35,171 bases of DNA, taken from assembly GCA_003646815.1 (NCBI GenBank), contig QMLQ01000004.1, positions 1 through 35,171 on the forward strand, given 5' to 3'. The translations under genes were made by a program, and so were the position numbers. This document shows positions 1 to 35,171 of this stretch, piece after piece. Every line of letters begins with the position of its first letter. The first letter of the stretch is position 1. Below the pieces are notes generated by a model. That model was not told the origin of the DNA. It made no database searches and worked only from the letters and a program-made list of their open reading frames with translations. This stretch comes from Deltaproteobacteria bacterium (GTDB taxonomy: Bacteria; Desulfobacterota; DSM-4660; Desulfatiglandales; Desulfatiglandaceae).

Positions 1-11
1 CCTTGAAGGAA

Positions 12-428
12 CTATTCCGGGATGCGCCGATCTTCTTTTTTCTTTGCGATTTTCTTGAAAAGCCTCGGGATGTCCGCCATCAGGCCTTCCGAGAGTTCAG
101 CGGCCCTGAGATAAAAGGTTTTTATTTTCGCCTCTATTTCATGTGCCCTTTCCGCGACTTTGGAGATATCGCCAGGAACGTCGGTTTCAAAGGCATAGTC
201 GTCCGTATCAAGCCCTTCAAAGGCATAGTTGGATTCCAGGGTGTCGGTAATAACCCCGAAATAAGTTCGTTTTACATTCTTCTCGAATTTCCTGTTCTCT
301 TTGCTCCAGGAGAGGAGGGCATCTTTCATGTCCGGATACTCGGCCGCACATTTTTCATAAAAGGACGCAGACTCCTCTTCTATCTCGGAAACAAAGCTCA
401 TCACTGCTGCCATGGTATTGAGTTTCAT
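12..428 (-). CDS. Small all-helical protein, possibly ferritin/rubrerythrin-like fold
   Basis: Hypothetical protein of 138 aa, predicted almost entirely helical. Segments such as EIEEESASFYEK near the N-terminus and AHEIEAKIKTFYLRAAE near the middle resemble helices of the rubrerythrin/ferritin-like superfamily. The ExxH iron-ligand pairs expected of a functional di-iron site are not visible, so a metal-free helical bundle is more likely than an active oxidase or peroxidase. I chose the ATG at 428, not the GTG at 437. AAGGTGG lies 5 nt upstream of that ATG, and the ATG overlaps the stop of the upstream dehydrogenase gene as TAATG. This indicates translational coupling and a shared operon with the aldehyde dehydrogenase. 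The function is unknown. Confidence 0.7.
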   Translation of the reverse strand: MKLNTMAAVMSFVSEIEEESASFYEKCAAEYPDMKDALLSWSKENRKFEKNVKRTYFGVITDTLESNYAFEGLDTDDYAFETDVPGDISKVAERAHEIEAKIKTFYLRAAELSEGLMADIPRLFKKIAKKKEDRRIPE

Positions 429-1891
429 TAGAACCACCTTGAAATAACCACTTTACATTCCGTGAAAAAACGCACCACATCCTGTCCCTGCCCATGGAGG
501 GTCCCAAAGAAGGAATCCTTCATTCCACCGAAGGGGAAAAAGGCCATGGGTGCAACGATACCTACATTAATACCCACATTCCCGGCGATTACATCGTGCT
601 GGAACTGCCGGGCCCATTTGCCGTTATTCGTAAATATGGCGGACGAATTGCCGTAGGGAACGGAATGGATAATGTCAATGGCCTCATCCAGATCCCCGGC
701 GCGAAGCACGCTGGCTACCGGACCGAAAATTTCCTCACGGGCAAGGCTCATTTCCGGCGTCACGTTTTCGAACACTGACGGACTCAGGAAACAGTCCTCT
801 GGAAGGTCCCCCACCACCTTCGGTTTGCGCCCGTCCAGGGTCAGTTTTGCACCCTCTTCAAGGCCCTTTTCCATCATCTTGAGGATCCGCTGCTTGGACT
901 CGGCATTCTGGACCGGTCCCATCTGCACAGATTCATCAAGTCCGTCTCCAACCGTGATGGCAGCCGCCGCCTCCACGAATTTATCCACAACATTCTTGTA
1001 GGTCTCATCATCACCAACAACCAGGAGATTTGCTCCCGCAAGACATCTCTGGCCGGCATTGCCGAAAAAGGAAGAGATAAGGCTCACCATGGCCTTGTCG
1101 ATCTCCGCATCCGGCATAATCACGATAAAATTCTTGGCGCCTGCCTGGGCGATAACGCGCTTTCCCGTCTCTCCGCATTTCTTGTAAATGTGTCTTGCCA
1201 CGGGGGTAGAGCCCACAAAAGTAACCCCCTGCATGTCCGGATGTTCCATGCACCCGTCAGCAATCTCGGCACCGCCATTGACCATGTTCACCACACCGGG
1301 GGGCAGGCCCACATCGTCCAGCATTTCGAACAGCTTGGACTGGCTCATGGGGGCTCTTGGAGAGGGCTTTACCACAAAGGTGTTTCCGCATGCGATGGCA
1401 AAGGGAAGAAACCACAAGGGGACCATGAACGGAAAGTTGAACGGCGCAATACAGGAAAAAACACCAAGTGGCTGGTAGATCGCGTATTCATCAATTCCAT
1501 GGGCAATATCTTCCAGGTTGAAGCCCTGCATGGTGGTCGGAATCCCCGAAGCCACCTCCACCATCTCGATCCCACGCCTGGTTTCTCCGCGTGATTCGTC
1601 AATGGTCTTCCCGTGCTCCCTTGTCTGTACCACACTCAATTCATTGAAGTTGTCCTCCATCATTTCAATCAGGCGGTGAAGGTACCGTGCCCTGGCAACG
1701 GGCGGCGTATTTCGCCAGTCAGGATAGGCTTCTTTTGCCGCTTGCACCGCGGAATCCAGTTCGCCCCTCGTGGACATGGGGCACTCACACAGGACTTCTC
1801 CCCGTGCGGGGTTTATAATTTCGACAAATTCACTGGTCGCAGAATCTACCCATTCGCCATTGATGTAATTCTGTAATTTCTTTACTGCCAT
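428..1891 (-). CDS. mmsA: Methylmalonate-semialdehyde dehydrogenase-type (CoA-acylating) aldehyde dehydrogenase
   Basis: ALDH-superfamily protein of 487 aa, the usual length for MmsA/IolA. Seen: the NAD-binding segment FVGSTPVARHIYKKCG, the stretch AGAKNFIVIMPDA typical of MMSDH where non-acylating ALDHs carry their general-base Glu, and the catalytic Cys in GNAGQRCLAG. MMSDH enzymes convert (methyl)malonate semialdehyde, CoA and NAD+ to propionyl- or acetyl-CoA, CO2 and NADH. They serve valine, beta-alanine, beta-aminoisobutyrate or inositol breakdown. The ORF track starts at a GTG (1897). I prefer the ATG at 1891 because AGGAGG sits 7 nt upstream of it. The gene is divergent from the OCD-family gene and close to a class III aminotransferase. 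Transamination of a beta-amino acid followed by this enzyme is therefore plausible, but that is inference. Another acylating semialdehyde dehydrogenase specificity is possible. Confidence 0.88.
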   Translation of the reverse strand: MAVKKLQNYINGEWVDSATSEFVEIINPARGEVLCECPMSTRGELDSAVQAAKEAYPDWRNTPPVARARYLHRLIEMMEDNFNELSVVQTREHGKTIDESRGETRRGIEMVEVASGIPTTMQGFNLEDIAHGIDEYAIYQPLGVFSCIAPFNFPFMVPLWFLPFAIACGNTFVVKPSPRAPMSQSKLFEMLDDVGLPPGVVNMVNGGAEIADGCMEHPDMQGVTFVGSTPVARHIYKKCGETGKRVIAQAGAKNFIVIMPDAEIDKAMVSLISSFFGNAGQRCLAGANLLVVGDDETYKNVVDKFVEAAAAITVGDGLDESVQMGPVQNAESKQRILKMMEKGLEEGAKLTLDGRKPKVVGDLPEDCFLSPSVFENVTPEMSLAREEIFGPVASVLRAGDLDEAIDIIHSVPYGNSSAIFTNNGKWARQFQHDVIAGNVGINVGIVAPMAFFPFGGMKDSFFGTLHGQGQDVVRFFTECKVVISRWF

Positions 1892-1918
1892 AGTCACGCC
1901 TCCTCAGGTGAGTTTTTT

Positions 1919-1933
1919 ATGGTAACCTACCAT
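1919..1933. promoter_or_regulatory. Candidate operator: ATGGTA-ACC-TACCAT inverted repeat
   Basis: A perfect inverted repeat with 6-bp arms and a 3-nt centre lies in the 172-bp divergent gap between mmsA and the OCD-family gene, 28 nt upstream of the mmsA start. The TGGTnnnnnACCA geometry resembles operators of GntR/FadR-type regulators. No such regulator gene is in the window, so the assignment is only suggestive. Confidence 0.35.
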
Positions 1934-2063
1934 CACCATTATGCTATTGTCAACGCAAATAGAATCTGCCCCTGTTGAGCATTTTTATTGGTTGTTGCAA
2001 TCCGGTCCCTTTTTTGTCATTACTACCTGAACCGCAATCATCTCATTAAATTGGAGGCACATC

Positions 2064-3026
2064 ATGAAAATCAGGATCCTGTCCGCTGCTGATATCAAGG
2101 CGGCCCTGCCCATGAAGGACGCCATTCATATCATGGCGTCCGCTTTCGGCCAGTTCTCCGCAGGCAAGGCCCTGGTTCCGCTCAGGTCACGGTTGCACAC
2201 GGAAAAGGGAGTGACGCTTCTCATGCCCGCGTACCTTCAGGAAAGCAAGGACCTGGCCGTCAAGGTCGTTTCCATATATGGGAAAAACCCGAGTCTCAAC
2301 ATGCCGACAGTCACTGCGGTGGTCATTGTCCTCGATCCGGACACGGGAGTTCCCCTGGCATTCATGGACGGAGACAGTCTGACCGCCGTACGCACCGGGG
2401 CCGCGGGTGGTCTTGCCGCTCAACTCCTTTCCAAACAGGACGCTCGCCGGGTGGTTGTCTTCGGGGCCGGAGTTCAAGGCCGTGCCCAGTTACGGGGTGT
2501 CATGGCCATCCGCGCCATAGAGCACGTTTTTGTCATTGATCATGCTGAAGAAAGGGCAAACGAGTTTGCTGACGAAATCCGTACATGGCCTCAGGCGCCG
2601 GAAGTCCACGTCCCGTCCACCATCACTGAAGCCGTCCGAAAAGCTGATATCATACTCACAGCCACCACCAGCAAGACCCCGCTCTTTGACGGCAATGATC
2701 TGCAGCCGGGGACACACGTCACCGGGGTCGGGGCATTCACCCCGGAAATGCAGGAAATCGATGTAAACACCATCAAACGTGCAAGAGTCATTGTGGATTC
2801 AAGAGAGGCATGCATGGCTGAGGCAGGAGATATTATAAAGACCAACGCCCACATCGAAGCTGAATTAGGAGACATTGTAAACGGGAAGCACCCGGGCCGC
2901 AACAACAACGAAGAAATAACCTTTTTCAAATCAGTGGGCCTGGCGGCCCAGGACGCGGCTGCCGCGGCAGCCGTCCTGGCCAGGGCCGAGGTGCAACGTT
3001 TGGGGACGATGGTTGAAATGGACTGA
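2064..3026 (+). CDS. Ornithine cyclodeaminase / mu-crystallin family NAD(P)-dependent protein
   Basis: Protein of 320 aa, the usual length for the OCD/mu-crystallin family. The family shares a fold among ornithine cyclodeaminase, alanine dehydrogenase, delta1-pyrroline-2-carboxylate or delta1-piperideine-2-carboxylate (ketimine) reductases and several opine-pathway enzymes. Seen: the N-terminal substrate half with PLRSR and AVVIVLDPDTGVPLAFMDG, and the Rossmann motif VVVFGAGVQGRAQ at about residue 130. GGAGG precedes the ATG with 7 nt spacing. The neighbouring flavin oxidases and aminotransferase make an imino-acid reductase or amino-acid dehydrogenase role more likely than true ornithine cyclization. 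Sequence alone does not separate these. The TGA is immediately followed by the convergent stop codon of the aminotransferase, with no base between and no terminator seen. Confidence 0.88.
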   Translation: MKIRILSAADIKAALPMKDAIHIMASAFGQFSAGKALVPLRSRLHTEKGVTLLMPAYLQESKDLAVKVVSIYGKNPSLNMPTVTAVVIVLDPDTGVPLAFMDGDSLTAVRTGAAGGLAAQLLSKQDARRVVVFGAGVQGRAQLRGVMAIRAIEHVFVIDHAEERANEFADEIRTWPQAPEVHVPSTITEAVRKADIILTATTSKTPLFDGNDLQPGTHVTGVGAFTPEMQEIDVNTIKRARVIVDSREACMAEAGDIIKTNAHIEAELGDIVNGKHPGRNNNEEITFFKSVGLAAQDAAAAAAVLARAEVQRLGTMVEMD

Positions 3027-4358
3027 TCAGGATGCCACTACCTCTTTGACCGCTTCCTCGAAAATGGAAAGGCAGGTATCGATTTCCTGAGCACTCACGA
3101 TTAGCGCCGGACAAAAACGAATACTGTTTTCACCACATCCCAGGAGCAGCAGACCTTTCCTGAATGCCGCGGCAATAATCTCGTTCCTCCAGTCCCTGGC
3201 CGGCTCCTTGGTTTCCCGGTCTTTCACCAGTTCAACCGCAACCATCAACCCCTTTCCGCGGACATCGCCCATGCACTCCCATTCCTTCTGGAGCGTGGTC
3301 AAGCCTTCCAGCAGATAGGCGCCCTGGGTCGCAGCGTTTTCAACCAGGCCCTGTTCCAGCAGTTCAATGGTTTTCATGGCGGCCTGACACGATACCGGAT
3401 TTCCCCCGAATGTGGATGCATGAGACCCCGCCTCCCATTCCATGATGTCTGATTTCGCCACCAGCGCTCCAAGGGGAAGCCCCGAGGCAATCCCCTTTGC
3501 CAGGGTCATCATGTCGGAATCCACGTGGAAATGTTCCATGGCGAACATCTTTCCCGTCCGGCCCATCCCTGATTGTACTTCATCGGCCACGTAAAGGATG
3601 CCGTACTTCCTGGCGGTCTCGGACAGTTTCTTGTGAAACTCGGGCGGAGGAACAATATAGCCGCCTTCACCCTGGATAGGTTCCACAAAAATAGCGGCAA
3701 CCTCTTCAGGCGGTATGGTGGTCCGAAAGAGCGTATCCTCAACCCATTTTACGCATGCGAGGTCGCACGCTGGGTACGCGAGGTTGTAGGGACAGCGGTA
3801 GCAGTACGCGTATGGTATGTGCGTAATCCCGGGAACCAGGGGGTTATAGTGTTTTTTCTGGATTGCCTTGCTTGCAGTGAGAGACAATGCCCCCATGGTG
3901 CGCCCGTGAAAGGCCCCGAAAAAGGCGATATTCAGTTCCCGCTTCGTATACCAGCGGGCAAGCTTCAGAGCGGCCTCTACAGCCTCCGCCCCGGAGTTGC
4001 CGAAATAGACTCTTTTCCCATCATTTCCAGGAGCGAGCAGGGCAAGTTTCTCTGCCAGTTCTATCTGGGAGGTATAGTAAAAATCCGTACCCGACATATG
4101 AAGCAGTTTTTCCGCCTGCACCTGAATAGCCTCCACCACCTCCGGATGGCAGTGACCCGTAGCGCAAACCGCAATGCCGGACGTAAAGTCCAGGAATGAA
4201 TTTCCATCCACGTCTTCCACCCATGCCCCGTTTCCTTTCCTGGCAACAAGTGGATAGCTCCGCGTATAGGAAGGAGACACGTATGTTCCGTCCAGTTTTA
4301 TCAGCTTGGATGCCCGGGGACCGGGCAAAGGAGTAATGATTTTCGGCACCTTTTTCAT
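3027..4358 (-). CDS. Class III (omega) aminotransferase, GABA/acetylornithine-type or related racemase
   Basis: Fold-type I PLP enzyme of 443 aa. Seen: GIAVCATGHCHPEVV, the phosphate-binding segment GNSGAEAVEAALKLAR, FHGRTMGALSLT, FVEPIQGEGG, the cofactor-ring Asp in ADEVQSGMGRTG and the Schiff-base Lys in TLAKGIASG (about residue 287). The family transfers omega-amino groups, for example from GABA, beta-alanine, ornithine or acetylornithine. Close archaeal and bacterial relatives are broad-specificity amino-acid racemases, so racemization cannot be excluded. A Cys-rich insert CYRCPYNLAYPACDLAC is present after the PLP-stacking region; similar inserts occur in GABA-type members I recall. GGGGTG precedes the ATG. 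Together with MmsA it could form a beta-amino-acid degradation pair, which is inference. Confidence 0.88.
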   Translation of the reverse strand: MKKVPKIITPLPGPRASKLIKLDGTYVSPSYTRSYPLVARKGNGAWVEDVDGNSFLDFTSGIAVCATGHCHPEVVEAIQVQAEKLLHMSGTDFYYTSQIELAEKLALLAPGNDGKRVYFGNSGAEAVEAALKLARWYTKRELNIAFFGAFHGRTMGALSLTASKAIQKKHYNPLVPGITHIPYAYCYRCPYNLAYPACDLACVKWVEDTLFRTTIPPEEVAAIFVEPIQGEGGYIVPPPEFHKKLSETARKYGILYVADEVQSGMGRTGKMFAMEHFHVDSDMMTLAKGIASGLPLGALVAKSDIMEWEAGSHASTFGGNPVSCQAAMKTIELLEQGLVENAATQGAYLLEGLTTLQKEWECMGDVRGKGLMVAVELVKDRETKEPARDWRNEIIAAAFRKGLLLLGCGENSIRFCPALIVSAQEIDTCLSIFEEAVKEVVAS

Positions 4359-4417
4359 TGTTCACCCCGCTTCAATTTCGGTACAATGTCAATAAGATGT
4401 ATCAGAAGAGAAAATTT

Positions 4418-4840
4418 TTACCGGACCACCAAGACAGGGCATTCTGCCGCCTGCAGCACACGATGCGTGACACTGCCCAGAAGCAGACCCTCAAAGTCAG
4501 ACCGTCCTCGAGATCCCATGATGATCATGTCGCAATTCTCTATCCGGGCCGCCTCGGCAATCATGTTTCCCGGGGAGCCCTCCAGGATTCGATCGCTGAA
4601 AGGCACACCTTTTTCCCTGAACATTTCCCGAAAAGGCTCAAGGATCAGGTTCGACTTCTCCATTACCTCGGCAACAGCCTGTTGGAGATAGGGCTCACCC
4701 AGAATGGAAGAAAGGCGTTTTCGGCAGTAAACCAAAAGGATCTCCGCGCTGCCGAGCACTGCAAAATCCGAGGCATATGCTGCCGCCCTCATGGAATGAT
4801 CCGATCCATCAACTGCCACCATTATTTTTTTAAGCTTCAT
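4418..4840 (-). CDS. Universal stress protein (UspA family), ATP-binding type
   Basis: Single-domain Usp of 140 aa, normal family length. Seen: the N-terminal strand and Asp in KKIMVAVDGSDHS, and the C-terminal nucleotide-binding pattern GSRGRSDFEGLLLGSVT. The latter fits the G-x2-G-x9-G-(S/T) signature of ATP-binding Usps. The protein ends in the usual CPVLVV strand. GGAGAG precedes the ATG at good distance. It is a cytoplasmic stress and energy-status protein with no defined catalytic role. It has its own promoter (see the sites at 4863-4917), so it is probably regulated separately from the aminotransferase downstream on the same strand. Confidence 0.92.
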   Translation of the reverse strand: MKLKKIMVAVDGSDHSMRAAAYASDFAVLGSAEILLVYCRKRLSSILGEPYLQQAVAEVMEKSNLILEPFREMFREKGVPFSDRILEGSPGNMIAEAARIENCDMIIMGSRGRSDFEGLLLGSVTHRVLQAAECPVLVVR

Positions 4841-4862
4841 GGCATCTCTCCTTTAAGCAAAT

Positions 4863-4879
4863 AATAACAACATGTTATT
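4863..4879. promoter_or_regulatory. AATAACA-ACA-TGTTATT inverted repeat at the usp start site
   Basis: A perfect inverted repeat with 7-bp arms and 3-nt centre, immediately downstream of the -10 box for the minus-strand usp gene. It would cover roughly +3 to +19 of the transcript. The location fits a repressor operator or a 5'-UTR hairpin. The cognate regulator is unknown. Confidence 0.4.
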
Positions 4880-4888
4880 TTTAGTTAA

Positions 4889-4917
4889 ATTATACGCTAG
4901 GCATTTTTTTTCGTCAA
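4889..4917 (-). promoter_or_regulatory. Sigma-70-type promoter of the usp gene
   Basis: On the minus strand TTGACG (4917-4912) and TATAAT (4894-4889) are separated by exactly 17 nt. The -10 box is perfect and the -35 box matches 5 of 6. The predicted transcription start near 4882 leaves a leader of about 40 nt before the usp ATG at 4840. Confidence 0.7.
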
Positions 4918-5125
4918 GGGAATTACTGGTTCGCCGCGTACGGAATCCTTTCCAGGGAAGGCTCCTGTATTACTCATATGAATTACCTGCTTTTTCAGGG
5001 AAACGTATTTGACATACGCTGACAAAATAGGTACATGATAAACGCTGATGGTGGACAAGAATTCTTGACGTGCATAGTGGTATCCGTCGTGGCAAATTAC
5101 GCCCGAACGGAAAGGAAAGGAAAAA

Positions 5126-7216
5126 ATGATAGACAGGAGAATTAACAAACACCCCATACTGGAAATTCCTGACAAGAAGGAAGTCTCTTTTTTGTGGAAC
5201 GGAAAAAAACTCTCAGGGCTCGAAGGCGAGATGATCTCTTCGGCCCTTCTCGCGAACGACATCCACATCTTTGGCCATCACCCCAAGGATGGAAGCCCCC
5301 AGGGGCTCTTCTGCGCCAACGGCCAGTGTTCCCAATGCCTGGTTATCGCCGACAATGTCCCGGTAAAGGGATGTATGACCCCCCTCCACGAGGGGATGAT
5401 CATTGAAAGCGTAGAGGGAATACCTGAACTCCCTGCGGAAGATGGCCCTGTGAAACCTCACGAAATTCCCCTGACAGACGTGGATGTCCTCATCATCGGC
5501 GCCGGACCGGCGGGCCTTTCCGCCGCAATTGAACTGGGGAAACTGGGAATAGATACCCTCCTCGTCGATGACAAGGACAGGATCGGAGGAAAGCTCGTCC
5601 TGCAGACGCACAAGTTCTTCGGGTCCGTGGAAGATTCTCACGCCGGGACCCGAGGGTTCGAAATCGCATCGCTCCTTGGAAATACCCTGGCCGAGTTCTC
5701 ATCGGTCCGCACTTGGCTCAGCACCACAGCGGTGGGCGTCTTTTCCGACGGGATCGTTGGCGTGGTGACAGACAAATCCTACCGCAAGATACGGCCGAAA
5801 AAGCTCCTCGTCGCCACGGGCGCAAGAGAAAGAATGTTGTCGTTCCCCGGCAATACCCTCCCCGGTGTCTTCGGTGCCGGGGCCTTTCAAACACTGGTTA
5901 ATCGCGACCTGGTAAGAACCTCTGACAAAGTCTTTATCGTCGGCGGGGGCAATGTGGGCTTGATTGCCGCATACCATGCCATACAGGCCGGCATCCAGGT
6001 TGTGGGGCTCGTGGAAGCCCTTCCCCAGGTTGGCGGCTATAAAGTGCACGCCGACAAGCTCAAACGGCTGGGGGTCCCCATCTATACCAGTCATACCGTG
6101 GTTGCGGCCCACGGCAAAGACCGGGTGGAATCCCTTACCATTGCGGAACTGGACCGAGAATGGAACATCATTCCCGATTCCCACAAGACGTTTCAGGCGG
6201 ATACAGTCCTGATCGCAGTGGGCCTTGCCGAGGTCAACGAATTTTACCTCAAGGCGAGGGAATGGGGTATGGACGTCTTTGTGGCGGGAGACGCCCAGGA
6301 AATTGCAGAGGCCTCCGCAGCCATGTTCACCGGAAAAATCGAGGGTCTCAAGATCGCCAAATCCCTCAACCGTACGCGGGAAACCATTCCCCGGGAATGG
6401 GAGGAAAAGGCACAAGTTCTCAAGTCAAAACCGGGACCTGTCTCAATAGAACCACCCCCGGAGCAACCTTCAGGGGTGATGCCCATCTTCCATTGTTACC
6501 AGGAAATTGCATGCAACCCCTGCACGTCGGTGTGCCCTGAACATGCCATTCACACCCGGGAAGACAAGATTACCGGACTGCCTTACATGACAGACCTCTC
6601 CCTCTGCAAGGGCTGTCTCTCGTGCGTGGCGGTCTGTCCGGGATTGGCCATTACACTCGTGGACTATAGAAAGAATCCCCATCGCCCGACTGTTACCCTT
6701 CCCTACGAAATCTGGCGCGAAACCGTGGAGATTGGTCAGGAAATCCAAGTCACTGATGACAATGGGACTATCATCGGCAACTACCCCGTGAAAAAGGTCA
6801 CTTCTCTCAAGAAAAAATTTCCCGGCACCCTCCTGGTACAGATAGAGATGGAAGCTGAAAATGCTGGAAAGGCCATCGGCATCCGGGTCCAGAAAGAAGA
6901 GATCAAGCCAGACATGGTCTACGAGGAGGATCTTCCTCCGGACGAAGCAATCGTCTGCCGCTGTGAACGCGTCACAGCCGGAGAAATACGAGAGGCCATC
7001 CAAAACGGAGTCAGGGACATGAATCATCTCAAGGCAATCAACCGTGCAGGCATGGGAGCCTGCGGATCAAAAACATGCAGGCCCATGATCTGGCGATTGT
7101 TCAAGGAGGAAGGCATTGACCTTGAGCAGGTCACCGACCGTGTGGATCGCCCCCTTTTCGTGGAAGTGCCTTTAGGAACCTTTGCCGGCGTGCTTGGAGG
7201 TGATTCTGATGAATAA
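5126..7216 (+). CDS. Multidomain FeS/FAD oxidase alpha subunit (HcnA-HcnB/sarcosine oxidase-like, with ferredoxin and BFD-like domains)
   Basis: A 696-aa fusion of four redox modules. (1) N-terminal HcnA-like [2Fe-2S] domain with C63, C68, C71 and C83 (FCANGQCSQC). (2) FAD/NAD-binding disulfide-reductase-like domain, with GAGPAG near residue 125 and a second Rossmann motif VFIVGGGNVG near 271. (3) Ferredoxin-like segment with ACNPCTSVCP (about 462-471) and CKGCLSCVAVCP (about 494-505). (4) C-terminal BFD-like [2Fe-2S] module with CRCERV and CGSKTC. Relatives are alpha subunits of opine/octopine oxidases, glycine (HCN synthase) oxidases, sarcosine oxidase and dye-linked proline dehydrogenases. 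These pass electrons from a DAO-type beta subunit to acceptors. The next gene, overlapping by 8 nt, is such a beta subunit. AAGGAAAAA precedes the ATG. The electron sink is inferred to be ferredoxin or quinone, not O2. Confidence 0.88.
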   Translation: MIDRRINKHPILEIPDKKEVSFLWNGKKLSGLEGEMISSALLANDIHIFGHHPKDGSPQGLFCANGQCSQCLVIADNVPVKGCMTPLHEGMIIESVEGIPELPAEDGPVKPHEIPLTDVDVLIIGAGPAGLSAAIELGKLGIDTLLVDDKDRIGGKLVLQTHKFFGSVEDSHAGTRGFEIASLLGNTLAEFSSVRTWLSTTAVGVFSDGIVGVVTDKSYRKIRPKKLLVATGARERMLSFPGNTLPGVFGAGAFQTLVNRDLVRTSDKVFIVGGGNVGLIAAYHAIQAGIQVVGLVEALPQVGGYKVHADKLKRLGVPIYTSHTVVAAHGKDRVESLTIAELDREWNIIPDSHKTFQADTVLIAVGLAEVNEFYLKAREWGMDVFVAGDAQEIAEASAAMFTGKIEGLKIAKSLNRTRETIPREWEEKAQVLKSKPGPVSIEPPPEQPSGVMPIFHCYQEIACNPCTSVCPEHAIHTREDKITGLPYMTDLSLCKGCLSCVAVCPGLAITLVDYRKNPHRPTVTLPYEIWRETVEIGQEIQVTDDNGTIIGNYPVKKVTSLKKKFPGTLLVQIEMEAENAGKAIGIRVQKEEIKPDMVYEEDLPPDEAIVCRCERVTAGEIREAIQNGVRDMNHLKAINRAGMGACGSKTCRPMIWRLFKEEGIDLEQVTDRVDRPLFVEVPLGTFAGVLGGDSDE

Positions 7217-8360
7217 TTACGATGTCATCATAGTCGGAGCCGGTTCCATCGGGGTCCCCACTGCCATAGCATTGGGGGAAAAAGGCAGCAGGACATTGGT
7301 CATTGACCGCAATGCTTCTCCCGGCCAGGGTGAAAACAAGCACGCTATTGGTGGAATCCGGGCCACCCATTCAAGCCCCGGAAAAATACTCACCGCACTC
7401 CGCTCCCTGGAAATCTTTTCAAGTTGGGAAAACCTGACCGGAGAGAGCATAGAATGGCTCATGGGGGGGTATCTTTTTCCTGTTTATAGAAAAACAGAGG
7501 AAGATATCCTGAAATCCATCCTTCCCATTCAAAAACAATATGGTTTGAACATTGATTATGTTGGTCCCGAGAAAATCAAGGAAGTTCTTCCAGGCATCAA
7601 CGAGGAAGGCCTCCTTGGAGGAACGTTTTCACCTGGAGATGGTTCCGCCTCTCCGCTTCTTGCCATCAACGCATTTTACCGCAGGGCCCTTTCTTTTGGG
7701 GTGGAGTTTCATTTCAGGGAAACGGTAGAGGAAATTACCACCGAGAATGACAGGGTAACCGGTGTCAAAACAGAAAAAGGGACCTACCATGCGCCGGTGG
7801 TGATTGACACAGCAGGCCCTTATTCAAGGCCGTTCTGCAGCTTGGCGGGGATTGACTTTCCCGTGTATCCCGACTCCCATGAAGCGGCCATCACCGAGCC
7901 CGTGAAGAGTTTTTTCGGATGCATGGTTGTGGATCTGCGGCCCGGCCCCGGTTCCAAGAATTACTATTTTTACCAGAACAGGCTGGGGCAGGTTGTTTTC
8001 TGTATAACGCCAGATCCTGCGATCCCCGGGACCGATAAACGGGAGACATCCGTCTTCCTCCCCCAGGTCAGTGCCAGGATGGTGGCGCTTCTGCCAAGGC
8101 TCAGAAACCTGCGGGTACGGCGAATGTGGCGGGGGCTTTATCCCATGACCCCTGACGGTTCACCCCTCGTCGGATGGGACCGGAACCTGCAAGGCTTTCT
8201 CCACGCAACGGGAATGTGCGGTCAGGGCTTCATGCTGGGCCCCGGCATCGGTGAACTCTTGTCCAGGATGATCACTGGAGAAACCACGCCGGACGATGAA
8301 ACCACGCTGCAGGAATTCTCTCCGTACCGGGAATTCGGGGGACACGAAGCCCTCAAGTAA
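7209..8360 (+). CDS. DAO-type FAD oxidoreductase beta subunit (sarcosine/glycine/proline oxidase-like)
   Basis: Protein of 383 aa from the ATG at 7209. The ORF track begins at an upstream TTG (7182), but GGAGGTGA lies 5 nt before this ATG and the start overlaps the preceding stop by 8 nt. Seen: the dinucleotide-binding motif DVIIVGAGSIGVPTAIALGEKG with the following acidic strand end (LVIDR), the segment KHAIGGIRATHS, and a C-terminal FAD-contacting segment ATGMCGQGFMLGPGIG. This matches DadA/SoxB/HcnC/ThiO-type enzymes, which oxidize C-N bonds of amino or imino acids. Together with the upstream protein it likely forms a heteromeric dehydrogenase. Substrate candidates are D-amino acids, sarcosine, proline or an opine; none can be chosen from sequence. 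Confidence 0.87.
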   Translation: MNNYDVIIVGAGSIGVPTAIALGEKGSRTLVIDRNASPGQGENKHAIGGIRATHSSPGKILTALRSLEIFSSWENLTGESIEWLMGGYLFPVYRKTEEDILKSILPIQKQYGLNIDYVGPEKIKEVLPGINEEGLLGGTFSPGDGSASPLLAINAFYRRALSFGVEFHFRETVEEITTENDRVTGVKTEKGTYHAPVVIDTAGPYSRPFCSLAGIDFPVYPDSHEAAITEPVKSFFGCMVVDLRPGPGSKNYYFYQNRLGQVVFCITPDPAIPGTDKRETSVFLPQVSARMVALLPRLRNLRVRRMWRGLYPMTPDGSPLVGWDRNLQGFLHATGMCGQGFMLGPGIGELLSRMITGETTPDDETTLQEFSPYREFGGHEALK

Positions 8361-8371
8361 AGGAGGAAAAA

Positions 8372-10510
8372 ATGACCCAACTAAGAGCAAAAGAGATCAA
8401 GACCTTTTCTTACACCCGACCAACCATTACCAATGGATACGCCAATCAAACCCTTTCTGTCGACCTTTCCGGACCGGATATTACCATAAAACCGGTTTCA
8501 CAAAACATGAAAGAGCTCTTCGTTGGAGGAAAGGGCTTTGACCTCTGGCTCCTCTGGAATGCAGTAACCCCTGTTACCAAATGGAACGATCCTGAAAACG
8601 CCATCTGCATCGCATCCGGTCCCATGGGTGGGACGCCCGGCTACCCCGGGTCGGGGAAAAGCATCGTCACCACGATCTCTCCCACCACGGGGTCCGTCAT
8701 GGATTCAAACGTAGGAGGATATTTCGGGCCCTACCTGAAATTCTCAGGCTTTGATGCCCTGGAAGTGACGGGACAGGGCGCTGAAGGCACGGTCATTTTT
8801 ATTGACGGGGTGAGGCAGGAAATCAAGCTCCTCCAAGTAGACGGGCTTCCTGAAGATTCTTACGCCCTGTCCCAGGTGCTTACGGATTTTTTTGCCGAAG
8901 GTAAAAAACAGGATATTTCAGTGGTCTCAACCGGCCCGGGGGCAAAGCATACCCTGATCGGCTGTCTAAACTTTACCTGGTATGACATGAAGCGGAAGCG
9001 TGCACGATACAAACAGGCCGGGCGCGGCGGGATTGGGAGCGTGTTTGCCCACAAAGGCATCCGGGCCATCGTGGCCCGTTGGGATTCCGTGACCGTGGAT
9101 ACGAATAACCCGGCCGACAAGAAGGCCGTCACCACTGTTGCTAAGGTCTATTCCAAGGAGATAAGGGAATTGGACCCCAAGGAAAACGAAATGGCAAGGG
9201 TCGGGACCACCCATCTGGTTCCCATCATGAACGATTTCGACCTGCTCCCCACTCACAACTTTCGCTACGGGCAGCATCCCGGTGCCAACAACATCGGACG
9301 TGACGTGTATCAGCATTTGTTCGATCCCGGATTTGACGGCTGCTGGAGAGGATGTACTGTCGCCTGTTCTCATGGGGTCAAGGACTTCGTTCCCATGACC
9401 GGGCCCTACAAGGGTCAGACGGTCTTTGTGGACGGGCCGGAGTATGAAACCATTGCCGGCTGCGGATCCAATATCGGGGTATTCGACCCCTTTACCATCC
9501 TCGAAATGAATTTTTATTGCGATGCCTACGGCCTGGACACCATTTCCGTGGGAACCGGCATTGCCTTTGTCATGGAGTGTTTTGAACTGGGATTGATTAC
9601 CACCTCCCACACCGGAGGCATGGATCTCAGTTTCGGAAACCGGCTAAACGCCCTGGAGCTGGTTCACCAGATGGCCGCAGGCAAAGGATTCGGCGCCATT
9701 GTAGGCCAGGGGATTCGCAGGATGAAAGAGCTTTTTGAAAAGGAATACGGTGCAGATTCCGCGCTGTTGCAGGATATCGGCATGGAATCAAAAGGGCTGG
9801 AATTCTCCGAATACATGACAAAGGAATCCCTCGCTCAGCAGGGAGGGTACGGAATCGCCCTGAAAGGTCCCCAGCACGACGAGGCCTGGCTCATCTTCCT
9901 GGACATGGTACACAACTACATGCCTACTTTTGAACAGAAGGCCGAAGCCCTTCATTGGTTCCCCATGTTTCGCACCTGGTTTGGCCTGTGCGGATTGTGC
10001 AAGCTCCCATGGAACGATATCGTCCCCGAGGACAACAAGGAGACACCGGAACCGGCAAAAGTCATGAAACACGTCCAGTGGTATGCGGAATACTTCAGTG
10101 CCGTTACCGGAAGGAAAGTTACCCCGGACGATCTGGTGCTGATGAGTGAGGCCGTGTATAATTTTCAGCGTGTCTTCAGCCTCCGGTTGGGATACGGCCG
10201 GAGGGAGCACGATACCCTCCCCTACCGGGCCATGGGACCGGTAACTATGGAGGAATACGAGTCGCGGCAGGAAAGATATGACAAACAGCTCACCGAAAAA
10301 TACGGGGTTGATATCGCCGGAAAAGAAACGCCCGAAAAGGTCGCGATCCTCCGCAAGTTCAGGGAGCAGCAGTACGAAGAACTGAAGGATGCGGTTTATG
10401 AGCGGCGCGGCTGGAGCAAGGACGGGATCCCCACTCTTGAAACGATAAAGAGGCTGGGTATCGATTTCCCCGAAGTCCTGGAAGTCCTGAAGGCCAACGG
10501 GATGAGTTGA
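8372..10510 (+). CDS. Aldehyde:ferredoxin oxidoreductase family protein (tungsten/molybdenum bis-pterin)
   Basis: A 712-aa AOR-family protein. These enzymes hold a W (or Mo) bis-pyranopterin and one [4Fe-4S] cluster, and oxidize aldehydes to acids with ferredoxin. Seen: the N-terminal AOR domain with FVGGKGFDLWLLW, ASGPMGGTPGYPGSGKS and VGGYFGPYLKFSGFDAL, then the mid-domain DTISVGTGIAFVMECFELG and the GLCGLCKLPWND segment near residue 540, which supplies a late Cys. The proximal cluster ligands appear as CWRGCTVAC near residue 325. That is a C-x3-C-x3-C spacing, whereas the archaeal AOR I recall has C-x2-C-x3-C. It lies 11 nt after the beta oxidase, with AAAGGAGG before the ATG, and overlaps the ThiS-like gene by one base. 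It probably removes an aldehyde produced by the oxidase. Specificity is unknown; a BamB-like non-aldehyde role is an alternative. Confidence 0.9.
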   Translation: MTQLRAKEIKTFSYTRPTITNGYANQTLSVDLSGPDITIKPVSQNMKELFVGGKGFDLWLLWNAVTPVTKWNDPENAICIASGPMGGTPGYPGSGKSIVTTISPTTGSVMDSNVGGYFGPYLKFSGFDALEVTGQGAEGTVIFIDGVRQEIKLLQVDGLPEDSYALSQVLTDFFAEGKKQDISVVSTGPGAKHTLIGCLNFTWYDMKRKRARYKQAGRGGIGSVFAHKGIRAIVARWDSVTVDTNNPADKKAVTTVAKVYSKEIRELDPKENEMARVGTTHLVPIMNDFDLLPTHNFRYGQHPGANNIGRDVYQHLFDPGFDGCWRGCTVACSHGVKDFVPMTGPYKGQTVFVDGPEYETIAGCGSNIGVFDPFTILEMNFYCDAYGLDTISVGTGIAFVMECFELGLITTSHTGGMDLSFGNRLNALELVHQMAAGKGFGAIVGQGIRRMKELFEKEYGADSALLQDIGMESKGLEFSEYMTKESLAQQGGYGIALKGPQHDEAWLIFLDMVHNYMPTFEQKAEALHWFPMFRTWFGLCGLCKLPWNDIVPEDNKETPEPAKVMKHVQWYAEYFSAVTGRKVTPDDLVLMSEAVYNFQRVFSLRLGYGRREHDTLPYRAMGPVTMEEYESRQERYDKQLTEKYGVDIAGKETPEKVAILRKFREQQYEELKDAVYERRGWSKDGIPTLETIKRLGIDFPEVLEVLKANGMS

Positions 10511-10707
10511 TGATAGAGATTGACGGCAGGCAGATCCCATGGCATGAGGGCATGACCGTGGCTGCCCTGCTTGAAGAGATTGAAGATGCGCATCACTATG
10601 CGGTGGTGCGCCTGAACGGCAGACTTATTTCAAGGCCGAACTTCGAGAAAACCCCGGTTCCGGACAGTGCTGAAGTGATCCTGATTCCCATGGTTGCGGG
10701 AGGATGA
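10510..10707 (+). CDS. ThiS/MoaD-like small sulfur-carrier protein
   Basis: A 65-aa ubiquitin-fold protein of the ThiS/MoaD type, ending in the required C-terminal Gly-Gly (PMVAGG). The core pattern (IEIDGRQIPWHEGMTVAALLEE near the start, AVVRLNGRLI in the middle) matches this family. The ATG at 10510 overlaps the AOR stop as TGATG; the track's TTG at 10507 is less likely. Stop-start coupling to an AOR suggests a dedicated sulfur carrier for the pterin dithiolene of that enzyme or a subunit-like partner. The first idea follows the known MoaD function, but the pairing itself is inference. No matching E1-like activating enzyme (MoeB/ThiF) is in the window. Confidence 0.85.
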   Translation: MIEIDGRQIPWHEGMTVAALLEEIEDAHHYAVVRLNGRLISRPNFEKTPVPDSAEVILIPMVAGG

Positions 10708-10714
10708 GAAAAGT

Positions 10715-10745
10715 CAGGGCTCAAAAATCAGACTTTTGAGCCCTG
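10715..10745. terminator. Bidirectional intrinsic terminator
   Basis: A perfect 12-bp stem (CAGGGCTCAAAA / TTTTGAGCCCTG) with a 7-nt loop starts 8 nt after the ThiS-like stop. On the plus strand it is followed by TTCTTTTAA, on the minus strand by ACTTTTC. It ends the oxidase-AOR-ThiS operon and probably also the convergent HNH gene, whose last codons and stop lie inside the hairpin. Confidence 0.85.
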
Positions 10746-11036
10746 TTCTTTTAATGATTCCAGGTAGGCATCCCACTCAATGGGAAGGAGGTACTTTTTC
10801 TTGCTGTTGCAATCCTTGCACGCAGGGACGATATTCCCTTTTCTGCTTTTTCCTCCCCTGCTTAAAGGCACCACGTGATCCATGGTGAGCTGCCCACGAC
10901 CCACCTTCTTCTTGCAGTAATAGCAGATCCCCTGGTTTATTCTCTGCAACCACCATTCGCTTTTTCTCAGTTTCCTGGCTTTTTCCTTCTCTCTCTTTAT
11001 CTCCCCATCAGTCACTTCAAAAGCATCAAAAACCAT
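10728..11036 (-). CDS. Small HNH endonuclease-domain protein
   Basis: A 102-aa protein consisting of a basic helical N-terminus (residues 10-35) and an HNH/McrA-type beta-beta-alpha-metal module. Seen: the zinc ligands C38/C41 (CYYC) and C73/C76 (CKDC), D53-H54 (MDHVVPLSRGG), N68 and N77. The core positions are all present, so nuclease activity is possible. The short length, without partner domains, resembles stand-alone HNH proteins common in anaerobe genomes. No intron, toxin-immunity or restriction partner was found next to it. The ATG at 11036 has AAGG upstream. The 3' end is embedded in the bidirectional terminator. Its upstream region is rich in inverted repeats. The biological target is unknown. 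Confidence 0.85.
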   Translation of the reverse strand: MVFDAFEVTDGEIKREKEKARKLRKSEWWLQRINQGICYYCKKKVGRGQLTMDHVVPLSRGGKSRKGNIVPACKDCNSKKKYLLPIEWDAYLESLKEQGSKV

Positions 11037-11051
11037 TGTTCAAAACCTTAC

Positions 11052-11109
11052 CGTGAAAATACCCCCGGCCGTGGCCGAATATGCGGACTGTATTTTCATG
11101 TCCGGGGGT
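11052..11109. repeat. Overlapping inverted repeats upstream of the HNH gene
   Basis: TGAAAATAC (11054-11062) pairs with GTATTTTCA (11090-11098). ACCCCCGG (11061-11068) pairs with CCGGGGGT (11102-11109). A short CGGCC-GT-GGCCG hairpin sits inside. The first two stems overlap at the left arm, so they are mutually exclusive. They lie in the leader of the minus-strand HNH gene and could form alternative RNA structures or cruciforms. No known riboswitch class was recognised. Confidence 0.5.
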
Positions 11110-11144
11110 GGCTGGGCTTATTTTGGTCCAGCCATGCTGGTTTA

Positions 11145-11245
11145 GCCCGCTTTTCTCACGGGCCTTCGTAGCGAGGCGGCGGGAAGGCCCGCGGATACAT
11201 GGGGCTGTTCGCCGCCACAGTAGATTGCCCGTGAGAAATACGGGT
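11145..11245. repeat. 101-bp element with 19-bp imperfect terminal inverted repeats (REP/MITE-like)
   Basis: The left end GCCCGCTTTTCTCACGGGC (11145-11163) and the reverse complement of the right end ACCCGTATTTCTCACGGGC (11245-11227) match at 16 of 19 positions, with 12 contiguous. Each end can also fold on itself (GCCCG...CGGGC; CCCGT...ACGGG). An internal 7-bp pair (GGCGGCG 11175-11181 / CGCCGCC 11210-11216) nests inside. A competing stem CGGGCCTTC/GAAGGCCCG (11159-11167/11183-11191) is also possible. The right end reaches the stop codon of the PilZ gene. It could be a miniature dispersed palindromic element, a processed structured RNA, or the operon's terminator region. It holds no ORF. 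Confidence 0.5.
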
Positions 11246-12276
11246 CAGGAAGGCTGGGCGCTCGTGATCAGCTCTCTTGCTTCCACCCCGATGACATACA
11301 TACCCCCGTAAGGCCCCTCTTCGACTTTTGTGACGTGCCTCACGACCGTATCAACCGTTATTATTGCCCAACTGGCATAAAATGTAATATTTTCTATTTT
11401 ATCCCCTTTCTTCAGTAATTTCAAGACACCGAAATCTTTTTCAGAAACAATAAGCCCGATCCCATGACTTGAATAGTTCATGACGTTCAGGTGATACTGT
11501 TTTCCTTTTCCTTTCGGCGTTTTCAGGGAAAACTCCACATAGACAAAATCCGGGATCCTGGTTGCTATTCTGTGTTCTCGCCGCTTTTCAGCTCCTTCCG
11601 ATACACTCCCTTTCCCGGGTTCCATCAGATCTTTGTCCGTATCCACCGGTGCCGAAACAGGTGCCGGAGTGCTTTGTTCCAGCGTTTCCAGCCGCGCCTC
11701 AATTTCCTTATCATCGGGGTCTATTTCCCTCGCCGACTGATAGAGCCTGCGGGCGAGATCCCTGTCCCCTCTCTTCTCAATCTCAAAACCAATTCGGAAC
11801 TGCACTCTCGCTTTTTCCTTTTTCCCCAGTTTCGGCCCTTCCAGTAACTTCTTTACGGTTGCCATGGCTTTGTCCGGTGATTCGAACCGGGCCAGGCAGC
11901 CCGCAATCTCGGGAACTATTTTGGCCGTTGGATAATCCAGTTGCAGCAGCCTTCCATACTCTGTAACAGCCTCTTCATAATGGCCCAACTCTTTCAAGGC
12001 AAATGCCCCATCCAGGAGGGCCTGTACATTTCCCGAGCCGGAAAGGGTCTTCTGTATCCTCGATATCTCTTCGCCGGAGACATCTTTCTGGGCGGCTTCC
12101 TTTTCCTGAACAACCTTTGCCTGGACCTCTGTTATTGCCGTCTCAATCTTTTCCTTTTCGTCGGCATCCAGGCCGGAGGGATTGCTCATGACCTTTTCAT
12201 AGACCCTCAGGGCCTCTGTGAAAAGCCCCATGGAGCAATATACTTCAGCTTCCTTGATCTTTGATTGGATATCCAT
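11245..12276 (-). CDS. TPR-like protein with C-terminal PilZ domain
   Basis: A 343-aa cytoplasmic protein, last gene of the GTPase-roadblock operon. Residues about 1-205 are helical TPR-like repeats (GLFTEALRVYEKVM, GHYEEAVTEYGRLLQLD, GDRDLARRLYQSAREIDPDD). A low-complexity linker rich in Pro, Ala and Ser follows (about 205-230). Residues about 232-340 form a PilZ domain with the cyclic-di-GMP signature: the RxxxR part in RREHR and the NxSxxG part in NYSSHGIG. Both halves of the motif are intact, so c-di-GMP binding is likely. TPR repeats suggest protein partners, perhaps other operon products. AGAGGAAC precedes the ATG. It looks like the output module that links the GTPase pathway to c-di-GMP, which is inference. 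Confidence 0.83.
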   Translation of the reverse strand: MDIQSKIKEAEVYCSMGLFTEALRVYEKVMSNPSGLDADEKEKIETAITEVQAKVVQEKEAAQKDVSGEEISRIQKTLSGSGNVQALLDGAFALKELGHYEEAVTEYGRLLQLDYPTAKIVPEIAGCLARFESPDKAMATVKKLLEGPKLGKKEKARVQFRIGFEIEKRGDRDLARRLYQSAREIDPDDKEIEARLETLEQSTPAPVSAPVDTDKDLMEPGKGSVSEGAEKRREHRIATRIPDFVYVEFSLKTPKGKGKQYHLNVMNYSSHGIGLIVSEKDFGVLKLLKKGDKIENITFYASWAIITVDTVVRHVTKVEEGPYGGMYVIGVEARELITSAQPS

Positions 12277-12336
12277 TATGTTCCTCTGCCTTCTGTAAGC
12301 ATCAGTATTCTGGTCTCAGCAAAGACGAAAAGACAC

Positions 12337-12702
12337 CTAGTTTTTCTTGAAAAAGCCTTTAAATTTGTCCCGCTTGACCATCTTCTTCATAGCCGGCACA
12401 AACATGTCACAGTTCAACCGAACCAGTGCCATTGGAGTTGCGGTACCGGTGATGATAAAGAGATACCCTATTTCAGTCTTCCTGATATAGATCCGGCCGT
12501 TTTCATAAAACACCTCTATTTCCCGGGCACCCCGCAATGAATGAATAAACAGGGCCAATGAATCATCGATTTTCGGTTCTCCGGCAAACGACCCCACAAA
12601 CTCCTTTAATACAAGCTGACCCTCGAATGAAACGAGCATCAACCCTTTTACATCACGTAACGTGAGAAGTTCATTAAAGTGATTATTCATAGATCTGTTC
12701 AC
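12337..12702 (-). CDS. Roadblock/LC7-like small protein
   Basis: Protein of about 121 aa with the alpha/beta pattern of the roadblock/LC7 (MglB-like) superfamily. Seen: LLTLRDVKGLMLVSFEGQLVLKEF near the start, then IYIRKTEIGYLFIITG, a middle strand pair, and a C-terminal helix ending in a basic tail (KRDKFKGFFKKN). Roadblock proteins dimerize and regulate Ras-like GTPases such as MglA. The start is uncertain. A GTG at 12702 has AGGTGA about 9 nt upstream, overlapping the response-regulator stop. An ATG at 12690 has no good ribosome site, so GTG is kept. It is a second, divergent roadblock protein in this operon and may form heterodimers with the first or scaffold the response regulator. Confidence 0.7.
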   Translation of the reverse strand: MNRSMNNHFNELLTLRDVKGLMLVSFEGQLVLKEFVGSFAGEPKIDDSLALFIHSLRGAREIEVFYENGRIYIRKTEIGYLFIITGTATPMALVRLNCDMFVPAMKKMVKRDKFKGFFKKN

Positions 12703-12711
12703 ACGGCAACA

Positions 12712-13764
12712 TCACCTGCTATTGCCTTCCGTCTCCACGATGAGGGCATGAATCATCCGGTCTCTCGGACATTTGCTGTCTACAGGGATCATAATGGTCT
12801 TATCTCCGGGCAGAAGGATGATATCCTGTGACCTCCCAACGTCCATGTAGGTGAGTTTTAACGGGCCGAATGAAAAAAGCTTTCCCATCCTTCCCATCTG
12901 TCCCAGAAGCCCGTCCCAGGCATTGTCATAATAGATTTTCTCGCCGCCATAGCGCGTTCCAATCGTACCCGTGAGCCTTTTTTTCACCTGCTCAAGCCCA
13001 CTCTCTTTTTTTCTTTTCTCCCCGTGTCCCAATGAAGCAGCGACTGTCATCACCGGTTTTTTCCGGGGGACTGCCGAGGCCTTTGCCTGTTCGTCCTTCA
13101 ACCGCATTGCCTCAAGCAATATGGCCTGCAGTTCACCTTTAATCTTTTTCTCCGAGCATCGGCAGGTATTTTCAATAGAGAGAGTAACCTCCTCCCAACT
13201 GAAAATATGATGTGCGGCTTCCTCGCCTTTGAACCCGTTCACCCGTGCATCAAGGAGTTCACCATCCCGAAAAAAAAGAACACCCCTCTTTCCGGAAGCC
13301 TTGTCAGACAGCCGTATGGTGCATGTCTTTTGCTCCATTTCTATAAGCTGCAGAAACATTCCGGAAGAGACATTGTGAAGCGTTCCACCGTCCGCCTCCC
13401 GCCGCAACCAGGTAAGGATAAGTTCAGCCAAAACGCTGCTCTTGAAGGGCTTTGCAATGTACCCGACAGCTCCGCCCTCGCTTGCCAGCTTCTCCATCTC
13501 ACTGGTGCTGTATCCGGTCATGACAATAACCGGGATATCGGGATAGCTCTCCATAACGTGCGCAAGAAGACCGAACCCATCGGTGTTTGGCATCTTCAAA
13601 TCCGTCACCACCAGAGAGATATCATCCCGGGCGAGTTTCCTGATCGCCTCCTCGCCGTTTCCGGCAGTAACTATTGAGAAGACTTCATTGTACTCCGCAA
13701 GGCCCTGTTGAAGGGACCGGAGCACCTCCTGCTCGTCATCTACAAGGAGGACATTTCTTCTCAT
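12712..13764 (-). CDS. Response regulator with receiver, DUF4388 and roadblock-like C-terminal region
   Basis: A 350-aa protein from the ATG at 13764, which has GGGAGAGG upstream; the track's TTG at 13782 is disfavoured. Residues about 1-120 are a receiver domain with the acidic pair in LLVDDEQ, the phospho-acceptor Asp in VVTDLKMP, the switch Thr in VIVMTGY and the Lys in AKPF, all present. Residues about 130-225 resemble DUF4388/PatA-type domains (LHNVSSGMFLQLIEMEQ, GVLFFRDGELLDARV). A Lys-rich linker follows. The last 90 residues, including LKLTYMDVGRSQDIILLPG, look roadblock-like. There is no DNA-binding domain, so output is through protein contact. No histidine kinase is encoded in the operon, so the phosphodonor must be elsewhere. 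Confidence 0.82.
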   Translation of the reverse strand: MRRNVLLVDDEQEVLRSLQQGLAEYNEVFSIVTAGNGEEAIRKLARDDISLVVTDLKMPNTDGFGLLAHVMESYPDIPVIVMTGYSTSEMEKLASEGGAVGYIAKPFKSSVLAELILTWLRREADGGTLHNVSSGMFLQLIEMEQKTCTIRLSDKASGKRGVLFFRDGELLDARVNGFKGEEAAHHIFSWEEVTLSIENTCRCSEKKIKGELQAILLEAMRLKDEQAKASAVPRKKPVMTVAASLGHGEKRKKESGLEQVKKRLTGTIGTRYGGEKIYYDNAWDGLLGQMGRMGKLFSFGPLKLTYMDVGRSQDIILLPGDKTIMIPVDSKCPRDRMIHALIVETEGNSR

Positions 13765-13827
13765 ATACCTCTCCCGATTCAATCCTCATTCCCTGCCCCC
13801 AGTCCTCTGGAACTCCGCTTCCCGTCT

Positions 13828-14961
13828 TTATCTCCTCCGACGCAGTCTTTCCATGGAAAGCCGTATGCTTTCCTGCATACGTCCGATGGCTTCCCCCAGG
13901 TCTCCGATTTCATCTTTGGATCGGATTTCCAATTCTTCATCCAGGGCACCAAGACTTATTTGTTCCGCCAAGCCGGTCAACGACTTAATTCTCTTTGTCA
14001 AGGCATGTCCGTACCACAGGACGATCAGAGCAATAAGCACCAGGGTACTTCCCAGGATCACAAATACACCGTTTTTCGTGTTAGCGCTGATCACTCCCGC
14101 TTTTTTCTCCAACCCTTTTACCTCTTTTGTGAATTCATCAAGATACGTTGTCGCTGCTATCACAAAGGAAGTGTTTCCCACCGGGGCGCAGACCATAAAC
14201 TTATCACGAACCCTTCCATCCTTATCTTTCCACCGGTAGTAACCTTTGGATTCTTTTCCTCCCCTGACGCCCGTATATACCTTCCAGAAACCGGCGAATG
14301 CTTTTCCCAGGGGTTTTTTGAGCTTACTCATATCAATGCCGATGATCTTGGGGTTCACGTGAACCCATGTGCGCCAGATTCCACTGCTGTCAGGCAACTG
14401 GTAGAGTGCGGTGTAGCCGGTGGCACCGACCTTTTGAACAGCCACTTTCTTGAACCCTTCATCCTGGAAAAAATTTTCCTTCCTGAGCTTCCGGTGACTG
14501 TCCAGGTAGAGGAGTACTTGAGACGCCACCGACTCGGCTTTTTCTTTGATAATATTTTCCGCAAGATGAGTTACCACCTGGCTGCTTTCGCCGGTAATAA
14601 GAGACGTCAGTTGATCCAGCTGCCTGATGTAAAGGAACCCGGCGGCGACCATGAGGATGACCGGTACGAGGAAAAAGAGGACGATCATCTTTGCCCTGAG
14701 ACCTAAGCGGCGGGAACGCTGTTCTTTGAGGCTTGCGAGTTCGGCCTGTACCGTCTCCGTTCCGATTGATTCCGCAGCCGGTGCTTCATTGCTTCCGGAA
14801 CCGGGCCATTCCAGATCCGCTCCCGTCCCGTTCATCTCGTCCGATTTCGAGATATCAAAAACGTGTCCGCATGCCTTGCAACGCACTTTGGCGTGTGCGC
14901 CCTTGATTTTCGTCGGATCGATCCGATACCTTCTTCCACATTCCTCACAAAAGATGATCAT
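13828..14961 (-). CDS. Membrane receptor: zinc ribbon - TM - Cache-like sensor - TM - HAMP, no output domain
   Basis: A 377-aa protein. An N-terminal MJ0042-type zinc ribbon has two CxxC pairs (CEEC at 5-8, CKAC at about 32-35). A disordered linker follows, then TM1 (MIVLFFLVPVILMVAAGFLYI). The extracytoplasmic domain of about 170 residues has Cache features (VGATGYTALYQLP; PVGNTSFVIAATTYLDEF). TM2 is VFVILGSTLVLIALIVLWYG, followed by a HAMP domain (SLTGLAEQISLGALDEELEIRS onward). The protein stops within about 15 residues of HAMP, in a run of arginines. Neither a kinase nor a methyl-accepting nor a GGDEF domain follows. That is unusual: the signal must pass by direct contact of HAMP or zinc ribbon with another protein. 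AAGGGGAA precedes the ATG. Confidence 0.85.
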   Translation of the reverse strand: MIIFCEECGRRYRIDPTKIKGAHAKVRCKACGHVFDISKSDEMNGTGADLEWPGSGSNEAPAAESIGTETVQAELASLKEQRSRRLGLRAKMIVLFFLVPVILMVAAGFLYIRQLDQLTSLITGESSQVVTHLAENIIKEKAESVASQVLLYLDSHRKLRKENFFQDEGFKKVAVQKVGATGYTALYQLPDSSGIWRTWVHVNPKIIGIDMSKLKKPLGKAFAGFWKVYTGVRGGKESKGYYRWKDKDGRVRDKFMVCAPVGNTSFVIAATTYLDEFTKEVKGLEKKAGVISANTKNGVFVILGSTLVLIALIVLWYGHALTKRIKSLTGLAEQISLGALDEELEIRSKDEIGDLGEAIGRMQESIRLSMERLRRRR

Positions 14962-15028
14962 TGCTATTCCCCTTTTTTCTCCAAGTTTTTCCCTGGCAAG
15001 AAGATCCCGAAAATTACCTTCTTGCCTC

Positions 15029-15505
15029 CTAAATTCCCAGCTCCTTCATTTTCTTGACCATGTTCTGCCTGAAGGCGATACCCTTTTCCTTTCGTCGGAT
15101 CTGTCTGGCAAGCAAGTCGACCAGCTCCGCCACAAGTGGTACGGGAAAACTGGATACCCGTTTCCCGAGATCAGCCACCGTGTCTTCGATCAGGATCCCT
15201 GAAATAGGGCCTACCGCAAGCGAAAGCTGTGCATTCAGATAGTCAAAAAATTCTGGGGGCAGGACAGAAACCTGTTCCCTGACCCGTTCAATGATCTGAA
15301 GTTTTGAGAGTTTTTCAAGGGCGTCCCTGATCTCAACCATCTCCATTCCGAGTGACTGGGCAATAGCGCTCACATTCCTTTTCCCGTCCAGTTCCATCAA
15401 GATACTGAGCATTCTGCTGTCCAGGGAAAACTCGCCAAGATCCTTCCGCAGGACTCGCTTGAAAATCATCCCGCCAATATTCTTTGTATCTGTCCCTTGC
15501 ACCAT
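15029..15505 (-). CDS. Winged-helix-like protein with C-terminal helical domain, unknown function
   Basis: Protein of 158 aa. Residues about 25-75 (LDSRMLSILMELDGKRNVSA, then AQSLGMEMVEIRDALEKLSK) look like a winged-helix/PqqD-like or DUF4388-associated fold. The C-terminal part (AVGPISGILIEDTVADLG and following helices) resembles a small domain I associate with roadblock and response-regulator clusters, perhaps DUF8082. This is recollection and was not checked. The start is either ATG 15505 or the next codon GTG 15502; GAGG lies 2 or 5 nt upstream respectively. There are no transmembrane segments. The 12-nt gap to the upstream gene and conserved strand place it in the GTPase operon. A role as adaptor between receptor and switch proteins is speculation. 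Confidence 0.75.
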   Translation of the reverse strand: MVQGTDTKNIGGMIFKRVLRKDLGEFSLDSRMLSILMELDGKRNVSAIAQSLGMEMVEIRDALEKLSKLQIIERVREQVSVLPPEFFDYLNAQLSLAVGPISGILIEDTVADLGKRVSSFPVPLVAELVDLLARQIRRKEKGIAFRQNMVKKMKELGI

Positions 15506-15517
15506 ATCCTCAACAGG

Positions 15518-16210
15518 TTACTTTTTGCCTTTTCGGCCTGATTTGCGCTTGGGCGCCTTCAGCTCATCCGCCAATCCCTGGATTTCTTCGCGCAGGGCTT
15601 TGAATTCTGCCTGAATAAGTTCTTTCAGTTCATTCAGGGCCGCCACAATGGGCTCAGGCATTCGCTGGCCTTCCTCCCAATCGATGGTAACATCTCTTCC
15701 CTCCACCAGCGGAGCAGCTGGTTTGCCTGGCTTGACCTTTTCCTCCACAACGCCCTTCTGTCCCTGGATTTCTCTTTTCAGGTCTTTGAATCGCTGCACT
15801 TCTTCCAGTAATATCGTTTCTTTTTCAATCTCCTTCAGCCCATCCGACGAGAGAATTTTCTCCAACGCGGAGTAAACCGAATTCAACACCTTAATGGCTT
15901 CAGGATTAGTCTTCGCCTTGTATTTCTTGATGTATCTTCCCAGTGAATCAAGCATCTTGAAAAAAGGCGCCATAATGCGGTTGCCGTTATAATTGTTCTT
16001 CAGTTTTGCGACTTCATCCAGGAAATGGCTCATGACCTCATCGGAGATCTCCCAATCTAATGAGAGGATAACACTCTGCAGCTCTCTTAAAGGAGATACC
16101 TGGGTTTCAAGAGGCTCATTCTCTTCATCGACTGTGCCGTCACCTTCAATAAAAATCTCGTCAAGGCGCTTTTCCACTTCATCCGTGAGCTTTGCTTTTT
16201 TCTTTGCCAA
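15518..16210 (-). CDS. Unknown coiled-coil cytoplasmic protein of the MglA operon
   Basis: A 230-aa protein when started at the TTG at 16210 (LAKKKAKLTDEVEK). The track start at 16294 would run 74 nt into the GTPase gene. TAGGAGAAG, which includes the GTPase stop codon, sits directly upstream of the TTG. The protein is highly charged and helical: an acidic N-terminal region, a central region (QSVILSLDWEISDEVMSHFLDEV) with repeated helices, a Pro/Lys linker, the segment VTIDWEEGQRMPEPIVAALNELKELIQAEFK, and a basic Lys/Arg tail. I do not recognise a named family. Translational coupling to the GTPase gene suggests that it is a GTPase effector or regulator. That is inference from position only. 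Confidence 0.72.
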   Translation of the reverse strand: MAKKKAKLTDEVEKRLDEIFIEGDGTVDEENEPLETQVSPLRELQSVILSLDWEISDEVMSHFLDEVAKLKNNYNGNRIMAPFFKMLDSLGRYIKKYKAKTNPEAIKVLNSVYSALEKILSSDGLKEIEKETILLEEVQRFKDLKREIQGQKGVVEEKVKPGKPAAPLVEGRDVTIDWEEGQRMPEPIVAALNELKELIQAEFKALREEIQGLADELKAPKRKSGRKGKK

Positions 16211-16220
16211 GGGTCTTCTC

Positions 16221-16826
16221 CTATTTGAATTCTTTTTCCAGTGCCGCCATGGTAAGTGTAATAATCTTCTTGAGGGTCTTGACCACATTATCACCCTTCA
16301 AGGCACTTGCCTCGAATGAGGGCACCTTCAACCTGCTGTTGAGATCCTTCTCCATTGTCTCGTAAGAAAGCAATGGGATCCCGTCTCCTGCCAGGTCGCG
16401 TTTGTTGTACTGCAGAACCAGCGGGATCTTAAAAATGCTTTTTTTATACGTGGAAAGGTTTTCCTGCAGGTTCTTTACAGAAAGCATATTGCTCTTTCTT
16501 CTCACTTTCATGGAATCGGCGACAAAAACCACCCCGTCCACCCCCCGCAGGACCAGTCTTCTCGTCGCGTTATATTTTACCTGCCCGGGAACTGTATAAA
16601 GCTGGATCTTGACATCATAGCCCTTGATTTTGCCCATTTCGAACGGAAGGAAATCAAAGAAGAGGGTCCTGTCGCCCTGGGTCTTGATCGCAATCATCTC
16701 GGTTTTGATACGGTCATTGAACTTATTATAAATATACTCCAGGTTGGTGGTCTTTCCACCTCTTCCAGGACCGTAATACACGATCTTGACCTGGACTTCC
16801 TTCTTTTTCAGGTTGACAAATGCCAT
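16221..16826 (-). CDS. MglA-like small Ras-family GTPase
   Basis: A 201-aa Ras-like GTPase of the bacterial MglA family. Seen: P-loop GPGRGGKTT (about 19-27), the switch-region Thr after it, TVPGQ in place of the eukaryotic DxxG switch II (as is usual for MglA), the conserved LRGVDGVVFVADS strand, NKRD as the G4 base-specificity motif, and SALKG as G5. All nucleotide-binding elements are intact. MglA proteins cycle between GTP and GDP forms under roadblock proteins and set cell polarity or motility in Myxococcus and relatives. An upstream roadblock gene (70-nt gap) is its probable GAP. GGGGGT precedes the ATG. It is transcribed with a receptor and a PilZ protein, which points to a signal-dependent polarity or surface-behaviour switch. 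Confidence 0.92.
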   Translation of the reverse strand: MAFVNLKKKEVQVKIVYYGPGRGGKTTNLEYIYNKFNDRIKTEMIAIKTQGDRTLFFDFLPFEMGKIKGYDVKIQLYTVPGQVKYNATRRLVLRGVDGVVFVADSMKVRRKSNMLSVKNLQENLSTYKKSIFKIPLVLQYNKRDLAGDGIPLLSYETMEKDLNSRLKVPSFEASALKGDNVVKTLKKIITLTMAALEKEFK

Positions 16827-16896
16827 GAAAGAATACCCCCTTCAAATATCCCTTTTTCAAGCAATGAAAAGTTCATTGTTATCCCAAGAGGCCCCT

Positions 16897-17301
16897 TCAT
16901 GGGCTCATTTGGTGACCCAGGACACCCGTAATTTCGTCGATTGCCTCCGCGACCTTTAATCGCAGAAACCCCAGCGAAACATCCTGGTCAAAAATGGTGA
17001 TGAGCAGAAATTCCTTCATCACTTTGCTGAAATGAATGCTTTCCTTCTTTCCTTTATGAAAAAGGAGGGAAAACTCATCTTCTCCGATTATCTTGGCCAT
17101 GGTGCTGACTGCCCCGAAATTTCCCGCTGCCAGGGCGGCCAGTGAATAGATATCGTGTTTCATCTTCCCCGAATCCTGGCTGGCTATGACGTTGCCTGCC
17201 ATATCAATGAGAAAAACGCACCTGACCCCTATGTCCATGAAGTCCTCTTCCAGGATTCCTTCAATGGCATCAAGCTCCTTTTGATCAAGAACGTACGTCA
17301 A
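16897..17301 (-). CDS. MglB-like roadblock/LC7 domain protein
   Basis: A 134-aa roadblock protein using the TTG at 17301. A very strong GGAGGTGG lies 4 nt upstream of it. The track start (17361) adds 20 residues of poor composition and would place that ribosome site inside the gene. Seen: the N-terminal helix DQKELDAIEGILEEDFMDIG, the strands VRCVFLIDMAGNVIASQD, the helix SLAALAAGNFGAVSTMAKIIG, and later strands (SLLFHKGKKESIHF; FLLITIFDQDVSLGFLRL). This matches MglB-like proteins, which dimerize and act as GAPs for MglA. It is the first gene of the eight-gene minus-strand operon. Confidence 0.87.
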   Translation of the reverse strand: MTYVLDQKELDAIEGILEEDFMDIGVRCVFLIDMAGNVIASQDSGKMKHDIYSLAALAAGNFGAVSTMAKIIGEDEFSLLFHKGKKESIHFSKVMKEFLLITIFDQDVSLGFLRLKVAEAIDEITGVLGHQMSP

Positions 17302-17729
17302 TGGTCCACCTCCGTCCTGTGTCGAATGGGTGTGACTCAGGTTGTCACGTTCACGGTTCACACTTCACGTAAGCGGTTTGCAATCCTTTTCAATGAACTG
17401 TAAACTCCGGAACCTGAGCCTGAGCAGTTATGAAAAAAAGCATCAAAACATCCATTCTGTCTATGGCACTTGACGCATTTACATGCAAAGGCGATGCCAT
17501 TTATTCGCGGTGAATCTTCCTCCTCGTCAAACCCCTCTCCTCAGTCCTTCGCGCCGAAAACCACCCCCTTTCCCCTTTATGACGTCAATTTTTTGCCACT
17601 TTAATCGCGTATCCTATGACGCTCTGCCTTGATCCAAACCCTTCCCCGAATATTTCTTGCCTCCCAAGGGCGTTGAAAAAAGTATCCGGTTGACTGTCTC
17701 CCTAGAAATATGCGAGAATATTTTTTCTT
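17302..17729. other. 428-bp divergent intergenic region between the roadblock operon and tadA
   Basis: No convincing CDS is present. It holds the roadblock leader, a stretch of direct ~7-bp repeats (GTTCACG GTTCACA CTTCACG, about 17350-17370), a TGACGTCA palindrome near 17580, and the tadA-proximal promoter described separately. A minus-strand TTGACG exists near 17528, but no good -10 box follows it, so the operon promoter was not assigned. Confidence 0.5.
17690..17719 (+). promoter_or_regulatory. Possible tadA promoter, nearly leaderless
   Basis: TTGACT (17690-17695) and GAGAAT (17714-17719) are 18 nt apart, with a TGn extended -10. A start near 17726 would leave only a few nt before the tadA ATG at 17730, and no Shine-Dalgarno sequence is seen there. 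This suggests leaderless or very short-leader translation. The -10 match is moderate (4 of 6). Confidence 0.4.
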
Positions 17730-18185
17730 ATGGGTGCTGATCTTTCCCGCTTTATGGAAAAGGCCCTTCAAGAGGCCGATAAAGCATTTCGTCGAGAAGA
17801 AGTGCCCGTCGGTGCAGTGCTTGCTGGAGAAGACGGCCGAATCATCGCACGTGCCCACAATCGGACTATCGAGCTGAATGACCCAAGCGCACATGCCGAG
17901 ATCCTCGTACTGCGTCAGGGAGCTTCTCTTCGGAAAAATTATCGGTTAAACGGCTGCATCATGGTGGTCACGGTGGAACCTTGTCTTATGTGCATGGGGG
18001 CAATTATCCATGCACGCCTGAGCCATCTCGTTTTCGGAACGTGGGACCCCAAGTGGGGGGCTGCAGGATCACTCTTTGATATTCCCGGTGATCCCAGGCT
18101 GAACCACCATGTGAAGGTCACATCGGGAATTCTTGAAGAAAAGTCCAGAAAGTTGATGCAGGATTTCTTCAGGCTTCGCAGGTAA
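17730..18185 (+). CDS. tadA: tRNA-specific adenosine-34 deaminase
   Basis: A 151-aa zinc-dependent deaminase that converts A34 to inosine in tRNA-Arg(ACG). Seen: the zinc and proton-shuttle motif H55-A-E57 (HAEI) and the PCLMC motif (C85, C88), with EVPVGAVLAG near the N-terminus as in TadA. Length is normal. The ATG at 17730 has no clear ribosome binding site (see the promoter entry). The gene is followed by two serine tRNA genes and dnaX, an arrangement I associate with deltaproteobacteria. This fits a housekeeping role. Confidence 0.95.
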   Translation: MGADLSRFMEKALQEADKAFRREEVPVGAVLAGEDGRIIARAHNRTIELNDPSAHAEILVLRQGASLRKNYRLNGCIMVVTVEPCLMCMGAIIHARLSHLVFGTWDPKWGAAGSLFDIPGDPRLNHHVKVTSGILEEKSRKLMQDFFRLRR

Positions 18186-18193
18186 ATGAGCTT

Positions 18194-18259
18194 CTCCGCA
18201 GCAAGCCGCGGAGTATCAAGAAAGAGAGGAAAGAAGCAAGCTTCGGGGAATGAAACCCG
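18194..18259. repeat. Cluster of small hairpins after tadA
   Basis: Three adjacent inverted repeats: CTCCGC (18194-18199)/GCGGAG (18208-18213), GAAGC-AA-GCTTC (18233-18244) and CGGG (18244-18247)/CCCG (18256-18259). The motif GCAAGC occurs beside both of the first two. No U-tract follows, so this is not a typical terminator. It may be a dispersed palindromic repeat or a processing site ahead of the tRNA genes. Confidence 0.4.
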
Positions 18260-18281
18260 CAGCGGTTAAAAGTGATGTTTC

Positions 18282-18377
18282 GGAGAGGTACCGAAGTGGT
18301 CGTAACGGGGTCGACTCGAAATCGACTTGTCCCGTGAAGAGCGGGGCACGTGGGTTCGAATCCCACCCTCTCCGCCA
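18282..18377 (+). tRNA. tRNA-Ser (anticodon CGA)
   Basis: Complete class II tRNA. Acceptor stem GGAGAGG/CCTCTCC, anticodon loop CTCGAAA with anticodon CGA, a long variable arm (CCCGTGAAGAGCGGGG), a T-loop GGTTCGAATCC, discriminator G and an encoded CCA (18375-18377). It reads UCG codons. It lies between tadA and the second serine tRNA. Confidence 0.96.
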
Positions 18378-18493
18378 ACAAATTGGATAAAATCATTTGA
18401 CAGTGCCACTCCCTAACACTATCTTGTGTCCATAAATATCATAGTGATCGCGGGGCACAATGTAGTTCCAATCAAGAAATGCCAAACAACCGC

Positions 18494-18588
18494 GGAGAGA
18501 TGTCCGAGCTGGCTGAAGGAGCGCGACTGGAAATCGCGTGTACCACCAAAACGTGGTACCGAGGGTTCGAATCCCTCTCTCTCCGCCA
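18494..18588 (+). tRNA. tRNA-Ser (anticodon GGA)
   Basis: Complete class II tRNA. Acceptor stem GGAGAGA/TCTCTCC, anticodon loop CTGGAAA with anticodon GGA, a long variable arm (TACCACCAAAACGTGGTA), T-loop GGTTCGAATCC, discriminator G and encoded CCA (18586-18588). It reads UCC and UCU. A small ACCGTT-CA-AACGGT hairpin follows at 18596-18609. Confidence 0.96.
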
Positions 18589-18681
18589 TTTCGTAACCGT
18601 TCAAACGGTGGGGATGGAACTTTGGTCCGGTGAATAATTTCAAGTTCCTTTCAGCACCCAAGTAATAAACCAAAGGCTGAA

Positions 18682-20331
18682 ATGACGTACGAAGTGTTGG
18701 CAAGAAAATGGCGCCCCCAGGGATTTGAGGACGTCATTGGCCAGGAACATGTTACCCAGACGCTGGTCAATGCCATTAAGACAGGCAGGCTTGCGCATGC
18801 CTATCTCTTTTCCGGTCCCAGGGGAGTGGGCAAGACTTCGGTGGCACGAATCCTTGCCAAGGCCATCAACTGCGAAAAAGGAGAACCGGGGAAACCCTGC
18901 AACCAGTGCCAGGTCTGCGAAGAAATCACTTCGGGCTCATCCGTTGATGTCCAGGAAATAGACGGCGCGTCCAACCGGGGCATTGATGAAATACGGGAAC
19001 TCCGGGGAAACATCAACTACATGCCTTCGTCCAGCAGGTATCGCGTTTACATCATCGACGAAGTGCATATGCTCACTCTCCCCGCTTTTAACGCCCTGCT
19101 GAAGACACTTGAGGAACCTCCACCCCACGTAAAATTCATTTTCGCGACCACTGAACCCCACAAGGTGCCGGTAACCATCCTGTCCCGGTGCCAGCGCTTC
19201 GATTTCAAAAGGATCCCGCTTTACAAGATTGTCGAGCATCTCCAGAACATATCCCGCCAGGAAGGCATTGAAATCAGCAAGACCAGCCTTTCCCTGATTG
19301 CAAAAGAGGCTGACGGCGGGATGAGGGATGCAGAAAGCCTCCTCGACCAGGTCGTATCCTTTTCCGGGACTACGGTGGAAGACAAGCAGGTCACCGATAT
19401 CCTGGGAATCATAGACCGGGAGATCCTTTTTCAGCTGTCCGGGTCTATCGTGGAAGGGGATATGAAAAAATGCCTGGAGATACTGGATCAAGTCTACAAA
19501 TACGGGTATGACATGAAGGCGTTCTACCGGAGCCTGATGCAGCAGATCAGAGATCTCCTCATCAGTCTCATAGCACGGGAAAACGACCTCGTGGAAATCT
19601 CCGAGAACGACCGGGGAAGAGTCAGAGAGCAAGCGGAAAAGGCTGGCCGGGAACGGCTCCAGATCATCCTGAATTTTCTTATGAAACGTGAAGAAAACCT
19701 CCGGTTCACCACTGATCCGCGCCTCCTGCTTGAAGCCGTCATTCTCCAGCTTTGTCAGATGGGAGACTTTCTCTCCTTCGGGGAAATCATTGACAGGGTG
19801 GAAGGCCTGGAAAAAATGCTCTCCGGGAGACCTGTTACTCGACCTTCTCCGGATATTCCGAGACTTTCTGATCCCGAGGCCCATTGGCAGGGAAAAGAGA
19901 CCCACGGATCTCCCGAAGACCTCCAGCCCTCCTCCGGCAAAAGCGAGTGGAAACGATTCCTGTCCTTTCTTTCTTCAAAAAACCGGGCCATGGCTAAGGT
20001 CCTGGAAGAATGGGAGCTCAAAAGCCTGTCAAAGGACTCCCTGGCATTGAAAAGGGGCAACCGGTCTTTTTCGACGGCCTACTTTGACGACGCTGAAAAA
20101 CTCGATCAGCTTCGCGTGTATTGCAGGGAGTTTTTCGGGCAAGATATCCGCATCAGCCTTCAGGGAAGCGCAAAAAGCGTGTCCCGGAACAAAGCAGTCG
20201 ACCCCCCAAAGGCCAAGAAAAAGAGTGTCGCACCTCAACAGGACTTTCCACCTCCGGTGAAGGACATTCTCGACGTATTTCAAGGCAAGGTCATTACCGG
20301 GGAATCACCGCGAAAGCCGACGTCAGACTGA
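18682..20331 (+). CDS. dnaX: DNA polymerase III subunit gamma/tau
   Basis: A 549-aa clamp-loader ATPase. Seen: the N-terminal YEVLARKWRPQGFEDVIGQ, Walker A GPRGVGKTS (about 45-53), the zinc module with four Cys (C64, C73, C76, C79; GKPCNQCQVC), Walker B IIDEVHML, the sensor 1 FATTEPHK and the SRC arginine finger LSRCQRFDF. The C-terminal part (about 360-549) is variable, with a Lys-rich linker and a tau-like end. I looked for an internal slippery frameshift site for gamma production. Only short A-runs are present, none with clear stimulatory structure. The ribosome site is weak (AAAGG). The stop overlaps the metC stop by 9 bp in convergent orientation. Confidence 0.96.
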   Translation: MTYEVLARKWRPQGFEDVIGQEHVTQTLVNAIKTGRLAHAYLFSGPRGVGKTSVARILAKAINCEKGEPGKPCNQCQVCEEITSGSSVDVQEIDGASNRGIDEIRELRGNINYMPSSSRYRVYIIDEVHMLTLPAFNALLKTLEEPPPHVKFIFATTEPHKVPVTILSRCQRFDFKRIPLYKIVEHLQNISRQEGIEISKTSLSLIAKEADGGMRDAESLLDQVVSFSGTTVEDKQVTDILGIIDREILFQLSGSIVEGDMKKCLEILDQVYKYGYDMKAFYRSLMQQIRDLLISLIARENDLVEISENDRGRVREQAEKAGRERLQIILNFLMKREENLRFTTDPRLLLEAVILQLCQMGDFLSFGEIIDRVEGLEKMLSGRPVTRPSPDIPRLSDPEAHWQGKETHGSPEDLQPSSGKSEWKRFLSFLSSKNRAMAKVLEEWELKSLSKDSLALKRGNRSFSTAYFDDAEKLDQLRVYCREFFGQDIRISLQGSAKSVSRNKAVDPPKAKKKSVAPQQDFPPPVKDILDVFQGKVITGESPRKPTSD

Positions 20332-21513
20332 GTCCTCCCCTCTCTCGTTTCTCAGTGCCTCAAATCCCTTCTCGAGATCTTTCATCAGATCTCCCGGATC
20401 TTCAAGGCCGATATTGAGCCGCACGAGGGTTTTATCGGGATATCTTGCACTACAGGCTCGATCGTATTTCGCCGCCGTCAGGAGACTCTTGTATCCGCCC
20501 CAGCTGTATCCGAGACCGAAGAGATCCAGCGAATTCACAAAAGCCGCCAGCTTCGTTTCAGGATATTCTTCCTTGAAGGTAAAGGCGAAGAGACCCGAGG
20601 AACCTTTGAAATCCCTCTTCCAGATATGGTGTTCTGGATGGCTCGGCAGTGCAGGGTGGATCACCTTATCAACAAGGTCAACTGTTTCCAGCCATCTAGC
20701 AACTTGAAGCGCTGATGTTTCATGGTGCTTTAATCGTATCTCCAGGGTCTTCAGTCCCCGCAGTGCGAGATAGCAGTCCTCGGGTGAGGCGAACACTTCC
20801 ATGACACGGTAGAATTTACTGAATTGCTCGGCGTATTGGGCGCTCACCGTTACAGAACCCAGGAGCACGTCTGAGTGGCCGGAAATATATTTCGTGACCG
20901 ATTCTACCACCACATCAATCCCCAGCTCAAAGGGATGCAGGTAAAGGGGGGTCGCCCAGGTATTGTCCAGCAGGGTCATGATTCCCTTTTCCCGGGCAAT
21001 GGCCGTAACAGCAGGAATATCCTGAATTTCAAAAGTGTTTGATCCGGGGGACTCAAGAAAGATGAGCCTCGTATTTCCCCTGATATACTCCACGATATCA
21101 GCGCCCACCGCGGGAGGGACAACCCCGATTTCCACGTTATACCTGGAAAGAATCTTTCTGCAAAAACGGGCCGTCGGACCGTAAATGTTGTCGCACAGGA
21201 GGATATGATCACCGCTTTTCGTAAATGCCAGCAGGGTATTAATGATGCCGTTTATTCCCGATTGGAAGACACGGGTCAGGTGCCCACCCTCAAGTCTCCT
21301 GATTGCCTCCTCCAGGGCACGCTGCGTCGGCAACCGGTCCGTACCGTAGGAAACCCCCTCATATTGCCCCTTGTTTGCCCGGAGCATATCTTCATAGTTT
21401 TGAAATAAAACCGTTGAACCCTTGTAAACAGGAGGGTTGATCGTTCTTACCGGGTTGTCATTTATCACATTAAAATAATTATCAAATCCTATAAGTTCGG
21501 TGGTTTTCTTCAT
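20323..21513 (-). CDS. metC: Cystathionine beta-lyase (Cys/Met metabolism PLP enzyme)
   Basis: A 396-aa fold-type I PLP enzyme, closely following the E. coli MetC pattern as I recall it. Seen: PPVYKGSTVLF, the Tyr/Arg cofactor-contact segment VSYGTDRLPTQRALEEAI, FLESPGSNTFEIQDIPA, LLDNTWATPLYLHPFELGIDV, the Schiff-base Lys in SVTKYISGHSD (about 207), KRDFKGSSGLFAF and YSWGGYKSLL near the C-terminus. It cleaves cystathionine to homocysteine, pyruvate and ammonia. I start at the ATG 21513 (MKKTTELIGF), because the track's extra 20 N-terminal residues do not resemble the family. The upstream AAGGAATCAGAAGAC gives a moderate ribosome site. It faces dnaX tail to tail, with no terminator seen between them. 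Confidence 0.9.
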   Translation of the reverse strand: MKKTTELIGFDNYFNVINDNPVRTINPPVYKGSTVLFQNYEDMLRANKGQYEGVSYGTDRLPTQRALEEAIRRLEGGHLTRVFQSGINGIINTLLAFTKSGDHILLCDNIYGPTARFCRKILSRYNVEIGVVPPAVGADIVEYIRGNTRLIFLESPGSNTFEIQDIPAVTAIAREKGIMTLLDNTWATPLYLHPFELGIDVVVESVTKYISGHSDVLLGSVTVSAQYAEQFSKFYRVMEVFASPEDCYLALRGLKTLEIRLKHHETSALQVARWLETVDLVDKVIHPALPSHPEHHIWKRDFKGSSGLFAFTFKEEYPETKLAAFVNSLDLFGLGYSWGGYKSLLTAAKYDRACSARYPDKTLVRLNIGLEDPGDLMKDLEKGFEALRNERGEDSV

Positions 21514-21617
21514 GTCTTCTGATTCCTTTACGTCAGGATAATTGACTCGGATGAGTCTTGGCCACGCTACCACAAAATATTCCGGCTATCAAATCTAAAT
21601 ACAGTTCTTTTCCGATG

Positions 21618-21646
21618 TTGACGGAAGGCCCGCAACCTGATACGAT
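21618..21646 (+). promoter_or_regulatory. Sigma-70-type promoter for ybaB-recR
   Basis: TTGACG (21618-21623) and TACGAT (21641-21646) are separated by exactly 17 nt. The predicted start near 21653 leaves a leader of about 77 nt before the ybaB ATG. It would drive ybaB, recR and the glcD-like gene. Confidence 0.6.
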
Positions 21647-21729
21647 TTTTTATGCTTTGCAGGTCCTGCCTGCTTTCAGCACAAAACTCGTAAGAGCGCA
21701 AACTGATTTGAACGGTAAAGGAGACAAAC

Positions 21730-22059
21730 ATGAAAGGAATGCCAAATATGGGCCAGATTATGAAGCAGGCCCAACAGTTTCAGGCAAAGGTGGCAAAACT
21801 CCAGGAGGATCTGGGGGACAGGACCGTTGAGGCCTCGGCCGGCGGCGGTATGGTCACGGTCGTTGCGAACGGCCGACAGGAAATCGTTTCCATATCTATT
21901 GACCCGGAGGTCATAGACCCGGAAGACCGGGAAATGCTCCAGGACCTCGTGATCGCCGCCGTAAATGACGGCCTTGCCAAGGCAAAAGAGATGGTGAACG
22001 AAGAAATGGGCAAATTGACCAAGGGCATGAATCTCCCCAACCTTCCAGGGCTCATGTAG
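21730..22059 (+). CDS. ybaB: YbaB/EbfC family nucleoid-associated protein
   Basis: A 109-aa protein of the YbaB/EbfC family, which forms tweezer-like dimers that bind DNA. Seen: an N-terminal amphipathic helix (MGQIMKQAQQFQAKVAKLQEDL), the ASAGGGMVTVVANGRQEIVSISIDPEV strand region diagnostic of the family, and a helical C-terminus. GGAG lies about 7 nt upstream of the ATG. It is 13 nt from recR, the near-universal arrangement downstream of dnaX. Confidence 0.95.
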   Translation: MKGMPNMGQIMKQAQQFQAKVAKLQEDLGDRTVEASAGGGMVTVVANGRQEIVSISIDPEVIDPEDREMLQDLVIAAVNDGLAKAKEMVNEEMGKLTKGMNLPNLPGLM

Positions 22060-22072
22060 GAAAGGAATCTCC

Positions 22073-22678
22073 ATGGGTATTTATCCGCCGTCCCTTGAAA
22101 ACCTCATCAACCACTTTTCCAAACTTCCCGGTATCGGTCAAAAATCTGCCGCCCGAATGGCACTTTTTATTCTGAAAAGCGACCGGGCGCTGGCAGAAGG
22201 TCTGGCCAGGAGCCTGCTGGAGGTGAAAGAAAAGATAATCTTCTGTTCCGTGTGCTTTAATCTGACCGACGATGATCCCTGTCCCATATGTCGCAATGAA
22301 GCCAGGAACAACGGCACCCTCTGTGTTGTTGAAGGCCCGGGGGACCAGTTGGCCCTGGAGGAAAGCGGTTCATTCAAGGGACGGTATCATGTGCTCCATG
22401 GGGCCCTTTCTCCTCTTGACGGCATTGGTCCCGAAGACCTCAAGATCGGAGAACTGCTCTCCCGCTTGGACCGCGAAAACATCAGGGAAGTCATCCTGGC
22501 AACCAACCCCACCACCGAGGGAGAGGCCACTGCTTCTTTTCTGGCCGGTATTCTCTCGGACAAGGATGTCGCTGTCTCGCGCATCGCCCTCGGGGTTCCC
22601 ATGGGGGGTGATCTCAAGTACATGGATCGGATGACCCTCCAATATGCCCTCAAGACCCGGATGAAGGTAGAACCATGA
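22073..22678 (+). CDS. recR: Recombination mediator protein RecR
   Basis: A 201-aa RecR, normal length. Seen: the N-terminal HhH region FSKLPGIGQKSAARMA, the four-Cys zinc finger (CSVCFNLTDDDPCPIC), the Toprim motif VVEGPGD and the second Toprim part ILATNPTTEGEAT. RecR works with RecO/RecF to load RecA on gapped DNA. AAGGAAT precedes the ATG. Its stop overlaps the next start as ATGA, implying co-translation with the FAD oxidase gene. Confidence 0.97.
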   Translation: MGIYPPSLENLINHFSKLPGIGQKSAARMALFILKSDRALAEGLARSLLEVKEKIIFCSVCFNLTDDDPCPICRNEARNNGTLCVVEGPGDQLALEESGSFKGRYHVLHGALSPLDGIGPEDLKIGELLSRLDRENIREVILATNPTTEGEATASFLAGILSDKDVAVSRIALGVPMGGDLKYMDRMTLQYALKTRMKVEP

Positions 22679-24054
22679 TCCGCGAGGCGGATCTTGAAGC
22701 CCTCGGCAGATTGGTTGGTCCTGACAACCTGCTTACCGGCCAACCGCAACTCGAACCCTATACCACTGACGGGACAAAGCTCGTCTTCGCCCCGGACGCC
22801 GTTATCTTTCCTCGGACCACCCGACAAACAGCAGACATCCTCCGCCTGGCCACCGACCGCGAAATCCCTGTAATACCCCGGGGCGCCGGAACCGGTATGA
22901 GCGGAGGGTCGCTCGCCGTAAACGGCGGACTGGTCATGTCCCTGGAACACATGAACCGGATCCTTGAAATCGACCGCGAAAATCTCATCGCCAAGGTGGA
23001 ACCCGGTGTCATTACCGCCCATCTCCAGGAAGCCGTTGAAAAGGTAGGGCTCTTTTATCCTCCTGATCCGGCAAGCATTCACATTTCTACCATCGGTGGC
23101 AATGTCGCCGAGTGTGCCGGTGGACTTCGGGCCGTCAAGTACGGGGTTACCCGTGACTATGTCCTCGGTCTTACCGTCGTGCTTCCCACCGGCGAGATTA
23201 TCCGAACGGGCGTAGAGACCATGAAGGGAGTGGCCGGCTACGACCTCACGCACCTCGTCGTTGGATCAGAAGGAACCTTGGCCGTAGTGACATCCATTAC
23301 CCTCAGGCTGCTTCCGAAACCAGAGACACAGCGGACCATGCTTGCCTTTTTCGCCAACGTCACGCAAGCGGCTAACACCGTATCCAGCATTATTCATCGA
23401 GGCATCATTCCCACCATCCTTGAGTTCGTGGACCGGACATGCCTTGAATGTATTCGGAAGGAAATGGCTATTTTTATTCCCCCTGATGCCGGGGCCATGC
23501 TTCTCATGGAAGTGGACGGCAATGCCTTCATGGTGGAACAGGACAGCAGCAAGATAAAAGATGCCTGTGAAGAAGGAAAAGCCATAAGCTTTAAAAAAGC
23601 CTCCACCCGGGCGGAGGCTGAACAGCTCTGGCAGGCCCGCCGGGAAGTCTCCCCCTCTCTCTACAAGTTGAAGCCCCACAAGACCAGCGAAGACATTGTG
23701 GTCCCCCGGAGCAGGCTCCCGGAACTCATCGCGGTCCTTCACGAACTCAGTTCCCGCTATGACCTTCCCCTGCCGGCCTTCGGCCACGCGGGTGACGGAA
23801 ACATCCATGTGAACATCATGCATGACAGGGAAAACCGCAGTGAAAGGGAAAAAGTGGTACCCCTGGTGAAAGAACTATTCGAAAAAATACTCAAAATGGG
23901 AGGGACCATCACCGGTGAACACGGCATAGGAATCACCAAGGCACCCTATCTCGAGATGGAAATTCCAAAACCCGGCCTGAACCTGATGAGCAGAATCAAA
24001 GAGGCCTTCGACCCAAAAGGAATCCTTAACCCCGGAAAAATCTTTCTCCCCTAG
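22675..24054 (+). CDS. GlcD/D-lactate dehydrogenase-type FAD-linked 2-hydroxyacid dehydrogenase
   Basis: A 459-aa protein of the FAD_binding_4/FAD-oxidase C family (GlcD, D-lactate dehydrogenase). Seen: the PCMH FAD segment PVIPRGAGTGMSGGS (about 64-78), the IGGNVAECAGGLRAVKYG stretch, the C-terminal FGHAGDGNIHVNIMHD active-site region and GTITGEHGIGITKAP near the end. It oxidizes glycolate, D-lactate or related 2-hydroxy acids. Usual partners (GlcE, GlcF-type Fe-S subunit, lactate permease, EtfAB) are not adjacent. The substrate and the electron acceptor are therefore open. The ATG overlaps the recR stop by 4 nt. No terminator hairpin was seen in the 114-bp gap to ftsH. Confidence 0.9.
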   Translation: MIREADLEALGRLVGPDNLLTGQPQLEPYTTDGTKLVFAPDAVIFPRTTRQTADILRLATDREIPVIPRGAGTGMSGGSLAVNGGLVMSLEHMNRILEIDRENLIAKVEPGVITAHLQEAVEKVGLFYPPDPASIHISTIGGNVAECAGGLRAVKYGVTRDYVLGLTVVLPTGEIIRTGVETMKGVAGYDLTHLVVGSEGTLAVVTSITLRLLPKPETQRTMLAFFANVTQAANTVSSIIHRGIIPTILEFVDRTCLECIRKEMAIFIPPDAGAMLLMEVDGNAFMVEQDSSKIKDACEEGKAISFKKASTRAEAEQLWQARREVSPSLYKLKPHKTSEDIVVPRSRLPELIAVLHELSSRYDLPLPAFGHAGDGNIHVNIMHDRENRSEREKVVPLVKELFEKILKMGGTITGEHGIGITKAPYLEMEIPKPGLNLMSRIKEAFDPKGILNPGKIFLP

Positions 24055-24168
24055 CCCTGCATTTCTCACTATTTTCCCATTCTGCTTTACGCCGGGGGAT
24101 CTCTCACAGATTCCCTTATCGATCGGCGGTGCGGAACGTATAACCGAGACAAAAGCGTGCTTTCCCGT

Positions 24169-25986
24169 TCAAGGCACACCGGCGTCTATTTCTTCCGGCA
24201 GGGGCTTTTTCACCTCAGCCATTAATTCATCGATCTCACCACTGTTCAATGTCTCTTTCTCCAAAAGGGCATTGGCCATCTTGTGAAGGATACCCAGGTT
24301 ATCCTCAATGAGCCGTGTAGCCTTTTCGGAGGCCCCGATTATAATATTTCTGACTTCCTCGTCAATCCTTTGTGACGTCATTTCACTGAAATCCCTGTGC
24401 CGGGTAAACTCACTGCCAAGAAATATCTGCGCTTCCTTTTTGCCAAAGGCAACAGGGCCCAGTTCCTCGCTCATACCGTACTCACAGACCATCTTTCTTG
24501 CAAGACCGGACGCCTTTTTAATGTCATTTTCCACTCCTGTTGTCTGGGTATTGAGCACAATCTCTTCCGCAGCCCTGCCACCCATCAAGATGCTTATATT
24601 GTTCTCCAGGTCACTTTTAGGATAGGTGTGTTTTTCGTTTATGGGGAGCTGCTGCGTCAGGCCAAGAGATCGACCCCGGGGAATGATGGTCACCTTATGA
24701 ACGGGATCTGTATCGGGAAGGAGTCTTGCCACAAGGGCATGCCCTGCCTCGTGATAAGCCATGTCTCTTTTTTCCTCTTCAGAGATAATCATGCTTTTCC
24801 GCTCAGGCCCCATCATGACCTTGTCCTTGGCGTCTTCAAAGTCGATCATCTCCAACCTGTCCTTTCCGCGTCTGGCCGCCATCAGTGCGGCCTCATTCAC
24901 CATATTCTCAATATCAGCCCCGGTAAACCCGGGAGTCCCCCTTGCAAGGGCTTTGATATCGACATCATTTGACAGGGGCGTCTTTTTTACATGGACTTTC
25001 AGGATTCCCACTCTCCCCATTACGTCAGGAACAGAGACAACTACTTGTCTGTCGAATCGCCCGGGTCTCAATAGAGCGGGATCAAGCACATCGGGCCTGT
25101 TTGTGGCTGAAATCAAAATGACGCCCTCATTGGATTCAAAGCCGTCCATCTCCACCAGAAGCTGGTTGAGGGTCTGTTCTTTTTCATCATGTCCACCCCC
25201 TAAACCCGCACCCCGGCGGCGACCAACCGCGTCAATCTCATCCACAAATATGATGCAGGGAGCATTTTTTTTACCCTCCTTGAAGAGATTTCTGACCCTT
25301 GAAGCACCAACACCCACGAACATCTCTACGAAATCCGATCCGCTTATACTGAAAAAGGGGACATCCGCCACACCGGCTATTGCCCTTGCCAGTAAGGTCT
25401 TCCCTGTGCCTGGAGCTCCCACAAGAAGAACACCTTTCGGGATCCTTCCCCCCAGCCGGGTGAATTTCCCAGGATCGCGAAGAAAGTCGACGATTTCCTG
25501 CAATTCATCCCTGGCCTCATCAATTCCCGCGACATCTTCAAAGGTGACTTTCTCCCGCGAGTCCGACAGAAGACTTGCTCGATTTTTTCCAAAGGACAGT
25601 GGATTCCCACCGCCACCCTGCATTCGGCGCATGAAGAATATCCAAACACCCACCAGCAAAAGCATCGGGACCCACGAAAGGAACATCCTGAGCCATGAGG
25701 CCCCTTCTTCGGGTTTTGCAGATATTTTCACCCCTTTCCCCTTGAGCAACGTAATCAGTTGTGGATCTTTCGGGGCAAATGTATGAAAAGGTCCTTGCGC
25801 GGTTAAACCCGATATATTGTTCCCCTGTATCGTGACCCGGATGACCCTTCCGCTCTCAACCAAACTTACAAAATCACTGTAACCCATAGAGGCGCTGCTT
25901 CCTTGTCCATTCAATATCCGAAACAGCATGATCAGCATAAATCCAATCATGATATAAACAGCAATATTTTTGTGGGATGGGTTCAC
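24169..25986 (-). CDS. ftsH: ATP-dependent zinc metalloprotease FtsH
   Basis: A 605-aa membrane AAA+ protease. Seen: TM1 near residues 8-26 ([14 protein letters not shown]), a short periplasmic domain, TM2 ([19 protein letters not shown]), Walker A GAPGTGKT, Walker [12 protein letters not shown], pore motif [10 protein letters not shown], second region of homology [20 protein letters not shown], the zinc motif HEAGH and the downstream Asp-bearing [11 protein letters not shown]. All catalytic elements are intact. It degrades misfolded membrane and regulatory proteins. It is not next to tilS/hpt or folP as many ftsH genes are, so it may be a second copy; that needs the rest of the genome. The ribosome site is weak (AAAGTG). 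Confidence 0.96.
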
Positions 25987-26044
25987 TTTAATCTATTTTC
26001 CATAAGATGCATTCATATATTTTCATAAGCTTTTCACACGTGCT

Positions 26045-26090
26045 TGTTCCGGCATTGAACCCAAAACTCCCCTCTCCTCAATGCCGACAA
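26045..26090. promoter_or_regulatory. Long imperfect palindrome upstream of ftsH
   Basis: CGGCATTGA (26050-26058) and TCAATGCCG (26078-26086) form a 9-bp inverted repeat with a 19-nt loop. It extends outward with TTGT/ACAA after a 2-nt bulge. It lies 59-104 nt upstream of the ftsH start and downstream of the GH130 operon. There is no U-tract on either strand, so a protein-binding site or mRNA structure is likelier than a terminator. It is not the CIRCE heat-shock element. Confidence 0.4.
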
Positions 26091-26122
26091 CAAACGCCTG
26101 TCGTTTCGCGGTCTTATTTTCA

Positions 26123-26149
26123 TGATCATCACCCGGTTTAAAATGATCA
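26123..26149. repeat. TGATCAT/ATGATCA inverted repeat after the GH130 operon
   Basis: A 7-bp inverted repeat (26123-26129 and 26143-26149, 13-nt spacer) ends 21 nt downstream of the stop of the 504-aa GH130-type gene on the minus strand. No U-run follows, so it may be a weak terminator or mRNA stabilizer. Confidence 0.3.
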
Positions 26150-26170
26150 GGGGAGACGGCAACCTCAAAA

Positions 26171-27685
26171 TCATGACGCTGCTGCACGCATACAGTGAAT
26201 CAAGTCTCTGACTTCAACAGTTGCTATACCGGTTTGAATATCAGACATGCCATAGGGAATGACCAGGTCACCGTTGTGGAGGATCGCGCCGCAGGTATAC
26301 ACGACATTGGGGACATACCCCTCGCGCTCTTCCGCAAGCGGTGCAAGTAACGGCTCTCCAAGGCGGGCGATGACTCTTGCGGGATTTTCTAGATCAAGCA
26401 GCATGACGCCGATGGCATACTGACGCATGGGCCCGACCCCGTGGGTGAGCACGATCCAGCCTTCATCAGTCTCCAAAGGTGAGCCGCAGTTCCCGATCTG
26501 AATGAACTCCCACGGACGTGCGGGCTCCTGGATAATTTCGGTCTCCTGCCAGAAATGGATATTGTCCGAAAACATGATATGATTGTTTTCACCGTCCTGG
26601 CGCGATAGCATGACGTAGCTGCCGTCAATTTTCCGGGGGAAAAGCGCCATGCCCTTGTTTTGGATCGCTTTGCCGTTGAGGGTTATCACTTTGAATTTGA
26701 CAAAATCCTTTGTCTCAATAAGCTGCGGCAGGATTGTAAGACCGTTATAAGCCGTATAGGTCGCATAATAGGTAACTTCGCCGTTCTCATCAAAAAATTG
26801 CACGAATCGGGCGTCTTCAATGCCACTGCTTTCGTTTTTCGAAACGGGAAAGATAACCCGTTCGGATATGCGATGATCAGCCCGGAAACTTACCTCATAA
26901 TTGGAACTCGCAAGCCAGTACATGATTTCAAAGGTTTGGTTCTGGCGAAGCTCTGAAAAGAGAGGTCTCGCACGAAGCGCTCCAATTTCATTTTTTAATG
27001 TATGATAGGTGAAATCTTCCGGTACCTGGCCAAGGAGATGAGCTGTTACCTCATTGCAGGCATCCATTTCATTAAGCTTCAGCTGGAAAAGATGCCGGTC
27101 GTAAACTGCGTTTAAACGGACGTCAGGCCTCTCGACATAATCGCTGACCGGGTCGAAGATAAACGTATTGTGCCCGTCAAGGACACCACTGCGAAACACA
27201 ATAGAAGAAACATGCCCTTCGCCGATTGCCCTCAGGCTCATGATAAAGCGTAAGCTGCCTTTGTCCAAATGGCTTTGATCAGGATGGAGGACGATTGAAG
27301 GATTAAAAAGGGCGGCCGATTCTATGGAGTACTCCATGGTAAAATAGGCGCCGATAAGAATCCTTTGAACATCGCTGAGCACAGCATCCCGGGGAACATA
27401 ATCTTTTACCGCATCAAGGTGATGTTCAAAAACAGCCATGATGTCTTTGTGTCGCTCTGAAAAATCATGCATAATTTCTTCAAGAAGTTTCTCGGCATCC
27501 ATATCGGACAGGTCCGTTATGCGTTGAATGATTTTTCGTATACGATATGCACCGTCAGGAATATGCTGGCGGGTTATAACGCGTGAAGGATCGCCCTGCA
27601 TTTTCTTCTTTTCTCTTTTAACCTTTGGCCGTAGCCTTTTTTTTCCATCCATATCTCTGCCCACTGATAGATTATGCCGTCTCAT
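26171..27685 (-). CDS. GH130-type glycoside phosphorylase/hydrolase, long form
   Basis: A 504-aa protein. About the last 380 residues form a GH130-type five-bladed propeller: NPSIVLHPDQS near 128, the catalytic-type Asp in GIEDARF (D291), YYATYTAYNG, and the C-terminal GYVPNVVYTCGAILHNGDLVIPYG. The N-terminal ~120 residues are basic and then helical, an extension not found in its 313-aa neighbour. GH130 enzymes mostly phosphorolyse beta-mannosides (beta-1,4- or beta-1,2-mannosyl linkages). The gene lies 6 nt downstream of the shorter paralogue, with two GT4 genes before it. The ATG lacks a strong ribosome site, so it probably depends on coupling. Whether it degrades or makes an oligosaccharide with the GTs is unknown. 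Confidence 0.83.
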   Translation of the reverse strand: MRRHNLSVGRDMDGKKRLRPKVKREKKKMQGDPSRVITRQHIPDGAYRIRKIIQRITDLSDMDAEKLLEEIMHDFSERHKDIMAVFEHHLDAVKDYVPRDAVLSDVQRILIGAYFTMEYSIESAALFNPSIVLHPDQSHLDKGSLRFIMSLRAIGEGHVSSIVFRSGVLDGHNTFIFDPVSDYVERPDVRLNAVYDRHLFQLKLNEMDACNEVTAHLLGQVPEDFTYHTLKNEIGALRARPLFSELRQNQTFEIMYWLASSNYEVSFRADHRISERVIFPVSKNESSGIEDARFVQFFDENGEVTYYATYTAYNGLTILPQLIETKDFVKFKVITLNGKAIQNKGMALFPRKIDGSYVMLSRQDGENNHIMFSDNIHFWQETEIIQEPARPWEFIQIGNCGSPLETDEGWIVLTHGVGPMRQYAIGVMLLDLENPARVIARLGEPLLAPLAEEREGYVPNVVYTCGAILHNGDLVIPYGMSDIQTGIATVEVRDLIHCMRAAAS

Positions 27686-27691
27686 AACAGC

Positions 27692-28633
27692 CTACATCGG
27701 AGGCCGTTTTTTTGTGAGGCATAACTGTACAAGGTCATCAATGTGTGCCGTGCCGGCACACATGACCGTATCCGCCCCGCCCCAATAAATTTTTACCGTC
27801 CCGTCGTCTTCAGGAACAGTGCCACAGGTAAATACAACATTGGGCACATAGCCATTTACTTCCCAAGGATCCTCAGGCGCCAATATCCACTGGTCGGAAA
27901 CGCCGATAATTTTGGCCGGATCATCAAGGTCATGCAGGGCCGCACCGAGGCGGTACACTGTTCCGGACATCGTCTTAAAGACACCATGGTAGATATGAAG
28001 CCAGCCCCTGTCGGTTTTAAATGGCGGCGCACCGGGTCCGATTTTCATTTCATCCCAGTGATAGGCCACCGGCTTCATAATCACCCTCGAATCGCCCCAG
28101 TGAACCAGGTCGGGAGAATAGGAAATCCAGACGGACCAGGGCGAAAGCTCCGAATGCGGCCGATCCAGGCGGACATACCGGCCACCGAACTTTTCAGGGA
28201 AAATAACGACGTTTCGAAAATCGGCCTGGGTGATCAGCGCAATACGCTCAACGGTTTTAAAATCCCTGGTGCGTGCAAGGGCAATCCGCACGCCGTGACG
28301 GGAATAGGCGCTGTAGGTTAGCAGGTACTCTCCATCTACAGGGCAAATTCTGAGGTCCTCGACGCCGAATGCTTCATATTCGGCAAAAGCATTGTCCGTT
28401 GAAGGTAGAAGAAAGGGTTTGGCATGAACCGTAAATGAAAAACCATCCTCGCTGTCGGCCCTGCCGATGATTGAGCGGCCATTCCGCAAATGCGACCTGA
28501 AAAGCATAATGTAGCGATCGTTGTGTTTGACGATACCTGCATTGTGAACGGTAGCGACTGGGTACGGCACATCCTTCCTTGTCAGTATGGGATTCTTTTC
28601 AGACCGTTCGATGATTGAACGATGCGTTTTCAT
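27692..28633 (-). CDS. GH130-type beta-mannoside phosphorylase family protein
   Basis: A 313-aa protein, typical GH130 length. Seen: NPILTRKDVPYPVATVHNAG, RADSEDGFSF, the catalytic-type Asp in GVEDLRI (D93), the sugar/phosphate-contact segment GPGAPPFKTDRGWLHIYHGV, and GYVPNVVFTCG with a final IYWGGADTVMCAGTA strand. Phosphate-binding residues were not verified, so phosphorylase versus hydrolase is undecided. Its start overlaps the stop of the GT4 gene (ATGA). Adjacent paired GH130 genes are known from beta-1,2-mannan metabolism in Thermoanaerobacter (recalled literature), so an oligomannan substrate is a reasonable guess. Confidence 0.87.
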   Translation of the reverse strand: MKTHRSIIERSEKNPILTRKDVPYPVATVHNAGIVKHNDRYIMLFRSHLRNGRSIIGRADSEDGFSFTVHAKPFLLPSTDNAFAEYEAFGVEDLRICPVDGEYLLTYSAYSRHGVRIALARTRDFKTVERIALITQADFRNVVIFPEKFGGRYVRLDRPHSELSPWSVWISYSPDLVHWGDSRVIMKPVAYHWDEMKIGPGAPPFKTDRGWLHIYHGVFKTMSGTVYRLGAALHDLDDPAKIIGVSDQWILAPEDPWEVNGYVPNVVFTCGTVPEDDGTVKIYWGGADTVMCAGTAHIDDLVQLCLTKKRPPM

Positions 28634-29649
28634 GCCGGTGTGTCCTGTACAATCATTTCATAGACTTGTATGTATTCATCGATCATTCGGTCCACGGTGA
28701 AATGCCGTTCAACCTGATGGCGGCAATATCCACGGTCAATCTCTTTAATCCGGGCTACGACCTCAATGGCCTCGTCCACGTTGCCCACTAAAAAACCACT
28801 TTTGCCGTTTTCGATAAGTTCAGGCATGCTGCCCCGATCAAAGGCGATCACGGGCGTACCGCAGGCCATTGATTCGATGACGGACAGACCGAAGGGTTCA
28901 TCAAACTGTATTGGATGCAACAGTGCGCAGGCTTTGCCGAGTAGCCGTTTCCGGTCAACTGGTCCGACGCTGCCAACATAAATCACCTTGTGGTTGTCTA
29001 TGTGCGGGGCAACATATTGGTCATAGTAGGCCTGGTCCTGAATGATACCCGCCATGATCAGTTTTTTATTACAGGCCCTCGCGATGTTCAGGGCCTCTTT
29101 GACACCCTTGTCATGATGAATGCGCCCGAAAAACAGCAGGGAATCGTCTGGAGCAGGCTGAAAATCAAACTGCTTGATGTCAATGCCGTGATGGATGGTC
29201 TTGATATAATCAAGATCCGGCGACCGGTCGGCATGGCTGATGGAAACATAGGATACCGTGTTGTTGTATTTTTTGTAAACCGGCAGGATACCGGGCGATG
29301 AAAAGCCGTGAATAGTGGTCACCAGCGGGGTGCTGATTAGACCGGTATAGGTCAGGGGCAGATAGTCAAAGTGGTTGTGGATCATGTCGTACCCATCGGC
29401 ATGTTCAAAGAGTTCGGAAATGTGCAGGCACTCCCAGACTTTTGGTATAAGCGAGCGGTTTTCTTCATAGCCCTGCGGGCAAATCGCATGCAGTGTGCCG
29501 CTGGTCTGCGAATCCGCGGTTGCAAACAAGGTGACATCATGACCGCGCGCCACCAGCCCCTCGGTTAAGAGAGATGCTATATTTTCCCAGGGCCCGTAGT
29601 GCCGTGGCGGGGTGCACCAGGCAATGGGCGAGAGCATGGCAACGTGCAT
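28630..29649 (-). CDS. Family 4 glycosyltransferase
   Basis: A 339-aa GT-B fold glycosyltransferase. Seen: the N-terminal region MHVAMLSPIAWCTPPRHYGPWE with a Gly-poor acceptor loop, GLVARGHDVTLFA, IHHGIDIKQF at the domain junction, FFGRIHHDKGVKEALNIA (donor-domain start) and the nucleotide-sugar E-x7-E motif in FDEPFGLSVIESMACGTPVIA. It retains anomeric configuration and uses a nucleotide sugar such as GDP-mannose or UDP-glucose. AAAGGAT precedes the ATG. It is 14 nt after the large GT and overlaps the GH130 start, so the four genes form one operon. The acceptor is unknown. Confidence 0.9.
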   Translation of the reverse strand: MHVAMLSPIAWCTPPRHYGPWENIASLLTEGLVARGHDVTLFATADSQTSGTLHAICPQGYEENRSLIPKVWECLHISELFEHADGYDMIHNHFDYLPLTYTGLISTPLVTTIHGFSSPGILPVYKKYNNTVSYVSISHADRSPDLDYIKTIHHGIDIKQFDFQPAPDDSLLFFGRIHHDKGVKEALNIARACNKKLIMAGIIQDQAYYDQYVAPHIDNHKVIYVGSVGPVDRKRLLGKACALLHPIQFDEPFGLSVIESMACGTPVIAFDRGSMPELIENGKSGFLVGNVDEAIEVVARIKEIDRGYCRHQVERHFTVDRMIDEYIQVYEMIVQDTPA

Positions 29650-29663
29650 GACCGATCCTTTCG

Positions 29664-31970
29664 TTAATCAGTTTCTTGTGACGACGGCTGGTTTAAAATC
29701 TCGTCGGTATAAAGCTTTTGCAATGTCATCAGCGAAAGCAGCCAGGCAAGGGACGATTCGGCGCCCTCATTTTGGTTGATGCCGTCCGCCATCAACCCAT
29801 CCCGGCAGCCGCCGGTCTTGGGATCATAGAGCGACATATTCAGGTCATTGTGCCCGAGAAACCAGTTAAAGCACATCACCGCATTGTCGAGCCATGATTT
29901 ATCCCGGGTGACGTTAAAGGCTTCGACGCAGGCTTCGATCATGGCATTGGCCTCGACGGGCTGCTGGTCAAAGCGAGCCTTGGGGCCGCCTTGTTCATAC
30001 CATCCGTTGCTGCCTATTGGGACAAAATGACCGTCTTCGGTTTGGATGGTGAGCAGCCACTTGAGGGATCTGAGTCCCATATCGAGCATATCGCTCCGCT
30101 GTATCCATTGACCGGATAGGAGGAGGGCATGGGGCAACTTGCCGTTGGCATAGTTCAAGGCGTTTTCAAGCCAGGGCCAGTCGTCTGTTCCATTGTTTTC
30201 AAACTGATCAAAAAGCCTGTTGGCAAGGATCTCCCGGATCCTGCGCACATCACTGTCGCCGGAAAACTTGTCCAGGTAGGCATGTATGCCCACCAGACAA
30301 AAAGCCACGGCGCGAGGTGAATGAAAATTCTCGACAGCTTGCAGAGCCTTGTTAAAAAGGGTCGTGCTCATTGCGAGATGCCCGGGATTTTGAAGAAACG
30401 ACACCGCCTTGCCGAGGCTCCAGATCGCCCTGCCATGTGCATCTTCTGATCCGATCTCCTCCGTCCACTGCCTCGAATAGCTCATGAAGTTCCGAAAACG
30501 ACCATTTTTTTCATTAAAGGCATACAAAAGGAATCCGAGATAATGACTGCTGAGGAAATCAAGCCCCAAGCCGTTTGTCGGCAGGTATTTTTGACCCATG
30601 GCGGCAACCAGCAGCGCCCTGGCGTTATCATCGGTGCAATAGCCATGGGTGCGATCGGGAATGGTATAGTTGGCATGCTGCAACATTCCGGTATCATCGG
30701 TAAAGGCCTTCAGGTGATCCAGCTTGATCTCCGGGAGCTCGAAATTCGTGATGACCTTGATGTTCTCAACATAAGAATACCGGGGACGGGGGTACCGGGT
30801 CCTGCTCAGTTGAACCTCCCTGAAAACCTGGAGATACTTTCGGGACACCTCCTTCCAAACCGCATTGCGGCTGAACATATAGGCTTTTTTACGCATGGCG
30901 TGCCGTTCGACATCGCTGCCCAGAAGGTCGATGATTTGTTCCGCCATGGCATCTGGATTGTGGAAGGGCACAATTCGGCCCCGGCCTTCGGCAAGCATCT
31001 CGGCAGCATACCAGTACGGGGTCGAAATGATGGCCTTACCTGCGCCCATGGCATAGGCGAGGGTCCCGGAGGTAACCTGAGCTTCTTCAAGATAAGGGGT
31101 TACGTAGATATCGGCGAGGCCGAGAAACTCACATAACTCTTTAAGTTCAACAAAACGATTTTGAAAAATGACATGCTTGCTGATATCGAGTTTGCGCACG
31201 AGCTGCTGCAGCATTATACGGTACGCATCCCCATGAGATTTCAGGATATTCGGATGTGTTGCACCCAGGATAATATAGGTCACATCAGGGTGTTTTTTGA
31301 TGACCGCCGGAAGGGCCTGCAATACATTTTCAATGCCCTTATTTGGGGAAAGCAAGCCGAACGTCAGCAGCACCTTCTTGCCTTCCACGCCGAACTTGTC
31401 TTTGTAGAAACTGGGGTCGATAAAGGGCGTATCCGGAATACCGTGATGGATTAAGGCAATTTTCTCCTCGGGAACCGCATAGATATCTTTAAGAAAGTCA
31501 GAGGCCTTACGGCTCATTACCACCAGTTTATCGGACAGATCGGACAGCTTGCTCATAACAGCACGGTATTCCGGGGCCGGATCTTTCAGAATCGTGTGCA
31601 ACGTTGTCACGACCGGCATACGCAGATCACCCAATAGTTTCAGGAGGTGGCTGCCGGCCGGACCGCCGAAAAGGCCGTACTCATGCTGAACGCAGACAAT
31701 ATCCGTCTTGCTGATATTGAGGAATTGAGCTGCCATGCTGTAATCACTCAATTTGTTCTGGTTGATTTCAAAACGCACTTTTTCCGGATATGGATATCCC
31801 TCGGGTTTGTCATTCATGGCAGCCGCCCAGCAGGAAATATCGGGGGCTTCCGCTGACAAGGCTTCAACCAGGTCCGTGGTGAAGGTCGCGATCCCGCATC
31901 GGCGGGGCAGATAATTGCCGATTACGGCAACCGCGTCAATTCCTTCATAATACTGAACAAGAGATGACAT
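29664..31970 (-). CDS. Bimodular GT4 glycosyltransferase with long C-terminal (alpha/alpha)-barrel-like domain
   Basis: A 768-aa protein. Residues about 10-390 are a GT-B glycosyltransferase: GNYLPRRCGIATFTTDL, HEYGLFGG, LIHHGIPDTPF, LLTFGLLSPNKGIENVLQAL, and YLEEAQVTSGTLAYAMGAGKAIISTPYWYA as the donor-site segment. Residues about 430-750 are helix-rich with glycosidase-toroid features: YCTDDNARALLVAAM, EDAHGRAIWSLG, FEQ/WLENAL repeats and FDQQPVEANAMIEACVEAF. This suggests a six-hairpin (alpha/alpha) fold. Coupling of synthesis and trimming in one chain is possible. There are no TM segments or signal peptide, so it acts in the cytoplasm. AAGG lies upstream of the ATG at 31970. It is the first large gene of the carbohydrate operon. 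Confidence 0.88.
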   Translation of the reverse strand: MSSLVQYYEGIDAVAVIGNYLPRRCGIATFTTDLVEALSAEAPDISCWAAAMNDKPEGYPYPEKVRFEINQNKLSDYSMAAQFLNISKTDIVCVQHEYGLFGGPAGSHLLKLLGDLRMPVVTTLHTILKDPAPEYRAVMSKLSDLSDKLVVMSRKASDFLKDIYAVPEEKIALIHHGIPDTPFIDPSFYKDKFGVEGKKVLLTFGLLSPNKGIENVLQALPAVIKKHPDVTYIILGATHPNILKSHGDAYRIMLQQLVRKLDISKHVIFQNRFVELKELCEFLGLADIYVTPYLEEAQVTSGTLAYAMGAGKAIISTPYWYAAEMLAEGRGRIVPFHNPDAMAEQIIDLLGSDVERHAMRKKAYMFSRNAVWKEVSRKYLQVFREVQLSRTRYPRPRYSYVENIKVITNFELPEIKLDHLKAFTDDTGMLQHANYTIPDRTHGYCTDDNARALLVAAMGQKYLPTNGLGLDFLSSHYLGFLLYAFNEKNGRFRNFMSYSRQWTEEIGSEDAHGRAIWSLGKAVSFLQNPGHLAMSTTLFNKALQAVENFHSPRAVAFCLVGIHAYLDKFSGDSDVRRIREILANRLFDQFENNGTDDWPWLENALNYANGKLPHALLLSGQWIQRSDMLDMGLRSLKWLLTIQTEDGHFVPIGSNGWYEQGGPKARFDQQPVEANAMIEACVEAFNVTRDKSWLDNAVMCFNWFLGHNDLNMSLYDPKTGGCRDGLMADGINQNEGAESSLAWLLSLMTLQKLYTDEILNQPSSQETD

Positions 31971-31994
31971 AACCGCTACCTTTTTGTTTTGCGT

Positions 31995-32120
31995 TCATTT
32001 TTCGTTTTCCCACATCGATTTCCTTTTGTCTTTTTTTTGCTTCCGTTTTTCCTTTGGTGTTCGCTTGCCTTTTTTCTGTTCTTCTCGTCTGTCTTTATCT
32101 CTTTTTCCCTTGTCGCCCAT
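31995..32120 (-). CDS. Small highly basic protein (41 aa), missing from the ORF track
   Basis: A 41-codon ORF begins MGDKGKRDKDRREEQKKGKR and ends SMWENEK before TGA. More than half its residues are Lys, Arg, Asp or Glu, and no hydrophobic segment is seen. AAGGGA lies 5 nt upstream of the ATG at 32120. It precedes the 768-aa glycosyltransferase gene by 24 nt on the same strand. I recall short 'MGDKG...K-rich' hypothetical proteins of this kind in proteobacteria, but that was not checked. It could bind RNA, DNA or anionic polymers. An overlapping frame (start near 32124) also stays open and is Lys-rich, since the whole tract is purine-rich. The ribosome spacing favours the frame reported here. 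Confidence 0.65.
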   Translation of the reverse strand: MGDKGKRDKDRREEQKKGKRTPKEKRKQKKDKRKSMWENEK

Positions 32121-32323
32121 TTCATTCCCTTTTATTTTCAAAAAACTTTTTATCTCATAATCAGCCATAGTTCATCATGTGGCCACACGTCCCCATATAT
32201 TCGTTGTGAGCTCCTTGCCAGCAAAGTTTTTCCCGTCTATGATTCTCCCAAAGATGATTAAATTTGCCATTCCAGGCAGAATATGACGGAGGTGCATCGA
32301 GTAAAGCACCAGTCTTTCTTTAT

Positions 32324-32349
32324 AAGGGAACCCACATATGAGTTCCCTT
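32324..32349. terminator. Hairpin after the one-TM small protein gene
   Basis: AAGGGAAC (32324-32331) and GTTCCCTT (32342-32349) form an 8-bp stem with a 10-nt loop. It begins 7 nt past the stop of the minus-strand gene. The trailing sequence on that strand (ATAAAGAAAG) is not a U-tract, so it is a weak or factor-assisted terminator, or a 3' stabilizer. Confidence 0.45.
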
Positions 32350-32356
32350 TAACAGC

Positions 32357-32707
32357 TCATTTTTTGATAAGAAGTCCAAGCTCCTCGGCGCATGCTTGGC
32401 TCACGCCATCACCAGCCTTTTTCTGCCCGGGCATTTTATCCCAGCCCTCTTTTTCAATGAATTCAGCCCTCTTCCATGAATCTATTTCCCCTAATTCCTT
32501 GAGTTTCTCCTCATGATTGGGCTGCCCCATAAATTGGGCAACGCAGATCGCCGCCTGACTCGCCAAAACCGCTTTTTCGGTCATCGCTTTGGTCGTGCCG
32601 GAGGTTGTCCACCCCCCCCACGCAAAACCGATGATCATTGCGACGACTGCTCCGCAAACAATACCCCAAACTCCAAACTTCATTTTCCCTGCAGTTTCCG
32701 GTTTCAT
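32357..32707 (-). CDS. Small single-TM protein of unknown function
   Basis: A 116-aa protein. One N-terminal TM helix (GVWGIVCGAVVAMIIGFAWGG) is followed by a periplasmic-type domain: TTSGTTKAMTEKAVLASQAAICVAQFMGQPNHEEKL, then a WDKMPGQ motif and a second Cys near the end (SQACAEELGLLIK). Two Cys (ICVAQF; QACAEEL) could form a disulfide if exported. I have seen similar hypothetical proteins ('GGW.T.GTA..M...A...ICVA.F') across proteobacteria, but the function is unknown. AGGAGG lies upstream of the ATG. It is the only gene between the carbohydrate operon and the radical SAM gene. Confidence 0.82.
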   Translation of the reverse strand: MKPETAGKMKFGVWGIVCGAVVAMIIGFAWGGWTTSGTTKAMTEKAVLASQAAICVAQFMGQPNHEEKLKELGEIDSWKRAEFIEKEGWDKMPGQKKAGDGVSQACAEELGLLIKK

Positions 32708-32763
32708 TGATCACTCCTCCTTGCATTGTGTTGTGGTGTTTTCGCTCAGGATGACCTTTCGAC

Positions 32764-32811
32764 CAATGACTTGAACAATGTCATTGCCCCGGCCGGCATC
32801 CGGCCGTTTTT
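32764..32811 (+). terminator. Orphan plus-strand terminator with a preceding hairpin
   Basis: CGGCCG-GCATC-CGGCCG (32790-32806) is followed directly by TTTTT, a good intrinsic terminator for a plus-strand transcript. Just upstream, CAATGAC (32764-32770)/GTCATTG (32780-32786) forms a second hairpin. Both neighbours are on the minus strand, so no annotated gene ends here. It may close a small or antisense RNA. Confidence 0.55.
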
Positions 32812-32880
32812 CCCGTTTGAAGATCATTTCCTGGATGCTCCTCGTTTCCGCAATGCCTTTGACCTGGGTGGCTTACCGGC

Positions 32881-34362
32881 TCACTGAGCGATCTTCAATT
32901 CACAGATTTTGCGGAAATGATGGCCATAAATGGCAAGCGTAATATTTAGCGGGAGCATTTTAGGCCGGCGAAAAAGAGTCCAGAATGTGATTTTCCAATA
33001 TTGGAATCGTTCCTTGCCGAAAATACCCAGGCGGATACTTGAACGCAAGACTGCCAGCAGACGTTGAAAATCCAGGGGGGTCCTGACCTTTGGTTTCTTA
33101 TACTCCTGGAGGAAGGTCATCGCCCGTTTATAGTAATGCTCGGGTGAGTAGATGTACTCCATCAGGTTTCTGTAGCCTTCGCGCAATACATCAAGCCCCA
33201 TTCTAGGAACGATGTTGGTTGTTCCGTCTGCGTTATCTCCGGAGAGAGCGTCGATCAGACGACCCTCCTTTCTCATTCGTTCATAAAGCCTTGTGCCGGG
33301 AGGAGCGTTCAGCAAGCCCACCATCGCGGTGACAATGCCGCTCTTTTGGATAAAGTCGATCTGCCGCTGAAAGATGGAGGGCGTATCACTGTCAAAACCG
33401 ACAATGAAGCCACCGGTCACTTGCAGTCCGGCTCGCTGCATGCGCTTCACACTCTCAAGGAGATCCCGGTTCTTGTTCTGCTTCTTGTTGCATTCGGCCA
33501 GGCTTTCTTCATTGGGCGTTTCGATTCCGATGAAAACGGCATCAAAACCCGCCTGGACCATCATTTCCATCAGCGGCTCGTCATCGGCCAGGTTGACCGA
33601 AGCCTCGGTGTTAAAAGGGATGCCCTTCTTGCCTTTCTGCCATTGGATGAGTGCCGGGAGGAGATGGTTCTTCAGATAACCTTTGTTGCCGATAAAATTG
33701 TCATCTACAAAAAAGATCTGTCCACGCCACCCTTGATCGTAGAGCCCGTCCAGCTCGGCAATAATCTGCTCGGCTGTTTTGATACGTGGGCGATGCCCGA
33801 ACAATGCGGTTACATTACAGAAATCACAATTGAATGGGCAGCCACGTGAAAACTGGATGCTCATCGAGGCATACTGTTTAAAATCCATCAACTCCCACAT
33901 GGGAGCAGGTGTCTTTCGAATGTCGCAAAACCCGGATGCCTCATAGATGTGCCCGGCTTTCCCTTTCTCCAGATCCGCCAGAAAGGGGGGAAGGGTCAAT
34001 TCTGCCTCATTCAGCACAAAATGGTCCACTTCCTCAAACGCATCGTATTCGTTGGTGAAGAGCGGCCCACCGGCTATGATCCTGATATTCGCCTCTTTAC
34101 ACCGGGCGATGATCTCATGTGCCGAGTCTCTTTGTACAACCATGCCGCTGATAAAAGCGCAATCAGCCCACGCCAGGTCTTTTTCGGTGAGCTTTGCCAC
34201 ATTCACATCAACCAATTTCTTGGGCCATTCTTTGGGCAGCATTGATCCTATCGTCAGAAGGCCCAGGGGAGGCAAGGCCGCCCTTTTGTGAATGAATTTC
34301 AGGGCGTATTTGAAACTCCAAAAGGTAGCCGGGTACTCCGGATAAATCAGCAAGGTTTTCAT
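32881..34362 (-). CDS. B12-binding-domain radical SAM protein
   Basis: A 493-aa protein. Residues about 1-140 form a B12-binding-like Rossmann domain (LLIYPEYPATFWSF; PPLGLLTIGSMLP; LVDVNV at 50-55). The base-off His of classical B12 domains is absent. Residues about 165-380 are a radical SAM barrel with C175-x3-C179-x2-C182 (RGCPFNCDFC), followed by VDDNFIGNKGYL and TGGFIVGFDSDTPSIF. The last ~110 residues resemble the C-terminal domain of HpnP-like methylases (DUF4070-type). Relatives methylate unactivated carbons, for example hopanoid C-2, or remodel lipids. The substrate here is unknown and no hopanoid genes are in view. It lies 34 nt after the ABM monooxygenase gene and has AAAGGAAAGC before the ATG. 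Confidence 0.88.
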   Translation of the reverse strand: MKTLLIYPEYPATFWSFKYALKFIHKRAALPPLGLLTIGSMLPKEWPKKLVDVNVAKLTEKDLAWADCAFISGMVVQRDSAHEIIARCKEANIRIIAGGPLFTNEYDAFEEVDHFVLNEAELTLPPFLADLEKGKAGHIYEASGFCDIRKTPAPMWELMDFKQYASMSIQFSRGCPFNCDFCNVTALFGHRPRIKTAEQIIAELDGLYDQGWRGQIFFVDDNFIGNKGYLKNHLLPALIQWQKGKKGIPFNTEASVNLADDEPLMEMMVQAGFDAVFIGIETPNEESLAECNKKQNKNRDLLESVKRMQRAGLQVTGGFIVGFDSDTPSIFQRQIDFIQKSGIVTAMVGLLNAPPGTRLYERMRKEGRLIDALSGDNADGTTNIVPRMGLDVLREGYRNLMEYIYSPEHYYKRAMTFLQEYKKPKVRTPLDFQRLLAVLRSSIRLGIFGKERFQYWKITFWTLFRRPKMLPLNITLAIYGHHFRKICELKIAQ

Positions 34363-34396
34363 AAGCTTTCCTTTCGCATGTTAAAATTATCCTTGG

Positions 34397-34732
34397 TCAT
34401 TTCGGGGCTCCCTTCTCCCTGAGGGAATTGACGAACTCCATCCCTTCCGAATGGGAAACCGTATGGATTTTCATTTCCAGAGGTTTGGCTAACAGGCTCT
34501 TCGTCCCGAGTAAAACACTGAATTTTTCAGATTGTATATGACGGTTCAAGTCCTCACGGGTTTTCCACTCCTCAATCACATTGAAAACCGTTTTGCCATC
34601 GAAATCCCAAAAAACGTCATAGCTCAGACACCCCTTCTCCTTTCTCGCCGACTGAATCATCGAGAGAAGTGTCTGCATTACCTCCGTCCTTTTTTCCACG
34701 AGTGCCTTTATTGAAATCTTCACGATAATCAC
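34397..34732 (-). CDS. ABM-family (antibiotic biosynthesis monooxygenase/YgiN-like) protein
   Basis: A 111-aa ferredoxin-like-fold protein when started at GTG 34732 (VIIVKISIKALVEKR). GAGGGGGG lies 5 nt upstream, and the family normally begins just before the first strand. The track ATG at 34774 adds 14 residues with no ribosome site. Seen: KRTEVMQTLLSMIQSARKEKGC, SYDVFWDFDGKTVFNVIEEW and REDLNRHIQSEKF, typical of ABM proteins. Such proteins are cofactor-free monooxygenases, heme-degrading relatives or non-catalytic sensors; none can be chosen here. It is the first gene of a two-gene transcript with the radical SAM gene and sits behind a sigma-54-like promoter. Confidence 0.82.
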   Translation of the reverse strand: MIIVKISIKALVEKRTEVMQTLLSMIQSARKEKGCLSYDVFWDFDGKTVFNVIEEWKTREDLNRHIQSEKFSVLLGTKSLLAKPLEMKIHTVSHSEGMEFVNSLREKGAPK

Positions 34733-34793
34733 CAGAGCCCCCCTCTGCGCCTTGTCTGCCGTCCCAAAAATCAACCGTTCTACTATTTATATG

Positions 34794-34809
34794 TCCAAGT
34801 TTCGTGCCA
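34794..34809 (-). promoter_or_regulatory. Sigma-54-like promoter upstream of the ABM/radical SAM genes
   Basis: On the minus strand TGGCACGAAACTTGGA closely matches TGGCACG-N4-TTGCA. The -24 element is perfect and the -12 element is TTGGA, with G for C at one conserved position. The predicted start near 34783 leaves about 50 nt to the GTG at 34732. A Fis-type activator fragment lies upstream, consistent with sigma-54 control, though the mismatch in -12 leaves doubt. Confidence 0.55.
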
Positions 34810-34909
34810 GGCTGGATAAGTGCGATATTATTCGGCACAACATATTGAATTATCACTGAATATATACTTTAGGAAGATTGGTGAGGAGGGCCGGGTCAGC
34901 GCAAAACAA

Positions 34910-34942
34910 TGGTCATATATGGCAGGTGGTCAAATATAACCA
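34910..34942. promoter_or_regulatory. Candidate activator sites: tandem TGGTCA(T/A)ATAT
   Basis: TGGTCATATATG (34910-34921) and TGGTCAAATATA (34927-34938) are direct repeats spaced 17 nt start to start. The second is also the palindrome TGGT-N8-ACCA (34927-34942). They lie about 100-150 bp upstream of the sigma-54-like promoter, where enhancer-binding proteins usually bind. Confidence 0.45.
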
Positions 34943-34976
34943 CGACCCTGGCATCTTTTCGGTTCTGTGGGAGAGG

Positions 34977-34995
34977 CCTGGAAAGGACTTCCAGG
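34977..34995 (-). terminator. Hairpin after the Fis-type regulator gene
   Basis: CCTGGAA (34977-34983)/TTCCAGG (34989-34995) form a 7-bp stem with 5-nt loop, starting 2 nt after the regulator stop on the minus strand. No U-run follows. It may end the transcript weakly or protect its 3' end. Confidence 0.4.
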
Positions 34996-34997
34996 TC

Positions 34998-35171
34998 TTA
35001 CGGCTTGAGGATGCCCAGTTTTCGCATTCTGGCCCGCAACGTGCTGCGGTTGAGCCCAAGGATCTCAGCCGCCCCGTTTTTCCCGCTGACCTTCCATTGC
35101 GTTTGCTCGAGGATCCGCACAATATGCTCACGCTCAACCGCTTCCAGCGTTTTTTGCATCGTCGATACATC
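34998..35171 (-). CDS. C-terminal fragment of a sigma-54-type activator (Fis HTH), cut by the window edge
   Basis: Read on the minus strand from the window edge, 57 codons remain before TAA (stop 35000-34998). They include TLEAVEREHIVRILEQTQWK and AAEILGLNRSTLRARMRKLGI. This is the Fis-type helix-turn-helix that ends NtrC/bEBP activators, with the family's L.R.TLR.+M+KLGI pattern. The AAA+ domain would lie outside the window, so sigma-54 dependence is inferred from the HTH type. The ORF track shows only a shadow frame here (34913-35170). Its position just upstream of the sigma-54-like promoter suggests it could activate that promoter. Confidence 0.85.
   Translation of the reverse strand, partial: DVSTMQKTLEAVEREHIVRILEQTQWKVSGKNGAAEILGLNRSTLRARMRKLGILKP

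Follow-up and report, generated by a model that had tools for sequence, protein, structure and literature searches.

A conserved operon combining an MglA/MglB switch with a membrane receptor in the Desulfobacterota, and its probable connection to a PilB/GspE-type assembly motor

The window analysed here is a stretch of 35,171 nucleotides of contig QMLQ01000004.1, from a deltaproteobacterial genome assembly of 3.47 Mb that is 93.5% complete. As the initial annotation had described, it contains eight open reading frames on a single strand with short gaps, running on the minus strand from 17301 to 11245 with intergenic gaps of 9-70 bp. The operon and its surroundings are organized as follows.

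16897-17301, minus strand: P1, MglB-like roadblock protein, 134 aa, TTG start (Robl_LC7 4e-9; dN/dS 0.041)
16221-16826, minus strand: P2, MglA GTPase, 201 aa (PDB MglA E 5e-56; dN/dS 0.012)
15518-16210, minus strand: P3, 230-aa adaptor of a new family, modelled as a helical bundle (aa 40-152) and a C-terminal helix (aa 186-218)
15029-15505, minus strand: P4, 158-aa protein with a winged-helix-like domain and a conserved helical C-terminus
13828-14961, minus strand: P5, membrane receptor with zinc ribbon, two transmembrane (TM) segments, Cache-like sensor and HAMP
13765-13827: P5-P6 junction, 63 bp, the site of extra genes in most relatives
12712-13764, minus strand: P6, response regulator, REC - DUF4388/PATAN - conserved tail
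12337-12702, minus strand: P7, 121 aa, putative divergent roadblock protein with weak profile and fold resemblance
11662-12276, minus strand: P8, TPR half, orthologous to the N-terminal TPR of ~795-aa TPR::ATPase proteins
11245-11601, minus strand: P8, PilZ half, with RREHR at 11583-11569 and NYSSHG at 11478-11461
10715-11036, minus strand: HNH protein (102 aa, 11036-10728) and terminator-like hairpin (10745-10715)

The most likely start of P1 is the TTG at 17301, which is preceded by a GGAGG motif. Comparison with L002, a genome of the same genus (L002 to L004 are Deltaproteobacteria/Desulfobacteraceae MAGs), indicates purifying selection in all eight genes, with dN/dS values of 0.012-0.14.

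The proposed MglA-like GTPase and its one clear MglB-like partner are well founded. P2 aligns with solved MglA across residues 1-198 in the PDB sequence comparison, the P-loop, the equivalents of R53 and Q82, and the NKRD motif are all conserved, and it is the sole MglA found in its own genome at E<=1e-10. P1, whose gene adjoins mglA, is the only Robl_LC7 match in that genome; it scores 64 bits against the NCBIfam MglB model, under the 200-bit cut-off, and is presumed to be the GTPase-activating protein for MglA. P7 is a plausible second, divergent member of the roadblock group. It has no Pfam match itself, while three of its 11 orthologues match Robl_LC7 (best E 0.19), and its low-confidence model (pLDDT 51, from 2 sequences) has the roadblock strand and helix order, with roadblock chains among the non-significant matches of a fold search. 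Profile comparison lent this assignment no support, as the P7 family matched neither the P1 family in hhalign nor the conserved tail of P6, the latter being the sole comparison made for a roadblock-like tail. The remainder of P6 is clearly a response regulator with DUF4388, as first annotated: REC (5e-24) and DUF4388 (9e-14) both exceed the Pfam cut-offs, and D9, D10, D55 and K105 are present, with D55 invariant among orthologues.

The receptor and the two adaptors are less uniform. In P5 the zinc ribbon (Zn_ribbon_4, 3e-13) and HAMP (4e-11) assignments are secure, but the Cache part, at 5e-4, falls under the curated cut-off, and the Pfam scan finds no kinase or MCP output domain. The ribbon, of MJ0042 type, is cytosolic (aa 1-36, 14961-14854), and its best PDB sequence match is AgmX/GltJ (7zok, E 6e-5). 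The ribbon of GltJ itself binds MglA-GTP. GltJ is listed among the MglA effectors (PMC12288465). Of the adaptors that had gone unrecognized, P3 remains so, and a known fold was set aside for it after Pfam, PDB-sequence and PDB-fold comparisons gave no match; its model was built from 4 sequences. In two loci (L029, L031) P3 forms one protein with the TM-HAMP portion of a receptor, and it occurs as repeats in proteins of 800-1050 aa adjoining mglB-mglA in two families (f17, f100). P4 can be placed, at least in outline: residues ~28-78 match HTH_47 in every one of the 15 orthologues (best 1e-5), and PDB winged-helix proteins are matched with an E of 0.003.

The last protein, P8, had been called a TPR-PilZ protein, of which the TPR half is firm (7e-10) and the PilZ half sub-threshold (E 0.041), with 14.6 bits against a Pfam gathering score of 22.5; one further orthologue reaches 14.0 bits, and a seven-sequence PilZ profile has no match in the PDB. 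The RxxxR and NYSxxG motifs are nonetheless invariant in all seven PilZ-half orthologues, and this half probably binds c-di-GMP. Pfam detects no T2SSE domain in the window P8. In most relatives, the corresponding protein is a ~795-aa fusion of TPR, MshEN and T2SSE (E 1e-114), with a Walker A motif (GPTGSGKT), Walker B (GEMRD), His box (TLHTNS) and two CxxC motifs. Across the order, a TPR profile recovers proteins of ~780-850 aa in most positive genomes, and TPR-PilZ proteins of 328-356 aa in just four genera (g1, g4, g5 and g19), which include that of the window.

This distribution is consistent with a single replacement event, as the PilZ carriers require one change on a tree of MglB, MglA and P4, in which a quick search gave modest support (SH-aLRT 83). 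Given this single change, and because distant families carry the ATPase, the fused ATPase was probably the original state, with PilZ as the later one. TPR::ATPase genes also lie directly downstream of mglA in three loci (L158, L159, L164) and beside it in three others (L162, L163, L169), in all of which P3 is absent. The ATPase was lost from the window lineage, and its mere detachment by fission was rejected, since the related ATPases of its own genome, L071 and the GAF-ATPase L069, fall outside the fused clade in the tree and branch with GAF-ATPases. All eight genomes tested carry L069, and the T2SSE loci of the window's genome are without TPR.

Searches for P3 were positive in 19 of the 46 genomes of the family, in 28 of 85 for the order, and in 66 of the 394 that sampled the phylum as a whole; these are mostly draft assemblies, and absences can therefore be gaps. 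Within the order, about 20 loci share the arrangement MglB-MglA-P3-P4-P5, and P6 and P7 are adjacent in every examined locus that extends that far. The whole set is present in distant families (L122, L127 (f63) and L134 (f75)); L130 and L135 have most of its parts, and L140 has them rearranged. A loss of gene order among relatives, which on the reasoning of the initial annotation would have spoken against a single system, is thus not what is seen, and conservation across several families of the phylum bears out its suggestion that the MglA/MglB switch and the membrane receptor belong to one system. The system is also apparently undescribed, as we found no description of the full operon or of the TPR::ATPase fusion in the literature searched, which consisted mostly of non-subscription texts.

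The suggestion that the system is complete does not hold for the window. At the P5-P6 junction most relatives have one or both of two additional genes, one encoding a ~330-aa protein with a weak DUF4388 match (E 0.011) and the other a PAS-PAS protein with a HisKA-like dimerization box and without an ATPase domain. Both are missing from the 63 bp junction of the window, and the first was found in neither genome of the window's genus in a search run without a positive control. With these two genes missing, and with another domain in place of the ATPase that follows the TPR of P8 in most relatives, the window operon is, by comparison of these sequences, a reduced version. The first of the additional genes is present and the second absent in L034 and L035. 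We also considered whether the PAS-HisKA gene and the ATPase were always lost together, and rejected this, as L122, L127 and L134 have the ATPase but not that gene.

We consider it reasonably likely, from these comparisons, that the operon is an MglA/MglB switch controlling a PilB/GspE-type assembly motor, most likely that of type IV pili. Two gene fusions provide the framework, by Rosetta-stone reasoning: TPR::ATPase, encoded beside mglA, joins MglA, TPR and ATPase on the output side, and the P3-receptor fusion joins P3 and the receptor on the input side. The Cache-HAMP receptor would respond to a signal from outside the cytoplasm and would recruit MglA, or shift it to the GTP form, by way of its zinc ribbon and P3; the MglB-like P1, perhaps with P7, would reset MglA to GDP. 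The REC-PATAN protein P6 could bring a phosphorelay input to the motor side. MglA-GTP would bind the TPR domain of P8, and in most relatives would thereby act directly on the fused PilB-type ATPase. Each of these protein contacts is inferred, as are the direction in which the signal travels and the choice of pili over secretion as the end point. In M. xanthus, the protein SgmX acts upstream of PilB and is bound at its TPR repeats by MglA-GTP (PMC7668184, PMC11580455); direct contact between SgmX and PilB has not been detected (PMC11580455).

The same switch could instead drive type II or exopolysaccharide-type secretion, and we regard this as the foremost alternative, albeit an unlikely one. 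The T2SSE domain spans both PilB and GspE, the fused ATPase subfamily and its paralogues lie far from the pilin-linked PilB of the window's genome in the tree, and the ATPase paralogues of that genome are solo genes. What favours type IV pili is that MglA, the TPR protein SgmX and the PATAN proteins with known partners all target PilB and pili (PMC7668184, PMC11580455, PMC12288463).

The initial annotation proposed a stand-alone signalling chain with c-di-GMP as its output, which we think improbable. The PilZ half would bind c-di-GMP rather than make it, so that PilZ would be a c-di-GMP input, and the Pfam scan finds no GGDEF or EAL domain in the eight operon proteins. The genome does encode five GGDEF proteins elsewhere, and RxxxR and NYSxxG are kept throughout the TPR-PilZ lineage, but the operon has neither a cyclase nor a phosphodiesterase domain. 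As PilZ took the place of an ATPase in one lineage, c-di-GMP cannot be the ancestral output. On both grounds c-di-GMP was rejected as the main output. Comparative evidence points to a pilus- or secretion-type assembly ATPase as the output, which the initial annotation could not see, the window version having no ATPase half.

Under the motor-control reading, the TPR-PilZ protein of the window lineage would act in trans, its target being a separate ATPase, and would require, or be tuned by, c-di-GMP. The required elements are available, as the genome contains PilT/PilU-like ATPases, PilM, and a PilB encoded next to a pilin-like gene, in addition to its GGDEF proteins. More tentatively, and with rather less confidence than in motor control itself, we suggest that across the phylum a Ras-like GTPase gates a pilus motor directly through a TPR domain fused to the ATPase, and that in one lineage a c-di-GMP-binding PilZ took the motor's place, giving a gate in trans that responds to two signals, GTPase and c-di-GMP. 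Against a role of c-di-GMP stand systems of the P. aeruginosa type, whose PilZ proteins act on pili and are not known to bind c-di-GMP.

Of the known systems, the M. xanthus MglA/MglB-SgmX-PilB pathway (with the polarity proteins RomR/MglC) shares with the operon an MglA-class GTPase with Arg53 and Gln82, an MglB-like roadblock protein, a receiver-domain protein, a TPR effector, a GltJ-like zinc ribbon and, in the relatives, a PilB-type ATPase. It differs in that the parts here form one operon, with a Cache-HAMP receptor, a PATAN domain and two new adaptors, whereas M. xanthus mglA is not near the genes of its response-regulator partners (PMC4316618), and in that a covalent fusion joins the TPR to the ATPase in relatives and to PilZ in the window. 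P8 may work like SgmX by analogy, but since SgmX is all TPR we do not class P8 with it. Cyanobacterial PixG and PixE, which interact with PilB1 (PMC12288463, PMC7690835), have the same REC and PATAN/DUF4388 combination, here adjoining a PilB-type ATPase in most relatives; no MglA/MglB is described for those pathways in the texts consulted, and the window P6 has an extra conserved tail. The proximity of mglA/mglB to PATAN genes has been reported previously (Makarova 2006; Wuichet & Sogaard-Andersen 2014), and the survey text (PMC4316618) mentions neither TPR, PilZ and DUF4388 nor pilus and zinc.

The nearest operon-scale analogue is the actinobacterial conservon (PMC13343842), and a conservon-like system, in which the membrane sensor controls the GTPase and P4 either alters transcription or is a GEF like CvnC/MfpC, deserves consideration even though its probability is small. 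The parts lists are alike in outline, conservons (AGPS, CvnA-D) combining a membrane sensor, a roadblock protein, a small uncharacterized protein and an MglA-type GTPase in one operon (PMC13343842, PMC4316618), and P4 has a winged-helix-like domain. Unlike CvnA, which is a histidine kinase, P5 lacks a kinase domain; the four core conservon proteins include no TPR, PilZ, ATPase or PATAN; and gene order and the extra parts differ. For P4, no CvnC-type family is among the Pfam matches, weak ones up to E 0.1 included, and the window MglA has the catalytic Arg and Gln of the M. xanthus type. A chance cluster of unrelated genes, which has the unusual mixture of domains and nothing else in its favour, is scarcely credible given the short gaps, purifying selection on all genes and an order kept across many genera and several families.

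If the operon does control a motor, it bears on the route from MglA and SgmX to the PilB motor, which is an open question in M. xanthus (PMC11580455). A natural fusion of TPR to a PilB-type ATPase, beside mglA across the phylum, suggests direct contact, and provides single-polypeptide constructs for testing contact between TPR and motor. The replacement of ATPase by PilZ suggests how c-di-GMP could be wired into an MglA switch, and the operon offers candidate receptor and adaptor parts that are scattered or unidentified in M. xanthus.

The HNH gene 3' of the operon is also kept in L002, under purifying selection, and is possibly co-transcribed with the operon, although it is probably a bystander; the hairpin that follows this small gene, at 10745-10715, is a strong terminator-like one.

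Of the genera in which the last operon gene, P8, encodes a TPR-PilZ protein, three have a gene for a small HNH-endonuclease-like protein adjoining the operon; its position varies among these genera, lying on the downstream side of the operon in some and upstream in another. The window copy is followed by a strong two-way terminator-like hairpin (10715-10745). Copies are listed below, with L-numbers denoting loci in other genomes unless stated.

Window 10728-11036, minus strand, small HNH-endonuclease-like protein
L034 14763-15071, the same
L035 6539-6886, the same
L042 13056-13364, the same

In two relatives P7, the probable divergent roadblock protein, and the TPR::ATPase are separated by an inserted REC/PAS-kinase-like protein of ~1066-1225 aa, which is a candidate phosphodonor for the operon system.

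L166 1114-4314, REC/PAS-kinase-like protein
L167 6907-10584, the same

Domains resembling P3, the 230-aa adaptor, also occur in larger proteins. In one class (~480-610 aa) an N-terminal P3-like domain is combined with a coiled coil, and the C-terminal region looks similar to CheW on visual inspection (FLFQMGGKKYAVDEGNVIK...); no Pfam match was obtained in L041 and L055-L058. Two further families of the phylum encode repeated-P3 proteins of 798-1050 aa immediately after mglB-mglA.

L041 5363-7183, P3-like/coiled-coil protein
L055 9117-10778, the same
L056, L057 and L058, the same
L129 7457-9853, repeated-P3 protein
L132 8994-12146, the same
L133 9458-12040, the same

Two Desulfobacteraceae MAGs have MglA flanked by two MglB genes ahead of P3; in L004 the next gene encodes a zinc-ribbon and FHA-like protein.

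L003 2446-5007, MglB-MglA region
L004 4781-7758, the same

Two tRNA-Ser genes of the window lie between tadA and dnaX, and the ORF overlapping the second is spurious.

Window 18282-18377 and 18494-18588, tRNA-Ser genes (CGA and GGA anticodons)
Window 18419-18703, minus strand, 94-aa ORF, rejected

Elsewhere in the window's own genome, another zinc ribbon is found near pilus motors, its gene adjoining tandem PilT/PilU-like ATPase genes.

L074 (contig C215) 2317-2991, MJ0042 zinc-ribbon protein with receiver-like region
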